Below are positions 1 to 64,000 of a stretch of DNA of 64,000 nt, piece by piece. Within the stretch, counting starts at the first letter, position 1. The number at the start of each line of letters is the position of its first letter. Both the position numbers and the translations under genes were made by a program. Below the pieces are notes generated by a model. The model was given only the letters and a program-made list of their open reading frames with translations. It was not told the origin of the DNA and ran no database searches. Source of the stretch: Microcoleus sp. bin48.metabat.b7b8b9.023 (GTDB taxonomy: Bacteria > Cyanobacteriota > Cyanobacteriia > Cyanobacteriales > Microcoleaceae); NCBI RefSeq assembly GCF_013299185.1, contig NZ_JAAFKG010000048.1:1-64000 (forward strand), read 5' to 3'.

Positions 1-225
1 AGAATGGACTACTGGGTAATGCTGAGTGACCGAGATAGTTGAGTATTTCTACTCATTTTTGTCTCGGATGATTCACTTTTACTCCCTCAATCCCCCTATG
101 TGCCAGTTGGGGGTGCGGAATGTGGGATCTAACATCAGCATCCTCACATTAGTTTCCGCAAATCCTGTTCGAGATAAGAGCGATCGCCCTTCAACGCCGC
201 TTTTACCAAATCTTTAACCAAAAGA

Positions 226-621
226 TTAGTCCTGCGTCTTCAGCAAAACCGCGCTGTGCCCAGCGTAGGCGTCATGGATGCGTTCCACATGATTGGAAAA
301 CGTGTTAACCGGCAACTCCGAGGGCAGATACCACTGGATTTCGTCTGCTTCTTCCGTGGTGTGCGGGCTACCTCCGACGACTTCACAGCGGAATGTAAAC
401 ACCAAGTCCGATCGCACTGGTATAGCATAAATCGCGATCGCGCCTATCACCTTAACCAGCAAACCAACCTCCTCTTCCACCTCACGGACAACCGCAGCCC
501 ACGGAGTTTCCGCCGCCTCAACCCTACCACCAGGCAAGTTCCAAGCATCCCTATCGGTGCGATGGCACAGCAGTACCTTGCCGCCGTTGTCAATAATCGC
601 AAAAGCACCAATAGTGTGCAT
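226..621 (-). CDS. Nudix hydrolase
   Basis: Nudix (MutT-type) pyrophosphohydrolase of about 131 residues, a normal length for a single-domain member. The Nudix box G-x5-E-x7-R-E-V-x-E-E-x-G is intact around GGRVEAAETPW and REVEEEVGL, so the Mg-binding glutamates are present and the enzyme is probably active on a nucleoside diphosphate linked to another moiety. The exact substrate cannot be read from sequence. I start it at the ATG at 621 (MHTIGAF); an in-frame TTG lies three codons upstream. It stands alone, with no clear operon partner. Confidence 0.85.
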   Translation of the reverse strand: MHTIGAFAIIDNGGKVLLCHRTDRDAWNLPGGRVEAAETPWAAVVREVEEEVGLLVKVIGAIAIYAIPVRSDLVFTFRCEVVGGSPHTTEEADEIQWYLPSELPVNTFSNHVERIHDAYAGHSAVLLKTQD

Positions 622-706
622 GGTTGACAAGCCTAATTTTGGTAATGAATAGCAATGAAATTTTCAGTGAAGTGCGATCGCAGGGCGAGGGCTTGAATGA
701 CGCACT

Positions 707-892
707 TCACTGCTGTGTATTCTGTTTTGCCTCGGTTTCCTGCTGTTGACGGTTTTCCAAAGCTTTGTCGATCGCCTTGCTAACAATCCATGAAACAGAA
801 CGTTCTTCAGAAGTAGCCCATTCCTCAAGAGCCTCCTTTTTTTCCTTTGTTACATACACAGCTATCAACTCAAGCTTACGCTTCCCGCCCAT
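707..892 (-). CDS. Small ribbon-helix-helix-like protein 1
   Basis: A 61-residue basic/acidic protein: a short beta-like segment (LELIAVYVTKE) followed by helices (KKEALEEWATSEERSVSWIV, then a charged helix). This is the arrangement of CopG/Arc-type ribbon-helix-helix DNA-binding proteins, often antitoxins or plasmid regulators. It is clearly related to the next gene: both share ALEEWA, ERSVSW and a following K-x-I-(D/E)-K segment. No toxin gene lies next to it. The function is inferred from fold appearance only. Confidence 0.6.
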   Translation of the reverse strand: MGGKRKLELIAVYVTKEKKEALEEWATSEERSVSWIVSKAIDKALENRQQQETEAKQNTQQ

Positions 893-976
893 TAGGTTTT
901 TCTCTCTTAAATTGACTCACATTTTAACTTCGATCCAATCTTTAACCAACTCACAGAGTGTTAATAGCTGTTGGAT

Positions 977-1165
977 TCATTCTTTCACCTCCGGTGTAGA
1001 TGCTTGTTGCTGTTCTTGACTTTGATACTCTTTAACACCTTTTTCAATCAGCTTCCCAGCCAGCCAAGATACGGATCGCTCATCTTTCTCGGCCCATTCT
1101 TCTAATGCTTTGGCTATTTCAGGATTGACGTAAGTTGTTACTCGTGTAAGATTTTTTGCTGCCAC
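977..1165 (-). CDS. Small ribbon-helix-helix-like protein 2
   Basis: A 62-residue paralogue of the downstream gene, starting at GTG 1165. It has the pattern LTRVTTYVNPEIAKALEEWA then ERSVSWLAGKLIEKGV, typical of an RHH dimerisation/DNA-binding core. The C-terminal tail is Gln/Glu-rich. Together the two genes form a tandem duplicated pair with about 85 bp between them. A DNA-binding role is inference; no operator is evident. Confidence 0.6.
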   Translation of the reverse strand: MAAKNLTRVTTYVNPEIAKALEEWAEKDERSVSWLAGKLIEKGVKEYQSQEQQQASTPEVKE

Positions 1166-1397
1166 GTTTGTGTTTTTTCCATAACTACTTTAGATAACAT
1201 TCTACTTTTTGACGTTACCTATTGACATGGTGTTACAAGGAATGGCACCATTTTACTTAGTAACAAAAGATGTTACTCGATTCCGACAAAAACCAAACCC
1301 CCGCCGTTTCAGACTGCAATCGAGACGCGGCAGGGGTTTGGGCTCCCACATTCACGAGATAACCCTATTAGGAGATAACTCATTAGGAGATATATCT

Positions 1398-1631
1398 ATG
1401 ATACCAACACCAAAGTCCGTTCCCGAACTACTGCGCGAAGAAATTCCCAACGCACCCCCCGACAAAAAACCCGTCCGCTTGCTGCTGTGTGGCACTCCCA
1501 AGGGCGTCAACTGGATCGTAGATATCCTGCAAATCTTGGGTTTTGCCAAGGTTGAGGAATGGAGTCCACCTCTCCCCTCGCCGATTAGCGGTGAAATCAT
1601 GCGGATTTTGACTCGCTATTTTGCTGAGTAG
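1398..1631 (+). CDS. Small conserved-looking hypothetical protein
   Basis: A 77-residue protein beginning MIPTPKSVPELLREE. The ATG at 1398 is preceded by an AGGAGA ribosome-binding site (about 1385-1390), which decides this start over an upstream in-frame ATG at 1209. The core (VRLLLCGTPKGVNWIVDILQ) is a beta-strand/Gly/helix pattern with no domain I recognise. Function unknown. Confidence 0.6.
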   Translation: MIPTPKSVPELLREEIPNAPPDKKPVRLLLCGTPKGVNWIVDILQILGFAKVEEWSPPLPSPISGEIMRILTRYFAE

Positions 1632-1783
1632 AAATTGATGGTGATGGCTGTTGCCGATTGGAGCGATGGCTGTCACCTACGAACTTTGAATTGTTATAAT
1701 AAAAATTGCAAATTGTCCTATATTTTGGGCTTTGTGAGATGAGGATTAATTTGCTAAAACAGCATCAATTTTAGGACAAAATC

Positions 1784-2386
1784 ATGGTACAAACCAACTC
1801 ATCCGCTGCCATTGCACTCAATATTCCACCAGCACTAACGCTCACCGTTACCCGCGAACAATTCGTTGAATTGGCAATGGCTAATCGAGAGTTACAATTA
1901 GAACGCACAGCAACAGGAGAATTAATCGTGAATCCACCAACCGGAGGCGAAACAGGATATCGAAATCTGGATATAGAAGGGCAAATCTGGCTGTGGAATC
2001 GGCGGACTAGACTCGGTAAAGCATTTAATTCTTCTACTGGTTTTCACCTGCCCAATGGAGCCGATCGCTCTCCCGATGCAGCTTGGGTTCGTCAAGAAAG
2101 GTGGGATGCACTCAGCCCAGAACAAAAAGAAGGTTTTATTCCGTTAAGCCCAGATTTTGTCGTGGAACTCCGTTCTAAAAGTGACAGAATCAAACCGCTG
2201 CAAGATAAAATGCAAGAATACATGGAAAACCAGGTGCGGTTGGGTTGGTTGATAGATAGAAACAACAGAAAAGTGGAGATTTACAGACAGAACCAAGAAG
2301 TAGAATTGCTGGACAATCCTGCAACTTTGTCCGGCGAAGATGTGTTGCCTGGTTTTGTCTTGGATTTGACAGAAGTTTGGGGATAA
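1784..2386 (+). CDS. Uma2 family (DUF820) PD-(D/E)xK nuclease-fold protein
   Basis: A 200-residue protein of the Uma2 family, which is greatly expanded in cyanobacteria and has a restriction-endonuclease-like fold. Visible hallmarks are the N-terminal LTREQF-type segment, an ELIVNPPTGGETG loop, the SPDAAWV strand with the first acidic residue and PDFVVELRSKSD with the second acidic residue and the lysine, followed by a helix in which the chain is read as KMQEYMENQVRLGWLID. The ATG at 1784 is preceded by a weak purine-rich stretch. Its biological role is not established; no mobile-element ends flank it. Confidence 0.85.
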   Translation: MVQTNSSAAIALNIPPALTLTVTREQFVELAMANRELQLERTATGELIVNPPTGGETGYRNLDIEGQIWLWNRRTRLGKAFNSSTGFHLPNGADRSPDAAWVRQERWDALSPEQKEGFIPLSPDFVVELRSKSDRIKPLQDKMQEYMENQVRLGWLIDRNNRKVEIYRQNQEVELLDNPATLSGEDVLPGFVLDLTEVWG

Positions 2387-2547
2387 ATGCTGAATTTTGT
2401 TAAACAGTGGCAATTCCTCATCTTCTAAGCTGGGAAATTTGATCTATAATGTACGGGGAATATATCAATTTGTTGAAAGTACCTGACGATTTAGAATGTT
2501 TATTGAAGATAATAGTGGGAATTGTAGATGGAGATGAAATTTCGCGG

Positions 2548-2611
2548 TAGGGTGCGTCGCTTCCAACCACTCAAATAGTGGCGAAAATTCTCGTAGCGAC
2601 GCACCTTACTA
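2548..2611. repeat. Dispersed palindromic repeat (GGTGCGTCGC family)
   Basis: Inverted arms TAGGGTGCGTCGC and GCGACGCACCTTA enclose a 35-base loop, between the Uma2 and epimerase 3' ends. Related copies occur near 35741-35805 and 43075-43137, so this is a dispersed hairpin family. It could also act as a terminator for the convergent genes. Confidence 0.7.
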
Positions 2612-2637
2612 TTAGCAATCTGCCATTTAAAAACTTC

Positions 2638-3702
2638 CTACAATATTGAACTCAAAACCACCTCATTAGCAGCAATCCAGTCATAAATATCCTGCAAAGC
2701 AGCTTCCGGGCCGATCGCAGGCTGCCATCCAGTCTTCTCCATCACCCTAGAAGAATCGGTAATAAAAATCGGAATATCCCCCGCCCGTTCCTCTAAAACC
2801 GGATGAATGGGAATTGATTTACCCGAAATCTTGCGGCACAAATCAGTTGTCTCAACTAAAGACAGACTGTTACTCAAACCACCACCAACATTAAAGACTT
2901 CACCGTCAAATTCAGCAAAATGTTCTAACTGATAATTGACTAATCTCAACAAATCTTCAACGTGCAGCAAATCTCTAACTTGCTTACCACTGCCACCAAA
3001 ACCGATATAATTGAGTGACTTCTGAAAATAATGTGCGGCTACCCACAAACCGCAAACTCCCTGATCGACTTTACCCATTTGCCAAGCACCGGTAATTAAC
3101 CCGCAGCGGTTGATAATTGCCTGCACGTTGTATGCTTCCCTGTACTCCTCAATCAGCAATTCCGAAGCTAATTTAGTTGCTCCGTAAAGCGAGCGAGCTC
3201 CTTTGAGGGGGAAGTCTTCGGAAATGCCTAACTCGGAGATACCGGGTAATGTTTGTTCTGGGGCGATCGCAAATCTATCATCCAACTCCAATAACTTGAT
3301 AGACTTGACAGAGGCGATCGGATAAACGCGACTCGTAGACAAAAACAGCAAACTCGCACCAGTCTGTCTCGCCAACTCCAAAACATTCACAGTACCCAGC
3401 AAATTCGTCTGCAAAACATACTGAGGCGAACTAAAACCCGCCAGCACAGAAGGCTCCGCAGCGCAATCTAGAATACAATCTGCATTGAGTGCAACTGGAT
3501 CTAAATCAGCCGCCGTGCGAATATCCCCATAAACAAACTGAATCCCGCAACTTTTAAGTCTGGGAATATTCAATTCCGAACCCCGGCGGCGCAGGTTATC
3601 CAAACAAATTATTTGCCATTCCGGGTGAAGTTTCTTCAGGCCAATTGCCAAACAACTGCCGATAAAACCCGCACCGCCCACAATTAAAATTCTCTCAGGC
3701 AT
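2638..3702 (-). CDS. NAD-dependent sugar-nucleotide epimerase/dehydratase (CDP-paratose 2-epimerase-like)
   Basis: Extended short-chain dehydrogenase/reductase of 354 residues. The Rossmann motif GGAGFIG is at residues 9-15, and the catalytic YGATK (Y-x3-K) lies near residue 175. The N-terminal segment with CLDNLRRRGSELN resembles CDP-paratose/CDP-tyvelose epimerases. It would act in the cytoplasm on a nucleotide sugar feeding glycan or glycolipid synthesis. It lies just downstream of the GT2 gene on the same strand (48 bp), in a probable sugar-transfer operon. The exact substrate is uncertain. Confidence 0.8.
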   Translation of the reverse strand: MPERILIVGGAGFIGSCLAIGLKKLHPEWQIICLDNLRRRGSELNIPRLKSCGIQFVYGDIRTAADLDPVALNADCILDCAAEPSVLAGFSSPQYVLQTNLLGTVNVLELARQTGASLLFLSTSRVYPIASVKSIKLLELDDRFAIAPEQTLPGISELGISEDFPLKGARSLYGATKLASELLIEEYREAYNVQAIINRCGLITGAWQMGKVDQGVCGLWVAAHYFQKSLNYIGFGGSGKQVRDLLHVEDLLRLVNYQLEHFAEFDGEVFNVGGGLSNSLSLVETTDLCRKISGKSIPIHPVLEERAGDIPIFITDSSRVMEKTGWQPAIGPEAALQDIYDWIAANEVVLSSIL

Positions 3703-3727
3703 TAACTAAATTTCTTGCTAAAATATG

Positions 3728-3781
3728 GTTCGTAGTAAGGACTTCAGTCCTTATTCGTTCGTAGTAAGGACTTCAGTCCTT
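3728..3781. repeat. Two tandem copies of the GTAGTAAGGACTTCAGTCCTT hairpin repeat
   Basis: Two direct copies (3728-3751 and 3757-3781), each with the internal palindrome AGGACTTCAGTCCT. They belong to the family that forms the array at 7687-8256. The second copy encodes the last residues and the stop codon of the GT2 gene. Confidence 0.8.
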
Positions 3782-4551
3782 GACTTTTGCAACAAATCTA
3801 ATTTCAACTCATTCATCTTTCTTGTTCGGTGGTAGTCACCGCGAGAGAGATGTTTTTCCAGCCAGACATACAAGACAATAAACAAATAGCGGCTTCCCAT
3901 CTCTTTTATTTTCAGCTTAGAAATACCAGCAGTCCGATTGTACCACCTCAGAGGAATCACCGTATAGGAAAAACCCCGGACAATTGCTTTCAACGGAAGT
4001 TCGACAGTCAAATTAAAATGATGGCTCAAAATCGGTTGTATGCCTTCAATCACTTCTCTGCGATATAGTTTAAAAGCATTCGTGACATCGTTGTAACGCA
4101 AGCCGAAAATACTTTTGACAAACCAGTTTGCTAAGCGATTAATTCCTAACTTGTGAATTGGATAATCAACGACAAACCCGCCTTTGATAAATCTGGAACC
4201 AAAAACGCAGTCATATCCTGCTTGCAATTGGCGGTATCCTGCTACCAAATCTACGGGATCGTCGGAAGCATCCGCCATCACAATCGCCACAGCATCGCCT
4301 TCAAATTCCGCCAATCCCCGGCGCACGGCAAATCCGAAACCGTTGGGAGGTTGATTGTTGACGTATCTAACTGTCGCAAAAGTCTCTGACAATTCCTGGC
4401 AAATGTCAACGGTTTTATCCGTACTATTGTCATTCACAATCAAAATTTCGTGCTCGATCCCTTCTAAATCAAGCGTCTGGGCTAAAGCCCGCACAGTACC
4501 TTCCAAACAGCCCTCTTCATTGTGGGCTGGTATAACCACCGAAATTTTCAC
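3751..4551 (-). CDS. Family 2 glycosyltransferase (polyprenyl-phosphate sugar transferase-like)
   Basis: GT2 enzyme of the dolichol-phosphate-mannose-synthase type. The N terminus VKISVVIPAHNEEGCLEG is the canonical start. It carries the nucleotide-binding NDNSTD, the acidic ADASDDP motif and a GSRF loop, then an ALKLYRR-type segment. It probably transfers a sugar to a polyprenyl phosphate on the cytoplasmic membrane face. I start at GTG 4551, preceded by GAGG with 5 nt spacing. An in-frame ATG at 4584 would add 11 residues that come from the left end of the TnpB element. The last ten or so residues (RTEVLTTNE) and the stop come from a palindromic repeat. The donor for the membrane protein at 5882-7621 could be its product (inference). 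Confidence 0.85.
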   Translation of the reverse strand: MKISVVIPAHNEEGCLEGTVRALAQTLDLEGIEHEILIVNDNSTDKTVDICQELSETFATVRYVNNQPPNGFGFAVRRGLAEFEGDAVAIVMADASDDPVDLVAGYRQLQAGYDCVFGSRFIKGGFVVDYPIHKLGINRLANWFVKSIFGLRYNDVTNAFKLYRREVIEGIQPILSHHFNLTVELPLKAIVRGFSYTVIPLRWYNRTAGISKLKIKEMGSRYLFIVLYVWLEKHLSRGDYHRTRKMNELKLDLLQKSRTEVLTTNE

Positions 4552-4560
4552 CAAAACCTC

Positions 4561-5880
4561 CGAGAAGCCCCTGGCTTCAGACATGGGGAGGGATAGGAGC
4601 GGCGATTGAGGGGGTTCGATGCCCCCTCAATCGCCATGCAATCTCCAGGAATGGCTCGTAATCTTGCTGTATAATTAGACATATCAATTGTCAAATTTTT
4701 TGAATTGTGGAACAAGTATTGACGTTAGTTTGCAAACTCCAACCAACGCCTGAGCAAGCTTCTAAAACAGATGCTTTGTTGAAGGCGTTTGCGGATGGTT
4801 GCAACTGGGTCAATCAGGTTGTTAAAGGTGGCGTGACCAGCAAAACGACGATTCAAAGCTTGACCTACCAAGAATTGAGAAAACAGTTTGGATTGAGCGC
4901 AAATCAGGCTGTGCGCGTCTGTGCCAGGGTTGGCGCAAATCGTAAAACCGCCAAGCTGAAAAACAAACCTGTGCAAGCGTTCAAAGCAACTAGCGCTGAT
5001 TATGATGCCCGAATCTTTGGCTTTAGAGAAAAGGATTGGACGGTTAGTTTGACTCTGCTTAACGGACGTGAGCATATCAAATTGGATTTGGGAAACTACC
5101 AGCGAGGCAAGCTCAAAGGTCGAGTTCCTACCAGCGCTCAATTGTGCAAGCACAGGGACGGACGCTACTACATTCATATTCAACTCAAAGACGAAACGCC
5201 AGAGCCGATTCATTCCGATCGAGTGATTGGTGTTGACTTTGGGCGGCGTGATATTGCGGTAACAAGCGAGGGTGATAAATGGGACGGTAAGCAAATTCAG
5301 CAGGTCAGGGATAGGTTCTCTAAGGTTAGAGCATCGCTTCAAGCAAAAGCCTCGAAGGGCACAAGATCGACTCGTCGTCGGGCGAGACAGATTTTGCAAC
5401 GGCTGTCGGGACGTGAGCGGCGCTTTCAACAATGGTTGAACCATAACATCAGCAAAGTAATTGTTCTGTCTGCCCTTCAACACAATGCCATTATTGCAAT
5501 TGAGGATTTGACGGGTATCAGGGAACGCACCAATCAGCAACCCAGAAACAAAACCGAACGCCGCCGATCTAATAGTTGGGCGTTCTTCCAACTGAGGATG
5601 TTTCTGAACTACAAGAGTTTGAATTACGGCGCCCTGTTGGTGACAGTTAACCCTGCCTACACCAGCCAAACTTGCCACGTGTGCAACCATATCGGGTCCA
5701 GAAGCGATAAGCGATTTAAGTGTGGCAACTGTGGCTGGCATGGTGACGCTGATGTAAATGGTTCGTTTAATATTGCCAATCTTGGAGCCGTTGTAAGTCG
5801 GCTTAGAGGCTCGGACACGCTTAGTTGCGATGTCCAGGGCTACCAAAAGCCCCCCGCTTCAGCGGTGGGGTAACTTACTC
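4561..5880 (+). mobile_element. IS200/IS605-superfamily TnpB-only element
   Basis: The element spans a left-end hairpin (AGCCCCTGGCTTC around 4566), the tnpB gene and a right-end hairpin (CCCCCGCTTCAGCGGTGGGG, about 5851-5870). No tnpA is present, so it is an IS1341-like, non-autonomous element. Joining the flanks CCAAAACCTC and CTCATCCTCC restores, on the minus strand, a stop codon followed by GGAGG and a GTG start. This supports the proposed ends within a few bases. In this family the right end normally lies inside a guide RNA (reRNA/omegaRNA), with the guide taken from the sequence after about 5880. Confidence 0.75.
4707..5873 (+). CDS. tnpB: TnpB RNA-guided nuclease (orphan)
   Basis: A 388-residue TnpB from a GTG start. 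The RuvC-like triad is visible: Asp in VIGVDFGRRD, Glu in IAIEDLTG, Asp in HGDADVNGS. A four-Cys zinc finger lies in between (CHVCNH, then CGNCGW). The C-terminal residues are encoded by the right-end hairpin, as is usual. TnpB proteins cut DNA next to a short TAM, directed by an RNA from the element's right end. This one appears intact. No transposase partner is present, so it depends on a TnpA elsewhere for movement. Confidence 0.9.
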   Translation: MEQVLTLVCKLQPTPEQASKTDALLKAFADGCNWVNQVVKGGVTSKTTIQSLTYQELRKQFGLSANQAVRVCARVGANRKTAKLKNKPVQAFKATSADYDARIFGFREKDWTVSLTLLNGREHIKLDLGNYQRGKLKGRVPTSAQLCKHRDGRYYIHIQLKDETPEPIHSDRVIGVDFGRRDIAVTSEGDKWDGKQIQQVRDRFSKVRASLQAKASKGTRSTRRRARQILQRLSGRERRFQQWLNHNISKVIVLSALQHNAIIAIEDLTGIRERTNQQPRNKTERRRSNSWAFFQLRMFLNYKSLNYGALLVTVNPAYTSQTCHVCNHIGSRSDKRFKCGNCGWHGDADVNGSFNIANLGAVVSRLRGSDTLSCDVQGYQKPPASAVG

Positions 5881-5881
5881 C

Positions 5882-7621
5882 TCATCCTCCGCGCAACTGG
5901 ACAAACTGGTTGTCAACAGGATTATACACCCAAGCTTTGATTTCGGTTTGGCCGATCGCCAAATCGCCACCAGACACATCAACCGCCCACCTCGCATTGT
6001 TGTACAACTGCGATTTCAAAGTCTTAGCAATATCGGGGCTGTCCAAATTTACATAAGCGTTAGCAAAAAAAGATTTGTTATCGCCGACAGATAGCAGTAC
6101 AATATTCGGCTGTTTCCTGTTGTCTGGCAAAACCGCCCAACCAGCAGCTTTCAATAATTTATCGCCCGTTGGAGGTTTGTCTAAATAGCCGTAAACTTTC
6201 TTGGTATTAGCAATAAACTCTACATTTTTCGCGAACTTTCTCCAACCAAATTTATCGAGAATAGCAGCACCATCTCTCACCAGCCAAGTTTTTTTGCTCA
6301 GCACCCTCAAACAGCTTTCTGGCGAATTCTTAAAAAAATCCGACGGTTCCAGGTAGTTAATTAACTGCAAACAATCTCGAGCGCCTTGCTTGTAAAGGAG
6401 TGCAGAGCTAGTTTGGGCGATCGCATTCTGAGAATTAACAATAATTATCCCAATTAATAGCAATAAAACTCCTCTATAAATAAATTTATAGTTGAATTTC
6501 AACAGAGATTTTGTTTCTCGAATAAACAATTGTCCTAACTGAACCAAAACAATTAACAGTAAAATCGAATTAGTCGTATATCTTGAAGATTCGATCGCCT
6601 GAATTGCCCCAAAATTAGCCCTACCAGCCGTAATAAACAAAGCCGACAAAACCGAAAACAAACCTATTGACAGCCAAGGCAAAGCCTGAGATCGCAATCC
6701 TAAATCAATTGTGGGATCGGCATCTTGCCCGTCCCCACCCAATCCCAAATCTGTTGATAAAATATTCTTCCCAAAATACCATACAAAAAATCCGAAAATT
6801 GCAAATACTACCAATCCTACAAATGCCGAAATTCCCGGAAATCTAACAATTGGTGAACCCAACAAACTCAAAAAATAATCAATTACCACCAGCGGCTTAT
6901 TCAACAATGCAATAATACTTGTTTTACGGCTAGGATGATAATCAATGGAGTAAATAGCACAAGTTGCTGCAAACAGTAATATCCATAGAATTAATCTGCT
7001 TTTTTTCTGTACTCGATTTCCCTCCAAATCCACCACAGCCGGAACCGCCGCCAACCAAGATAGCAAACCTTGAGCCAAAGAAAAACTAGCAATAAAACAG
7101 AATACAGCAGCAATAGAAATCCTAATATTAGGCAATAATTTGTGAGTTGCAACCAGCGCATACACCGCCGCTATAAAACACAGATTTACGAAAAACCAAG
7201 CTAATTGAAATCCCCAAAGCCAGTTTTCATGTTGAACCAGGGAGAAAAGTAAAATACAAGTTAAAATATTAGCTAAATGCCATAAATTATCCCCAACATT
7301 CTTAACCGGTATCGAGGATAACTTGTACAGAGTCATAAAAGTTATCCCAGCCAAACCGATGCTGAGACACAACTGATAATTGATATTCCATCTGGAAGCA
7401 AAAACCAGCACAGCAATAATTAATTTCGGAAAGACTATGCGGTGGTTGCTGTGCAAAGCCCAAAAATCGTTAAAGGTTACACTTCCCTGAGCGATTTTCT
7501 CAAACAGGCTAGCCAACCTCCACTCGTCATCAATGGGCACGTTAACGCTAAAAGTGGCTACAAATCCGATTAAAAGGACGACTGGAAGTAGATATAGCGT
7601 AAATAAGATAAATTTTTTCAT
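5882..7621 (-). CDS. Multi-pass membrane protein, GT-C glycosyltransferase-like
   Basis: A 579-residue integral membrane protein with about ten hydrophobic segments, starting MKKFILFTLYLLPVVLLIGF. Right after the first segment is VPIDDEWRL, an acidic motif in the first extracytoplasmic loop of the kind GT-C enzymes use with polyprenyl-phosphate sugars. A soluble C-terminal domain of about 160 residues follows. It probably transfers a sugar on the periplasmic side, fed by the GT2 just downstream. The TGA stop at 5882 originally overlapped the SD region of the GT2 gene, before the TnpB element entered. The family assignment is inference; no named family was recognised. Confidence 0.6.
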   Translation of the reverse strand: MKKFILFTLYLLPVVLLIGFVATFSVNVPIDDEWRLASLFEKIAQGSVTFNDFWALHSNHRIVFPKLIIAVLVFASRWNINYQLCLSIGLAGITFMTLYKLSSIPVKNVGDNLWHLANILTCILLFSLVQHENWLWGFQLAWFFVNLCFIAAVYALVATHKLLPNIRISIAAVFCFIASFSLAQGLLSWLAAVPAVVDLEGNRVQKKSRLILWILLFAATCAIYSIDYHPSRKTSIIALLNKPLVVIDYFLSLLGSPIVRFPGISAFVGLVVFAIFGFFVWYFGKNILSTDLGLGGDGQDADPTIDLGLRSQALPWLSIGLFSVLSALFITAGRANFGAIQAIESSRYTTNSILLLIVLVQLGQLFIRETKSLLKFNYKFIYRGVLLLLIGIIIVNSQNAIAQTSSALLYKQGARDCLQLINYLEPSDFFKNSPESCLRVLSKKTWLVRDGAAILDKFGWRKFAKNVEFIANTKKVYGYLDKPPTGDKLLKAAGWAVLPDNRKQPNIVLLSVGDNKSFFANAYVNLDSPDIAKTLKSQLYNNARWAVDVSGGDLAIGQTEIKAWVYNPVDNQFVQLRGG

Positions 7622-7686
7622 GAATGTGCGATCGCACCAATTGCCATCACTATTTTATATTAATATCGTTAAATCATTCTCATCAT

Positions 7687-8256
7687 GTTTGTAGTGAGGA
7701 CTTCAGTCCTGATAATTTGGGGGAATTAGGATTAAATTCCTCACTACGAATCAGGCTAATTAGGACTAAAGTCCTTACTACAAACCAGTCATCCAGTTTG
7801 TAGTGAGGACTTCAGTCCTGATAATTTGGGGGAATTAGGATTAAATTCCTCGCTACGAATCAGGCTAATTAGGACTAAAGTCCTTACTACAAACCAGTCA
7901 TCCAGTTTGTAGTGAGGACTTCAGTCCTGATAATTTGGGGGAATTAGGATTAAATTCCTCGCTACGAATTAGGCTAATTAGGACTAAAGTCCTTACTACA
8001 AACCAGTCATCCAGTTTGTAGTGAGGACTTCAGTCCTCATAATTTGGGGGAATTATGATTAAATTCCTCACTACGAATCAGGCTAATTAGGACTAAAGTC
8101 CTTACTACAAACCAGTCATCCAGTTTGTAGTGAGGACTTCAGTCCTCATAATTTGGGGGAATTAGATTAAAGTCATCACTACGAACCGGGCTAATTAGGA
8201 CTAAAGTCCTCACTACAAACCAGTCATCAAGTTTGTAGTGAGGACTTTAGTCCTCT
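7687..8256. repeat. Tandem array of 109-bp palindromic units
   Basis: Units start at 7687, 7796, 7905, 8014, 8123 and 8231 (last partial), so the period is 109 bp four times and then 108. Each unit has an outer inverted repeat, GTTTGTAGTGAGGACTTCAG and AGGACTAAAGTCCTTACTAC, and inner arms GGGAATTAGGATTAAATTCC. The units differ by only a few bases. It fills the 650-base gap between the GT-C-like gene and the HlyD gene. No ORF or spacer diversity is present, so it is not a CRISPR array. Confidence 0.95.
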
Positions 8257-8274
8257 TCAATTCTGTTCAGCCAA

Positions 8275-10281
8275 TTACTTAACAGTCTTGAACGTATCCA
8301 GTTTGCCAGTAAATCGGTTGATAAACATCTGCAAAACAGTCCGCTTGCCGATATTGATATTAGAACTTACGGCCATTCCCGACTGCAAGTTAACTTCCTG
8401 TTCATTTGACTTGCCCTTGTTCAAGACAAACTTTTGATTTTTGAGCTTAATTTTGGTTTTGAAAGCGTAGTATTTCCGAAGTTCAGTAGGAGGTTCAGCA
8501 TCGCTGCTAATCTCTTTCACTTCACCCTGAGCAGTACCAAATTCCAAGGCAGGAAAAGCTTCAACATTTATCTCCACAGGCACGCATTCGTAGTGCGTCA
8601 GACCCAATTTCTCTCTATTAACTTCCTTCTCAGGACACAGGCAGCTTTTACCTACTTCGCAGTCAATTTTTTCTCCATCTAATTGTTTGCCGTGATATTT
8701 TTCTAATTTTTGTCGCTTCTGTTTCATACCATCCAAAACGAGAGCTACGTTGCTGTTTTCCAGGTAAACAACTGCTTGCAAGCCGTTTTCATCATCCAAA
8801 ACCTTGAGCAGCTTCTCTGTTTGCTGCGCTTCGTAATAAGCTTCTTCGCAGCGTTTGGGGCGCGGTTCTCCAGGTTTCACCACTGAGTTAATTATGGATT
8901 GGCATATCGGATCTTTAGCTAGATCCAACTTCGCATTCTCCTTCTTAGAAGGTTTCAAATCGAAGATAACGCCGGATACGGGAGCCTTCATAATTTGAGT
9001 ATCGCGGACTTGCTGGGCCTTTTCTAGCTGAGCATTGACTTCGGACAGCTTTTTCAAGTTTTCCACTTTGAAGCGGCTGAGTTGAGAATCGCTGCTGGCA
9101 ATTTGTTTCTGGTTTTCAGCAATTTTGGTGTAAAGTTCTTTTGCCCAGGCATCCTTGGTATTTTTCAACTGTTCTTGGGCGCGGGCGATCGACTCTTGAA
9201 TGCGCGCTTGCTCTCCTTGCTGGCGCTGTACTTCAGCGGTTATTTTTTGGATGTCACCTTGACGCGCGTTAATTTCGCCTCGGCGGGTATTGATCTCACC
9301 TCTGCGGGTATTGATTTCGCCTCTACGGGCGTTGATTTCACCCTCGCGCTGCTTGATTTGATCTTGCTGTTTCAGAACGTCGCCTTGCCCTCTGAAAACA
9401 TCTTGTTCCTGCTTTTCTCTTTGTAGTTCAGCGATCGCTCCTTGCTCCACCAGCGGGCCTAATCTGCCCAAAATGCCTTGATTTGACTTCAATACTTGTT
9501 GAGATTTGGCTAACTGTTCTTCGGCCAACTCTTTTTGAGCTAGAGCTGATTTGACTTGCTCTTGGGAAGAGGCTAACTGCTGCTGAGAGTAATTTAATTG
9601 GTTCTGAGCAAAACCCAATTGTTGCTGCGCTACCGTCATTTGATCGCCGGCGGCTTTCTCAGCATTCTCGGCTTGCTTGAGTTGTTTGTCCAACTCCTGA
9701 ACTTGTCCTTGGGCGGCGGCTACCCGAGACAGATATTCCGATCGATAATTAACATACAGTCCTTGCTGGGCTGCATCAAAATTTCCGCTGGCTCCCCGGT
9801 TAAGGTATAGCTCGTCAATCAAAGCTTGCAGCACTTGATTTTGTGCTGCGAGGCTCTGTCTGTCTTTGATTGTCGATTCTAGGTTGGAAGGAATAGGGCC
9901 TTGAACTTTGCCGCTGACGACATCTTCGTAAAATTTATTTTCCTTTTCCAGCGCTTCTTTAGTTTTCTTAATTGATGTTAAATCTGCACTGGGTGCGAGG
10001 GGGTTGAAAGTGAGCAGGGGCTGGTTTTTTTCCACCCGATCGCCATTTTCGACGTGCAGCCTCACCACAGCGCCCGTAGCAGGCGCTTGGATGTCTCTAG
10101 CACCATCTTTGAGTTCCAATTGGCCGACAGCGGGGACAGCTTGCTCTACGCTAGCAAAATAAGCCCAAACTACGGCAGAAGTGGTCATCAGCATGATCAT
10201 CCACAAAAACAAGCGCGACCAAATCGCTGGTTTTTCCAGAATGACTGCTTGTTCAGAAAGGATTACCGATTTCATAGCCAT
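8275..10281 (-). CDS. HlyD-family membrane fusion (adaptor) protein
   Basis: Periplasmic adaptor of an ABC-type export system, 668 residues, longer than typical HlyD (about 480). One membrane helix lies at about 26-45, followed by a half lipoyl domain (GAVVRLHVENGDRVEKNQPLL). A very long Gln/Lys/Glu-rich coiled-coil hairpin contains four to five copies of a heptad-like RRGEINT/ARRGEIN unit. The second lipoyl half is MKAPVSGVIFDLKPSK, and a beta-barrel end carries SGMAVSSNINIGKRTV. An unusual insertion with six cysteines (two, then four clustered around CEVGKSCLCPEKE) sits after the lipoyl half. Its partner is the ABC exporter encoded upstream on the same strand. Confidence 0.9.
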   Translation of the reverse strand: MAMKSVILSEQAVILEKPAIWSRLFLWMIMLMTTSAVVWAYFASVEQAVPAVGQLELKDGARDIQAPATGAVVRLHVENGDRVEKNQPLLTFNPLAPSADLTSIKKTKEALEKENKFYEDVVSGKVQGPIPSNLESTIKDRQSLAAQNQVLQALIDELYLNRGASGNFDAAQQGLYVNYRSEYLSRVAAAQGQVQELDKQLKQAENAEKAAGDQMTVAQQQLGFAQNQLNYSQQQLASSQEQVKSALAQKELAEEQLAKSQQVLKSNQGILGRLGPLVEQGAIAELQREKQEQDVFRGQGDVLKQQDQIKQREGEINARRGEINTRRGEINTRRGEINARQGDIQKITAEVQRQQGEQARIQESIARAQEQLKNTKDAWAKELYTKIAENQKQIASSDSQLSRFKVENLKKLSEVNAQLEKAQQVRDTQIMKAPVSGVIFDLKPSKKENAKLDLAKDPICQSIINSVVKPGEPRPKRCEEAYYEAQQTEKLLKVLDDENGLQAVVYLENSNVALVLDGMKQKRQKLEKYHGKQLDGEKIDCEVGKSCLCPEKEVNREKLGLTHYECVPVEINVEAFPALEFGTAQGEVKEISSDAEPPTELRKYYAFKTKIKLKNQKFVLNKGKSNEQEVNLQSGMAVSSNINIGKRTVLQMFINRFTGKLDTFKTVK

Positions 10282-10611
10282 TTGTTAGGTGTTAGTTGTT
10301 AGTTGTTAGTTGTTATTTGTTATTTGGGCATTGGGCATTGGGCATTGGGCGGAGCGTAGCGGAGGGATTGGGCATTGAGCATTTATTATTATAAAAGCTA
10401 TTAACAAGCGATCGCTAACCACTAAGTATTACCAGAAAGAATTGGTTGAAAGCCGGAACCCTTTGAGGGAGAAATTAAAATCAGACGATTCATTACTCCA
10501 ATCAGACGATTCATTACTCCAATCCTCTTCCTTAAGGATAGAGGTCGCTCTCAAACTGTCAACTGTCAACTGTCAACTGTCAACTGTTGAACGATGCCCC
10601 ATGCCCCATCA
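10282..10611. other. Gene-free spacer with short tandem and dispersed repeats
   Basis: It contains GTTAGTT heptad repeats (10290-10325), a GGGCATT repeat with the GGCGGAGCGTAGCGGAGGGA unit (10326-10380, also at 27150-27200), and a dispersed repeat at 10438-10545 whose inverted counterpart lies near 37140-37262. Four copies of CAACTGT follow (10556-10587). No gene is supported here. Confidence 0.7.
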
Positions 10612-13600
10612 TTAGGTGTTCGATGACTCTTGTTGTTGGAAGAGACAGTAGTAACGCCCTTTAAGAGCCATTAATTCTTTATGCGTTCCCTGCTCGACTA
10701 CAGAACCTTGATCCATCATAATAATGACATCAGCATTTTGGATTGTAGTCAGGCGGTGAGTGATGAAAAACACCGTGCGGCCGGCGAACGCTTCGGCTAA
10801 GTTATTGCAAACTTGGCGTTCGGAATGGTAGTCCAGGGCGCTTGTAGCTTCGTCCAAAATCAGCAGTTTCGGGTTTTGCAAAATCGTCCGGGCGATCGCC
10901 AAACGCTGCCGTTGACCCCCAGAAAGCGATGAACCGCGTTCTCCCACCACCGTATTGTAACCAGCGGGCAAGCCCATGATAAAATCGTGAGCTACGGCTA
11001 ATTTCGCTGCTCGCACAATTTCATCCGTACTCGCATCAGGATTGCTCAGAGCAATATTTTCTTGGACTGTACAGTTAAACAGCAAAGTATCTTGCAACAC
11101 CACCCCAAGCTGAGCGCGGAGCGAATATAATTCCACTTTGGAAATGTCATAGCCGTCAATAAAAATGCGGCCCGACAGTGGCGGATAAAGACGCTGCAAC
11201 AGCTTCATCGCCGTACTTTTTCCGGAACCGCTTCCCCCCACAATTCCCACAAAACTGCCAGCGGGAAAATCCAAGTTCACATTCGCCAATTGCAGGGCTC
11301 CACTCTCCAGGAATCGGAAGGAAACCTCTTCATAGGAAACCTGCCCTTGAATTGCCGGCAGCGGGATATTGCTCCGGTCTTCCTCGCTGGTTTCCGTGGG
11401 TTTATCGATGATATCCTTGAGCATATCGATCGACATCGAGACCTCTTGGAAACTCTGCCACACGCTCACAAACCTGAGGAGCGAACCAGTCACGTTACCG
11501 GAAATAATTCGGAAAGCAATCAACTGACCCAAAGTAATGTCATTGCTAAGTACCAAATAAGCTCCCACCCACAACTGAGCTAAGTTACCCACCTGGTTTA
11601 AAAAGCTGCTAATCGTACCTGCCGTAGTCCCGGTCAGAATTGTTTTAAAACTGGCTGTAATATATTTTGCGTAACGGCTAGACCACTCCCAGCGGGATTT
11701 CAATTCAATATTTTGAGCCTTAACAGTTTGAATTCCGCTGACTACTTCCACTAGATAGGATTGAGAGTCAGCAAAACGCATATTTCTTTGTTTGATCAGG
11801 CGCAGTACCAGCGGATTGATCAGAACAATCATCAGCGCCAGCACTGGTACGACTGCCAAAGATACGAAGGTTAGCTTCACGCTGTAGGAAAGCATCACGG
11901 CGACGTAAACCACCGAAAATACTGCATCAAGAACCACTGTTAAAGCGGTACCTGTCATGAATTCCCGAATCTGGCCCATCATGCTGAATTTGTAGACCAG
12001 ATCTCCGACGCGCCGGTTGTCAAAGTAATTCTGGGGCAGTCGGAGCAAGTGGTCGATTACCTCCGCACTCAATTTGACATCGATGCGGTTGGAAGTATCT
12101 ACAAATAAGAAGGTTCGTAAACCGTTGAGCAATCCTTCAAACAGGGCAACACCTAACAGAAACGCACCCAAAATATCCAAGGTGTCGATGCTGCGCTGAC
12201 CTAATACTTTATCAATAATTACTTGGCTGATTAAAGGGTTGGCAAGACCAAATAGTTGCACAAAAAACGAGGCGAGCAATACCTCAATAAATACTGTTTT
12301 GTGTTCCATCAGCGCCGGCACAAACCACCAGAAGCTGAACTGCTCTTTTTGTTCGACTTGTGGCGCTTGCAGCAGCAGGACTTCTCCCTGTTCGCCCCAG
12401 TCTTCTCTAAACTGAGGTACCCGCATCCGCATCAGCCCCTTTTCTGGGCTGGCTAGTACCAATTCTTGCTCGGTGATGCTGTAAACAATGGCAAAGCTAT
12501 CTAGGAATTTAATCATGACCGGAGCTTTGATCCGGTTGATCGCATCTGCTGGGACTTGCGCCAATTGAGGCGTCAGGCCGATGCTTTGGGCGATCGCCCC
12601 GCAGGCTTGCAGATTGATAACACCAGCGGTTTTTAACTGATTTTCTAGAACTTTGCGGATGATATCCCGACGAAATTTGATGCCGAAATACTTGCTCAAC
12701 ATTTGGAAGCAAGCTAGCGGGGCATCTATTTGCCCTTTGGCGCGGAAAACTGGATATTTCCCCGCCTCTGGTGTTGGGATTGGGTTTGGGGGGCGCTCGG
12801 GGGCGGGGGGTACATCGCCAAAAATGATGGGTGGCTTTTTCCCTAAGCCTCCTGTTCCTGTGGCTGTCGGGTCAGTTAAGGGATCTTCTAGCTCTGTTGG
12901 TGATGCTGAGGGTTCCCGGAAGCCGACCAAGCGGGCGCCGGCGCTGCCTTCTACTTTTAAGGATTTGGCTGCATTTTCAACAGAGAAGCGACTGCCGGTG
13001 GGAAACTCGCCCAAGACGCCGCTGCTGACTAGCCAAATTCGATCGGCATCTAGTTCGTTAGCGAGGTCTTGAGTTTTTTTGTTACCTTTTGGGACGTTGA
13101 CAACTGTCGCGTCTTCCCAAGCTTGCCGAGTTAGCTCCTTGAGATCCGAAGTGCCGTCGGCTTGGCGCTGCAATTCCAGGCTCAACAGCTCAAACACTTC
13201 GCTCAAGGATGAGTGAGCGTGAAAAGCTTCTCCAAATGTTGGCTGTTTTTCCAGTATGCTCAGGAACTCTTCAGCAGGTAGGACGATCGCGATTACATCT
13301 GTAGAGGCGATCGCAGTTTCGCAGGGAACTCCTCTGAGCAAGCCAGCCCAGCCGAGAATTTCCTGCGACTGCACCAACCGCAAACTGACGTGGCGTTGCG
13401 ATCGCTGGTCAAAGCCCAGCAGCCGGGCCTGACCTTGATAGATAATTGCCACCTGAGTCGGCATTTTTTCGCGTTCAAACAGGGGTTGCCCCGTCCGGTA
13501 GCCCAGGAGTTGGCATTTAGCCACCAAGGCTGTTAGATCCGTCTCTGACAGTCGGTCAAAGGGAGGTGTTTGAGCTAAGAAATCCTGAATTTGGGTGAGG

Positions 13601-13620
13601 GAAACAGCGGAAGAAGTCAT
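10612..13620 (-). CDS. ABC exporter with cNMP-binding-like and degenerate C39 domains
   Basis: A 1002-residue exporter. Domain order: cyclic-nucleotide-binding-like beta-roll (about 20-150), Pro-rich linker, C39 peptidase-like domain (about 295-425), six-helix membrane domain (about 440-725), ATPase (about 755-995). The ATPase has Walker A GGSGSGKST, signature LSGGQRQRLAIAR, Walker B LLILDEATSALD and H-loop FITHRLTT. The C39-like domain reads QIDAPLACF where a peptidase has DCG, so the catalytic Cys is missing, and the catalytic His also appears lost. It should bind rather than cleave its substrate, as in HlyB. Its start overlaps the PPIase stop by ATGA, giving translational coupling. It likely forms a type I secretion system with the HlyD protein. 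Confidence 0.9.
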   Translation of the reverse strand: MTSSAVSLTQIQDFLAQTPPFDRLSETDLTALVAKCQLLGYRTGQPLFEREKMPTQVAIIYQGQARLLGFDQRSQRHVSLRLVQSQEILGWAGLLRGVPCETAIASTDVIAIVLPAEEFLSILEKQPTFGEAFHAHSSLSEVFELLSLELQRQADGTSDLKELTRQAWEDATVVNVPKGNKKTQDLANELDADRIWLVSSGVLGEFPTGSRFSVENAAKSLKVEGSAGARLVGFREPSASPTELEDPLTDPTATGTGGLGKKPPIIFGDVPPAPERPPNPIPTPEAGKYPVFRAKGQIDAPLACFQMLSKYFGIKFRRDIIRKVLENQLKTAGVINLQACGAIAQSIGLTPQLAQVPADAINRIKAPVMIKFLDSFAIVYSITEQELVLASPEKGLMRMRVPQFREDWGEQGEVLLLQAPQVEQKEQFSFWWFVPALMEHKTVFIEVLLASFFVQLFGLANPLISQVIIDKVLGQRSIDTLDILGAFLLGVALFEGLLNGLRTFLFVDTSNRIDVKLSAEVIDHLLRLPQNYFDNRRVGDLVYKFSMMGQIREFMTGTALTVVLDAVFSVVYVAVMLSYSVKLTFVSLAVVPVLALMIVLINPLVLRLIKQRNMRFADSQSYLVEVVSGIQTVKAQNIELKSRWEWSSRYAKYITASFKTILTGTTAGTISSFLNQVGNLAQLWVGAYLVLSNDITLGQLIAFRIISGNVTGSLLRFVSVWQSFQEVSMSIDMLKDIIDKPTETSEEDRSNIPLPAIQGQVSYEEVSFRFLESGALQLANVNLDFPAGSFVGIVGGSGSGKSTAMKLLQRLYPPLSGRIFIDGYDISKVELYSLRAQLGVVLQDTLLFNCTVQENIALSNPDASTDEIVRAAKLAVAHDFIMGLPAGYNTVVGERGSSLSGGQRQRLAIARTILQNPKLLILDEATSALDYHSERQVCNNLAEAFAGRTVFFITHRLTTIQNADVIIMMDQGSVVEQGTHKELMALKGRYYCLFQQQESSNT

Positions 13621-14366
13621 GATATTGAAGACACGGAAGAGAGGGGCTGTAGCGGGCCTATTTGCGATATTTGTTCGGCGAGCCAGCTTTCAAAGAGTTC
13701 GTTAATCAGGTGCAGCCGCATCGATTCGTCGAGCTGGGCCGGCATGAACTTTTCTAGTCGAATAATTACCATCCATTCTGCCAGAGGACGCGGCGTCCAG
13801 AGTTGATTTGGCTGGCTGACTGATAAAAGTTTACTAATTGCCGGGTGAGGCTGACTGAGGGGTACTGGGCCCAACAGGCCGCCCGACTTTGACTCTGGGC
13901 CTTCTGAGAAGTCGCGAGCTACTTCAGCAAAGGTTTGTTCCCCTTCGAGGATGCGGAAGTAAAGTTCGTTTGCCAGTGCTGGATTTTTGGTGCGTACCAG
14001 GGAATAGACTACGTGGTCTAGACTGGCTTTGCGGGTTAAAAAATAATTATCTACTTTAGGTCTCCAAGTCTCTTGCTTAAATTTTTCGATCAGCAAGGGC
14101 CTGACGGCCATCTCTTGAAGTTCTTCTTCTGTCATATTTTGACTCCGCAGCCAAGCTTCTCTGGCGTCGGGGGCTGTCAGTTGGTGCTGTACCAGAAAGT
14201 TCTCGACTGCTGATTGGCGTTCTTCGTCGCTGCAACTAAAGGATGCGATCGCTTGGTCGATGATTACACCCCGCAAGAATTGGGGCATCAACTGGTAACG
14301 CTTCAGGAGCGATGGCATATCCTGAGCTTGCAGTAATTTATCGCCTATTTGAAAAAGTCCTGTCAT
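13617..14366 (-). CDS. Parvulin-type peptidylprolyl isomerase (SurA/PpiC-like)
   Basis: A 249-residue protein with an N-terminal helical SurA-like part and a C-terminal rotamase domain (about 125-225). The domain includes ILEGEQTFAEVARDFSEGPES and SGGLLGPVPLSQ, the conserved parvulin core. No signal peptide is evident, so it may act on the cargo in the cytoplasm. It sits immediately upstream of the ABC exporter with an ATGA overlap. PPIase genes next to C39/HlyB-type exporters are a recurrent cyanobacterial arrangement (from memory), and a role in preparing the exported cargo is the simplest reading. Confidence 0.85.
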   Translation of the reverse strand: MTGLFQIGDKLLQAQDMPSLLKRYQLMPQFLRGVIIDQAIASFSCSDEERQSAVENFLVQHQLTAPDAREAWLRSQNMTEEELQEMAVRPLLIEKFKQETWRPKVDNYFLTRKASLDHVVYSLVRTKNPALANELYFRILEGEQTFAEVARDFSEGPESKSGGLLGPVPLSQPHPAISKLLSVSQPNQLWTPRPLAEWMVIIRLEKFMPAQLDESMRLHLINELFESWLAEQISQIGPLQPLSSVSSIS

Positions 14367-14492
14367 TTTTTAATCTCCAACTGACTTGCGCTTCCCCTTT
14401 TAATTTAGCTGTGGCAGGAAAAGAGCGACAACCACTAACCCCTCAATCTCCCGATGATAGCAGAGCGTTAAGAAACCTAGCGCTATTGCTGT

Positions 14493-17400
14493 CTAATTCT
14501 TGACGCTTTGCATCCAGACGGGGTTCCTTTCAAATAGTTTGCCTATTTGATGGGAGTAAGCGCGACTGTCAAGAATTTTGGGGTTGGCCGCCATTGTTTG
14601 CTGGATTCGATCCCGATAGCGCCGGCGCATTTCTGGGTTTGTTCCCAGTGCTGTACTCAGTTCTATATAAGAGTTCTCGCTATGTGCTACCAGTTCCGGA
14701 AGTTGTAGTTCTTCGAGGACTGCTGCAAATTGTCCCGATCGAGTTTTTTGCCCTTTTCTTGCCACTACAGGCAACCCGGCCAACAGCGGTTCTGCAAAGG
14801 GGCCGGCATCGCTGTATGGATAGGAGTCTAAATATATATCAGCCAATTCCAGACATTTTATGCAATCTGCACGATTTGATAGCGCTCGTATCACAACTAG
14901 CCGCTTTTTGTCAATTCCAAATTCCCCGAAGGTCGATCGAATTTGGTGGTAAAAAGGTACGGTCGGATAGTTTTCAGCGCGGGAACGAAAGGGATACAAA
15001 ACTAAAATAGAATTCGGTACGCCGGCAATAATTTTTGCCCAAGTTTCTCGCAATTCTGGGATAATTGTCCCAGCCCGAGCACAGGACATGAACACTACAG
15101 ATTGGTTGGTGGCTCCCCAACTGCTGCGAGTCGGTTCAACGGTGGCAGGAGCTAACTCTACAGGATAGCTGAAACAAACTCCCGAGCCTTCTAAGGTAAT
15201 TAATTTTTCGCGATACTCTGCTGCATCTGCCGGCAATGCCAAATCTCCGACAATCAAACAATCGATATTGCGGGCTGCGGTAGTGGCGGGAGTGGATGCA
15301 GCGGTAGCAATTTGCACCCGCGCCAGTCGGTGCAAGCACAACAGCGCGCTGGGCCCGGAAGTGTCGGCGATATTGGTGCTAATTAGCAGAATATCTAAAT
15401 CGTGCGATCGAATTTCTTGCACCTGCTGCGGCAAATTTGCCGGCAGTCGCACCAGCTTGTCAGCGCAACTTTCGCAATATTTCCCCAGTTGCTCGTCTTC
15501 TACCTGAAAACTGTACGCGATAACTTCAAATTTATCTCTATCTAAATATTCAAAACTCGGAATAGCAGCCCAAGTTTCCGATTCCGCACTAATTTTGTCG
15601 AGCAAAATCCCCAATCTAACTTTAATTGGCTTCGATACTCTTGGAGCAAAATCCCAGTTTATTTCACAGCCAATTTTTTCTAAATAAAATTCTAGAATAT
15701 CAGCTCGCTGGCTCAAGACATTCAGCAAATTTGCATCGCTCAAGTACAAAGCTTTGAAGCTAACATTCTTCGCAATAAATGCGGCCACATAAGACCAAAC
15801 TCCCGCATCCGGAAAACGGGCGATATTCGCAGCAACATACTCGATCAAATCCTGGAAATATTCAGAATATCTTTCAACATCTCCCATTTGTTGAAAACAA
15901 TTCGGAGACTGAAATAGAAATTTCAGAAAATCATCAAAAAACCACTGGGGAATCGCTGAATCTTTATACTCTAACGGCAACTGATAAGCCTCGCGGTACA
16001 GCATAGCTGCCAGACAATATGGCATCTTATCGGCAATTGTCCCTGCTGAGCCAAGTTTCGAGTATAACTGGCGGACAAAACTTTGTTCCGACTCGGTTAA
16101 AAGTTCATGTTTGAGGTGGCCCTCTAGTAGCAATTTATGAGCTTTCCCCGCTGCTTGCGAGTAAGCACTTTCTATTTTATCGACGGGACAATTTAGCCAA
16201 GCTTCAGCTAGTTGTTGGCGGCGTTGCCGCATTTGGAGCAAAATTGACTGGTTTGATGGCAATTTTTTGTACTTTTCAACCAGTGCTGACAAGTCAGATA
16301 TATTAGGCTGGGTTCTCGATGCCAACTTTTGCCGGATTGTCTGTTTGATTTGTTGATTCAGGAAACTGTAATCAGGACTATTTAGAAGTTTCTTGTAAAA
16401 TCTGACGACATCTTTATGATTTTCCCCAGCAGCGAAGTTTTTCCAGGTTTGTTGTTCGGGATGAATCCGCAGTGACGACAGTTTTTCGTCTACAAACCCG
16501 ACGTGATAGTTTCCCATGATCCGCCACCACATATCTAAGTCTACATACTGAGATAATCCTGAATCAAACAATCCGATTTCGCCAAAAACTCGGGCGGCAA
16601 TTAAGACGGTACTCGGTTCGCCAATTTTGTTGATGGGGTTGTTCAAGCAGTTAGCATCTGCTAGCAAGTCTTTTCCGGGCTGAATTGATTTTAAATTCGA
16701 CCAACTTTTGTGCAAATCTTTGATTGATTGGGAAGCTTTCCGCAAAATTGGGTGAGATTCATCTTCAGCGATGGTGATGCCGCGGGGGGAGAAAATCATA
16801 CCTATGTCTGGGTTTTGTTGGGCGAGGGCGACCATTTTGGCGATACATTCTGGTGCCAGCAAGTCGTCTTGAAACAGAAATTTGATGTATTCACCTTTGG
16901 CTTGAGAGATGCAGAAGTTCCAGTTTTGGGATAAGCCGTAGTTGCGGTGCAGGATGATGCGGAAGTCGGCGGATGTTTGCGATTGGAAGGATTGGGCGAT
17001 CGCAATTGTGCGGTCTGTGGAGCCGTCGTCGGATACAATCAGTTCTATATTAGGGTAAGTTTGGGCGATCGCGCTTTTGATTGTTTCTTCAATAAATGCT
17101 TCTCCGTTGTACGTCGGAATGCAAATGCTCACCAAAGGCTGCCAGCTTTCCAGTTCTACTTTTGATTGAGTTTGTTGGTTTGACTGTGGGAATTCATGCT
17201 TAATTTTTGCAGACTCTGCTTTGGCAGTTCTTGACAGAGGCAAATTTTGAAAATTATCGGTAATCTCGGCAATATATTCGAGACGTTTCCTAATTTTACT
17301 TCCTGTAACTTCCGGGTTGAGTAAAGTCTGAATTTCCGCAGCAGCTACAACTCCAATTTTTTGAGATTCTTGGTAATTATTAAAAACATAGCCCATTAAA

Positions 17401-18359
17401 TCAGCAGCGTGTCCGACATCCGGTTCGGCCCAAACATTGCCTTTTTTATAAGGCCCGCAATCTTCCTCGATTGGAACCAACTTATACTTCACTAAAAAGC
17501 TATTACCGACATTCATAAATTCTGTATTTGATGAATAACCGGTGGCAATTACAGGCTTGCCGTAAAACATCGCTTCAGCCATTGTCAAGCCGAATCCTTC
17601 GCAGCGGTGCAGCGACACGTAACAATCGGAATTATAAAGCAAACCGTTGATTTCATCTTTGGATAAATACCCGTCTTGATGTCTGATATTTGCAGAATCA
17701 TCTATGGCAAAATTCAACAATTCTAAATCTTTAAGATTTTTGTCTGAGTTGGAAGATTTGATTACCAATAATACGCGGTCATCGTCACCAAAAGCTGTTT
17801 TAAATGCTTGGATAACTGCCAAAGGATTTTTGCGTTCGATGCGGCTGCAAAAGTCGAAGACAAACAGAAAAATAAATTTATCTTTAGGTAAATGCAGTTC
17901 TTCTCTGCTGAGGGAAGGTGCAGGTAAAAACATACTGGGCATAATTTTGATGACGGGAATTGGCGAAACTTGAGAAATTGCTTCGGCACAAGAATTGCTG
18001 TAAGTCCAGATTTCGTGAAAGTGGTTAAATGCTGCCTGCCATTGAGGGGGAAAGCCGGGAAGTTCCCAGGCCCAAAAGCCGATATTGTATTTATTTGCAA
18101 AATAGCTGGAACTTCTATCTTTGATAAAAGTGTCAACTTCGTCGGCGTTGACTTGAATTAAATTTACCGGATGGGGATTGTCTGGACTAAAGTTTTGATA
18201 TGTGGTGTCTTTTTTACGGTGGGGACTGCGGGTAAAATTGTTGATAGCCAAGGTGATTCCGGCGGCTTCGGCGGCTCTGATGTTGGCTCTTACTCCTTCT
18301 CCTATGCCAAATTCGCCGTTGATGTAGCCGGCAATGTTTATTCCTAGATTAGGATTCAT
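14493..18359 (-). CDS. Three-domain glycosyltransferase (GT4 + GT2 + GT41/HMW1C-like)
   Basis: A 1288-residue fusion. Residues 1-375 are a GT4-type domain (E-x7-E motif in EGFGLTMAE, donor loop GKPVIATGYS). About 405-650 is a GT2 domain (VSICIPTYNGEAF, DDGSTD, QDD). About 650-890 is helical. About 895-1285 resembles O-GlcNAc transferase/HMW1C enzymes, with a FMSCARAGTIIPELRETW segment, VPNSILVLYPF and DIYLDSYPYSDAGPFAEPL...GLPVVA, matching the UDP-sugar-binding core of GT41. GT41 enzymes glycosylate proteins in the cytoplasm. The gene lies 127 bp upstream of the PPIase and exporter genes in the same direction, which suggests it modifies the exported cargo (inference). Confidence 0.85.
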   Translation of the reverse strand: MNPNLGINIAGYINGEFGIGEGVRANIRAAEAAGITLAINNFTRSPHRKKDTTYQNFSPDNPHPVNLIQVNADEVDTFIKDRSSSYFANKYNIGFWAWELPGFPPQWQAAFNHFHEIWTYSNSCAEAISQVSPIPVIKIMPSMFLPAPSLSREELHLPKDKFIFLFVFDFCSRIERKNPLAVIQAFKTAFGDDDRVLLVIKSSNSDKNLKDLELLNFAIDDSANIRHQDGYLSKDEINGLLYNSDCYVSLHRCEGFGLTMAEAMFYGKPVIATGYSSNTEFMNVGNSFLVKYKLVPIEEDCGPYKKGNVWAEPDVGHAADLMGYVFNNYQESQKIGVVAAAEIQTLLNPEVTGSKIRKRLEYIAEITDNFQNLPLSRTAKAESAKIKHEFPQSNQQTQSKVELESWQPLVSICIPTYNGEAFIEETIKSAIAQTYPNIELIVSDDGSTDRTIAIAQSFQSQTSADFRIILHRNYGLSQNWNFCISQAKGEYIKFLFQDDLLAPECIAKMVALAQQNPDIGMIFSPRGITIAEDESHPILRKASQSIKDLHKSWSNLKSIQPGKDLLADANCLNNPINKIGEPSTVLIAARVFGEIGLFDSGLSQYVDLDMWWRIMGNYHVGFVDEKLSSLRIHPEQQTWKNFAAGENHKDVVRFYKKLLNSPDYSFLNQQIKQTIRQKLASRTQPNISDLSALVEKYKKLPSNQSILLQMRQRRQQLAEAWLNCPVDKIESAYSQAAGKAHKLLLEGHLKHELLTESEQSFVRQLYSKLGSAGTIADKMPYCLAAMLYREAYQLPLEYKDSAIPQWFFDDFLKFLFQSPNCFQQMGDVERYSEYFQDLIEYVAANIARFPDAGVWSYVAAFIAKNVSFKALYLSDANLLNVLSQRADILEFYLEKIGCEINWDFAPRVSKPIKVRLGILLDKISAESETWAAIPSFEYLDRDKFEVIAYSFQVEDEQLGKYCESCADKLVRLPANLPQQVQEIRSHDLDILLISTNIADTSGPSALLCLHRLARVQIATAASTPATTAARNIDCLIVGDLALPADAAEYREKLITLEGSGVCFSYPVELAPATVEPTRSSWGATNQSVVFMSCARAGTIIPELRETWAKIIAGVPNSILVLYPFRSRAENYPTVPFYHQIRSTFGEFGIDKKRLVVIRALSNRADCIKCLELADIYLDSYPYSDAGPFAEPLLAGLPVVARKGQKTRSGQFAAVLEELQLPELVAHSENSYIELSTALGTNPEMRRRYRDRIQQTMAANPKILDSRAYSHQIGKLFERNPVWMQSVKN

Positions 18360-18710
18360 AATTTATAATGTATTTAGTACAGTGCTGTGTTTATTTTTGG
18401 GGTACGTTGTTGGGCTTGGGCCCTCTTATTCTAAGTGGTTATATAAGCTGTCAGTCATACCTCATTTTTTGAGAACCGCTATATATCAATCTTTACACGA
18501 TTGGTGAATAAGGTTTAATTGAACCGCAGAGTACGCAGAGTGAGAGAAGAGAGGGAAGAGAAAGAGTTGGTAACTGAAAATTTGGTGCTTGACAAATGTG
18601 CCGATCGCCATTGTATACTGGCATCGCCATGCTAACTTTCGTCTGCTGGTCTGTTGACATGGATTGCTCTGCTTTATTTTACGGCAAACTAATCAGGAAT
18701 TTTAGAGAAA
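18360..18710. other. Divergent intergenic region with an 80-bp dispersed element
   Basis: This region separates the minus-strand glycosyltransferase from the plus-strand methyltransferase-GT, so it should hold both promoters. An 80-bp element at 18405-18487 recurs at 63728-63812. A CGCAGAGTACGCAGAG short repeat follows at about 18524-18541, related to one near 31044. I could not identify promoters with confidence. Confidence 0.6.
18405..18487. repeat. 80-bp dispersed element, copy 1
   Basis: It begins ACGTTGTTGGGCTTGGGCCC, has the middle GGTTATATAAGCTGTCAGT and ends with ATACCTCATTTTTTGAGAA plus CTATA. It is near-identical to 63728-63812, differing mainly in the ten bases after GGGCCC. No coding capacity; it could be a miniature mobile element. 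Confidence 0.75.
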
Positions 18711-20384
18711 GTGATCGATCGCGCCAACCACGACCTCTTCAAGCTGCTACCGCCGGATGCTAAAGTCATTGTTGAAATTGGCTGCGGTACTGGTTCTAGG
18801 GGCGAACACTACAAGCTGATCAATCCCCACTGTCAGTATATTGGCATTGAACGCGATCGCGAAAAAGCGAAAATTGCAGTCGATCGGCTAAACTGGGTGG
18901 CGGTAGCCGATATTGAAGAAATTGCGATCGCCAGTCTCGACATCGAACCCGAAACTGTCGATTGCTTGATTTTTGGCGACTTGTTACCCTATCTCAAAAA
19001 CCCCTGGGAGATACTACAGCAGTACAGTGCTTTGCTCAAGCCGGAGGGGCAAGTTTTCGCCACAATTCCCAACGTTCAATACTGGCGGCGCATTGTCAAT
19101 CTGTTGCGGGGACATTGGGAAAATCCCGACAGCAAGATGCAGCACTGGTTTACCCTGGAAAGTATTAAATCATTATTTGCTGGAGCCGGATTGCAGGTTT
19201 ACGAATTGCAAGGGAAGGGACACAAAACCGAAAATTTTGCCCAATTCCAACAATTGCTGCATCCAATGGTGAAGGCTTTAGAGCTAAAATCCAGCGATTT
19301 TGCTACGGAAACTGGTGCTGAATATTATATTGTGCGATCGACCAAATCGACCGTACAGCCCCGCAGACTGCTGATCCAAACCATTATTATGGCTCCTACA
19401 GGGTGCGATCGCGTGCGAGTTCTGGAACCGGACAAATTTAGCGCCACAATTCCCGGTGTCCGCACCGTATCGGGAGTGAAAACAGCAGCATTAATTACCG
19501 AGTTTCCGGGAGAAGAAAAAGTCTTCGTCTGGCAACGGACAATCATGCAATATCCGGCTTACATTCCCAAACTCAAAGAACTACTAAAACAAGACTATTT
19601 AATAGTAGCCGAAATTGACGACAATCCCGTCCGCCGCCGCGAATACGCAGACAATAATTACCTCAGCTATCGCGGCTGTCACTGCGTTCAAACTACAACA
19701 GAACCGCTAGCCAAAATTTTGCGTCACTACAATCATAATGTTGCCGTATTTCCCAATCAACTAGCCTATCTACCACCGCCGCGAATCTATCCAGCAGAAC
19801 ATGCAGTCACAATATTTTTTGGCGCGCTCAACCGCGAAAATGATTGGCAGCCAATTATGGCAGCACTGAATCGAGTTTTAGTTGCACACAAACACCGAAT
19901 TAGAGTTAAAGTTATCCACGACCGCAGATTTTTTGATTCCTTAGAAATACAGCAAAAGGAATTTGAATCATTTTGCACTTACGAACGGTATCAAGAAATC
20001 ATGTACAGTTGCGATATAGCTTTGCTGCCGCTCGTTGCCAACCCGGTTAACGAAATGAAATCTGACTTGAAATTCATTGAATGTGCGGCGCGAGGAGTAG
20101 CGGTACTGGCGAGTCCAACCGTCTACGAACATTCGATAGTCGAAGGTGAAACCGGATTGATTTACAAACACGACAAAGAGTTTGAAATCAAGCTAAATTC
20201 GCTGATTTCAGATACTTCTATGCGCCAAGAAATAGCCGCGAATGCTTACGAATGGGTGCGCGACAACCGCTTGCTGTGCGGACACTACCGGCAGCGCCGA
20301 GACTGGTACTTGCAAATGCGGGACGAGTTGCCGCGTTTAAATGCTGAGTTGCGATCGCGATTGCCCGAGTTGTTTGCAGACTGA
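18711..20384 (+). CDS. SAM methyltransferase-glycosyltransferase fusion
   Basis: A 557-residue protein from GTG 18711. Residues about 1-215 are a class I methyltransferase: motif I VIVEIGCGTGSRG, the acidic end of strand 2 in IGIERD, and a later CLIFGDLLPYLKNPW segment. From about 220 a second domain resembles family 4-type glycosyltransferases lacking their N-terminal part (MAPTGCDRVRVLEP, IALLPLV, FIECAARGVAVLASPTVYEHSI). It likely methylates and extends a sugar chain or tailors a sugar. It diverges from the 1288-residue transferase. The substrate is unknown. Confidence 0.75.
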   Translation: MIDRANHDLFKLLPPDAKVIVEIGCGTGSRGEHYKLINPHCQYIGIERDREKAKIAVDRLNWVAVADIEEIAIASLDIEPETVDCLIFGDLLPYLKNPWEILQQYSALLKPEGQVFATIPNVQYWRRIVNLLRGHWENPDSKMQHWFTLESIKSLFAGAGLQVYELQGKGHKTENFAQFQQLLHPMVKALELKSSDFATETGAEYYIVRSTKSTVQPRRLLIQTIIMAPTGCDRVRVLEPDKFSATIPGVRTVSGVKTAALITEFPGEEKVFVWQRTIMQYPAYIPKLKELLKQDYLIVAEIDDNPVRRREYADNNYLSYRGCHCVQTTTEPLAKILRHYNHNVAVFPNQLAYLPPPRIYPAEHAVTIFFGALNRENDWQPIMAALNRVLVAHKHRIRVKVIHDRRFFDSLEIQQKEFESFCTYERYQEIMYSCDIALLPLVANPVNEMKSDLKFIECAARGVAVLASPTVYEHSIVEGETGLIYKHDKEFEIKLNSLISDTSMRQEIAANAYEWVRDNRLLCGHYRQRRDWYLQMRDELPRLNAELRSRLPELFAD

Positions 20385-20433
20385 ATGCGGTAAGATTGAT
20401 AGGGGTTTTTGTACAATACGGTTGGGAGCAGAT

Positions 20434-20585
20434 AAGACGGCGGTTGAAACCGCGTCTACACAAACAATGTCTGCCTCCGCAGACTCAAGAATGAAGATTT
20501 GACCTAAGGTTGGAACCGATTGCTCTTCAACCTGCGGAGGCAGGTTTTGTCTGTATAGACGCGGTTTCAACCGCCCAGTCTTCCG
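20434..20585. repeat. Double-hairpin dispersed repeat, copy 1
   Basis: Outer arms GCGGTTGAAACCGCGTCTAC and GTAGACGCGGTTTCAACCGC-like (the right arm has TATAGACGCGGTTTCAACCGC), with inner arms CTGCCTCCGCAG and CTGCGGAGGCAG. A direct copy follows at 21491-21633, so the two flank the gene at 20622-21503. Confidence 0.85.
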
Positions 20586-20621
20586 TTTTATTGTTTAATT
20601 TTTAATTGTTGATACACACAA

Positions 20622-21503
20622 ATGCGAATCCTATTCACTATTGCTCACTTCTACAATCCTAGCGGTGACGGGAAACACGCTTCCCAACGAAACGATCCCC
20701 AACCGCGCATCAATGCTTTAACTGCTTGCGTGACTTCGCTGCAAGCTTTGTATGGCCAATCTCAGTGCATGATTGACATTAGTGAATGTGCCACTATCCC
20801 AGCCAATAAATCTCAAAAGCACGAAATCGATATTGTTGTTTGCACTACTCAAGGTTATCACCTTTTGCCTCAACTGCCTGTCCAGCCGAGGTCTTTTATG
20901 CACCACGCTACTAAATGCGAACCGCTGCTGTTGGGGTTTGAGTGTCAGGCTGTTTTGCGTTCTTGCCTTAACAAATACGATTACTTCTGTTATTTGGAAG
21001 ATGATTTAGTTCTCCACGATCCGTGGTTTTTTAGTAAATTAAATTGGTTTACGCATCATGGTGGACATGGAAATTTGTTGCAACCCAATCGCTATGAAGT
21101 ATCGCCTCAAGGGGCTGTTTTTAAAGCATATATTGATGGTGATTTAGTGGCCGGAGCTACTGCTAAATTTCAAAATGTGGAGGAGCAGCCGCAGTTAGTA
21201 GGAAAAATTATGGAACAGCCAATCTCTTTTGAGCGGACTTTGAATCCTCATTCCGGTTGCTATTTTTTGAGTGCGGAACAGATGGCTCACTGGGCTAAGC
21301 AGTCTCATTTTTTGGACAGAGATACTAGCTTTGTTGGCCCGCTGGAAAGTGCGGCAACTTTGGGAATTATGCGGACTTTTAGAGTTTATAAGTCAACTCC
21401 TGCTTATGCTAATTTTTTGGAAATTCAACATTTTGGAGTGAGTTTTCTGAAGTTGATTGGTAATAAGGTGCGGATTTCGGAGGAAGTTGTAGACGGCGGT
21501 TGA
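20622..21503 (+). CDS. Putative glycosyltransferase-like protein of unknown family
   Basis: A 293-residue soluble protein starting MRILFTIAHFYNP. The central YFCYLEDDLVLHDPWFF has the strand-EDD-loop form seen around the DxD motif of GT-A glycosyltransferases, and SGCYFLSAEQMAHW follows. I do not recognise a named family, so this is a fold-level guess. The gene is bracketed by two direct copies of a dispersed repeat. The downstream copy begins at 21491 and supplies the last codons (VDGG) and the stop, so the native C terminus may have been replaced. Confidence 0.6.
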   Translation: MRILFTIAHFYNPSGDGKHASQRNDPQPRINALTACVTSLQALYGQSQCMIDISECATIPANKSQKHEIDIVVCTTQGYHLLPQLPVQPRSFMHHATKCEPLLLGFECQAVLRSCLNKYDYFCYLEDDLVLHDPWFFSKLNWFTHHGGHGNLLQPNRYEVSPQGAVFKAYIDGDLVAGATAKFQNVEEQPQLVGKIMEQPISFERTLNPHSGCYFLSAEQMAHWAKQSHFLDRDTSFVGPLESAATLGIMRTFRVYKSTPAYANFLEIQHFGVSFLKLIGNKVRISEEVVDGG

Positions 21504-21633
21504 AACCGCACCTACACAAACGAATTCCGCCTCCGCGGAATGAAGAGAAGATCAAACGACGGTTGAAGCCACCCCGTTTTCTTCAACCCGCGGAGGCGGG
21601 TTTTGTCTGTATAGACGCGGTTTCAACCGCCCG
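21491..21633. repeat. Double-hairpin dispersed repeat, copy 2
   Basis: Direct copy of the element at 20434-20585: AGACGGCGGTTGAAACCGC start, inner CCGCCTCCGCGG and CCGCGGAGGCGGG arms, and ATAGACGCGGTTTCAACCGC end. It overlaps the 3' end of the preceding gene by 13 bases, including its TGA. Confidence 0.85.
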
Positions 21634-21638
21634 GTTTT

Positions 21639-22442
21639 CTAGGAATTCAATTTATCGCCGATGCTAACTGTACCGCTGTTGAGGATTTTGGCTAAAACTC
21701 CTGTTTGTGCGTGACCGAATTCTTGTTGCAGTAAACTGAGTAGGGCTATATCTCGATCGCCCGTTTGTGGATTTACTTCTACGTTGACACAGCGACCAAT
21801 TCGTGCTGTAACTTCGATCCGTGCCGCACCTAATTGAAACTTTTTTCCGATTAACTCAAATTCCGACCAAGCTGAAATGCCCTCTAGCACAACGTTTGGG
21901 CGAAATCTGCCTACATCTATATTTTGCTGGGCGACTTCGGTTAATCGATCGAGTGTAGCTTGACTGAGAAGAGAAATATGTACCGGTTCTCGATCGGGAT
22001 AACGAGTTTCCCCACTACTGTTACCGATTAACCGCAAAGGTGCAAGCTGCGGGTGTCTCGCTTCTTTTGTTGGTTGAATCGCCGCCAGATAGTCGGTAAA
22101 AAAAGTGCTGATGCGATCGCGCCCCGCTGCTGTGTTCGTTTCTGCCGATAATACTGCAACTCCTTGACGCTTGACTGTTAAAACAGCCGTTTCCGGTTGA
22201 TAATGGCATTCCAAAGCTGCTAGCAGAGGCCAATCGTTTTGAACCGCCAAATATTTTTTGCTAATCCAAGACGCGCTATCGGCGGGCATCTTTGCACCTT
22301 CAAGATAATCTGTAAATAGCAGCGCAAAAGCGCGATCGCCCTTAATACCGTGTCCTTTCGTTAAAGCAAACTCCGACATTGCTTGCGGTGTTAGTCCTTT
22401 AATTGGATAAGTAAATAACTGTTTGACTGTTGCTACTATCAT
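21639..22442 (-). CDS. MOSC domain protein
   Basis: A 267-residue protein with an N-terminal MOSC beta-barrel segment (VKQLFTYPIKGLTPQ) and a C-terminal MOSC domain (about 130-265) carrying VGRFRPNVVLEG and IGRCVNVEVNPQTGDRD. The Cys in RC is the conserved residue that in relatives binds the molybdenum cofactor or handles sulfur (mARC and MoCo sulfurase families). It may act in molybdenum-cofactor-dependent reduction or sulfur transfer. Monocistronic on the minus strand. Confidence 0.85.
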   Translation of the reverse strand: MIVATVKQLFTYPIKGLTPQAMSEFALTKGHGIKGDRAFALLFTDYLEGAKMPADSASWISKKYLAVQNDWPLLAALECHYQPETAVLTVKRQGVAVLSAETNTAAGRDRISTFFTDYLAAIQPTKEARHPQLAPLRLIGNSSGETRYPDREPVHISLLSQATLDRLTEVAQQNIDVGRFRPNVVLEGISAWSEFELIGKKFQLGAARIEVTARIGRCVNVEVNPQTGDRDIALLSLLQQEFGHAQTGVLAKILNSGTVSIGDKLNS

Positions 22443-22530
22443 AAAAATCTCGGAAATTGCTACAATTTTAACTTGAGATCTTCTTCCACCTTTATTAAGG
22501 TTATGCAGGCTAGTTTGATTGTCATGCTTA

Positions 22531-22684
22531 AGGTATGTAGTTGCGCTTCAGCGCTCTTTATAATATTAGGAAAGAGGGCTAAAGTCCAACAACGTACCTA
22601 TTTCTCTTTAATCAAGGTATGTAGTTGCGCTTCAGCGCTCTTTCCTAATATTATGAAAGAGGGCTAAAGCCCAACTACGTACCT
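22531..22684. repeat. Two tandem GGTATGTAGTTGCGCTTCAG hairpins
   Basis: Copies at 22531-22599 and 22615-22684. Each folds with GGTATGTAGTTG... against ...CAACTACGTACC and has the inner palindromes GCGCTTCAGCGC and AGGGCTAAAGYCC. The central AT-rich part appears in reversed sense in the second copy (TAATATTAGGAAAG versus CTTTCCTAATATTA), suggesting an inversion. Confidence 0.75.
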
Positions 22685-22743
22685 GTTTCCATGATAACAA
22701 TAAAACCACCGCAGACATTAATTTAACTCAACCTAAAAACCAA

Positions 22744-23043
22744 TTAAGCTAGCAATTCATAGCGGCGAATATCTGGAGGTGCAACTGCTAAACCGTCTAA
22801 TTTCTTGACTGCGGCTTGAATGTGAGTAGAAGCGAGATGCTGTTCGAGCAAAGCTGCACTTTCCCACTCTTCAACGAAGGTAAAATCTGTAGGATCAACT
22901 TTATTTTGGAGAAGTTCGTATTTGATGCAGCCTTCTTCTTGCCGAGTTGGCTCCATAATGCTCAGCAGTAGAGATTTAAGTTCTGCTACTTTGTCGGGAA
23001 AGGCTACGAGGCGTGCGACTACTCGCAAGTTTGGTGTGGACAT
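22744..23043 (-). CDS. Antibiotic biosynthesis monooxygenase (ABM) domain protein
   Basis: A 99-residue ferredoxin-like ABM/YgiN-type protein: LRVVARLVAFPDKVAELKSLL, then EGCIKYELLQNKVDPTDFTFVEEWES and a LASTHIQAAVKKLD helix. These dimeric proteins oxidise quinones or aromatic compounds, or act in detoxification. I start it at ATG 23043 (MSTPNLR); a TTG start at 23058 is possible. The substrate is unknown. Confidence 0.85.
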   Translation of the reverse strand: MSTPNLRVVARLVAFPDKVAELKSLLLSIMEPTRQEEGCIKYELLQNKVDPTDFTFVEEWESAALLEQHLASTHIQAAVKKLDGLAVAPPDIRRYELLA

Positions 23044-23151
23044 AGGAGAAAAAATCAACAGATATGGCGATCGAATTTACCGAATATTTATCGGGCAAAC
23101 TCTATTAAACACGATTTTATATCATGTCTGCGGTGACCACAACAATTAAAT

Positions 23152-23212
23152 AGGTTCGTAGTGAGGACTTCAGTCCTCATCCAAGAAAGGACTGAAGTCC
23201 TCACTACAAACC
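23152..23212. repeat. GTAGTGAGGACTTCAGTCCT hairpin repeat
   Basis: A single 61-bp palindrome: AGGTTCGTAGTGAGGACTTC against AAGTCCTCACTACAAACCT with a short loop. It belongs to the same family as the 7687-8256 array and the copies at 3728, 30201 and 54351. Confidence 0.85.
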
Positions 23213-23229
23213 TTTTTTCTTGGTGTATT

Positions 23230-23294
23230 CTACCTTCTTCCCTCTACCTTCTTCCCTCTACCTTCTTCCCTCTACCTTCTTCCTTCTACCTTCT
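23230..23294. repeat. 14-bp tandem repeat (CTACCTTCTTCCCT)
   Basis: About four and a half copies of a pyrimidine-only 14-mer end immediately beyond the stop of the minus-strand gene at 23297. The strong strand asymmetry (C/T only) is the notable property. Confidence 0.85.
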
Positions 23295-23296
23295 TC

Positions 23297-23974
23297 TCAA
23301 TCTTTGGGATAAAATCGCTTGTTGTCTGTAGAATATTCCCAGGCGATCGCCTCCGGGTCTTTTTCGCTACTCCACTGAGCAAACTCTGGCTTAACTTTCC
23401 ATTTGCCGATCGTACTTGCATGAACCTTGAACCTGCGGGAAAGTTCCGTTTGGGTAAAAGAGATTTTGGGCTTTTGAGGAGTCTTGGTTTGAGCAATCGG
23501 AAATAAATTTGGTTTTTTATCTTGTGCTTTTTCCCGATTTGTGGGAGGCTCTTGAACAGCTACTGTTGCATTAGGTATTTCGCTTTGAGTGACAGTTGGA
23601 GCTATTTGAAAATAATACAAAATTCCGCCTTCTTCGGTTACTTGAAAATCGGCGGCAAACTCAAGAGCCCGTTCGTCGAGATATTCTTGAACCTTGTCTC
23701 CGGGGAGTTTCGCATTCATCGCCAAATCCAAGGCCGTAACTCGCCCTTGATTTTCCTTGATCAACCTGTAGAAAACCGAGTCTAAATGAGCGAGTCTGTG
23801 TTTTTGCTGCTGCTGGTAAAGCTTGTAAGCCCAAGCAATGCCCGCTGTGGTGGCGATCGCCCAAAACATCGTTCCCGACTCGAAACTGGCAACCGCCGTC
23901 AAGCAAATAGGCAAAAGCAGGGTAAGATATCCCCAAATGCTGCCCTTCTGTTGGTTATTGCTGTTTTTGACCAT
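23297..23974 (-). CDS. Membrane-anchored hypothetical protein with winged-helix-like domain
   Basis: A 225-residue protein with two N-terminal hydrophobic segments (about 13-33 and 35-53), then a helical domain (FYRLIKENQGRVTALDLAMNAKLPGDKVQEYL) that looks winged-helix-like. A polar linker follows, and the C-terminal segment SFTQTELSRRFKVHASTIGKWK has the shape of a helix-turn-helix. It might couple the membrane to DNA or another partner. No family was recognised; this is description, not assignment. Confidence 0.65.
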   Translation of the reverse strand: MVKNSNNQQKGSIWGYLTLLLPICLTAVASFESGTMFWAIATTAGIAWAYKLYQQQQKHRLAHLDSVFYRLIKENQGRVTALDLAMNAKLPGDKVQEYLDERALEFAADFQVTEEGGILYYFQIAPTVTQSEIPNATVAVQEPPTNREKAQDKKPNLFPIAQTKTPQKPKISFTQTELSRRFKVHASTIGKWKVKPEFAQWSSEKDPEAIAWEYSTDNKRFYPKD

Positions 23975-24237
23975 AGTTCCTAAACGGCTACGTAGTTTAG
24001 TTTAGCAGAGCGTGTCTGAAAGCCGCAGGAGTGTTTTGACACTGGATATCTCGATCGCCCTTGCCAAAAAACGGATACCGTCCGACGTACTCCTGTCAAG
24101 GGATTGCTTCCAATTTTAGACCCCAGTTAAAGCCCCCAGATTCAGATCGAGGAGTAAATCTCAAATCTAAAAATGGAAAATCGACTGAAACACTCTACTA
24201 CAACATCCTATAATTTACTTTTTGCAACCGAGGATTC

Positions 24238-24720
24238 ATGTACTTTTTTCGCAAACAGATTGCCATCCTGTTCGTAGTTTTTGCTTGCTGTACGCTGACG
24301 ATTAGTTGCAGCGGCGATAACCGAACTGTCCAGTGTACCAAACTTATTGCAATTGTCACCAAAGGCAGCGCTCTCATCAATTTTAAGAACGGCACCTACG
24401 ATGCTGCAACGAGCAAGAACTTAGCTAAAGATTTGAACCAGACAGCTAAAGAAATTGAAGCTTTGCGAATCACAGATGCAACCCTCAAAGAAATTCAGGG
24501 GCCGTCGGTTAAATATTTCCGGGACATGGGTCAAGGACTCGGCGATATAGGTAAAGCTCTTGAGGCAGGAAATCGGGCTTCTACAAGTATAGAAGGTCGA
24601 GAGCAAATCAAAACAGCTCAAGCAGATATTATCCAAGCCGGACAGCGGGCAAATCAAGCAGCCAAAAGTCAAGATGTTTTGACTGCCAAACTGATTAATT
24701 ATTGTAAGAGCGATCGCTAA
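24238..24720 (+). CDS. Putative lipoprotein, hypothetical
   Basis: A 160-residue protein with a lysine/arginine-containing N terminus, a hydrophobic stretch (IAILFVVFACCTLTI) and a Cys after Ser that could be a lipobox cysteine (LTISC). The mature part is helical, rich in Ala/Gln/Lys, with conserved-looking cysteines (QC near residue 32, YC near the end). Cyanobacterial proteins of this type are of unknown function. Envelope location is inferred from the signal only. Confidence 0.65.
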   Translation: MYFFRKQIAILFVVFACCTLTISCSGDNRTVQCTKLIAIVTKGSALINFKNGTYDAATSKNLAKDLNQTAKEIEALRITDATLKEIQGPSVKYFRDMGQGLGDIGKALEAGNRASTSIEGREQIKTAQADIIQAGQRANQAAKSQDVLTAKLINYCKSDR

Positions 24721-24803
24721 ATAGGTAATTACAAAAACAACCAGAAAATCAATTATAATATCCAGCAAGATGTTATTGTTTTTGGCGATCGCCTACATCA
24801 CAA

Positions 24804-24841
24804 CCAATGACCAATGACCAATGACCAATGACCAATGACCA
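24804..24841. repeat. CCAATGA heptanucleotide repeat
   Basis: Five copies of CCAATGA plus a partial copy. It is a short tandemly repeated repetitive sequence of the type common in filamentous cyanobacteria, ending just before the stop of the next minus-strand gene. Confidence 0.9.
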
Positions 24842-24844
24842 AAT

Positions 24845-25348
24845 TCAATGATGAATTTCTAGATTCAAAATATAGGAACCGAGTTGTACTTTTTCCGACC
24901 ACAACTCATATTCTAACCGCAGGTGTTCCGGTTCCGGCTTTCCTGTCAGGGTCAAGTTGCGGGTGAAGTTTCGGAGGCGCAACTGTTCGGGAGTCGCCAG
25001 CGATTCGCCCTGAAGCCAATAACGGCTCAAGCCGTACATTCCGCGTTCCCAGCAGTGGCGGTAACTGTACTTGCCGTTTCCTTGCATCGTCATAATCACT
25101 CGATAGGGCGAAACTTCCAGCCACAGCAACCGGGGTTTTGTAGTTGTGGGCAATATAGCGACTTGCTCGGCAGAGTCGTCGGATTCGTCGGCAACTTGGC
25201 GATCGAGTATTGCTGGTTCGTGCAACAACAAGTGAAAGCGATCGCGGTCTTTTTGATACAGGGTACCAGCGGTTTCAACAACTGACCACAAAGGTAAATC
25301 TGTGGATACCAGCGATAAACTTACGGGCTTGCGATGGTGCGTCAGCAT
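24845..25348 (-). CDS. Conserved-looking hypothetical protein
   Basis: A 167-residue soluble protein starting MLTHHRKPVSLSLVSTDLPL. It is strand-rich with several aromatic residues (SYRHCWERGMYGLSRYW) and ends VQLGSYILNLEIHH. No signal, membrane segment or motif was recognised. The reading frame is clean and the composition looks coding. Confidence 0.65.
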   Translation of the reverse strand: MLTHHRKPVSLSLVSTDLPLWSVVETAGTLYQKDRDRFHLLLHEPAILDRQVADESDDSAEQVAILPTTTKPRLLWLEVSPYRVIMTMQGNGKYSYRHCWERGMYGLSRYWLQGESLATPEQLRLRNFTRNLTLTGKPEPEHLRLEYELWSEKVQLGSYILNLEIHH

Positions 25349-25793
25349 AAATAAAAGTGTACGAGTTATTGTGGTTCGGGCAGTTTGAGATTTGAGATTT
25401 TAGAGTTTTGATTTTAGATTCTAGATTTTCTCGGCTCCAAATTCCGGAACTTTTGATTAAAAAACATACAAAATCTACAACTCGCAGTCAGAAATATAAA
25501 TTTTTTCAGTCCAAAGTCAATTATCCGATCGATAACTCAGAGCTGAACCTGAAATCTCAGCAGATATACGGACTGTAATTGTGAAATCAAGGTAAAATCC
25601 ATGCAGTGGTATCTCCTCTCCCCTGTAGCCGATCGCAGTTTTAGCAAATAATGGAACTGTATCCACCTGCTCCCAACCCTTATGCAGTCTGTCATTCCCC
25701 AATCTAAAATTTAAAATCTAAAATCTAAAATGGTATGACTTAGGACTGGGAAAAGGTTAGGATAGCTAACGCCGTCCCATCCTAGTCTATCTC
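25349..25793. other. Gene-free region upstream of aroA
   Basis: It contains short AT-rich repeats of the AATCTAAAATCTAAAAT type (25384-25430 and 25702-25732). Small open frames lack start signals or protein-like composition. An aroA promoter should lie here but I could not fix it. Confidence 0.5.
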
Positions 25794-27149
25794 ATGCAAG
25801 CTGCCATTATAACTACTTCGCCCCAGAGCGAAAGTCAAACTTTAAGCATTCAAAAACCTGCCTCGGGCTTGTCGCTGCGAGGCAGAATTCGAGTTCCGGG
25901 CGATAAGTCGATTTCTCACCGCGCTTTGATGTTGGGTGCGATCGCCCGCGGTGAAACTACAATTGAGGGACTGCTGCTAGGAGAAGACCCCCGCAGCACT
26001 GCTAAATGTTTCTCCCTTCTGGGAGCCTCCGTTTCGGAACTCAACGAGGAACGGGTAACTGTCCGGGGCGTTGGAATTGGTGAGTTACAGGAGCCTCTGG
26101 AAGTCTTGGACGCGGGTAATTCCGGCACGACGATGCGGTTGATGTTGGGAATTTTAGCCTCTCATCCGGGGCATTTTTATGCGGTAACGGGTGACAGTTC
26201 TTTGCGATCGCGCCCCATGTCACGGGTAATTAAGCCGCTGCAACAAATGGGCGCGCAAATTTGGGGTAGAAAGAGCAATTCTTTAGCTCCTTTAGGGATA
26301 CTCGGACAGCAATTAAAGGGGATTCACTACCATTCTCCGATCGCCTCAGCTCAAGTTAAATCCTGCATTTTGCTAGCCGGTTTGATGGCCCATGGAGATA
26401 CTACAGTCACAGAACCCTCTCTTTCGCGGGATCACAGCGAGCGGATGCTGCGGGCGTTTGGAGCTAAATTAACCGTCGATCCAGAAACTTGTAGCGTGAC
26501 AGTCAGTGGCGGAGCGCAACTGCAAGGACAGAATGTAATTGTACCGGGAGATATTAGTTCGGCGGCATTTTGGCTAGTTGCTGGGGCGATCGTCCCAGGT
26601 TCCGAACTCGTAGTCGAAAACGTCGGCGTCAACCCAACTCGTACAGGTATTTTGGAAGCTTTGGAAATGATGGGCGCCGACATTGAACTGCAAAATCAGC
26701 GAGATGCTGCGGGGGAACCGGTAGCAGATATCTTGGTTCGCTTTTCCCCACAGTTGCGGGGATGCACCATTGCTGGCGACTTAATTCCCCGACTGATTGA
26801 CGAAATCCCGATTTTGGCAGTAGCCGCAGCCTTTGCGTCGGGTACTACCATCATTCGAGATGCGGCCGAGTTGCGAGTCAAAGAGAGCGATCGGCTGGCC
26901 GTGACTGCTGCGGAACTCAACCGCATGGGAGCCAAAATTACCGAGTTACCAGACGGTTTGGAAATTACCGGGGGAACTCCGTTAACTGGCGCGGATGTTG
27001 ACAGCTACACCGATCACAGAATAGCGATGAGTTTGGCGATCGCAGCCCTCAGCGCCACAGGCGTTACTAACATTCACCGGGCCGAAGCCGCTGCCATTTC
27101 CTACCCTGACTTTACCGCCACTTTGCAACAAGTTTGCCATCCTAATTGA
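25794..27149 (+). CDS. aroA: 3-phosphoshikimate 1-carboxyvinyltransferase (EPSP synthase)
   Basis: A 451-residue enzyme of the shikimate pathway that joins PEP to shikimate-3-phosphate. Visible motifs are [19 protein letters not shown] (substrate lysine loop), [28 protein letters not shown] and, late in the chain, [14 protein letters not shown] and RVKESDRL. The RPM-x-RV form points to the class II-like type common in cyanobacteria. Length is normal and it is not disrupted. Monocistronic, with a repeat-rich upstream region. Confidence 0.97.
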
Positions 27150-27286
27150 TAGTGGGCATTGGGCATTGGGCGGAGCGTAGCGGAGGGATTGGGCATTGGT
27201 TGCTGGTTACTTGTTATCGGTTATTGGTATACCCTCACAAATAACCACTGACTAATGCACTGATGACTAATGACTGATGACTTCGT

Positions 27287-27721
27287 CTAAGAATCTCGAC
27301 CGACAACTTGTTCTTTTAAAGAATCAATTTCCGTTAACAACTCTTTGCGGCTAGTAGCATTGAGCAAATAGCGGTAGACAAACCAACCCGTATATCCGAT
27401 ACCAATCAACTCAAAAAAGGGAGCTACCAAAGGGACATCATTAAGAGCATCTAAAACTCCCAGCGTTACCTTAATACTAATAGCGCCTGCCAGGATTAAA
27501 CCAATAGTTACCAGAGGTTTTTGATATTCAACAAAAAAGGTTGAGAGATAAGCTGGAAGCTCGGACAAAATTGTGAGAATTTGATCTTTAATATCTTGGG
27601 AGTGGCTCCCTGGAGTTTCTGAGGTCATTGTAGTAATGACCCCCGGCTGGTCACTCACTAGGTCTACTGTCACAACTTCAGTGATAGTTTGCGTGTCGTC
27701 AGAAAAGTTAGCTTGGGTCAT
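27287..27721 (-). CDS. curT: CURT1/CAAD-domain thylakoid membrane protein
   Basis: A 144-residue protein with a disordered acidic N terminus, an amphipathic segment (LPAYLSTFFVEYQKPLV), two membrane helices (about 70-90 and 98-122) joined by a short DALNDVPLVAP loop and a C-terminal helix. This is the CURT1/CAAD architecture, which in cyanobacteria curves thylakoid membranes and is also found appended to aminoacyl-tRNA synthetases. As a stand-alone protein it fits CurT. Confidence 0.85.
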   Translation of the reverse strand: MTQANFSDDTQTITEVVTVDLVSDQPGVITTMTSETPGSHSQDIKDQILTILSELPAYLSTFFVEYQKPLVTIGLILAGAISIKVTLGVLDALNDVPLVAPFFELIGIGYTGWFVYRYLLNATSRKELLTEIDSLKEQVVGRDS

Positions 27722-27917
27722 GGGATAGTTCCTCCGTTGTCAAGTAAAATTGCACGCTTTGAGTTACTGCCAGTATGATTATCCGGCAATTAGCACAGCA
27801 TTAATGCTACTGGGGCTAATTGATGAGATTAAGGCAGAGCTTCACCAATTGCAAGCAAAAATAACGATATGTGTTGATTCTAAACAATTGCCACTGTTGA
27901 CAAATCGCTCTTTTGAC

Positions 27918-28922
27918 TCATTTTTTGACTTCCCTGAGGTCGATTTGATTGGCACAAGTGCGTCCTTGTTCAAAATCGGTGATATTGCCGATCGTGGTTT
28001 CAGCGATATTTTGCAACGCTTCCTCGGTGAAAAAAGCTTGATGTCCGGTAATCAGGACGTTGGGGAAAGTCAGCAAGCGCTGAAATACGTCGTCTTGAAT
28101 CACCTGATTTGACAAATCCTCAAAAAACAGATCCGTCTCTTGTTCGTAAACATCTAAGCCGAGGTAGCCAATTCTACCAGACTTCAGTCCTTTGGTAACA
28201 GCTTTAGTGTCGATCAACTGACCGCGACTGGTATTGATCAACATCATCCCCGGTTTCATTTGCCCGATCGCCTCTGCACCGATTAAATGATAAGTTTCTG
28301 GTATCAGCGGACAGTGGAGGCTGACAATATCAGAGTTGGCGAACAGTTGGGCCAGCGCCACGTATTCCATCCCCAAGGCTAAGCAATCAGGGTTTGGGGA
28401 AACATCGTATCCCAGCAAGCGACAGCCGAATCCGTGCAGAATTTTGGCAGTTAGCGCGCCTATTTTGCCAGTTCCGACGATTCCCACCGTTTTACCGTGG
28501 AGGTCAAATCCCAACAAGCCGTCTAGGGCAAAATTGCCTTCGCGGACTCGGTTGTAGGCCCGGTGGATTTTGCGGTTGAGGGACAAAATCATTGCGACTG
28601 CGTGTTCGGCGACGGCGTAGGGAGAATAAGCGGGAACTCGGACAAGAGTTAAGCCTAAATCGCGGGCTGCTGCTAAATCGACGTGATTGAATCCGGCCGA
28701 TCGCAAAGCCAACAACCGAACGCCATTTTGGGCGATCGCCCGGAGCGTTTTTGCGTCCAAAGAGTCGTTAACGAAGGCGCAGACTGCCGGAAATCCAGCA
28801 GTCAGAACGCTAGTTTCCAAGTTCAGGCGCGGTTCAAAAAACACCAACTCGTGTTTGTCGGCGTTGGCTGCTGTCAGAAAAGTGCGATCGTAGGATTTGG
28901 TGCTGAATACGGCTACCTTCAT
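27918..28922 (-). CDS. ldhA: D-lactate dehydrogenase-type 2-hydroxyacid dehydrogenase
   Basis: A 334-residue NAD-dependent dehydrogenase. The nucleotide-binding motif GIVGTGKIG, catalytic Arg in [11 protein letters not shown], the Glu in GLDVYEQE and the His in [13 protein letters not shown] match D-LDH (pyruvate to D-lactate). In cyanobacteria this supports fermentative NADH recycling in the dark. I start at ATG 28922 (MKVAVFS), since the frame's upstream TTG lacks support. Confidence 0.92.
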
Positions 28923-29167
28923 GATTTTTGCCTGCAAATCCAGTAATAGTTGGCGATTCCTTCCAGATTAACTCTCTTTCCTTACCACCACCCCATTCCC
29001 TCAAAAAACTTGGCTTCCCTGAGAAATATGGGGTTTCGTGACGATAGCATTTCTGAAGCAACCCGATTTTTAGCCCGATCGCAAATCCTGGTGACGTTAG
29101 AAAAAAAACTGCTTAAACTATAGTAAAGCACGAGCCTTCACTTACTAATTATTTAGGAGAAACTCAG

Positions 29168-30172
29168 ATGCGAAAACAACTCAAAACAATAATTCATGAA
29201 ATCTTAGAATCCTCAGAAAGCAGCAATTTCTACAGCTTAGCAGATGACATTTTTATCACCTGTTTGATTTTGATCAACGTCGCAGCTTTTATTGCTTCTA
29301 CTTCGCCTCACTTGTTGCACGAACACAAAGTATTGTTGGAACACATCGAAATTATTTCATCCTTAGTGTTTACAATAGAATATGTTTTGAGGTTGTGGGT
29401 ATGTACAGTAGATCGCAGATACAGCCACCCACTTTGGGGAAGATTTAGATACAGTCTGACACCGCTAAGCATAATCGATTTAATCTCAATTTTGCCATTT
29501 TACGCCTTGCTATTGTTTCCGAATTTAAGCTTCGTTAATTTAATTCGACTCCTCCGTTTGTTGCGCTTGCTAAAAATGAGCCGTTATTCAGAGTCTGTAA
29601 GAACTCTAGGAGCAGTATTGTATGCAAAAAAAGAGGAGTTAATCGCCACTGCATTTGCCGTTTTCATTCTGTTAATATTTGCATCTAGCGTCATGTATTT
29701 TGTTGAATACGAAGCGCATCCAAAAGCTTTTGGAAGTATCCTCGATTCAATGTGGTGGGGAGTTGTGACATTGACGACTGTCGGCTACGGCGATATTTAT
29801 CCTATCACTCCTTTAGGTAAATTGTTAGGAGCAATGTTAGCATTTTTAGGTATAGGAATTTTTGCACTGCCGGCTGGGATAATTGCTTCTGGTTTTTCCG
29901 AGGAAGTGCAAAGGAGAAAACAGGAAAGAATTGGGGCAAATTTAGACCAATCTGCTAATTGTCAATCGGTACAAATGCTCGGAGAAGTCGAGATTGGTTT
30001 TGAACAACAGCAAAGGGCGATCGCGCTTTACGTCGAAAGTTCCGCCGACTTAATGCAAATGTGCATCAACTCAGCGAAACAGAAGCTAGGAAGTCATATT
30101 GAGAATGAAGAAGTTCTTCGGGATTTAGCTATTCATCTGTACAACGAAACTGTTCGCAAATTCCAGCTTTAA
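29168..30172 (+). CDS. Voltage-gated-type potassium channel
   Basis: A 334-residue six-helix cation channel. Helices S1-S4 span about 23-140, with an S4 that is arginine-rich (IRLLRLLRLLKMSRY). The pore carries the TTVGYGD selectivity filter at about 202-208. The cytoplasmic tail is coiled and charged. It should conduct K+ across the inner or thylakoid membrane; SynK, a thylakoid channel, is the cyanobacterial comparison, though orthology cannot be claimed here. An AGGAGA ribosome-binding site precedes the ATG. Confidence 0.92.
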   Translation: MRKQLKTIIHEILESSESSNFYSLADDIFITCLILINVAAFIASTSPHLLHEHKVLLEHIEIISSLVFTIEYVLRLWVCTVDRRYSHPLWGRFRYSLTPLSIIDLISILPFYALLLFPNLSFVNLIRLLRLLRLLKMSRYSESVRTLGAVLYAKKEELIATAFAVFILLIFASSVMYFVEYEAHPKAFGSILDSMWWGVVTLTTVGYGDIYPITPLGKLLGAMLAFLGIGIFALPAGIIASGFSEEVQRRKQERIGANLDQSANCQSVQMLGEVEIGFEQQQRAIALYVESSADLMQMCINSAKQKLGSHIENEEVLRDLAIHLYNETVRKFQL

Positions 30173-30200
30173 TCGAAGCTAAATATTATCTATCGATTAC

Positions 30201-30260
30201 AGGTTCGTAGTGAGGACTTTAGTCCGCATTCCTGAAGGACTGAAGTCCTCACTACGAACC
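30201..30260. repeat. GTAGTGAGGAC hairpin repeat
   Basis: A 60-bp palindrome, AGGTTCGTAGTGAGGAC against GTCCTCACTACGAACC, in the gap between the converging channel and cbiO genes. It may work as a bidirectional terminator. Same family as the 7687 array. Confidence 0.85.
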
Positions 30261-30269
30261 AATGACTAA

Positions 30270-31004
30270 TTACCAATCTGGCGGTAAATTGTAATATTCA
30301 AGAGTCGATCGATCTTTGAGCAATTCTTGAGTTTGTTCATCCACCCGAATCTGACCATCAGCCAAGATTAACGCCCTTTGAGTCGTTTTCCCAATCCAGT
30401 TCAAATCGTGGGAAGCGATCAAAATTACCTCGATCGGCAATTGCGACAAAACCTTAGCCAAATGCCTACGCCACGATGGATCTAGTCCATTTGTTGGCTC
30501 GTCTAAAATTAAAATTGCCGGCTCTAATGCTAAAATAGCCGCTAATGCTGCTAACCTTCTTTGACCCCCAGAAAGCTCGTGGGCCGAACGGTTAGCAAAT
30601 TCTACCAAACGGAATTCGTCTAATAAGCTTAAAGCCCGATCGCGCGCCATCTCCAAAGATACCCCATAATTGCGCGGCCCGAACATCACATCCTCTAAAA
30701 TAGTTGGCATAAATAGCTGATCGTTAGCATCTTGAAAGCAAAACCCAATCTGCCTCCGCGCTTCCGATAAAGTTGCCTGTTCTAGCTTAATTCCCTGCAC
30801 TCTAACCTCGCCAGATTGAGGCATTTTCAAGCCGATTAAATTTTCCAGTAAAGTGCTTTTGCCAGCACCTGTTAAACCAAGTAGAGCAACTCTTTCTCCC
30901 GGTTGTAAGGTGAAGGAAATTCCTTGCAATACAGGTTTTTGCTGCGGATATCCGAATACTAAGTCTTGCACTTCGATTGTTGGCGTCATTTTGAGATTAG
31001 TCAA
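30270..31004 (-). CDS. cbiO: Cobalt/nickel ECF transporter ATPase
   Basis: A 244-residue ABC ATPase with Walker A LLGLTGAGKSTLLENLIG, Q-loop CFQDANDQLFMP, signature HELSGGQRRLAALAAIL, Walker B ILILDEPTNGLDP and an H-loop in IASHDLNW. The QDANDQLFMPT segment is typical of CbiO-type energy-coupling ATPases. It is the last gene of a minus-strand operon after cbiM and cbiQ, forming the energy-coupling part of a Ni2+/Co2+ uptake system. Confidence 0.92.
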   Translation of the reverse strand: MTNLKMTPTIEVQDLVFGYPQQKPVLQGISFTLQPGERVALLGLTGAGKSTLLENLIGLKMPQSGEVRVQGIKLEQATLSEARRQIGFCFQDANDQLFMPTILEDVMFGPRNYGVSLEMARDRALSLLDEFRLVEFANRSAHELSGGQRRLAALAAILALEPAILILDEPTNGLDPSWRRHLAKVLSQLPIEVILIASHDLNWIGKTTQRALILADGQIRVDEQTQELLKDRSTLEYYNLPPDW

Positions 31005-31137
31005 TTTTTGTTTACCTCGATTTTCGGATTAAGAGTTTTTAACCGCAGAGGGCGCAGAGAGCGCAGAGAGAGGAATTGAGAAGGTAAAAGGTAAAAAGTT
31101 AAAATATAGATGCACGAATTAATCAATTCCCAATGCC

Positions 31138-31797
31138 CTATGCCCAATTCCCATAAGAAGCTATTGTTAATCCGACTGCGGTTAAAATCGTGACTGTGAG
31201 CCAGAATCGCTCTTTTGATGTTGATTTTGACTCGGTGGGTAAAGTTCCTTTGTAGCCGCGAATTAGCATGGCTGCGTGGACTCTCTCGGCGCGATCGAGA
31301 CTTCGCAAATAAAGAGCTCCTATCATTGAAGCACTGGCGTATCTCAGCCATCCTACGCTACCCGACAAACCTCGCAGTTGAGCGGATCGTTTCATCCGGT
31401 TGACTTCTGCGAGCAATATTTCTAAGTATTGTCCAGCTAAAAGCACAATCTCTTGTAAGCCTGCTGGTAGGGGCAATCCTTTCAGGGCAATTCCGAAACT
31501 GTGGGGCGGCAAAGTTAGCAGAAAACTGTTCATAATTAGCAGGCAAATGAGGGAACGCAGCAACAGAAAACTCGCTCGTTCCCAACCTTGGGGTAGCACT
31601 AATAAGGAGAGGAAAATTAATTCTGCTCCTAATAGTTGCAGCAGGGTTCGCAGCGGTGCTTTCAGCCAAAGTGACCAAAAAAGTGCGATCGCCCCATAGA
31701 TGCCCAGCCACAGCCAAGCACCCATTTTCATAAAACCAATCCCAATCACAATCGTGAGAGACAGTCGCAATCGAAAAGGTATTGATAATTTAAGCAT
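31138..31797 (-). CDS. cbiQ: Cobalt/nickel ECF transporter transmembrane protein
   Basis: A 219-residue membrane protein with about five hydrophobic segments and the coupling motif ...RMKRSAQLRGL... and ...AERVHAAMLIRGYKG..., both resembling the Ala-Arg-Gly helices of T components (CbiQ). It overlaps the end of cbiM by 8 bp. It bridges the CbiM substrate-binding component to the CbiO ATPase. Confidence 0.9.
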   Translation of the reverse strand: MLKLSIPFRLRLSLTIVIGIGFMKMGAWLWLGIYGAIALFWSLWLKAPLRTLLQLLGAELIFLSLLVLPQGWERASFLLLRSLICLLIMNSFLLTLPPHSFGIALKGLPLPAGLQEIVLLAGQYLEILLAEVNRMKRSAQLRGLSGSVGWLRYASASMIGALYLRSLDRAERVHAAMLIRGYKGTLPTESKSTSKERFWLTVTILTAVGLTIASYGNWA

Positions 31798-32716
31798 CTT
31801 TAGATTTCACCAACTGAGCAATCCCAAAAGCCGTACCGAAACAAATAGCAGAGCCTAAAACTCCAGCAATGCTAGTACCTATTGGTTGTTCTTCTAATCC
31901 TTTAACACCGTAACCAGCTAGAGGAGTTGGAATCTCAATCGCCACAGCTTCTTTATCTTTAAAACCGTATTGTTCTGCTACCGCTTCTAACCCATCAGGC
32001 CAACTTGAAGCGAACAGAGAAAGCACGCCACTAATTAATAAAACTCCAATTACTGGCACTAGCCATTTCTGTAATTGTGGCTGTTCTCCTGGTAACAAAT
32101 CCGGCCGTACTTTCACGAGATAAGTTAAAACGCCGCCTGTAATTAGCCCTTCACCAATGCCAATTAAAATATGTATGCCTACCATTGCTGGCAATGCGAT
32201 ATTCAGCGGTACTGTACCAGAAATTGCCAATTCAATAGCCACACAAATCGAAGCGGACACAACACTGAGAGCGGCCGCAATCCCCGCAGCTAGCGGCAAG
32301 CGATTTCTGGAACCTCCCAATAGTTGCTGCAATGGCTGCAACAGCCACCAACCCACCCAAATTCCGACTAGCCCCATATTAAAAATATTCGCTCCCAGTG
32401 CGGTGATGCCCCCATCCGCAAACAAGACGCTCTGAATTATAAAAACCGTACTCATCGCCAGAGTTGCCGCCCAAGGGCTACCCAAAACCACGGAAGCTAG
32501 CGCGCCTCCCAACAAGTGCCCGCTGGTGCCACCTGCTACAGGAAAGTTAATCATCTGGGCGGCAAACACAAAAGCCGTGGTTAAACCCATGACTGGAGCT
32601 TGTCGCAACCCAAGACTGGCGCGGGTTCGATTTAGGGCAACTGCAATAACTGCTGCGCTTGCTATGCCCGTGGCAATTGCTACGGGCGGTGAAAGAAAAC
32701 CATCAGGTATGTGCAT
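31790..32716 (-). CDS. cbiM: Cobalt/nickel transporter substrate-specific component fused to N-type domain
   Basis: An S component (CbiM/NikM family) beginning MHIPDGFLSPP. The N-terminal Met-His binds the metal in characterised members, so the start at ATG 32716 is preferred over an upstream ATG at 32728 that would add four residues. Seven hydrophobic segments follow. The C-terminal part contains a SSWPDGLE motif, characteristic of NikN/CbiN, making this a one-chain M+N protein. The substrate (Ni2+ or Co2+) cannot be decided from sequence. It diverges from the 33238 operon across a Fur-like box. Confidence 0.92.
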   Translation of the reverse strand: MHIPDGFLSPPVAIATGIASAAVIAVALNRTRASLGLRQAPVMGLTTAFVFAAQMINFPVAGGTSGHLLGGALASVVLGSPWAATLAMSTVFIIQSVLFADGGITALGANIFNMGLVGIWVGWWLLQPLQQLLGGSRNRLPLAAGIAAALSVVSASICVAIELAISGTVPLNIALPAMVGIHILIGIGEGLITGGVLTYLVKVRPDLLPGEQPQLQKWLVPVIGVLLISGVLSLFASSWPDGLEAVAEQYGFKDKEAVAIEIPTPLAGYGVKGLEEQPIGTSIAGVLGSAICFGTAFGIAQLVKSKDA

Positions 32717-33237
32717 CGATATCTCCAAAACATGAGAACTCTCAACCTTTTAGTCAACTCTTTTTTACAAAACTTTACAATCCCCTCTGGGGGGATTTTT
32801 GCCGATTTTGGTTTCAGAAGCCACGTATTATCGGCTTTTTGATAACTATTATCAATAATTCTCGATCGACTGGGTAGTAAAATCCCTGAACAGTAAGGCT
32901 TTTATATAAATCTTAAAATAAAATTAACAAAAGACTGAAAGTCAATAATTGGTTTTATTATCTGTTTTTGAGAATAAGTTGCATTACTAGCTTTTTAAAA
33001 GAAGCAGCAAAAATGCTCATTAGCTAGTAAAACTAAAAGTTTTGGGTGCTCTAAAAACTAAAAAGCCGGATTCTATTGCTAGTTAATGTCCTTTTAGCAG
33101 TATTTTAAGGCGATCGATCGCGTGAATGTGCGATCGACTCCTCCGCACGGCTTGTATTCTCAAGAAACTCAAAATACTAATGCAACTATTCTCAAATACG
33201 TTCCCGAACAATCCAAACTCAATGAGGCCCGATAGCG
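32717..33237. other. Divergent regulatory region between cbiM and the 33238 operon
   Basis: The 521-base AT-rich gap holds the Fur-like palindrome at 32840-32854, a GATT-flanked hairpin AATCCCCTCTGGGGGGATT (about 32779-32797) followed by T residues, and a TGAGAATAAG half site near 32969. No riboswitch was recognised. It must contain promoters for both directions. Confidence 0.6.
32840..32854. promoter_or_regulatory. Near-consensus Fur box
   Basis: The site TGATAACTATTATCA fits the 7-1-7 Fur core TGATAATnATTATCA at 13 of 14 defined positions. It lies 124 bp upstream of the cbiM start and about 384 bp upstream of the divergent gene at 33238. Control by iron (Fur) is inferred; Zur or PerR boxes are similar but fit less well. 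Confidence 0.65.
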
Positions 33238-33870
33238 GTGCAAAATTCAATCGAAAAATCAACTACCGATTTAGTTCCATCTGAATTTCCCAGACAATTA
33301 GATATTGCTCAAGTTTCTGTCTACGGGCTGAGCATTTTATCCGCTGGTTTATTTCTGTTTATGCCTTTCGTTAACGTACTCCATCCCAGCCCTTGGCAGC
33401 GATGGATGGGAACCATTCACGGCATGGGTTCAATGTTGGCATTAGTAGTCATGGCTTATACCGGACACTTAGCATTTCCCTTGCTACGGGGAGTCGGTAA
33501 AATCTTGCCACAAATGCGTACATTAGCCTTTTGGTCAACTCTTTTGAGTTTTTTAGCCATTGCTACCGGCAACTTATCATATATGCGCTATCGAGCAGGT
33601 GCAGATTTCGGTGGAGCTCGCGCTTGGCTGAAATCAAACTCGCCTTTAGTCCAGTATGTTTTGATGGAATACCACGAATTTACCGTGCTATTTACTTTGC
33701 CATTAGCAGCAGCTTGCACCTGGATTTTGTGGTACTACGGCGACTCAATTTTAGAGAAAAAAAATCGCCCCGTTTTAGCAGCTACTTCTGTAGCTTTGAT
33801 GGGAATCATGTTTTTTGCAATGGGCGGCATGGTTACCGGACTTGGTGTTGCTAAAATTCACGCTCTTTAG
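33238..33870 (+). CDS. DUF4079-like five-helix membrane protein
   Basis: A 210-residue protein, GTG start, with five hydrophobic segments (about 26-48, 60-80, 96-115, 143-167, 180-204). Conserved-looking histidines sit at or near the membrane (H49, H61, H77, H146), as in membrane haem or metal proteins. I recall similar proteins as DUF4079, function unknown. It opens a three-gene operon starting from a Fur-box region opposite a Ni/Co transporter, so a role in metal reduction or transport is plausible inference. Spacing to the next gene is 58 bp. Confidence 0.6.
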   Translation: MQNSIEKSTTDLVPSEFPRQLDIAQVSVYGLSILSAGLFLFMPFVNVLHPSPWQRWMGTIHGMGSMLALVVMAYTGHLAFPLLRGVGKILPQMRTLAFWSTLLSFLAIATGNLSYMRYRAGADFGGARAWLKSNSPLVQYVLMEYHEFTVLFTLPLAAACTWILWYYGDSILEKKNRPVLAATSVALMGIMFFAMGGMVTGLGVAKIHAL

Positions 33871-33928
33871 TTAGTTTTTAGATTAACTAATGACTAGCAA
33901 CTAACAACTCAATCTAGGAAATCCTGAA

Positions 33929-34402
33929 ATGACTCGACAGTTATCCCGCGACAAATCAGCGACCAATGAACCTATTTACGGCAAAATCTGGAGCAATCTC
34001 AAAGAATTTCCACAAGGATTAGCTGAGGGAGCAGCAACTCCGCCGAGTAATTCTGGCCCGGCTGCTGCTGCATTAATTAGTGCTGGCATTGGTTGTTTCA
34101 CAATGATGGTGAGTCACCACTTAGGGGACACATCCAAAGAGATAAACGAAATGCTTTGGAATCTCGGCACTTGGATTCCCGGAAGCAAGACTGGTAACGA
34201 AATGTGGGGCAATATCGGCAGCTATACCGGTAAGGAAACTATGTTGCTTATCGGTTGGCTAGTCAGTTGGCCAATACTGTATGCAATTTGGAAGAATAAA
34301 AGTGTTAAAAGTCGCACCATATTTTTCTGGATGTTTGCTTTGTTAATGGCTTCCACAGCTATGTCTTGGCATCCTTTGTTCCCCTATTTGCCGTTAACTT
34401 AA
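33929..34402 (+). CDS. Three-helix membrane protein of unknown family
   Basis: A 157-residue protein with a hydrophilic N terminus and hydrophobic segments at about 44-64, 104-121 and 128-148. Notable residues are a C56 and an H63-H64 pair in the first helix end, and a Ser-Trp-His-Pro at 146-149. Trp-rich polar loops lie between helices. I do not recognise a family. It is second in the operon with the DUF4079-like protein, 12 bp before the TonB-like gene, suggesting a joint membrane complex. Confidence 0.65.
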   Translation: MTRQLSRDKSATNEPIYGKIWSNLKEFPQGLAEGAATPPSNSGPAAAALISAGIGCFTMMVSHHLGDTSKEINEMLWNLGTWIPGSKTGNEMWGNIGSYTGKETMLLIGWLVSWPILYAIWKNKSVKSRTIFFWMFALLMASTAMSWHPLFPYLPLT

Positions 34403-34414
34403 GTAATACGAGGT

Positions 34415-35149
34415 TTGATGATGGAAACAAAAAGTAAGCCACTCCCGGCGAGGGAGATGCACAAATTCGTTTGGGTTGGTGTAGGACTTTTTACTCTTGT
34501 ATGCGTGACTTATCCCATTGCTATGTGGCGCGTCACCCAAATGGAAAAGTTTCGCGGTATTTATGTCAAATCTTTGACAATTGAGGGCAAAGAACCCGCG
34601 AAGAAGGTGGCAGATGCTAGCATTGTTGCTAAGGTAGCGGAACCAGCTATTGCCAGTAGCCCAGCACCTTCGGCTTTAGTGGTTGATAGCACAAAAAAAC
34701 TGCCTGAAAAGTCTCCTGAAATTGCACCTTTCACAAATAAGTCTCCTGAAACGGCTATTGCAAGTAGCCCTACAGATAAGACTGTCCAAGCATTGCCTGT
34801 GTCAGCGGGCAAGCAGGAAGTTCAGGCGGTTGAGGTCACTAATCAGACAGCGGAAATTACCGATCGCACCAAACTAGATGAGTTAGCTCTAAAAGTGTAC
34901 GATCGCATCAATCAGACTTGGCAAGCTAACCCCACATTCACTCAAAATCTAGTCTATCGAGTCACTGCAAGTCAAGACGGGGCGATCGGCAACTTCGAGC
35001 CCCTCAACCAACCAGCCAAGGATTACACCCAAGAAACCCCCCTGCCAAATCTGCTCAAATCTGCCCAAACTACCAGCAGCAGTGCAATACCCGTAGCTAA
35101 ATTGACAGTAGTATTTGCACCTACTGGAACCTTAGAAGTTAACCCCTAA
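34415..35149 (+). CDS. TonB-like single-span periplasmic protein
   Basis: A 244-residue protein with one N-terminal membrane helix (about 18-38), a long Ala/Pro/Ser/Lys spacer (about 50-150) and a small C-terminal domain (about 150-240). The C-terminal domain contains ELALKVYDRINQTWQANPTF, VYRVTASQDGAIGNF and ETPLPNLL. Layout and the dG-I/P-L pattern resemble TonB, which carries energy to outer-membrane metal receptors. No ExbB or ExbD gene lies here, so the TonB reading is an inference. Confidence 0.6.
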   Translation: MMMETKSKPLPAREMHKFVWVGVGLFTLVCVTYPIAMWRVTQMEKFRGIYVKSLTIEGKEPAKKVADASIVAKVAEPAIASSPAPSALVVDSTKKLPEKSPEIAPFTNKSPETAIASSPTDKTVQALPVSAGKQEVQAVEVTNQTAEITDRTKLDELALKVYDRINQTWQANPTFTQNLVYRVTASQDGAIGNFEPLNQPAKDYTQETPLPNLLKSAQTTSSSAIPVAKLTVVFAPTGTLEVNP

Positions 35150-35170
35150 CTCAGATACAACATCCATCCC

Positions 35171-35203
35171 GTAAGGTGCATAATTTGCACCTTACTTTTG
35201 CTT
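35171..35203 (+). terminator. Intrinsic terminator after the 33238-35149 operon
   Basis: Hairpin GTAAGGTGCA, loop TAAT, TGCACCTTAC followed by TTTTG (35171-35200). The stem has ten pairs. It closes the three-gene operon and separates it from the ferritin-like gene. Confidence 0.75.
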
Positions 35204-35265
35204 GTTAACTAAAATGTGATATTATAAACACCACCCTGTTAAGCATTCTACCTCTCAGACAACAA

Positions 35266-35700
35266 ATGAAAGAACTTGACGAGAAAAAAACCCAAGAACT
35301 GCTATGCACCATCATGGAATGGGAACTAGCAGGAGTAGTGCGCTACACCCACTATGCACTCATGGTGACAGGGCCAAACCGAATTCCCATCGTGCAGTTT
35401 TTTCAAGCACAAGCAACCGAATCCCTACTCCACGCCCAACAAGCCGGAGAAATTTTAACAGGTTTAGACGGACATCCCAGCCAAAAAATTGCCCCCATCG
35501 AAGAAACATACAAACACTCCATCAAAGACTTGTTGGAAGAAAGTTTAAATCACGAGAAAAAAGCGCTCAAAAAGTATAAATCCTTACTTGAAGTCGTCAC
35601 AGACTCCAGCGTTTATCTCGAAGAATACGCCCGCACCCTAATTGGACAAGAAGAATTGCACCAAGTGGAACTAAAAAAAATGCTGCGGGATTATAGTTGA
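35266..35700 (+). CDS. Bacterioferritin-like di-iron protein
   Basis: A 144-residue four-helix ferritin-like protein. Candidate di-iron ligands are E20 (or E18), E52 with H56 (spaced E-x3-H instead of the usual E-x2-H), E97 or E92, and E129-x2-H132. The helix 2 haem-Met of classical bacterioferritin is not evident. It may store or safely oxidise iron. It sits between the membrane operon and the FTR1 permease, consistent with an iron role. Confidence 0.8.
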   Translation: MKELDEKKTQELLCTIMEWELAGVVRYTHYALMVTGPNRIPIVQFFQAQATESLLHAQQAGEILTGLDGHPSQKIAPIEETYKHSIKDLLEESLNHEKKALKKYKSLLEVVTDSSVYLEEYARTLIGQEELHQVELKKMLRDYS

Positions 35701-36105
35701 TTTAGTCATTAGTCATTAGTCATTAGTCATTAAGGGTAGGGTGCGTGGCTACCTTGAATCCCTTAAAAAAATAGATGATCTCGGAGCGACGCACCTTGCT
35801 ATTGTTCAATACCCCGGACTGTTTTTTGAGCAGCGACCCAAAGCCTCATTCTACCGTTAATATTTCACAGAGGCTGGAGCCCAGAACCCCCATTCTACCC
35901 TTGGTCATTGAAAACTGTCCGGACTATTGATTGTTAGTTGTTATTGATTGCGATAGATAGCAGCTTCTGAATAACCTATGACTATTTGACTAATCACCAA
36001 TAACCCTTCGACTCCGCTCACGGTACTGCAAATAACTAATAACCAATAACTAATAACCAATAACTAATAACCAATAACTAATAACCAATAACCAATAACC
36101 ATATA
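35701..36105. other. Repeat-rich spacer before the FTR1 gene
   Basis: It holds GTCATTA heptads (about 35704-35733), a GGTGCGTGGC palindrome of the 2548 family (about 35739-35805), and an extended run of (C/T)AATAAC heptads from about 35998 to 36100. The heptads run directly into the start codon at 36106 with no ribosome-binding site visible. No gene supported. Confidence 0.7.
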
Positions 36106-37056
36106 ATGAACTTTACTGAAGCCATCCCAACCTTTGTAATTACTCTCCGTGAAGGCGTAGAAGCCGCCTTAGTCGTCGGAATTGTCCTAGCTTGCTTGAA
36201 AAAAGCCGACCAAACTCACCTCAATTCTTGGGTTTATGCAGGTATCGCAGCAGGCATTGCTGCTAGCGGTTTTGTCGGTGTTTTATTCAATGGATTGCTC
36301 GCAGCACTATCAACATCAAATCAGCCTTATGCACCCGTAATTAAACAGCTATTAGAAGGCGTATTGGGAATTTTTGCGATCGCCATGCTAAGCTGGATGC
36401 TAATTTGGATGACTCAGCAAGCCCGCTTTCTCAAAGCCGAAGTTGAAGGCGCACTTACCGCAGCTTTAAAATCAAACACGAATGCTGGCTGGGGCGTATT
36501 CGGCTTAATTTTTATCGCCGTACTTCGCGAAGGTTTTGAAACAGTTATATTTATCAGCGCTCAATTTCAACAAGGTTTAACTCCAGCTTTAGGTGCTGTG
36601 GGCGGTTTGCTTGGGGCTGCAATCATTGGTTCCCTAATTTTTAAATGGGGTGTCAAAATAGATATCCGCCAGTTTTTCAAATTTATGGGAATCTTATTAT
36701 TGCTAATCGTCGCCGGTTTAGCAGTCTCTGCACTCAAACATTTTGACGCCTCCGCTGCCATTTTGTCCCAGACGGATAGCCAGTATGCAGCAATTTGTGT
36801 TTTTTACGATCGCACGGCACCAATCCACTCCTGTATTTTAGGCCCGATGCTGTGGAATGCAGCCGGAGTTTTGCCCGATCGACAATTTCCGGGAGTGATT
36901 CTCAAAGCGCTCTTTGGATACCGCGATCGAATCTATCTTTTGCAAGCTGTTGGTTATACAATATTCTTACTAACAGTCGGCGGTCTTTACTTCCAAAAAT
37001 TAACCCCTCAAGCGACTCTTCCTACCAAAAATACTCAGCCTGCTCGCCCTCAGTAG
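36106..37056 (+). CDS. FTR1-family high-affinity iron permease
   Basis: A 316-residue multi-pass membrane protein with the two REGxE motifs of iron permeases: REGVE at residues 15-19 and REGFE at 141-145. About seven hydrophobic segments follow the FTR1/EfeU layout. In relatives these residues pass ferric iron across the membrane after oxidation. Its position between a ferritin-like gene and rpaA/isiA-type genes supports iron uptake. The C-terminal third diverges, with a QTDSQYAAICVFYDRT stretch. Confidence 0.88.
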   Translation: MNFTEAIPTFVITLREGVEAALVVGIVLACLKKADQTHLNSWVYAGIAAGIAASGFVGVLFNGLLAALSTSNQPYAPVIKQLLEGVLGIFAIAMLSWMLIWMTQQARFLKAEVEGALTAALKSNTNAGWGVFGLIFIAVLREGFETVIFISAQFQQGLTPALGAVGGLLGAAIIGSLIFKWGVKIDIRQFFKFMGILLLLIVAGLAVSALKHFDASAAILSQTDSQYAAICVFYDRTAPIHSCILGPMLWNAAGVLPDRQFPGVILKALFGYRDRIYLLQAVGYTIFLLTVGGLYFQKLTPQATLPTKNTQPARPQ

Positions 37057-37915
37057 CCTTAGCCTTGCTAGCAGTTTTTATCCTTTGCTTGGCTGCTCCA
37101 AGGGCGATGTTCATTCAGTTGACAGTTGACAATTGACAGTTGACAGTTGACCGCTTGAGGGCAACCTCTACCTGGAAGTCCGAGTAGGGGAGTAATGAAT
37201 CGTCTGATTTTAATTTATACGCCAAACCGAGAGGCTTTCAACCAATTATTTCTGGTAAAAAATTCCCATCAAAAAATCCCCTCCAATTTTCAGGTTCGGG
37301 GATTGATTATTTGAATTATGTATGATACTATTTAATAATGGCAATATAGTTTATTTTTTGGATAAATACTTATATTTCTATTATTTAATAATACCGTCAA
37401 TAGCGACAAAAAGCAAGTGGCAATCTTCAAAAAAAAGAAAATTTTTTAACTAAACCTAACAAAATTTTAAAAGTTAACAACGAGCGGTTAACAGATGTCT
37501 CAAAAACCGGGCTTAAGTGTTACAGCATTTAAGCAGTATATTTCAATGACCCGTTATCGAGTCGCCAAATCCTCTATCCGAATTCCCCTATATGGGTCGA
37601 TCGCCACAGACAATCTCTGACACCCGCAGCAGCTTACCCTTAGCGCCATTGCCTGAAGTCCCAGGCAAACCCAGAATAAACCGGAAACTGTTCTTGTCGG
37701 CAAAAAATCGACTCCCAGGAAGATTTTTGGCGAACAGTTTTCTGATATGCGCTCAAGAGGGCTTATAATTAGTACAAGAATATTTACAGAACCCTAAAAG
37801 TTCTTAATGAACCTTATAATCCTTAATGCAGCTTAAAATTAAAAAATTGCTCCTTAAAGTTACCTGGAACCCCCAGAAGGCTGTAGCCTCCGCCATCTGG
37901 TTAGCGGTGAGATAA
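37057..37915. other. Long gene-free region upstream of rpaA
   Basis: It includes a GTTGACA heptamer run (37117-37152) and an inverted counterpart of the 10438-10545 repeat at about 37140-37262. An AT-rich 37300-37470 stretch and the sequence leading to rpaA (37500-37915) complete it. Short frames show no start signals. The rpaA promoter must be here but I could not place it. Confidence 0.6.
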
Positions 37916-38659
37916 ATGATGATGCCTCGGATACTTGTTATTGATGATGACGCGGCGATCGCCGAACTCGTAGCCGTCAACCTAGAAATGGCTGGCTACG
38001 AAGTCACCCAGGCAGAAGACGGCATCAAAGGTCAGGCACTAGCAATACAAATGCTCCCCGACCTGATCATGCTAGACCTGATGCTGCCTAGAGTAGACGG
38101 ATTCACAGTGTGTCAGCGATTGCGGCGTGACGATCGCACAGCCGACATACCCGTCTTGATGTTGACAGCCTTAAGTCAAACTCAAGATAAAGTAGAAGGC
38201 TTCAACTCCGGCGCCGACGATTACCTGACCAAACCCTTTGAACTAGAAGAAATGCTGGCGCGAGTGCGAGCCTTGCTGAGGCGCACAGACCGCATCCCCC
38301 AAGCTGCCAAACACTCAGAAATCCTGAATTACGGCCCGCTAACTCTTGTCCCCGAAAGGTTTGAAGCTGTTTGGTACGTTAATACCGTCAAACTGACTCA
38401 CCTAGAGTTCGAGTTGCTGCACTGCTTGCTCCAGCGCCACGGTCAGACAGTCTCTCCCAGCGAAATTCTCAAAGAAGTCTGGGGCTACGACCCCGACGAC
38501 GACATCGAAACAATTCGCGTACACATCAGACATCTGAGAACCAAGATGGAACCAGATCCCCGCCATCCTCGGTACATCAAAACCGTATACGGCGCGGGTT
38601 ATTGTCTGGAATTGCCGAGCAACGAGCAAGTCGCCGAGGAAAGCAAATCCTCTGCTTGA
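37916..38659 (+). CDS. rpaA: Response regulator RpaA (OmpR/PhoB family)
   Basis: A 247-residue two-component regulator. The receiver domain has IDDD at about 9-12, phosphoacceptor D54 in [11 protein letters not shown], and Thr/Lys of LMLTAL and TKPF. A winged-helix output domain follows ([27 protein letters not shown]...[12 protein letters not shown]...[15 protein letters not shown]). Its length and sequence closely match RpaA, the clock output and phycobilisome-association regulator, rather than RpaB. Control by SasA is known for the family. Confidence 0.9.
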
Positions 38660-38701
38660 GCTAGCGCCCCAGATGCGACGAGCAATTAAAAATCTAGCTA
38701 A

Positions 38702-38734
38702 AAAAGCCTGAGAGCAAGTGTTCTCAGGCTTTTG
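38702..38734 (+). terminator. Intrinsic terminator after rpaA
   Basis: Stem AAAAGCCTGAG and CTCAGGCTTTT with loop AGCAAGTGTT. The T run follows the stem. It lies about 40 bp after the rpaA stop. Confidence 0.8.
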
Positions 38735-39243
38735 ATTTGAAAGGAAGGAAGAAAGAAGAAGGAAGAAGGAAGAGGCAAGAGGAAAGAGGGAAGAACTTGT
38801 ATCGGCTGGGCTGTTTGATTCTCAGGAAAACCAGAATTTTGTAGGGTAGTGCCCCGTGCCTACCCCCCGCCCACGAGGGCAACCACGGGGGGATTGCCCC
38901 TACAAAGAATGAAACAGCCCTATGCCTGTACCGAGGGCTTTGTACCCTGGAGGTTTTTGGTCAATTGCAACACCTTAGTAAAATTCTTTATCAATAAATC
39001 TAGATATATTTCACGATCGCTAAATCCATACCAATCAGAAAAACTCTGGTTATCGATCCCTCCGACTCCATGAAACCCTTATAAAACAGTCTTTTCCGCA
39101 GCCTTGTTACATATCTAAACCAAACTTAATGAAAAACTTTATCAAAAAGACTTGACTCAGCCAGCAAAATTGTTGATTATCTATATCAATAAGCTCCACA
39201 AGCTTAAGACTCAATTGACACTGTTCTCAAGAGGTAACTCGCC
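38735..39243. other. Gene-free region upstream of the CP43'-like genes
   Basis: A purine-rich GGAAGAA tract (about 38741-38793) and a GGGTAGTGCCCCGTGCC hairpin with CGTGGGGGG-like arms (38840-38907) are present. The last 70 bases hold the candidate Fur box at 39174-39188. No gene supported. Confidence 0.6.
39174..39188. promoter_or_regulatory. Candidate Fur box upstream of the CP43'-like gene
   Basis: TGATTATCTATATCA matches the 7-1-7 Fur core at 11 of 14 positions. It sits 56 bp upstream of the GTG at 39244, where a repressor would block the promoter. It is consistent with iron-starvation control of IsiA-type genes in cyanobacteria. Confidence 0.45.
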
Positions 39244-40290
39244 GTGACAAGCATGGCCAAAAAATCCTTCCCAGCCGAAGGAGAAACCTTTCCCTGGTGG
39301 GCCGGCAACGCCCGCTTAATCAACCTTTCCGGTCGCTTGCTGGGCGCTCACGTCGCCCAAGCCGGCCTCATCGTCCTCTGGGCGGGAGCCTATAGCCTGT
39401 TTGAGCTTTCGCGATTCAACCCAGAATTACCCATGTACGAACAAGGCTTGATTCTGCTACCAAACCTAGCCAGACTCGGCTTAGGTGTCGGAGCCGGAGG
39501 CAAAATTGTCGATACTTATCCGTACTTTCAAATTGGTGTCGTACACCTCATCAGCTCAGCCTTTCTCGGCTTCGGCGGCATCTTCCACTCCCTCAAAGGG
39601 CCAGCCACCCTCGAAGAAAAAACTCCTTTCTTCGGCTACAGATGGGAAGACAAAGACAAAATGACCACCATCTTAGGCATCCACCTAGTTTTGTTAGGTA
39701 TTGGAGCCTTCTTGTTGGTGGCCAAAGCAATGTATTTCGGTGGTTTGTATGATACCACGATCGGGCAAGTGCGCGTTATTTCGGAACCGACTTTCAACCC
39801 GACTGTGATTTTTGGCTACCTGTTCGGTGCAGGCGGCAAAAACTGGATTGCCTCTGTTAACAACCTCGAAGATGTTGTCGGCGGCCATATCTGGGTAGGA
39901 ATTCTCTGCATAGTCGGCGGGTTGTGGCACATTCGCACCAAGCCTTTTGCCTGGACAGAAAACCTGTTCGTCTGGTCAGGAGAAGCTTATCTCTCTTACA
40001 GTCTCGGCGCTTTAGCTTTAATGGGCTTCATTGCCGCCTACTTTGTTTCAGTCAATACCCTGGTTTACCCAGTTGAATTCTTCGGCCCAGCTTTAAAAAT
40101 TGGCATCCAGCAATATCCCTATTTCGATAGCGGAGAAGTTTTGACTTCTCGCGCTTGGCTGGCAAATTCCCACTTCTGGTTAGCCTTCTTCTTTTTGCAA
40201 GGACATATTTGGCACGCTTTACGATCAGCAGGATTTGACTTCCGCAAAGGCGAAGTCGCGAACCAAGTTGCAGCGAATGCGGCCAGTTAA
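39244..40290 (+). CDS. CP43'-like chlorophyll-binding protein (IsiA/Pcb family)
   Basis: A 348-residue six-helix antenna protein. Signature segments are [57 protein letters not shown] and [15 protein letters not shown], then [20 protein letters not shown]. The large luminal loop E of true CP43 is absent, as in IsiA/Pcb. It should ring photosystem I or II as a chlorophyll store and antenna, mainly under iron stress. I accept GTG 39244; an ATG at 39253 is also possible. Confidence 0.9.
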
Positions 40291-40310
40291 TCAGAATTTA
40301 CGCGCGGGGG

Positions 40311-40383
40311 TCAAAAACCCGGTTTCTGCACCAACATTTCTCGAAAAAAGCGACAACTTTTGCGAGAAACCGGGTTTTTTGGG
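40311..40383. repeat. AACCCGGTTTCT inverted repeat
   Basis: Arms CAAAAACCCGGTTTCT and AGAAACCGGGTTTTTT surround a 40-base loop, between the two antenna genes. A related copy is at 51143-51210. It may terminate the first gene. Confidence 0.85.
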
Positions 40384-40418
40384 CAACTCCAATTCACCGA
40401 AATTAGAGGAAAGCGAAA

Positions 40419-41894
40419 ATGCAAGCAATAGCTGAACCGAATTTACAACTAGAGCCGGAAAAGCCAGAAAGCGAGTACGGCTGGTGGGCTGGTAACGCCC
40501 GTTTCACAGAATTTTCAGGACGTATTTTAGGAGCTCACGTCGCTCACGCAGGTTTGATTGTACTCTGGGCCGGGGCGATGACCCTGTTTGAAATTTCCAA
40601 TTTCAACCCGCAGCAGCCTATGTACGACCAAGGTTTAATCCTACTGCCGCATTTGGCAACTTTGGGTTTGGGAGTAGGAAAAGGCGGTCAAATTGTTGAT
40701 ACCTATCCCTATTTTGCGATCGGAGTTGTGCATTTAATTAGCTCCGCAGTTCTTGGTGCCGGCGGCCTTTACCATTCCTTGCTCGGCCCGAAAGTATTGC
40801 CACAAAACAACACTTTCTTTGGTTCCTTCGGCTACGACTGGGAAGACAAAGATAAGATGACCAGCATCATCGGCATTCACCTATTACTATTAGGTGCTGG
40901 TGCTTGGCTGCTAGTCGCAAAAGCTTTATTTTGGGGAGGTCTTTACGATCCCCACGTCGCGGATGTACGGATAATTAGCGAACCAACCCTCAATCCCGCC
41001 CGCATCTTTAGCTATCTCTTGCCCGTACACGGCCCGGAAGGAATGGCAGCAGTTGACAACTTAGAAGATGTTGTCGGCGGTCACATTTATGTTGGCTTGC
41101 TGTGCATCATTGGCGGTTTCTGGCATATCTTCACCAAGCCTTTTGCTTGGGCCAAGCGAGTGTTGTTTTGGTCGGGAGAAGCTTACCTTTCTTACAGTTT
41201 GGGCGCTTTGGCTTACATGGGCTTTTTGACTGCCTACTTTGTGACAGTAAACGACACTGTTTATCCAGAGATTTTCTACGGCCCTGTGGGTTTAACCGGC
41301 CCGGAAGCCACACTAGTTTCTTCGCGGACTTGGCTGGCAACAAGCCACTTTGTGTTAGCGATTTTGGCGCTTTCCGGTCATATTTGGCACGCCCTGCGCG
41401 TTCGTACAAAAGCGGCGGGGTTTGATTTTCGATCGGGCGAATTTGTAACGGCAACTCCTGCTATGGTTCCAGTTGCAAGTGCAACGACAACCGTAAGTTT
41501 TTCTGACACGACTGTAACTTTTTTGCGGAATTTGCCGATTTACCGCAAGGGATTGTCTCCCATAGTTAGGGGATTAGAAGTTAGCTTGGCTCACGGCTAT
41601 TTCCTGGTAGGAGCTTTTGCAGTATTGCTGCCTTTGCAAGAAAAAGGTTTAGCACCTCTGGCAGCATTGCTGGCAACTCTGGCATTAGTCTTGATTTTGG
41701 CAATGGGCCTCTCGATTTACGAGAATCGGAACATCGAAGCAGGTAAAGTTCTTTACTGGCACAAAACCTCGGAAGATTGGAGTTTATTCCGGGGCGGTTT
41801 TTTGCTCGGAGGTACGAGCGGAGCTTTCCTTGCTTATTTGCTGCTAGATAATTTTGCTGGCATTGATGCAATTTTCCGAGGAGTTGTGAACTGA
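40419..41894 (+). CDS. CP43'-like protein fused to a PsaL domain
   Basis: A 491-residue fusion. Residues 1-345 are a six-helix CP43'/Pcb antenna ([49 protein letters not shown]). A Thr/Val-rich linker (about 346-365) leads to a PsaL-like domain (about 366-491) beginning [30 protein letters not shown]. PsaL is the photosystem I subunit that allows trimers to form. Such fusions are known in some cyanobacteria and could plug an antenna ring directly onto PSI. It lies 128 bp downstream of the other antenna gene. Confidence 0.92.
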
Positions 41895-41914
41895 GTTCAA
41901 AATAGAATCTGAAT

Positions 41915-41959
41915 CCAATTTAAGCAAGAAATTAGAACTTTGTTTCTTGCTTAAATTGG
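41915..41959 (+). terminator. Strong hairpin after the CP43'-PsaL gene
   Basis: A perfect 17-bp stem, CCAATTTAAGCAAGAAA and TTTCTTGCTTAAATTGG, with an 11-base loop. There is no following T run, so it may act as an mRNA-stabilising hairpin rather than a strict terminator. Confidence 0.65.
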
Positions 41960-42000
41960 CTCATTTCTGGATTTGTATGTACTGTTGAGAAAATCACCCT

Positions 42001-42336
42001 ATGACTGTTTTTATTTGCTGTTTCTGTATCGGGACTGTGATGGTTCTGTTTTTGTGCAGTATTTCGGTAGCGCTGCGAGAAGGATTCCACCAAATTCGGC
42101 GACTGCATCAAATTCCGTGTTCGGATTGCGAGTTTTTTACTAATGACTACCGTCTCAAGTGTACCGTGCGGCCGTCTGTTGCCTGTACTGAAGATGCCAT
42201 CGGCTGTACTGACTTTGAACCGAAAACTTGTTTTGCCAATTCCTGTCAGCGACATTGCTCCAGACTTCACAAAGCTTATACAGAAATACCGACAACTAAT
42301 TCTCCAATTACATCTGCCGAAATTCTTTCTTCCTAA
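42001..42336 (+). CDS. Small membrane protein with Cys-rich domain, unknown
   Basis: A 111-residue protein: one N-terminal hydrophobic segment (residues 1-25) then a Cys-rich region. The latter includes HQIPCSDCEFFTNDYRLKC, followed by CTEDAIGCTDFEP and CFANSCQRHC. About nine cysteines could bind metal or an iron-sulfur cluster. It lies between the PSI antenna fusion and the FurA-like gene. I recall small Cys-rich proteins near isiA clusters but not a family name. Confidence 0.6.
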   Translation: MTVFICCFCIGTVMVLFLCSISVALREGFHQIRRLHQIPCSDCEFFTNDYRLKCTVRPSVACTEDAIGCTDFEPKTCFANSCQRHCSRLHKAYTEIPTTNSPITSAEILSS

Positions 42337-42419
42337 CATCCGTTAAATCCGTTACAGAATCCATTGCCGAACTTCCTGACATCCGTTAAATCCATTACAG
42401 AATCCGTTGCCGAACTTCT
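42334..42419. repeat. 43-bp tandem duplication upstream of the Fur gene
   Basis: Two near-identical units (42334-42376 and 42377-42419) of the form ACATCCGTTAAATCC, TTACAGAATCC and TTGCCGAACTTC. The second ends just before the ATG at 42432. They may carry paired operator sites. Confidence 0.8.
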
Positions 42420-42431
42420 TCCTTCACAAAT

Positions 42432-42947
42432 ATGAATTTATACAGTCCTAACTCACTTAAACTCGAACTAAACCAGAGGGGTTGCCGCTTGACACCCCAG
42501 CGAGAAACTATTTTGAGCGTCTTTCAAAATCTGCGGCAAGGCAATCATTTGAGTGCCGAAGAGTTATATAAAACTTTACAGAATCAAGGAGAAGGAATTG
42601 GCTTATCTACTGTTTATAGAACACTGCATTTATTAGCCAGAATTGGAATTTTGCGCGAACTAGAATTAGCAGAAGGACACAAACACTACGAACTAAATTT
42701 GCCTGAATTGCACCACCACCATCACCTGGTTTGCATTCAGTGTCACAAGACTTTTGAGTTTAGCGATGAATCGATTTTAAAGATTGGTAAGAAACAAGTT
42801 GAAAAAGCTGGTGTAGAACTGCTAGACTGTCAATTAACTGTGCGTGCTGTTTGTTTGGAAGCCTTGCGGGAGGGATGGCCTTCTTTGTTGCCGAGCAATT
42901 GGTCGTGTCCGAGATATCATTCAGAACTTGAGGATAAGGTTAGTTAA
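42432..42947 (+). CDS. FurA-like ferric uptake regulator with altered C terminus
   Basis: A 171-residue Fur-family repressor. The winged-helix part includes LNQRGCRLTPQRETILSVF and GLSTVYRTLHLLARIGILREL. The dimerisation part has the metal-binding HHHHHLVCIQCH. Compared from memory with Anabaena FurA (CQLTIHAVCPKCQRSLMP end), the second Cys pair CPKC is replaced: the chain here reads VRAVCLEALREGWPSLLP and then continues 20 residues. It is therefore a diverged FurA paralogue that probably controls the neighbouring iron-stress genes. Confidence 0.88.
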   Translation: MNLYSPNSLKLELNQRGCRLTPQRETILSVFQNLRQGNHLSAEELYKTLQNQGEGIGLSTVYRTLHLLARIGILRELELAEGHKHYELNLPELHHHHHLVCIQCHKTFEFSDESILKIGKKQVEKAGVELLDCQLTVRAVCLEALREGWPSLLPSNWSCPRYHSELEDKVS

Positions 42948-43074
42948 GTTGGATGAAATAAACCACGGGAATTGGTTATTGGTCATTGATAATTGATAAT
43001 TTCTTGTTAGTTATACCGTTTTGAAAAAAATCAACAAGAGATTTGCTGGGTTTGTTTCGTCCACCTAATGTGCA

Positions 43075-43137
43075 AGGTGCGTCGCTATGAGATTATAGGT
43101 TAAATTTACGGATTGTTCGCAAGCGACACACCCTACG
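43075..43137. repeat. GGTGCGTCGC palindrome, copy 3
   Basis: Arms GGTGCGTCGC and GCGACACACCCTAC. Same family as 2548-2611. It lies between the Fur-like gene and the HD-type gene that point toward each other. Confidence 0.65.
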
Positions 43138-43188
43138 AATACTCATGACTACTGCCAACTGCCAAGTCACTAATGAATTAAGTTGTAC

Positions 43189-44040
43189 TCAAGCAACCTC
43201 TGAATCGAAACGTTGGTGTTCCATCCGAAATACGTTAGCGTACAAACTAGCAACAATCTGTTTGCCTTCCTGCGTCAACTGCAAATAACCGAGAGATTCG
43301 CTGATATGAGGATAAATTCCACTCCAGTAAAACTTAGAGTAGCTTTGCAGCAAGTCGCCCGGATGTCGGTATCCCAAAACTTTAGTAGCACCGCTTTCTT
43401 CCAACTCGTAAAACAGCGCGCCAATTTTCTGTAAATATTGTGGGTTGCTGAGCTGACCTATTAAGTCAGCACCGCGAACTAAACTAGAATAATTACCTGC
43501 ATCTTCGTCAATGTTGCCGTCAAGCACCGAGAAACGAGTCTGTTCTATGTTCTGCTTAATTATCTCAGCATTAATTAGCTTGTGGTTGCCGAAGCGCTCG
43601 TCAATGAATAGTTTTGCTCTGTCAACTCGATAAGGAGATAAACTAGCCGCTGTTGCACCAGGAGCAAGTGCAATTCTCATGCCATCTTTTCCGGTAGCAT
43701 ACAATCCTGCTGATGCTTGGTCTTCTCGGCAAACTCCTTTGACATATCCGATATCTTGGCACAGCAAAGAAATGATGAAGTGCAGCCAATTTTCACAGGA
43801 GACTCCGCCCTTGCGAATGTGTTTTCCCCGCAAAATTTCTTGACCGACCAAGGTAATACAAATGGCGTGTTCTGTATTGTGATAAAGAGCGTCGCTGCTG
43901 GCAATGTTTTCTAACGCCATTGCCCCCACCCAGGCAATAATGTCGGCATAGTCGGATTTGTAGCCTCCGTAAGTGCGGCTGTATCCGTTCTCTAGTTGTT
44001 TGATGAAAGCCTCGATCAGCAGTTCTGTAGAATTAAACAT
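43189..44040 (-). CDS. HD-domain-like metal-dependent phosphohydrolase
   Basis: A 283-residue protein with metal-site motifs in order: YHNTEHAI (H...H), LLCQDIGYVKG (with D) and, later, SLVRGADLIGQL. This order resembles HD/PDEase-type hydrolases that cleave nucleotides or cyclic nucleotides. I start at ATG 44040 (MFNSTELL), preceded by AAGGACAGGG; the longer frame would add 11 residues. Substrate unknown. Confidence 0.7.
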   Translation of the reverse strand: MFNSTELLIEAFIKQLENGYSRTYGGYKSDYADIIAWVGAMALENIASSDALYHNTEHAICITLVGQEILRGKHIRKGGVSCENWLHFIISLLCQDIGYVKGVCREDQASAGLYATGKDGMRIALAPGATAASLSPYRVDRAKLFIDERFGNHKLINAEIIKQNIEQTRFSVLDGNIDEDAGNYSSLVRGADLIGQLSNPQYLQKIGALFYELEESGATKVLGYRHPGDLLQSYSKFYWSGIYPHISESLGYLQLTQEGKQIVASLYANVFRMEHQRFDSEVA

Positions 44041-44219
44041 ACCCTGTCCTTTTCCTTTAATATTGCCTGTCAAGTGTGATGAGTCTTATTTGAGTCTCTT
44101 CTATATAATATAATTTATATATGATTTTATGGATGAGATTTTAACTCAAAACTCAAAACTCACTCACCTGCGTTGTTGGCGCTTGCCTTTGGAGGTAATA
44201 TCAACACTCCAAACGCCAC

Positions 44220-44423
44220 TTAGTCCATGACTAAAAGCCATCCCCGTCGGACTGCATAGAGCAGTCTGCTAACAATTTTTAGCTCGTCTGAACTTTTTAA
44301 AGTTTCAGAATTAATTTCGTATTGAATTTGGTGGAACACCGTCCGATCTATCTTACCGGATTTCCAAATATTCAAGTAAAGTTCGGAAATTGTACTTTCA
44401 GGAATATAAGTTTTGGTTTTCAT
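44220..44423 (-). CDS. Conserved small protein, unknown
   Basis: A 67-residue protein: MKTKTYIPESTISELYLNIW, then KSGKIDRTVFHQI and RLLYAVRRGWLLVMD. This pattern of a small helical cyanobacterial protein is one I have seen as a conserved hypothetical, and the frame looks coding. Function unknown. Confidence 0.6.
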   Translation of the reverse strand: MKTKTYIPESTISELYLNIWKSGKIDRTVFHQIQYEINSETLKSSDELKIVSRLLYAVRRGWLLVMD

Positions 44424-44882
44424 CTGCGCTCAACTAAATGTATATTGCTTATTATCAGGTAATTTTATATAACTTTATGTGATGTCGATCTCTCTGAGGC
44501 TGTGATGCGAGCGGCTGTGATGCGATCGCACGGTAGAGTTGATGGGCGTCTCGGAAAAATGGTGGTTCGATATTTCGATCGCGATCGATTTTGCACCACT
44601 GCTGTGACCCTCTTCAAAGTTGGGCTTCAATATATAATGCCACATATGTATTGGTACGACGGGCGATCGCCGCATCCCAACTTCCAGCAAACAAGCAAGA
44701 AAGTTCGCCCGCCGTGGAAATTTCTTGCCAAAAAAACTCGAGTCGTGTACTATATAGAGTCTGGTATCCTCACTTACCCATAATTATTTTCATTTATCCC
44801 GTCCCCCCACAGGGGAAGGGACTTTCAGTGCGGATGCCGCCAAATCACTATATTCAGCAAAAAGCTAGAAATGCCGTAACTC
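44424..44882. other. Divergent gene-free region upstream of rpsL
   Basis: This region separates the small minus-strand gene from rpsL. HIP1-type GCGATCGC and CGATCGCGATCG motifs are frequent (44520-44590, 44665). A CCCCACAGGGG hairpin sits at 44806-44816. The str operon promoter should be here. Confidence 0.5.
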
Positions 44883-45263
44883 ATGCCCACTATTCAGCAA
44901 CTCATCCGTTCAGCACGGGAACAAACGCAGAAAAAAACCAAATCGCCAGCTCTCAAGAGTTGCCCCCAGCGCCGCGGAGTTTGCACCAGAGTGTACACGA
45001 CCACCCCGAAAAAACCCAACTCGGCGCTGCGGAAAGTGGCTCGGGTACGGCTGACTTCTGGTTTTGAAGTGACAGCCTACATCCCCGGGATCGGTCACAA
45101 CTTGCAAGAACACTCGGTAGTAATGATCCGGGGCGGTAGGGTAAAAGATTTACCCGGAGTTAGATACCACATCATTCGCGGTACATTAGACACCGCCGGA
45201 GTGAAAGACCGCAAGCAAGGTCGTTCCAAGTACGGGGCCAAGCGTCCTAAAGAGAAAAAATAA
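44883..45263 (+). CDS. rpsL: 30S ribosomal protein S12
   Basis: S12, 126 residues, at the decoding centre of the small subunit. [14 protein letters not shown] and [24 protein letters not shown] are diagnostic, and the K-P-N-S loop is the classic streptomycin/fidelity site. First gene of the str operon, followed by rpsG, fusA, tuf and rpsJ. Confidence 0.99.
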
Positions 45264-45381
45264 CGCGGATTTCGCCCGATCGCCAGAGTTAAAAAGCAAA
45301 AATAAGTTTCGATCGTCGATCGAGATTTGAGCTAGAAACTCCAAATTCAATCAATCAAAATCAAAAATCGCAAATAGAACT

Positions 45382-45852
45382 ATGTCTCGCCGCACAGTTA
45401 TTCAAAAACGTCCAGTTCCGCCAGATCCAACCTACAACAGCCGGTTGGTAAGCATGATGGTGAGACGGATCATGCAGCACGGCAAAAAATCCGTGGCCTC
45501 CAGCATAGTCTACGACGCCCTCAAAACCATCCAGGAACGCACAGGAGCCGAACCGTTAGACTTGTTTGAAAAAGCAGTCAAAAACGCTACACCCCTGGTA
45601 GAAGTCAAAGCCCGCCGGGTAGGTGGCGCTACATACCAAGTGCCGATGGAAGTACGTTCCGATCGCGGAACTACCCTCGCCCTCCGTTGGCTGATCAGAT
45701 TTGCCCGCGCCCGCACAGGCCGCTCGATGGCTGCCAAGCTGGCTAACGAACTGATGGATGCAGCTAACGAAACCGGCAGTGCAATTCGCAAGCGCGAAGA
45801 AACACACCGTATGGCAGAAGCTAACAAGGCTTTTGCTCACTACCGTTACTAA
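45382..45852 (+). CDS. rpsG: 30S ribosomal protein S7
   Basis: S7, 156 residues (normal length). [16 protein letters not shown] starts it, then [19 protein letters not shown] and [20 protein letters not shown] at the end. It binds 16S rRNA in the head of the small subunit. It lies 118 bp after rpsL. Confidence 0.99.
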
Positions 45853-46191
45853 TTGCCAACTAGGGCATGGAGAAAAGGTCGATCGCGCAGCATAAAAGCA
45901 TCGGGCGATCAATTAAAAAGTGTAAATTTTGAGTATTGAGATTGCTTCTCCAGGGACAATGCTGCCGGCCATTCGTGAAGCAAACTCAAAACTCCCAAAG
46001 TAAAAATTCACCCTGTCTCTGAATCCTCCATGTCGCATCCTTAATATTTTTGTAAACAAATGTTGCAAACAATATTAAAATGTAACAATAAGCTCAATAA
46101 ACTTATGTTGTAAGTCGATTGGGAGTGCAAAATAAGGTTACTGTGTAGTATAATAGTATTATAACAGCAACACAAGATTAAGGAGGTAGCT
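45853..46191. other. Spacer between rpsG and fusA with an AT palindrome
   Basis: A gap of 339 bases inside the str operon. It contains a perfect 7-1-7 palindrome TATAATAGTATTATA at 46149-46163 that overlaps a TATAAT -10 box, about 30 bp before fusA. So fusA may have its own promoter. AAGGAGG lies at 46180-46186, 5 nt before the fusA GTG. Confidence 0.6.
46149..46163 (+). promoter_or_regulatory. Palindrome over a putative fusA -10 box
   Basis: TATAATA-G-TATTATA is a perfect palindrome that contains a TATAAT. It resembles, but does not match, a PerR-type box. A regulator-operator overlap is a guess; the -35 region is not clear. Confidence 0.35.
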
Positions 46192-48264
46192 GTGGTACGT
46201 ATCGTCCCGCTAGAAAAAACTCGCAACATCGGCATCGCCGCCCACATTGACGCGGGCAAAACAACAACAACAGAAAGAATTCTGTTCTATTCTGGCATGG
46301 TTCACAAAATGGGTGAAGTGCACGATGGAACAACAATTATGGACACGATGGCGCAAGAGCGAGAGCGGGGAATTACGATTACTGCTGCCGCTATCACCAC
46401 CACTTGGAAAGAGCACAAAATCAACATCATCGACACTCCCGGACACGTAGACTTCACTATCGAAGTAGAACGTTCCATGCGAGTGCTTGACGGAGTGATC
46501 GCAGTATTCTGCTCGGTAGGCGGAGTGCAACCACAATCGGAAACAGTTTGGCGGCAAGCCGATCGGTATAAAGTACCGCGAATCGTGTTTGTCAACAAAA
46601 TGGATCGAATGGGCGCGAACTTCTACAAAGTCTATGCTCAAATTTGCGATCGGATGAGAGCGAACGCTGTACCCATCCAAATCCCGATCGGCAGTGAGGA
46701 AAACTTCCGGGGAATTGTAGACATAGTGCAAATGAAAGCCTATATCTACAAGAACAACACGGGCACTGATATCGAGGAAGTAGAAATCCCCGATGAAGTC
46801 AAAGAGCTGGCCGCCCAATATCGCACGAAGCTGATCGAATCCGTAGCAGAAACCAGCGACGCCCTTACCGAGAAATACCTCGAAGGTGTAGAACTAACCG
46901 AAGACGAAATCCGTTTGGCCCTGCGCCACGGTACTGTCCAAGGTACGATCGTCCCCATGCTATGCGGTTCGGCATTCAAAAACAAAGGCGTTCAGTTGTT
47001 GTTGGATGCAGTCATCGACTATCTGCCGTCGCCCTTGGAAGTTCCCCCAATTCAAGGACTCCTACCCAACGGCGAGACAGCAGAGCGCTTTGCCGACGAC
47101 AACGCCCCGCTGTCAGCCCTGGCATTCAAAATCATGGCAGACCCCTACGGTCGCCTGACCTTCCTCCGCGTTTACTCCGGTGTCCTCAAAAAAGGTAGCT
47201 ACGTCCTCAACTCCACCAAAGACAAAAAAGAGCGGGTTTCTCGCCTAATTGTACTCAAAGCGGACGATCGGATAGACGTAGAAGAACTCCGCGCCGGAGA
47301 CTTGGGAGCAGCCTTGGGTCTGAAAGACACCTTCACAGGCGATACCATCTGTGAAGAAGGCTCGGAAGTGATTCTGGAGTCCCTGTTTATTCCAGAACCG
47401 GTCATTTCGGTGGCGGTGGAACCCAAAACCAAACAAGACATGGAGAAGCTCTCCAAAGCCCTCCAGTCCCTCTCGGAAGAAGACCCCACCTTCCGAGTCA
47501 ATGTTGACCCAGAAACCAATCAGACAGTCATCGCCGGCATGGGCGAACTGCACTTGGAAATTTTGGTAGACAGGATGCTGCGCGAATTCAAAGTAGAAGC
47601 CAACGTCGGTCAGCCGCAAGTAGCCTACCGGGAAACCGTTCGCAAAGCCGTCCGCGCCGAAGGCAAATTTATCCGCCAAAGCGGCGGTAAAGGTCAGTAC
47701 GGTCACGTGGTGATCGAACTAGAACCTGCTGAAGAGGGAACCGGCTTTGAATTTGTCTCCAAAATTGTCGGTGGCACTGTACCGAAAGAGTACATCAATC
47801 CGGCAGCACAAGGGATGAAAGAAGCCTGCGAATCAGGTATTCTAGCAGGATATCCCGTGATCGACCTCAGAGCTACTATGGTAGACGGGTCTTTCCACGA
47901 TGTAGACTCTTCAGAAATGGCATTTAAGATCGCCGGTTCAATGGCAATCAAAGAAGCCGTGATGAAGGCGTCGCCAGTGCTGCTAGAGCCTATGATGAAG
48001 GTAGAGGTTGAAGTTCCCGAAGATTACATCGGGAACGTCATCGGAGACCTCAACTCGCGTCGGGGTCAGATCGAAGGTCAAGAGACGGATCAGGGAATTG
48101 CCAAAGTTTCTGTAAAAGTTCCACTAGCAGAAATGTTCGGTTACGCTACTGACATCCGCTCAAAAACCCAAGGTCGAGGCATCTTCACAATGGAATTCAG
48201 CCATTACGAAGAAGTGCCGCGAAATGTGGCTGAAGCCATTATCGCTAAGAACAAAGGGAACTAA
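46192..48264 (+). CDS. fusA: Elongation factor G
   Basis: EF-G of 690 residues from GTG 46192 with a strong AAGGAGG site. G1 [15 protein letters not shown]3 DTPGHVDFT and G4 NKMDRMG are intact. The translocase domains continue to [15 protein letters not shown]. It drives translocation of tRNA and mRNA using GTP. Confidence 0.99.
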
Positions 48265-48274
48265 TGATTTAAGG

Positions 48275-48335
48275 TTTTAGATTTTGGATTTTGGATTGAA
48301 TCCAAAATCTAGAATCTAAAATCTCAAGTCTAAAA
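48275..48335. repeat. Hairpin repeat between fusA and tuf
   Basis: Arms TTTTAGATTTTGGATT and AATCCAAAATCTAGAATCTAAAA fold against each other. The unit is of the AAAATCTAAAATC type also seen at 25384 and 25702. Confidence 0.7.
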
Positions 48336-48365
48336 TCGCTAAAAAAAACAAGGAACAGATCGAGA

Positions 48366-49595
48366 ATGGCACGCGCAAAATTTGAACGGACTAAACCCCA
48401 CGTAAACATCGGCACAATCGGTCACGTTGACCACGGCAAAACAACTTTGACCGCGGCGATTACGATGACTCTATCTGCACTGGGTCAAGCAAAGGCTAAG
48501 AACTACGCCGATATCGACGCTGCGCCCGAAGAAAAAGCACGGGGTATTACGATTAATACCGCTCACGTAGAATACGAAACCACAGGTCGTCACTACGCCC
48601 ACGTGGATTGCCCCGGACACGCTGACTATGTGAAAAACATGATCACCGGTGCTGCTCAAATGGACGGCGGCATCCTGGTAGTGTCAGCGGCAGACGGCCC
48701 CATGCCTCAAACTCGCGAACACATCCTGCTAGCTAAGCAAGTTGGCGTTCCCAGCTTGGTTGTCTTCTTGAACAAAGAAGACATGGTGGATGACGCTGAA
48801 CTTTTGGAATTGGTAGAACTGGAAGTTCGCGAACTTTTGAGCTCTTACGATTTTCCTGGCGATGACATCCCCATCGTGACTGGTTCGGGCTTGAAAGCTC
48901 TCGAAGCAATGCTTGCTAATCCGAAGACTGTCAAGGGCGAAAATGAGTGGGTTGACAAGATTTACAAGCTGATGGAAGAAGTAGATGCTTACATCCCTAC
49001 TCCAGAACGCGAAATTGACAAGCCTTTCTTGATGGCTGTAGAAGACGTATTCTCGATTACTGGTCGGGGTACTGTGGCTACTGGTCGGATTGAGCGCGGC
49101 AGTGTCAAAGTCGGCGAAACAGTCGAAGTGATTGGTCTTAAGGACACTCGCAGCACTACAGTGACTGGTGTGGAAATGTTCACCAAGTCCTTGGATGAAG
49201 GCTTGGCCGGCGACAACGTGGGTCTACTTCTCCGGGGTATTTTGAAGGCTGATATTGAAAGAGGCATGGTAATTGCCAAGCCAAAATCCATCAGTCCTCA
49301 CACTCAGTTTGAATCTGAAGTTTACATTCTGAAGAAGGAAGAAGGCGGCCGTCACACGCCATTTTTCTCTGGCTACCGTCCTCAATTCTACGTCCGTACA
49401 ACTGACGTAACCGGTACAATCATGCAGTTCACTGCTGATGACGGTTCGGAAGCTGAAATGGTGATGCCAGGTGACCGGATCAAAATGACTGTCGATCTGA
49501 TTCACCCGATCGCGATCGAACAAGGAATGCGCTTTGCAATCCGTGAAGGCGGCCGCACCGTCGGCGCCGGCGTTGTTTCCAAAATCCTCAAGTAG
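48366..49595 (+). CDS. tuf: Elongation factor Tu
   Basis: EF-Tu, 409 residues. G1 [11 protein letters not shown]3 [13 protein letters not shown]4 NKEDMV and the C-terminal [15 protein letters not shown] are all present. It delivers aminoacyl-tRNA to the ribosome. It lies 101 bp downstream of fusA. Confidence 0.99.
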
Positions 49596-49614
49596 GAATC
49601 CGCTAACAGCCGTG

Positions 49615-49656
49615 ATAGCAGAAAAGCCGACAAAAGTCAATAGGCTTTTCTGCTAT
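49615..49656 (+). terminator. Hairpin after tuf
   Basis: A 14-bp stem, ATAGCAGAAAAGCC and GGCTTTTCTGCTAT, with a 14-base loop. No pure T run follows; it is probably a processing/termination hairpin between tuf and rpsJ. Confidence 0.6.
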
Positions 49657-49659
49657 TTA

Positions 49660-49830
49660 GTGAGTAGTTAGTAGTTATTGGTTAGTAGTTATTGGTTAGT
49701 AGTTAGTGGTTAGTAGTTATTGGTTGGTAGTTATTGATTAAATATTCGATAACAAAGAACAAAGAACAAGTAACAAAGAACAAATAACAAGTAACAAAGA
49801 ACAAATAACAAAGAACAAAAAATAAACAGA
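49660..49830. repeat. Two kinds of short tandem repeats between tuf and rpsJ
   Basis: GTTAGTAGTTATTG-type heptads (49660-49740) are followed by AACAAAGAACAAA-type heptads (49755-49825). These are short tandemly repeated repetitive sequences, which here intervene in the ribosomal operon just upstream of rpsJ. Confidence 0.85.
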
Positions 49831-49854
49831 ACCTAGAAAATTAAAGAAACCAAA

Positions 49855-50172
49855 ATGGCAGCTATCCAACAACAAAAAATTCGCATTCGCCTCAAAGCTT
49901 TCGATCGCCGAATTCTCGACGCATCCTGCGAAAAGATTGTAGATACAGCAAATCGGACAGCAGCCACTGCGATCGGCCCGATTCCCCTACCGACAAAACG
50001 ACGGATTTATTGCTTGCTGCGATCGCCCCACGTAGACAAAGATTCTCGCGAACACTTTGAAACCCGCACGCACCGCCGCATCATCGACATTCACCAGCCC
50101 TCGGCTAAAACAATTGACGCTTTGATGAAACTGGATTTGCCAGCCGGCGTAGATATTGAAGTCAAGCTGTAG
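49855..50172 (+). CDS. rpsJ: 30S ribosomal protein S10
   Basis: S10, 105 residues. [19 protein letters not shown] and [21 protein letters not shown], then [20 protein letters not shown], are diagnostic. It is the last gene of this str-type operon. Confidence 0.99.
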
Positions 50173-50198
50173 ATTGATGGATTAGGAAATAACAAGAG

Positions 50199-50235
50199 AA
50201 GGAACAATGGAAAAATACATTGTTCCTTTTTTTTA
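50199..50235 (+). terminator. Intrinsic terminator after rpsJ
   Basis: Stem AAGGAACAATG and CATTGTTCCTT with loop GAAAAATA, then eight T. A textbook Rho-independent terminator. Confidence 0.92.
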
Positions 50236-50405
50236 TCCCTGGACGCAAGGATAGTCAGAAACCAGTTCTAAAGTTGAAAAGACGATCGAGGTGTTGTAAG
50301 CTGTTTTGCTGGTAATGTTATGGTTGATAAGATTGTTTTCTTTTTGAAGAAATTTGCTATGATAGTTTAAGCGATCGCTATTCGATATTCCTTCAATTAC
50401 CAGCT

Positions 50406-50726
50406 ATGAACATTCAGTTGGTTGACTCCTTAATTCAAGTCATTGAATCCCTGACACATGAAGAGAGTTTGTTGTTCCAAGAAAAACTCTTAGCTAGGGC
50501 GATTCAGAGTACACCTGGAGTCTGTGGAGGAAATGCCCGGATTCGGAACACCCGCATTCCTGTTTGGACGCTCGTTTCACTTCACCAACAGGGGGCTGAT
50601 GAGGCTGAATTACTTCGGAATTATCCAGTCTTGGACGATCGCGATCTAGAGAATGCTTGGCGTTATTACGATCGCCACCGCGAAGAAATCGATCGTATTA
50701 TTATGTCTCATCAAACCGATGATTGA
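50406..50726 (+). CDS. DUF433 antitoxin-like protein
   Basis: A 106-residue protein with the DUF433 core GVCGGNARIRNTRIPVWTLVSLHQQGADEAELLRNYPVL. DUF433 proteins are HTH-like antitoxins usually paired with PIN-like toxins. It overlaps the next gene by 8 bp (50719-50726), so it is translationally coupled. Confidence 0.88.
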   Translation: MNIQLVDSLIQVIESLTHEESLLFQEKLLARAIQSTPGVCGGNARIRNTRIPVWTLVSLHQQGADEAELLRNYPVLDDRDLENAWRYYDRHREEIDRIIMSHQTDD

Positions 50727-51114
50727 AAGGGTAAGGCTTTATTCCAATGAAAATTTCCCGATCGCAATGGTCGAGCATTTGCGTACTCTTGACAGTGATG
50801 TTTTAACTTCTTATGATGCCGATCAATCAAATCAAGGAATTCCTGATGACGAGGTTCTGCGCTTTGCGACTGCACAAAATCGGGCGGTAATTAGCTTCAA
50901 TCGCGATGATTTTGTGGCGCTACACCGTGGTGGTTATCGCCACGCAGGAATTATTGTCTGTAAAGACGATCGAGATTACTTGGGACAAGTTACTATTCTT
51001 CATTCCTATCTGCAAGAGATTGATTCGCTGTGCGATCGTCTAATTCGGATCAAAAAGCAGAATCAGCGTGGGTTGAGTCATCCGGTTTTTGTGGTTCAAG
51101 AATACGCGCGGTAA
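50719..51114 (+). CDS. DUF5615 PIN-like toxin
   Basis: A 131-residue protein starting MIERVRLYSNENFP at ATG 50719. Acidic PIN-like residues are visible: YSNENF, SYDADQSNQGIPDDEVLRFA, and later ISFNRDDF. It is the likely RNase partner of the DUF433 antitoxin. The upstream in-frame ATG at 50653 lies inside the antitoxin gene and is not used. Confidence 0.82.
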   Translation: MIERVRLYSNENFPIAMVEHLRTLDSDVLTSYDADQSNQGIPDDEVLRFATAQNRAVISFNRDDFVALHRGGYRHAGIIVCKDDRDYLGQVTILHSYLQEIDSLCDRLIRIKKQNQRGLSHPVFVVQEYAR

Positions 51115-51142
51115 TTTATTTGATATGTGACGCGCGGGTGGC

Positions 51143-51210
51143 TAGAAACCGGGTTTTTGCGAGAATATTTCGTTACAGTCGTAGAAACTCCAAAAAACCC
51201 GGTTTCTTGG
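51143..51210. repeat. AACCCGGTTTCT inverted repeat, copy 2
   Basis: TAGAAACCGGGTTTTTGCGA and AAAAAACCCGGTTTCTTGG face each other between the toxin and the Roco gene. Same family as 40311-40383. Confidence 0.8.
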
Positions 51211-51277
51211 ATTGTCGTGCGCGGGTTGCTGTGGTTGTGATGCGTAATAATATGAAGACTACCGAGAAACAAAGGGT

Positions 51278-54200
51278 ATGACGCGAGAAGAAGCAGTCCG
51301 GCGAATTGACATAGCGGCGGCGGAAAAATTGACTCAACTGGATTTGGCGGGGTTGGGGTTGGAGGAATTGCCGCCGGAGATTGGCAAGTGCACGCAGCTT
51401 CAGCGTTTGATTTTGGGGAAGTTGGATGAGGAGAAAGGCCAATTTATTGGGAATAAACTAACTGAGTTTCCTGATGTTGTTCTTCAATTAACCAATTTAA
51501 AAATACTTAACTTATCTAAGAATCAGATTACCGTCATACCAGAGGATCTCGCCCAACTGTCGAATCTGAGAGAACTTAACCTCAGTAACAATCAGATTAC
51601 CGTCATCCCAGAGGCGATCGCCCAACTGTCGAATCTGACACAGCTAGACCTCAATTTCAATCAGATTACCGTCATCCCGGAGGCCCTCGGGCAACTATTC
51701 AATCTGACAAAGCTTGACCTCCGTATCAACCAGATTAGGGAAATTCCAGAGGCTCTCGGTCAACTGTCGAATCTGACACTACTTCACCTCTATAAGAATC
51801 AGATTAGCTCCATCCCCGATGCGATCGCCCAACTATCGAATCTGTCATTGCTTGACCTCTTGGAGAATCAGATTACCGTTATCCTAGAGGCGATCGGCCA
51901 ACTGTCAAATCTGACACAGCTTGATCTCAGTATGAATCAGATTACCGAAATTCCAGAGGCAATCGGCCAACTGTCCAATCTGACAGGGCTTTACCTCAGT
52001 GATAATCAGATTACCGTCATCCCAGAGGCGATCGGGCAACTGTCCAATCTAACAGGGCTTTACCTCAATGACAATCAGATAACACAAATCCCAGAGGCCC
52101 TCGGCCAACTGTCCAATCTGACACAGCTTTCCCTCAGTAATAATCAGATTACCGTCATCCCAGAGGCGATTCGCGACATGGAAAAGCTGAAACAACTCTA
52201 CTTGCAAGGAAATCCGCTCCCCATTCCTCCCGAAATCCTAGGCGAAAAATTCTATCAACCAGGCGATTTGCGTACCATTCTCGATTTCTACTTCCAAACT
52301 CGGGATCCCAATGCTACCGAAGAACTCAACGAAGCCAAACTTTTGATTGTCGGCGAAGGCGAAGCAGGCAAAACCACCCTAGCAAACAAACTCCTCAACC
52401 CCGACTACCAACTCAAAGAACGAGAACCCACCACCGAAGGCATCGATGTCCTATCCTGGGAATTCCCACAACCCAACGGCAAACCTTTCCGCGTTCACCT
52501 CTGGGACTTTGGCGGACAGGAAATCTACCACGCCACCCACCAATTTTTCCTCACCGAACGTTCTCTGTACGTCCTCCTCGTCGATAACCGCCGCCAAAAC
52601 CCCAACCTCTGCTACTGGCTGAGAATCATCGAACTCCTCAGCAACGGCAGTCCCGTCTTCCTCGTCCACAACGAAAAACAAGACATCCGCTGCGAAATCA
52701 ACCTCTCCCAACAGCGGCGGGACTTTCCCAACCTAGAAAAAGATTTCGCTACCAATCTCGCCACCAATCGCGGACTTGAAGCCCTCCAACGGGCCCTGCA
52801 AAACCGCATCGCCACCCTCGACCACATCAGTACGCCCATCCCTAAACGCTGGGCAAATGTCCGCTATGTTTTGGAAAACTATTCCCAACGCCAAACTCAT
52901 ATCGAAGTCGGTGAATTTTTCAACATCTGCGTTAGCCAAGGCTTCAAAAAGTTGGATAAACCCGCCATGCTGAGTCTCAGTAAATACCTCCACGACTTGG
53001 GTATTATCCTCCACTTCCAAAAAGACCCCATCCTCAAAAACATAGTCATCCTGCGTCCCGAATTGGCAACCAACGCTGTTTACAAACTCATCGGCAACAA
53101 AAAAGTCACCGACAATGGAGAAGTCACAGATAACGCAGAAATCATCGCTAACTGCGGGTATTTCACCCGAGAAAATCTCAAGCAAATCTGGCGCGACAGA
53201 GAATACCAAGACTTGCACGACGAACTGCTGCACTTGATGAAACACTTCAAATTGTGTTACGAAATCCCCTGCAAACCCGGACAATACATCGCCCCGCAAC
53301 TTCTCCCCCTCGAAACGCCCAACTACGACTGGGACGATACCGATAACCTGATTTTGCGCTACGAATACGACTTCATGCCCAAAGGCATTATTACCCGCTT
53401 CATCGTAGAAATGCACTTGTTAATCTACCGCCCTCAATCCGATTTACCAAAGGGTAAGGGGGATATTGTCTGGCGTGATGGAGTCATCCTCGCCGACAAT
53501 TACGCCAAAGCCGAAGTTATCGAAAATTACCACCAACGAGAAATCCGCATTCGAGTTTCCGGCAACCATAAAAAATCTCTTTTAGACCGCATCCGCCACG
53601 AACTCTGGAAAATTCATGCTACTTACGATAAACGCCTAAAATACCAAGAATTCATCCCCTGCAATTGTCACCAATGCCAAGGCAGCCAAGACCCTCACCT
53701 CTACGATTTTGAAAAGCTGCGCCGCCGTTTGGCAAACCACCGCTACGAAGTCGAATGCGAAAAATCTTATCAAATGGTTCAGGTGCGCCGCTTAATGGCA
53801 GATTTCCCCGATAATTTGGAACGATGGAAAGAAACAGAGCGAATTTCTGGAATTAAGCAACCTGAACCTGTAGATTCTGCTACTAATGTTATGCTGAATA
53901 TCAGCATCGACGGTAAAAAAATGACTCAAACTTCTCCTCAAAATAACAACTTTTCCGGCGCACAAATCGGCAGCGTAGCTATCGCCAATGAAGTCAAAGA
54001 CAGCGCCCAACAAACAGCATCTGGCGGCATTCAAATTAATAACGCCGATACGGCAGAAATTTTCAAACTAATTTCATCAATGCGCGAAACCGCAATGCAG
54101 TTTCCTGAAGATAGTCGAGATGATATAATTATCGATATTCAAGATGTCGAAACTGAAGTTAATAAACAGAAAGATCAATGGGATAGACCGAGATTAAAGA

Positions 54201-54334
54201 AATGTTTAAAAGGTATTGCAGCAGGGGCGGCCGCGATCGGAGTTGGGATTGCAGGTGCTGTTGATTTGGCTAATAGTGCGATCGACCTTGGTGAAAAAGT
54301 AGGTATTGAAATTCAAGTACCTTGGGCGCGGTAA
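51278..54334 (+). CDS. LRR-Roco GTPase protein with C-terminal hydrophobic helix domain
   Basis: A 1018-residue protein. N-terminal leucine-rich repeats (about eleven 23-residue units, residues 71-323; the DNA repeats every 69 bp). Then a Roc GTPase domain with P-loop GEGEAGKTT (358-366) and WDFGGQE (409-415), and a COR region (about 530-760). A CNCHQC cysteine cluster lies near residue 795. The C-terminal part (about 890-1018) has a low-complexity lead, a helix pair and a Gly/Ala-rich hydrophobic helix (GIAAGAAAIGVGIAGAV). Roco proteins are regulators; here the organisation suggests a sensor (LRR), switch (Roc-COR) and effector tail. Its role in defence is unproven. Confidence 0.85.
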   Translation: MTREEAVRRIDIAAAEKLTQLDLAGLGLEELPPEIGKCTQLQRLILGKLDEEKGQFIGNKLTEFPDVVLQLTNLKILNLSKNQITVIPEDLAQLSNLRELNLSNNQITVIPEAIAQLSNLTQLDLNFNQITVIPEALGQLFNLTKLDLRINQIREIPEALGQLSNLTLLHLYKNQISSIPDAIAQLSNLSLLDLLENQITVILEAIGQLSNLTQLDLSMNQITEIPEAIGQLSNLTGLYLSDNQITVIPEAIGQLSNLTGLYLNDNQITQIPEALGQLSNLTQLSLSNNQITVIPEAIRDMEKLKQLYLQGNPLPIPPEILGEKFYQPGDLRTILDFYFQTRDPNATEELNEAKLLIVGEGEAGKTTLANKLLNPDYQLKEREPTTEGIDVLSWEFPQPNGKPFRVHLWDFGGQEIYHATHQFFLTERSLYVLLVDNRRQNPNLCYWLRIIELLSNGSPVFLVHNEKQDIRCEINLSQQRRDFPNLEKDFATNLATNRGLEALQRALQNRIATLDHISTPIPKRWANVRYVLENYSQRQTHIEVGEFFNICVSQGFKKLDKPAMLSLSKYLHDLGIILHFQKDPILKNIVILRPELATNAVYKLIGNKKVTDNGEVTDNAEIIANCGYFTRENLKQIWRDREYQDLHDELLHLMKHFKLCYEIPCKPGQYIAPQLLPLETPNYDWDDTDNLILRYEYDFMPKGIITRFIVEMHLLIYRPQSDLPKGKGDIVWRDGVILADNYAKAEVIENYHQREIRIRVSGNHKKSLLDRIRHELWKIHATYDKRLKYQEFIPCNCHQCQGSQDPHLYDFEKLRRRLANHRYEVECEKSYQMVQVRRLMADFPDNLERWKETERISGIKQPEPVDSATNVMLNISIDGKKMTQTSPQNNNFSGAQIGSVAIANEVKDSAQQTASGGIQINNADTAEIFKLISSMRETAMQFPEDSRDDIIIDIQDVETEVNKQKDQWDRPRLKKCLKGIAAGAAAIGVGIAGAVDLANSAIDLGEKVGIEIQVPWAR

Positions 54335-54350
54335 ATTAGGTTTGAGGTAA

Positions 54351-54473
54351 GTTCGTAGTGCGGACTTTAGTCCGTAAAATTTCAGCGGACTGAAGTCCGC
54401 ACTACAAACTGCACTACAAACTGCAAAATCTCAGCGGACTGAAGTCCGCACTACAAACTGCACTACAAACTGC
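54351..54473. repeat. GTAGTGCGGACT repeat cluster
   Basis: The 123 bp start with GTTCGTAGTGCGGAC and contain two copies of CAGCGGACTGAAGTCCGC plus duplicated ACTACAAACTGC arms. It is a variant of the 7687 repeat with CGGACT in place of AGGACT. Confidence 0.8.
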
Positions 54474-54578
54474 CCGATCGCCCGCACTGCATTTTCCGCC
54501 GATCGCTCCTGCCCCGGAATTGCTCAAATCAGTTAAAGTAAGAAAAAGAAGCGCAAGTACCGTCACCTTTGAGCGACA

Positions 54579-55220
54579 ATGGCATCCTCCTCCTCTGTAG
54601 CAGTTCGCGAACTCCCCTTATTTCCCTTGCCGGAAGTGGTTCTATTTCCAGGTAGACCCCTGCCGCTGCAAATTTTCGAGTTTCGCTATCGAATTATGAT
54701 GAACACGATTCTGGAGGGCGATCGCCGTTTCGGTGTGCTCATGTGGGACCCGAACCAAAACAAAGTCTCTGCCGTTGGCTGTTGCGCCGAAGTCATTCAC
54801 TGTCAGCGCCTCCCGGACGATCGCATGAAAATCATGACTCTCGGACAGCAACGGTTCCGAGTCCTCGACGCCGTTCGGGAAAAACCCTATTTAGTCGGTT
54901 TAGTAGAATGGATTGAAGACGAACCGCCGCAACAAGATCTCCGATCTTTGGGCAAAGAAGTCGAACAACTGCTGAGAGATGTAGTTCGCCTGTCTAGCAA
55001 ATTGATGGATCAGCCGATCGACCTACCCGAAGACATTCCCAGTTTGCCCACAGAACTATCCTACTGGGTAGCCAGCTACCTCTACGGTGCAGCGACAGAA
55101 CAGCAAACTCTCTTAGAATTGCAAGATACTGCTGCGAGATTGGAACGCGAAACCGAAATTTTAACTTCCACTCGCAATCACTTGGCCGCAAGGACTGTAC
55201 TGAAAGATACCCTCAAGTAG
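54579..55220 (+). CDS. Lon substrate-binding-domain protein
   Basis: A 213-residue protein with ELPLFPLPEVVLFPGRPLPL and LQIFEFRYRIMMNTIL, the Lon N-terminal (LON_substr_bdg) fold, followed by a helical tail. It lacks the ATPase and protease of Lon. These stand-alone forms occur widely in cyanobacteria and may act as adaptor or stress proteins. Confidence 0.88.
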   Translation: MASSSSVAVRELPLFPLPEVVLFPGRPLPLQIFEFRYRIMMNTILEGDRRFGVLMWDPNQNKVSAVGCCAEVIHCQRLPDDRMKIMTLGQQRFRVLDAVREKPYLVGLVEWIEDEPPQQDLRSLGKEVEQLLRDVVRLSSKLMDQPIDLPEDIPSLPTELSYWVASYLYGAATEQQTLLELQDTAARLERETEILTSTRNHLAARTVLKDTLK

Positions 55221-55423
55221 TCAATTTTCATAGAACTGAAGCATCCTCAGTTCTGCCTCGGATAACAACTCTTTCCGAGGCGAGAGTCCCAAACATTGTG
55301 CGATCGCAAAAACGCCGATTTTAAACTTGTTGTTCCCAAAAGCAAAGGGAAGGGCTGGGAAATGTTAGCAGCCGACAGTGCTATAACTGTCAACTGTCAA
55401 CCGTCAACTGTCAACTGCTATAA

Positions 55424-56359
55424 GTGCTTGTGTTAGAAAATCTCGACCAACCGAAACCATACGATGCAGTTAGAGGCGGTCAAATGCCGCCTCCGGTGGG
55501 CGGTGTGGTACTCGGCGGACTAGCAGGAGTCAGACACCGACTGTCTAGTTCAGTCAGCGAACATCGGATTGCAGCGCTAAAGGAAGCCTTGAATTACGGC
55601 GATGCAGGCTTAAAAATAGTCATCAAAATTTGTCAAAGCGAAACAGGGCCCGTGCAGCGGGTGGCCTGCGATTTGCTGCGAGAAAAGCTAAGCGCGATCG
55701 CCCTCGAAAAATTACAAGCCTTCGTACCTGCAAGCTTAGATTCAGAAACAGCGGCAGACAGAACTCAAAAAATCTTAAAGAACTCAGCCAGTAAAGTCTC
55801 AGAAAAAGGCGATCGGCAGTTATCAGAAGCACAGTTAATATTTGAGACAACTGTGCAGCAGATGGAACCCAATTTGCTGCTCTTAGAAGCATTAGTAGCC
55901 TCTGTAGAACGCGAAGGCTTTACCAGCGAACTGATGAATTTTTGGGATTTATTAATTTTAGAAATTCAGGAACCTCTCAAAGAACTCCGTCAGGCTGTTG
56001 GCAGCGCGATTTCAGCCCAACTCCGCATTCAGTGGCAGTACAATCAAGCGGAATCCCAAGCCAATCAATGGCAGCAGCGAGCTTTGCTAGCTCTTCAGAA
56101 AGGCGATGAGAACTCTGTTCGACAAGCCTGGGTTCGCAAGCAAATAGAGTTGGATAAGGTAGCAAAAGTGAAGATTGATTTAGACGACCAAACTGTACGA
56201 GTAGAAACTCTCAACCGCAACTTACTAGCTTTGGAAAGTAAGATTGCCGAAGCTAATTCTAAGAAAGAAATACTCAAGATGCAGGTTCATTTTTCTAAGG
56301 TACAGGAGCAAATTAACTGCACTTTCAGCCAAATGAATACTATATTTTTTAGTCCTTAG
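55424..56359 (+). CDS. HEAT-like/PspA-like fusion protein
   Basis: A 311-residue protein. The N-terminal part (about 40-110) has helix pairs (EHRIAALKEALNYGDAGLKI, GPVQRVACDLLREKL) that look like HEAT repeats. The C-terminal part (about 130-310) is a long coiled-coil that includes QWQQRALLALQKGDENSVRQ, the pattern of PspA/IM30 (Vipp1) proteins. It may be a membrane-remodelling regulator. GTG start; an in-frame GTG two codons later is possible. The function is inferred. Confidence 0.65.
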   Translation: MLVLENLDQPKPYDAVRGGQMPPPVGGVVLGGLAGVRHRLSSSVSEHRIAALKEALNYGDAGLKIVIKICQSETGPVQRVACDLLREKLSAIALEKLQAFVPASLDSETAADRTQKILKNSASKVSEKGDRQLSEAQLIFETTVQQMEPNLLLLEALVASVEREGFTSELMNFWDLLILEIQEPLKELRQAVGSAISAQLRIQWQYNQAESQANQWQQRALLALQKGDENSVRQAWVRKQIELDKVAKVKIDLDDQTVRVETLNRNLLALESKIAEANSKKEILKMQVHFSKVQEQINCTFSQMNTIFFSP

Positions 56360-56392
56360 CTGTCGGACTGTGTGCGGATATATTGCCTGATT

Positions 56393-57037
56393 TCAGACTT
56401 GTCTGATGCAAAACTGAATCGCCCCGCTTAAATTTGTCGTGTCATCTAACTTAGCGCCTTCGCGGTTAGCTCCGCACAAAAATGCCCCGCTAAAATTAGC
56501 ACCGCGCAAATCAGCTTCTCTCAAATCAGCATCCTGAAGGTTACTTTCAGACAAAAATGCTCCTCTCAAGTTGGCTCTTCTGAGACTTGCTCCCCGCAGT
56601 TTTACCTCACTGAGATTTGCTCCTTCAAGATTGGCTTCATCCAAGCAAGCATCTATGAGGTTGGCTTCCATCAGGTTGGCTTTATACAAGTTTGCCCCGG
56701 TTAAGTTGACACCAATCATTTTCGTGTCTCCCAAGTTGGCATTTGCCAGGTTTGCATTAATCAGCTCTGCCCCTGTTAATCTGGCACGAGTTAGCTTCGA
56801 TCCCCTGAGATCTGCCCCATTCAGATCCGCCATGAGCAGACAAGCATTTTCGAGGTTTGCACCAATTAAGTTAGCCCCACTTAGGTCTGCTTCAGCTAGG
56901 ATTATGTCTTTTAAGTTGGCACAGGCGAGGCAAATATGAAGGAGGGAAGCTTGTGACAGGGAAGCACCTATTAAGTTGCATTCGTGAAAATCTCTTTCTC
57001 CGGCTGCATATCGCTTGAGAAGTTCATCAGCATTCAT
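56393..57037 (-). CDS. Pentapeptide repeat protein
   Basis: A 214-residue protein built of A(D/N)LxX pentapeptides (LEGANLSEVKLRGASLRRAN and similar), which form a right-handed quadrilateral beta helix. Roughly 25-30 repeats. A short N-terminal cap is MNADELLKRYAAGERDF. Such proteins occur in thylakoid and stress contexts but the role of this one is unknown. Confidence 0.92.
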   Translation of the reverse strand: MNADELLKRYAAGERDFHECNLIGASLSQASLLHICLACANLKDIILAEADLSGANLIGANLENACLLMADLNGADLRGSKLTRARLTGAELINANLANANLGDTKMIGVNLTGANLYKANLMEANLIDACLDEANLEGANLSEVKLRGASLRRANLRGAFLSESNLQDADLREADLRGANFSGAFLCGANREGAKLDDTTNLSGAIQFCIRQV

Positions 57038-57065
57038 CTCGCTAGCCCCCTAAGTATTAATACAA

Positions 57066-57992
57066 TCATACTACTGACAGTACAGTGTAGCAACCAAAGA
57101 TTTTTAAAGTTTCCGTGTGTTTTTTTAACTCTTCTAGTGCCGATCGCACTAATGTAGAACAAACATCGGCTTCCACGTCCATAAAGAAAATATATTCTCC
57201 GAGCGATCGCTTAGTCGGCCGAGATTCAATGCGACTTAAATTAATACCCCGACTGGCAAATACTTGCAAAGGTTTTACCAGTGTTCCAGGCATATTAGCA
57301 GGTACGCTAAAAGCTAGTGACGTGTGAGTACAATTCGCCGAAGTTGAATCTAGGTGCGAGTTAGCCGCTAGTGTGGCGCCGGATGTCATTGATGACTCGT
57401 GGGATTCTGCGAAGTTTCCTAATTTTCCTGCATCGGAGCCAAGTACCCAAAATCGAGTGTAATTGTCGGGATAATCATTAATCGGGCTCGCTAGCACTGG
57501 CAATTTGTAGAGTTCGGCGGCTCTTGGCGAAGAGATTGCCGCTATACTGCTATCTTCTAGATAGTGCAACGCTTCCGTCGTTGAATTAGCCGGAATCAAC
57601 TGAGCCTGTGGGATAAACTCCGCCAACCACAATTGACACTGAGCTAGGGCTTGCGGGTGAGAGTAAACTTTTTGAATCTCGTTAAAATTTTGAGCATTTG
57701 ACAGCAGCGCGTGGGAAATCGGCAAAACCAGGGCGTGTTTAATTCGCAGTGCATCCAGCCGCCACAGGGTATCGAGGGTGACAGTGACGCTACCTTCTAT
57801 GGAATTTTCTACCGGCACAATTGAGCAATCAACCACCCCGGAGGCAGATGCCTCTAGTGCCTGAGATATGGTGGAATAAGGATACAGCGTGCATTCGGAG
57901 TTAGTTTCCCGGCTCAACCAATTGACATAAGCCTGAGCTGCTGTTTCTGCATTGGTACCTACAGGGCCGAGATGTGCAATGGAAATTTTCAT
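57066..57992 (-). CDS. pheA: Prephenate dehydratase
   Basis: A 308-residue monofunctional enzyme of phenylalanine synthesis (prephenate to phenylpyruvate). Catalytic-domain motifs include HLGPVGTNAE, VPVENSIEGSVTVTLD and NYTRFWVLG. A C-terminal ACT domain (HTSLAFSVPANMPGTL, GINLSRIESRP) gives feedback inhibition. I use the ATG at 57992 (MKISIAHLG); the upstream ATG at 58046 is less likely. Confidence 0.93.
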   Translation of the reverse strand: MKISIAHLGPVGTNAETAAQAYVNWLSRETNSECTLYPYSTISQALEASASGVVDCSIVPVENSIEGSVTVTLDTLWRLDALRIKHALVLPISHALLSNAQNFNEIQKVYSHPQALAQCQLWLAEFIPQAQLIPANSTTEALHYLEDSSIAAISSPRAAELYKLPVLASPINDYPDNYTRFWVLGSDAGKLGNFAESHESSMTSGATLAANSHLDSTSANCTHTSLAFSVPANMPGTLVKPLQVFASRGINLSRIESRPTKRSLGEYIFFMDVEADVCSTLVRSALEELKKHTETLKIFGCYTVLSVV

Positions 57993-58169
57993 AATAATCG
58001 GCAATTTTGCGTTACAAATGTTTGCTTTACTCTCATCAGCCAGCAAGTATGATGAAAAAAATAGCCTGAGTCCCGAAAGCTTTTATCAGTTATTTTTCGG
58101 ATGACATGGCGGGAGTGAGCGAGTTAATGCGCGACTCATATCCCCTTAAAAAAGTTATAGTTTATCAGA

Positions 58170-59470
58170 AAACTGGGTTAAAAACCCCGTCTTTTAAGAC
58201 GGCTTTGGATTTAAGTTTTTCTGTGATAACATACTATGAGTAGTTTGGTAAGGAAAATGTTGAAAGCGTTCAAGTACAAAATCTATCCGACAAATGTGCA
58301 GTCAATTTTGCTTGCGAAGTCGTTTGGATGTACTAGATGGTTTTACAACTACGCTCTCAATCTAACCTCTGAGACCTATAAGCAAACAGGAAAGGGGTTA
58401 AGCAGGAATGAAATAATCAACCTTTTACCTTCCCTAAAGAAAGAGTACGAATGGCTGACAGAAGCACCGTCACAAGTGTTGCAGCAAGCCGCCTTGAATC
58501 TTTCGAGTGCTTTTCTCAATTTCTTTGAAGGAAGGGCTAAGTATCCAAACTTCAAAAAGAAACAAAATCGACAATCGATTAGATTTCCTCAAGGATGTAA
58601 GTTAAAAGACGATACCTTGAAATTACCCAAAATTGGCGATGTTCATTGTAAGGTATCAAGGCAACCAGAAGGAAGTCTAAAGTCGGTCACGGTTTCAGTT
58701 AGCCCATCGGGAGAATATTTTGCGGCTTGTCTCTATGATGACGGGAAAGTGTTACCCGAAAAATCATCAGAAGGGAAAGCCATCGGGATAGACGTTGGGT
58801 TAACCCATTACGCTATTACTTCCAATGGAACTAAGCATGGAAATCCCAAATACTATCGAAAGTATGAAAAAAGATTAGCTAAAAGACAAAAGCAATTAAG
58901 CCGTAAGCTAAAAGAGTCTAATAACCGCAATAAAGCTAGAGTTAAAGTTGCTAAAGTTCACGCTAAGATTGTCCGATGTCGCGAAGATTTTTTACACAAA
59001 CTAAGTCGTAAATTAGTTGACGAAAACCAAGTCATCGTTGTAGAAAATCTGGCAGTTAGAAATATGGTTAAAAACCACAGCCTAGCTAAATCAATTAGTG
59101 ATGCTGGCTGGGGGCAATTTTGTACCATGTTGAAATACAAGGCCCAGTGGGCAGGAAAAACCTACATTGAAGTAGATAGATTTTTCCCTAGCTCCAAGAC
59201 CTGTAATAACTGCTTAAATCGTGTAGATAGCTTGAGTTTGAATATTCGTAGCTGGCAATGTCCTAAGTGTGGAGAAAACCACGATAGAGATATTAACGCA
59301 GCTAAAAATATTCGAGATGAAGGTTTGCGAATTTTGACGGTAGGGCATACCGCTACTGCTTCGGGAGGGAGAGTAAGACCAAGTAAAGGCAATGCTTTTA
59401 CAAGGCTTCTCCCTGTGAGCGAAGAATCCTCTCGCCTGATAGCAGAGGAGTGTCAATAAGATATGCTTAC
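58170..59470 (+). mobile_element. Second TnpB-only element (IS200/IS605 type)
   Basis: Left hairpin CCGTCTTTTAAGACGG (58187-58202), the tnpB gene, then a right hairpin TCCTCTCGCCTGATAGCAGAGGAG (59427-59450). No tnpA. Ends are approximate. The element sits between pheA and the DUF1997-like gene. Confidence 0.65.
58257..59459 (+). CDS. tnpB: TnpB RNA-guided nuclease (orphan, second)
   Basis: A 400-residue TnpB. I start at ATG 58257 (MLKAFKYKIYP), with AAGGA at 58250-58254 a few bases upstream, rather than the frame's earlier ATG at 58236. The RuvC triad (GIDVG, VVENLAVR, NHDRDINAAKN) and the Cys zinc finger (CNNC, CPKCG) are all intact. It belongs to a different subgroup from the one at 4707, with low identity between the two. 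Confidence 0.92.
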   Translation: MLKAFKYKIYPTNVQSILLAKSFGCTRWFYNYALNLTSETYKQTGKGLSRNEIINLLPSLKKEYEWLTEAPSQVLQQAALNLSSAFLNFFEGRAKYPNFKKKQNRQSIRFPQGCKLKDDTLKLPKIGDVHCKVSRQPEGSLKSVTVSVSPSGEYFAACLYDDGKVLPEKSSEGKAIGIDVGLTHYAITSNGTKHGNPKYYRKYEKRLAKRQKQLSRKLKESNNRNKARVKVAKVHAKIVRCREDFLHKLSRKLVDENQVIVVENLAVRNMVKNHSLAKSISDAGWGQFCTMLKYKAQWAGKTYIEVDRFFPSSKTCNNCLNRVDSLSLNIRSWQCPKCGENHDRDINAAKNIRDEGLRILTVGHTATASGGRVRPSKGNAFTRLLPVSEESSRLIAEECQ

Positions 59471-59495
59471 GAATCCTATATATTGACATATTCTC

Positions 59496-60074
59496 ATGTA
59501 TATCCGATTTCATGCTTCGCAATCCGTTGAGATCGCCGTACCAGATGAACGGGTTCCCATTCAACATTATCTGCGCCAGCCGAGGCGACTGGTGAATGCC
59601 CTAGTCGATCGTACTCGCACAGAGCAACTAAGCGATGACTGTTTCCGCCTGAAAATGCGACCGTTACAATTTATGATGCTGAGCATTCAACCCACAGTAG
59701 ACATGAGGGTATGGGCGCAGTCGGAGGGCACAATCAACTTGGAGTCCGTCGCCTGCTCGATTCTTGGTGTGGATTATATAAACGATCGCTTTGCTCTCAA
59801 TCTTAAAGGAAAGCTTTACGTACACCAAAGCAGTGGGGTAACGTACTTGAAAGGAAAAGCAGATTTAGAGGTGCAAGTAGAGTTACCGCCACCGTTTTGG
59901 CTGACACCCAAACCAATTTTAGAAACAACGGGCAACGGTTTGCTCAAGAGCGTGCTGCTGGGCGTCAAACAGCGGTTAATGTATCAGTTGCTCTTAGATT
60001 ACCGCCGTTGGGCAAGCAGCGAAACAGAAGTAATATCGAGCGATATCCCTCAAATCTTATCGGTTGAAGGTTGA
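59496..60074 (+). CDS. DUF1997-like protein
   Basis: A 192-residue soluble protein. MYIRFHASQSVEIAVPDERV, then DCFRLKMRPLQFMMLSIQPT and LPPPFWLTPKPILETTGNGL match DUF1997 as I remember it; these are SRPBCC-like and conserved in cyanobacteria and plastids. Function unknown. It starts just after the TnpB right end. Confidence 0.7.
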   Translation: MYIRFHASQSVEIAVPDERVPIQHYLRQPRRLVNALVDRTRTEQLSDDCFRLKMRPLQFMMLSIQPTVDMRVWAQSEGTINLESVACSILGVDYINDRFALNLKGKLYVHQSSGVTYLKGKADLEVQVELPPPFWLTPKPILETTGNGLLKSVLLGVKQRLMYQLLLDYRRWASSETEVISSDIPQILSVEG

Positions 60075-60217
60075 GCGGATTCTAGAGAATGACGTTGCTT
60101 AATCAGGGTATGAAAATGGGGAACTTCAAAATTAAGCTATATTAACTGACCAGACGATCGAATGCAATGCAGCCTGAATTTTGTTGAAATTTCCTAGCTC
60201 CCATAGATAGCAGCGGG

Positions 60218-60673
60218 TCACTCAAAATCGATGTGAGTCAGCGCTCCATCATCGTCTTCCATGATTCCCCTAGGCCCAGACCAAGCTGTTGATTTGTCTT
60301 GTGAAACTTCTTCTTTTTTGTCGGCGAGTTCGCGCTGTGGTGGCCGAGTTATTTTGCTCGGTTGCACATTCGTCGCCCCCACCCGGATTCGGATTTTTGG
60401 TCCGGAATTGCCCAAGCGAATCGTCATCCCGTCCGCTACCGATAGCTGAGCGATCGGTTTATCATCTACATAAGTACCGTTAGCGCCAAAATTAATAATT
60501 TCCCAGCCATAAGAATGATTCCACAGCTCTACGTGGTGGCGGGAAACAACAGCGCTGTAAATAATTACATCATTGTCGTTCGATCGACCGATCCGAACCA
60601 CAGATTCGGATTCAAAACACCAACTTTGAACCGGGACAGATTGAATAGGATGTAGCAAAGTTAAGGTAATCAC
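60218..60673 (-). CDS. FHA domain protein 1
   Basis: A 151-residue phosphothreonine-binding protein. FHA signature residues are GRSNDND, SRHHVEL and NGTYVDD. I start at GTG 60673 (VITLTLLHP) since its paralogue at 62192 starts at the same place, MIKLTLLHP. The start overlaps the stop of the upstream gene by GTGA. It probably reads Ser/Thr phosphorylation signals. Confidence 0.88.
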   Translation of the reverse strand: MITLTLLHPIQSVPVQSWCFESESVVRIGRSNDNDVIIYSAVVSRHHVELWNHSYGWEIINFGANGTYVDDKPIAQLSVADGMTIRLGNSGPKIRIRVGATNVQPSKITRPPQRELADKKEEVSQDKSTAWSGPRGIMEDDDGALTHIDFE

Positions 60674-61302
60674 TGATGTTTTGACACTCCGCCGCATGAC
60701 AGAAACGGGGATGCTTCAAGAACCAATTTTTGGGATAAAACCGCAAAAGAGTTGATGCTTAAAGGCGTTGTCAGCGCGCCGCTACTCCCTCGCTTTGCCG
60801 TAAAAGTTGAACTTTTGACTGCTTGAGGCATTTGAGCAAACTTTTGATTGTGAGCTTGGACTCCAGGTGCGAACTTTGCCTGTCCTCGATCGCCACCAAA
60901 CACGATCGTATTAATCTGGTGAACTTGGCCGCGATCGACAGCAGTGCGAAGTTCTCGATCGATTGAATCTCGGATGGAGCTACCCGGCCGATCGCCCATC
61001 TGGGCCCATCGAGCGGTGGAGTGACCATTTTCCCACAGGTCGATCGGAGAATTCAACTCAGACGAGTGCTGGTTGCACCGCTGATTCGAGTTGTCGATCG
61101 GGCGACAGTCTGCGACGATCGGCGAATTGCTGTTTGCCCCTACAGAAGTTAACCAATGATTAAGGCTGCGGGTTCTAGATAAAATAGGAGTTGGTTCTCT
61201 CAAACAGCATAGGTCTTTTAGGGTTGCTAACATTTTTCGTATTGATGCGATACCTTTAAAATACAATGCTTTGAGCACTAGAATTCCTCGCCCAGAAAGC
61301 AT
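60670..61302 (-). CDS. Hypothetical protein coupled to an FHA gene
   Basis: A 210-residue frame from ATG 61302; another in-frame ATG is at 61233. The protein is polar and partly disordered (RPIDNSNQRCNQHSSELNSP). No domain recognised. The GTGA overlap with the FHA start at 60673 is the main support that it is a gene. No ribosome-binding site is visible at either start. Confidence 0.45.
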   Translation of the reverse strand: MLSGRGILVLKALYFKGIASIRKMLATLKDLCCLREPTPILSRTRSLNHWLTSVGANSNSPIVADCRPIDNSNQRCNQHSSELNSPIDLWENGHSTARWAQMGDRPGSSIRDSIDRELRTAVDRGQVHQINTIVFGGDRGQAKFAPGVQAHNQKFAQMPQAVKSSTFTAKRGSSGALTTPLSINSFAVLSQKLVLEASPFLSCGGVSKHQ

Positions 61303-61399
61303 CTATTTCGCGTACTCTGTACCGATCGACCTTTCGGGCGCCCGCCACCCAAAAATGCGATCGGCAAGCAGCTACTTTCTCGATCGGGAAGGCCGCACT

Positions 61400-62134
61400 T
61401 CAGGGCAAATCCGACTCTGGCGGTTGGGCCGGATCGGGCGGTACAGATTCATCCTTTTGCCGCTTCAACTCTGCGACTTTTTCTTGAGCTACATCCCTGA
61501 CCTCTAGAGCTTTATCTTGAAGTTTTTCCGCCAGATTTTGAGCGTTCCGCTTCACGCCAGCCACATTTTTAAGAGTTCTGTCAAGATCTTCCTGTAAAAA
61601 CTCGGCTACCATGCCGACTTTATGGTGCAGTCCCTCCGCGTACTGCACGGGTTCGGATACAGCAGCCTCAGAGACGATCGCCCGCTTGCTGCCGATCGTC
61701 GAAATCGCCTGCACCGGCAACAAGTAAATCCCGTCTAAAACGCCACGCCAGCCGCTAGATTTAAACAGGTAATCCCTAACAGAACCAGTCCGGACATCAA
61801 ATAGGTAGTCAACCACCGTACCTGCCTTATTTCCTGCGTCCGTAAGTACCTCAAGGCCGATCGGACAAACAGCTTGTTCCGGCTGATGCAATTCCGGAAG
61901 TTCCGGGTTAATCGTCACCAAAACATTTTCGCCCACCGTATCAACTTGCGCCCAAGCGAACCAGCGTTTTTTGTTGCCCAAAAGTCCCGACTTGCAAGTA
62001 AAGCCGATCGCCCGCTGGGAGTGAGGATCGAGCCAAAGCCGATCTACCCTGCCGACCTCTTCCGCCGTGCGGCGGTCGATCGTGCGGCGGTTGATCAGTT
62101 CGCTGCGCTTAACAATCTGTTGTGATTTACTCAT
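61400..62134 (-). CDS. Two-domain PRC-barrel protein
   Basis: A 244-residue protein from ATG 62134, with AGGAG upstream. It has two PRC-barrel domains (KRSELINRRTIDRRTAEEVGRV..., about 5-85, and CPIGLEVLTDAGNKAGTVVDYL..., about 90-165) and a charged C-terminal helix rich in Lys/Glu that ends in PPDPAQPPESDLP. PRC barrels bind or hold partner proteins. Its place among FHA genes suggests a signalling or membrane-surface complex. Confidence 0.85.
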   Translation of the reverse strand: MSKSQQIVKRSELINRRTIDRRTAEEVGRVDRLWLDPHSQRAIGFTCKSGLLGNKKRWFAWAQVDTVGENVLVTINPELPELHQPEQAVCPIGLEVLTDAGNKAGTVVDYLFDVRTGSVRDYLFKSSGWRGVLDGIYLLPVQAISTIGSKRAIVSEAAVSEPVQYAEGLHHKVGMVAEFLQEDLDRTLKNVAGVKRNAQNLAEKLQDKALEVRDVAQEKVAELKRQKDESVPPDPAQPPESDLP

Positions 62135-62191
62135 AAATAAACTCCTGAGTGCCGCCTGCAAGAAAAATGTCGATCGTCCAAAGATGTCGAT

Positions 62192-62698
62192 TTAATATTC
62201 TTCTTCTTCTTCTTTTTCTTCCGAATAATGGGGAGTATTTTCTGCCTCAGTTAACTCGTCTTCTTCCCTGGAAGTGCCAATTTCTTTTTGGCTGGGAATA
62301 GGAATCGTGCTAAGCAGTGCGCCCCCGGAGGGAGCGTGAATTGCCTTAGCATCCCTTGACTTGACGCTAGTTTGTGCTAACTGGGCTGAGGACTGATTCC
62401 CACCGACGTTGATTTGAATTTTCGGGCCCGAGCGAGCCAAGTGAACGATCAGACCGTCCACAACGGGAACCTTAGCGATCGGCTTACCATCGAGGTAAGT
62501 ACCGTTGGTACCTAAATTGATCAGTTCCCAATTAATGCCGCTGCGTCGCAATTCGATGTGGCGACGAGAAACCACAGCGCTAAAAAGAACGACGTGGTTT
62601 TCCGTCGATCGCCCGATCCGGACGACCTGTTCGTCTTCAAAGATCCAACTGCGGACGGGAATAGACTGGAGTGGATGTAGCAAGGTCAGCTTAATCAC
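62192..62698 (-). CDS. FHA domain protein 2
   Basis: A 168-residue FHA protein from GTG 62698 (MIKLTLLHPLQSIPV). GRSTENH, SRRHIEL and NGTYLDG are the conserved phosphopeptide residues. The C-terminal tail is acidic (EEEKEEEEEY). It is a clear paralogue of the 60218 gene. Confidence 0.9.
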   Translation of the reverse strand: MIKLTLLHPLQSIPVRSWIFEDEQVVRIGRSTENHVVLFSAVVSRRHIELRRSGINWELINLGTNGTYLDGKPIAKVPVVDGLIVHLARSGPKIQINVGGNQSSAQLAQTSVKSRDAKAIHAPSGGALLSTIPIPSQKEIGTSREEDELTEAENTPHYSEEKEEEEEY

Positions 62699-62780
62699 AT
62701 TGGCAGCATTGAGTTTTGGTAGAGCGCCTCAAGATGCGATTTTAGATTTTAGACTTTCGATCGCCCAATCCAAACTCGAT

Positions 62781-63575
62781 CTAAGAGATTTGAAATAGAA
62801 ACGTAACCAGGTCTCCTTTTCCCAGAGAGATGCGGTCTCCCGGTCGCAACCGATGTCGGTTTCCCTTGGGCAGGGGAGTATTGTTGACGTAAGTGCCGTT
62901 AGAACTGCCTACATCTTCTAGGTAGCAAGCATCTCCCTCCACCCGGAGATTTGCGTGTACCCGAGAAACTATCTCAGAATTAGCAAATCCCGAAACATCA
63001 ATATCTGGGGGCACCAAGTCATTTGGCTTGCCGATGTGAATCACAGCGAGATTGTGAGGCAATTCCATCGGCGTATTTGTCTGAACGTGTATCAGTCGCG
63101 CCGACTGCTGTTGCAGTTGAGTTTTAGCCACACCCGCTGGCTGTGGGTCGGGAACCGGGGGAGAGGTATTTGGTGCTGTTGCCACCGATTCAGTTGTAAC
63201 AGGAACCGAGAGCGATGGCGGGGGATCTGGAATCGTCGGAATGCTGGCGGGAGTTTTTTCTAAGTTCGGCCCCTGATGTGGGGTAACTAGAGGTTCCATT
63301 GCGATCGTCGGCGGTTCGGTTGCCCCTAAGTCCGGCACCAGTGGCGATACCACTGTGGGGCCCACAGGCGAGGCGGACGGTACGGTCGCCTCAACTTCTG
63401 GAACGTAGGAACCCGGACGCAAATTAAAGCCACACTGACCGCAAAATGCTGCATCTGTCTGAACCGCTGCACCGCAGTTAGAGCAACTGGCGGTAACGGG
63501 TAAAGGCGTGTAACAAGACTCGCACTGGCTGGCCCCGTCGGGGTTCTGGTGATTGCAATTGGGACAGACAATCAT
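62781..63575 (-). CDS. Zinc-ribbon FHA protein
   Basis: A 264-residue protein from ATG 63575, preceded by AAGGAG. The N terminus holds a double zinc ribbon (CPNCNH, CESCYT, then CSNCGA, CGQCGF). A Pro/Thr-rich linker (about 60-155) leads to an FHA domain at the C terminus (GKPNDL, SRVHANL, SSNGTYVNNT). It could bridge kinases and a target. It points away from the gene at the right edge. Confidence 0.9.
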   Translation of the reverse strand: MIVCPNCNHQNPDGASQCESCYTPLPVTASCSNCGAAVQTDAAFCGQCGFNLRPGSYVPEVEATVPSASPVGPTVVSPLVPDLGATEPPTIAMEPLVTPHQGPNLEKTPASIPTIPDPPPSLSVPVTTESVATAPNTSPPVPDPQPAGVAKTQLQQQSARLIHVQTNTPMELPHNLAVIHIGKPNDLVPPDIDVSGFANSEIVSRVHANLRVEGDACYLEDVGSSNGTYVNNTPLPKGNRHRLRPGDRISLGKGDLVTFLFQIS

Positions 63576-63727
63576 CGATTTCTCCTTGCTATCGGCCAGA
63601 TTTTCCAATCAGCCTCATAAAATATAGTCGTGTATATGGTCAAATTTTAACTTTAACCGCCACAATTCTTATATTGCTTCGCTAATACTAGCAACTGAGT
63701 TATAGCGGTTATCAGAAAGATTCGCGG

Positions 63728-63812
63728 ACGTTGTTGGGCTTGGGCCCTAAGAGTTTAAGGGTTATATAAGCTGTCAGTTATACCTCATCTTTTTGAGAAA
63801 GGCTATAGTTCC
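63728..63812. repeat. 80-bp dispersed element, copy 2
   Basis: Matches 18405-18487: ACGTTGTTGGGCTTGGGCCC, GGTTATATAAGCTGTCAGT, ATACCTCAT. It sits in the divergent gap between the zinc-ribbon FHA gene and the edge gene. Confidence 0.75.
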
Positions 63813-63845
63813 GTGACATTCGGAACTAAGGAAAAGAATTAGTTA

Positions 63846-64000
63846 GTGATACTGCTGACAGTGCTGACACTCTCAGCTCTCTCAGTTATTTTACTGCAAC
63901 GCCTGCCGCAGCATCGAGCAGCCACCAAAGTTCGCCCTCTGGTTGAACGAGTCTGGCTGGATAGATTGTGGAGTCGGCTGCGGGGGCAAAAATTTGACTG
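63846..64000 (+). CDS. Start of a gene cut by the window edge
   Basis: From GTG 63846 with AAGGAAAAG upstream, an open frame runs off the edge (51 codons). The first about 17 residues are hydrophobic (ILLTVLTLSALSVILLQRL), then basic. The frame has no stop. It may be the N terminus of a membrane-attached or secreted protein; its family cannot be told from this part. Confidence 0.5.
   Translation, partial: MILLTVLTLSALSVILLQRLPQHRAATKVRPLVERVWLDRLWSRLRGQKFD

Follow-up and report, generated by a model that had tools for sequence, protein, structure and literature searches.

The 64,000-nt stretch of DNA analyzed here (the window) covers positions 1 to 64,000 of contig NZ_JAAFKG010000048.1 from Microcoleus sp. 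bin48.metabat.b7b8b9.023 (assembly GCF_013299185.1). Three genes on its forward strand, P1 (33238–33870, 210 aa, GTG start), P2 (33929–34402, 157 aa) and P3 (34415–35149, 244 aa, TTG start), encode a five-helix membrane protein, a three-helix protein and a single-helix anchor with a tail, respectively. They are followed on the same strand by genes for a ferritin-like protein (35266–35700; PF00210, 59.3 bits against a cut-off of 24.5) and an FTR1-type iron permease (36106–37056; PF03239, 180.6 bits against a cut-off of 25.3; NCBIfam TIGR00145, 225.7 bits, below the cut-off of 303.8). ORF coordinates confirm all five genes where a sequence-only reading had placed them, and its view that the first two membrane proteins have no known role agrees with our Pfam and NCBIfam scans, in which P1, P2 and P3 all fell below every family cut-off. 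A terminator-like hairpin 3′ of P3 (35171–35195, forward strand; 10 pairs, then T-rich) suggests that the ferritin-like gene and FTR1 may be units separate from the trio; with seven hairpin-type terminators in the region against 5.3 in shuffled sequences, it is weak evidence taken alone. Divergent from the trio (32728–30270, reverse strand) are cbiM with a PDGLE (CbiN-like) part (31790–32728), cbiQ (31138–31797) and a cbiO-type ECF ATPase gene (30270–31004), assigned by Pfam and NCBIfam profile scans. The NCBIfam equivalog score for CbiM is below its cut-off, so the Ni/Co substrate of cbiMQO is putative.

Between cbiM and P1 lies a Fur/Zur-type 7-1-7 palindrome, TGATAACTATTATCA (32840–32854), the sole match in the window to TGATAATNATTATCA at two or fewer mismatches (0.37 expected). 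The near-consensus Fur box proposed earlier corresponds to this 7-1-7 palindrome; the E. coli 19-base box has no match in the window at three or fewer mismatches. Some 110 nt separate the palindrome from the listed start of cbiM and 384 nt from P1, and it overlaps a cbiM-directed promoter-like match of a kind found nine times against 8.0 in shuffled sequences. A second conserved Fur-family-like site, TGAGAATAAGTTGCA (32969–32983, forward strand), is located 269 nt before P1 and belongs to one arm of an imperfect inverted repeat whose partner is 33175–33199. Fur-family-type palindromes are enriched 5′ of P1 (counted over 80 of 81 sequences; L111 is truncated, so that its ‘upstream’ is partly coding), and such sites are also found outside the Microcoleus clade. 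The palindrome may be used by either Fur or Zur.

To collect related loci we scanned contigs for either of two short P1 motifs, a requirement that misses divergent homologues, and retained the 80 best of 89 loci. P1 and P2 are adjacent in 77 of these 80 further loci and all three genes in at least 64, a lower bound because P3 was sought only with the P3 of the window; in L110, P2 and P3 form one shortened ORF. The trio is a set of membrane proteins without a named family that is kept together in many cyanobacteria. It is also dispensable: seven relatives that still carry FTR1 have an incomplete or disrupted P1. Together with two cases (G034 and G039) in which P1 and P2 are present without an FTR1 match, this shows that coupling to FTR1 is not obligatory. 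Conservation was assessed in alignments A4 (59 rows: the window and 58 of the 80 loci, leaving out near-duplicates and L120, whose P1 range holds stops) and A3 (60 rows: the window and 59 of 77 P2 references, leaving out near-duplicates).

The sequence-only reading had proposed a neighborhood search with P1 and P2 homologues, and these do co-occur with iron genes, so that its proposal survives the refuting check it had set itself. At least one iron-type gene (FTR1, a ferritin-like gene, a multicopper oxidase, its linked lipoprotein, an OprB-type porin or a FutA-like gene) lies within 10 kb of the trio in 41 of the best 80 of 89 loci; the other 39 have none, yet many contigs end within 10 kb and a missing neighbor is not firm. 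The iron link of the trio reaches beyond this locus, and these neighbors occur in several gene orders, the commonest being the ferritin-like gene (36 of the best 80) and FTR1 (34 of the best 80). In the tree, which includes 59 of 81 sequences, a single porin at 7 kb is what makes L126 count as iron-linked, and the oxidase by itself does so for L075. The labels ‘Tat’ and ‘FutA-like’ are readings of the sequences; the FutA-like protein comes closest to NCBIfam models for binding proteins of the phosphonate and thiamine type, without reaching the cut-off of any. Neighbors were grouped into clusters by single linkage, and one member or a few were scanned per cluster. Among the best 80 loci, an RTX/HAF-repeat-type cluster, which may lump RTX proteins and of which two members were scanned, adjoins the trio in 21, and cbiM is near P1 in 28; cbiMQO is a possible member of the trio unit.

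Single-chain structure prediction gives P1 five long helices, as had been proposed. Three histidines are invariant, His61 and His77 in helix 2 and His146 in helix 4, the last within a conserved E144-x-H-E147 (ExHE) motif at the start of the helix; D169 is also invariant. In the model, His61 and His146 share the same depth. Cytochrome b561/Dcytb and cytochrome bd subunit A, representing ferric reductases and quinol oxidases, are among the top Foldseek matches and are likewise helical bundles with histidines inside helices. However, no E-value is significant, no sequence relation to P1 was found, and P1 by itself supplies three invariant histidines, the b561/Dcytb fold having two bis-His haem sites. 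The sequence comparison of P1 with CcsB/ResB (PF05140) gave no relation either (hhalign probability 0.75%, E 0.075 against seven cyanobacterial sequences), a difference from the CcsA system and its CcsB partner.

P2 is probably a distant, shortened relative of the CcsA/CcmC haem-handling proteins that has lost the WWD motif. Half of its family (30 of 60 members) matches PF01578 (CcsA/CcmC/CcmF) at E ≤ 0.1, with a best value of 4.2e-5, and a reciprocal profile test was positive, while the window protein itself scores 14.8 bits, below the cut-off of 29.9. Hhalign pairs P2 with cyanobacterial CcsA (probability 37%; 43% identity across 40 columns) over the region of the WWD loop and the helix after it. 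The family's WGxxWxWDPKE is replaced there by WGxIGxYxGKE, with two tryptophans and the aspartate missing, and P2 is shorter, its model having three membrane-length helices (43–68, 97–121 and 128–146) and some shorter ones rather than the four core helices of PF01578. The model agrees with the three helices described earlier, but the accompanying His pair and Cys are not conserved as a group: His63 and the Cys are absent from the 90% conservation list of A3, whereas His64 (60/60) and His148 (59/60) are conserved. Both would face the periplasm, judging from the model and the charge rule. His148, just past the last helix, is placed like P-His2 of the family, whose features are described in PMC10663686; His64 is in the helix directly before the loop, and the conserved His72 of cyanobacterial CcsA is in an earlier helix. 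The earlier proposal called for a predicted metal or haem site, and the probable kinship of P2 makes a haem site plausible.

P3 consists of an anchor of about residues 1–60, with a single helix and conserved His16 and Arg39-Val40, and a lineage-specific tail (about residues 108–244 in the window). The proposal that P3, as a TonB-like protein, powers an outer-membrane step is now largely refuted for the family, and we regard P3 as a TonB energizing an outer-membrane receptor as highly improbable. The resemblance lies in the single membrane helix and periplasmic tail of some lineages, with anchor, long linker and C-terminal domain in Microcoleus and Oscillatoria; the tail in the window reaches E 0.14 with TonB_2 (12.7 bits, below the cut-off of 22). 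Against this, none of 20 long P3 sequences matched TonB significantly in Pfam (best E 0.05, one member), P3 has only 62–100 aa in 38 of 65 loci, and two of three Chamaesiphon loci carry a WD40 fusion. The tail is optional, being TonB-like (unsupported), WD40 or absent.

We tentatively favor, at somewhat below even odds, a reading of P1–P2–P3 as one small inner-membrane complex that carries haem and serves iron acquisition as a transmembrane redox module. The genes stay together, hold conserved residues and lie in an iron-uptake neighborhood; the helix layout, which comes from models and, for P2, the charge rule, is well supported but not proven, and so is the distant relationship between P2 and CcsA/CcmC. 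We infer the haem and the electron flow, and the role of such a module would most likely be ferric iron reduction at the periplasmic face as part of reductive iron uptake. A b-type haem in P1 would be held between His61 and His146, perhaps with a second at the other face via His77, possibly together with His16 of P3, and His64 and His148 would form the periplasmic site of P2. This site would receive electrons from the quinone pool or from the cytoplasmic side and reduce ferric iron with them; the iron would then be re-oxidized by the multicopper oxidase where present, or else by oxygen, and imported through FTR1, FutABC or a different importer. P3 would anchor a lineage-specific periplasmic partner domain. 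The more specific claim of an undescribed cyanobacterial ferric reductase, with a two- or three-haem conduit, the iron-reducing site on P2 and exchangeable P3 domains, is rather unlikely.

The kinship of P2 would also fit a trio that, like CcsA/CcmC, handles haem at the periplasmic face, moving or holding it instead of moving electrons, for maturation of a secreted haem protein or salvage of haem iron; the placement of His148 agrees with this. We consider it unlikely, given the lost WWD residues, the three core helices, the lack of an apocytochrome among annotated recurrent neighbor clusters (a minority of all clusters) and the P1 histidines near both faces, which suggest more than one haem. 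Ranked slightly below it, and likewise unlikely though a live rival, is direct binding of Fe(II), Fe(III) or another divalent metal by histidines and acidic residues in a permease, sensor or FTR1 accessory. The ExHE motif and D169 of P1 point that way, as does the prevalence of FTR1 and ferritin-like genes as neighbors; the motif raised our estimate for this explanation and lowered those for the redox module and the ferric reductase. The loci with P1 and P2 but no FTR1 match, the broken P1 genes where FTR1 stays and the kinship of P2 toward haem all speak against it.

The least probable of these three is a trio unrelated to iron, which serves the membrane or envelope in a general way and is carried along in metal islands; the loci devoid of iron-type neighbors, the adjoining RTX/HAF-repeat-type cluster and the dispensability of the trio would fit this. 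Such a function accounts poorly for an iron linkage that recurs in different gene orders and for Fur-family-type sites 5′ of P1 beyond the Microcoleus clade too.

As a redox module, the trio can be compared with known iron-uptake systems. Nostocales-type loci combine FTR1, a multicopper oxidase and a candidate membrane redox unit in one cluster, similar to yeast Fre/Fet3/Ftr1 and cyanobacterial ARTO/cFTR1, but no flavin- or NADPH-binding part is seen in P1–P3, and one oxidase query found no match in the window's genome. With EfeUOB the locus shares an FTR1/EfeU-type permease; however, the scanned neighbors include no EfeB or EfeO match, and the neighboring lipoprotein carries an HHH_3 motif. 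According to a review (PMC7676907), a reductive pathway, alone or with siderophores, is suggested as the main cyanobacterial iron strategy, but for its reductase no more than the candidates ARTO and superoxide are named. The trio may be a missing electron-carrying step of this uptake and, if so, P2 would be a case of a haem-handling protein recruited to a different function. A conserved membrane unit of three genes without a family name, found repeatedly beside FTR1, multicopper oxidase, ferritin-like and porin genes offers a concrete set to delete and assay.

The three membrane-protein genes in the window lie in the same direction and form a compact unit: P1 (33238-33870), encoding a five-helix protein with conserved histidines, is followed after 58 bases by P2 (33929-34402), a three-helix protein carrying His64 and His148, and after a further 12 bases by P3 (34415-35149), a single-helix anchor with a tail. 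A terminator-like hairpin (35171-35195) stands 3' of P3. Beyond it come genes for a ferritin-like protein (35266-35700) and an FTR1-type permease (36106-37056), while cbiMQO (32728-30270) is oriented away from P1. The gene set of the sequence-only reading is confirmed. Every Pfam and NCBIfam match of the window's P1 and P2 was below cut-off, and a sequence search of both against solved structures returned no match. The window's genome is 7.5 Mb in size, and the nearest named P1 relatives are Oscillatoriales, Tychonema and Microcoleus records. Farther along the window are ORFs named from sequence as response-regulator-like (37916) and Fur-family-like (42432), and an IsiA-type gene (39244) followed by an IsiA/CP43-PsaL fusion (40419), the pair spanning 39244-41894; PMC3610870 terms such hybrids CBPV. 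Near the trio, IsiA-type genes were seen only in L056, L067, L070 and L078 among 80 loci, many of whose contigs end early. Two further ORFs, at 4707-5873 and 58236-59459, look TnpB/OrfB-like when their translations are read by eye.

A contig scan with two P1 motifs identified 89 relatives, and the best 80 of these were used as loci for comparison. P1 and P2 are adjacent in 77 of these 80 and all three genes occur together in 64. The sequence-only reading had suggested that a TonB-like P3 could drive an outer-membrane step, a suggestion that did not survive this comparison. The window's P3 reaches TonB_2 in Pfam only at E 0.14, and its tail is below cut-off for all Pfam models. Among the 65 loci where P3 was detected, the protein is 62-100 aa long in 38 and longer in 27, the long forms chiefly from the Microcoleus clade, Oscillatoria and Microseira. 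Two of the three Chamaesiphon loci (L088, L090) encode a fusion of the anchor with WD40 repeats, a peptidoglycan-binding domain occurs in one of the 20 long P3 proteins scanned, and relatives of the tail are parts of other, larger proteins in the same order. Because the tail varies in this way, the TonB-like part lies outside the system's core. Two features of the anchor itself are kept: its starting His in 62 of 66 sequences, and in all 66 an Arg-Val pair that follows the helix. The tail domain (window 34700-35149; also G034:C228 and G038:C25, for example) recurs across the order in ORFs some 470 aa long, sometimes in two copies.

The metal part of the interpretation stands, with iron as the best-supported metal. 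Neighbors within about 10 kb of the trio, counted by sequence cluster over the 80 loci, include FTR1 (34 loci), the ferritin-like gene (36), cbiM (28), a multicopper oxidase (22; PF07731/PF07732, with a twin-Arg signal by eye), a lipoprotein with an HHH motif (21), an RTX/HAF-repeat-type protein (21), OprB porins (8) and a FutA-like solute-binding protein (2); 41 loci have at least one iron-type gene. Of 59 relatives, 48 have FTR1, in one to three copies each; by simple arithmetic from this, counting 20 kb in a 6 Mb genome, an FTR1 neighbor would be met by chance in about 0.3 of 80 loci. In Symploca L110 and L115 the unit is flanked by a solute-binding protein and a porin; the L110 porin scores 646 bits against the NCBIfam 'iron uptake porin' model (cut-off 100), the L115 porin belongs to the same sequence cluster, and P2 and P3 of L110 are merged as one shortened ORF. 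The arrangement differs by lineage, with the oxidase upstream, downstream or on the opposite strand, and the iron label has to change nine times on a 59-row P1 tree, at least three of these changes being forced by well-supported branches. The oxidase, at L101 8555-9559 and 21 further loci, is mostly about 330 aa and linked to FTR1, the ferritin-like gene and the HHH lipoprotein; it is a candidate for the ferroxidase in FTR1-based iron uptake by cyanobacteria. Since the oxidase and the RTX/HAF cluster nearly exclude each other, with both in just one locus, they may be alternative partners. Examples of the RTX/HAF-repeat type are L079 11515-13335, L056 12256-14154 and L084 2844-4112, and L088, L090 and L093 have nearby genes of one additional cluster (c88) that by eye resemble a foldase of type I secretion.

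Counting against the iron reading are the 39 loci without iron-type neighbors, together with the dispensability of the family. The unit adjoins ATP synthase or unrelated genes in several loci. A DUF4198 protein (PF10670, cut-off passed in L130 only) lies immediately upstream of P1 in L130 (9037-9996) and L134 (3669-4697), both without iron-type neighbors. P1 is present in 26 of the 59 relatives, 18 full-length and eight partial or with stops, and in a sample of the phylum 21 of 386 genomes have a match, partial copies counted. Among the best 80 of 89 scan relatives, all are titled cyanobacteria except one MAG labelled Gracilibacteria, a label that may be wrong. The family has a patchy distribution and is dispensable: seven same-genus genomes (G012, G013, G018, G019, G020, G027, G028) have a partial or broken P1 and an FTR1 without stops on the same contig, and G034 and G039 carry P1-P2 with no FTR1 match genome-wide.

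P2 is probably related, at a distance, to the CcsA/CcmC/CcmF haem-handling family (PF01578). Matches to PF01578 at E<=0.1 were found in 30 of 60 P2 sequences (best 4.2e-5), the window's P2 scoring 14.8 bits, below the cut-off of 29.9. A search profile built from nine CcsA sequences of cyanobacteria was run against every ORF of the window and the 80 loci, together with the CcsA rows. At E<=1 its only hits were P2, in 59 of 79 rows (best 6.6e-4), and a single true CcsA in L127, with reversed decoys from 0.72 up. The reciprocal P2 profile ranked its own family and a P2-P3 fusion ORF first and then the nine CcsA rows (E 0.0024-0.03), with decoys from 0.21 up. Profile-profile comparison of P2 with CcsA gave E 3.5e-4 but just 37% probability; the 40 aligned columns, 43% identical, fall exactly on the Trp-rich WWD loop. 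Six other pairings gave E 0.068-0.47 and probabilities <1%. These searches support a remote kinship of P2 with CcsA-type proteins. The WWD residues are altered in P2. According to PMC10663686, haem in the known family is bound by a pair of periplasmic His together with the WWD loop. The membrane layout is supported, for P2 by its charges: the inside parts of P2 have mean K+R of 5.3 and 3.6, and the outside parts 3.55 (with 4.43 D+E) and 0.03. These charges agree with an inside N-terminus, which would put His64, the loop and His148 on the periplasmic side.

Upstream of P1, the palindrome TGATAACTATTATCA (32840-32854) overlaps a cbiM-directed promoter-like match and recurs with changed spacers across much of the Microcoleus clade; in this clade P1 is also preceded, at a distance of about 250-290 nt, by a second site, TGAGAATNNNTTGCA. 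Outside this clade, four of 64 loci have TGAGAATNATTCTCA ahead of P1 with no more than one mismatch, against an expected 0 (shuffles) to 0.4 (random windows), and five of 64 have TGATAATNATTATCA, which we take to be the letters of the Zur consensus, at up to two mismatches, against an expected 1.0 to 1.3. The cbiM-P1 interval also contains an imperfect inverted repeat, its arms (32964-32989 and 33175-33199) about 185 bases apart and each, on inspection by eye, containing the Fur-like half-site TGAGAAT. The Anabaena FurA consensus is published as AAATAAATTCTCAATAAAT (PMC4005646), and the Zur consensus is matched by a palindrome of 15 bases in front of zepA genes of cyanobacteria (PMC10957091), so the regulator may be Fur, Zur or both.

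Reductive iron uptake in cyanobacteria, with the reductase uncertain, is described in PMC7676907. For the trio, the gene set, its conserved residues and its setting among iron genes are shown, and the layout and the P2 kinship are supported. As the likeliest mechanism, we infer that P1 would hold haem and that P2 would give a periplasmic haem or iron site, with electrons crossing the membrane to a presumed ferric iron substrate. The iron would then be imported via FTR1, Fut or other transporters and, where the multicopper oxidase is present, would be re-oxidised by it.
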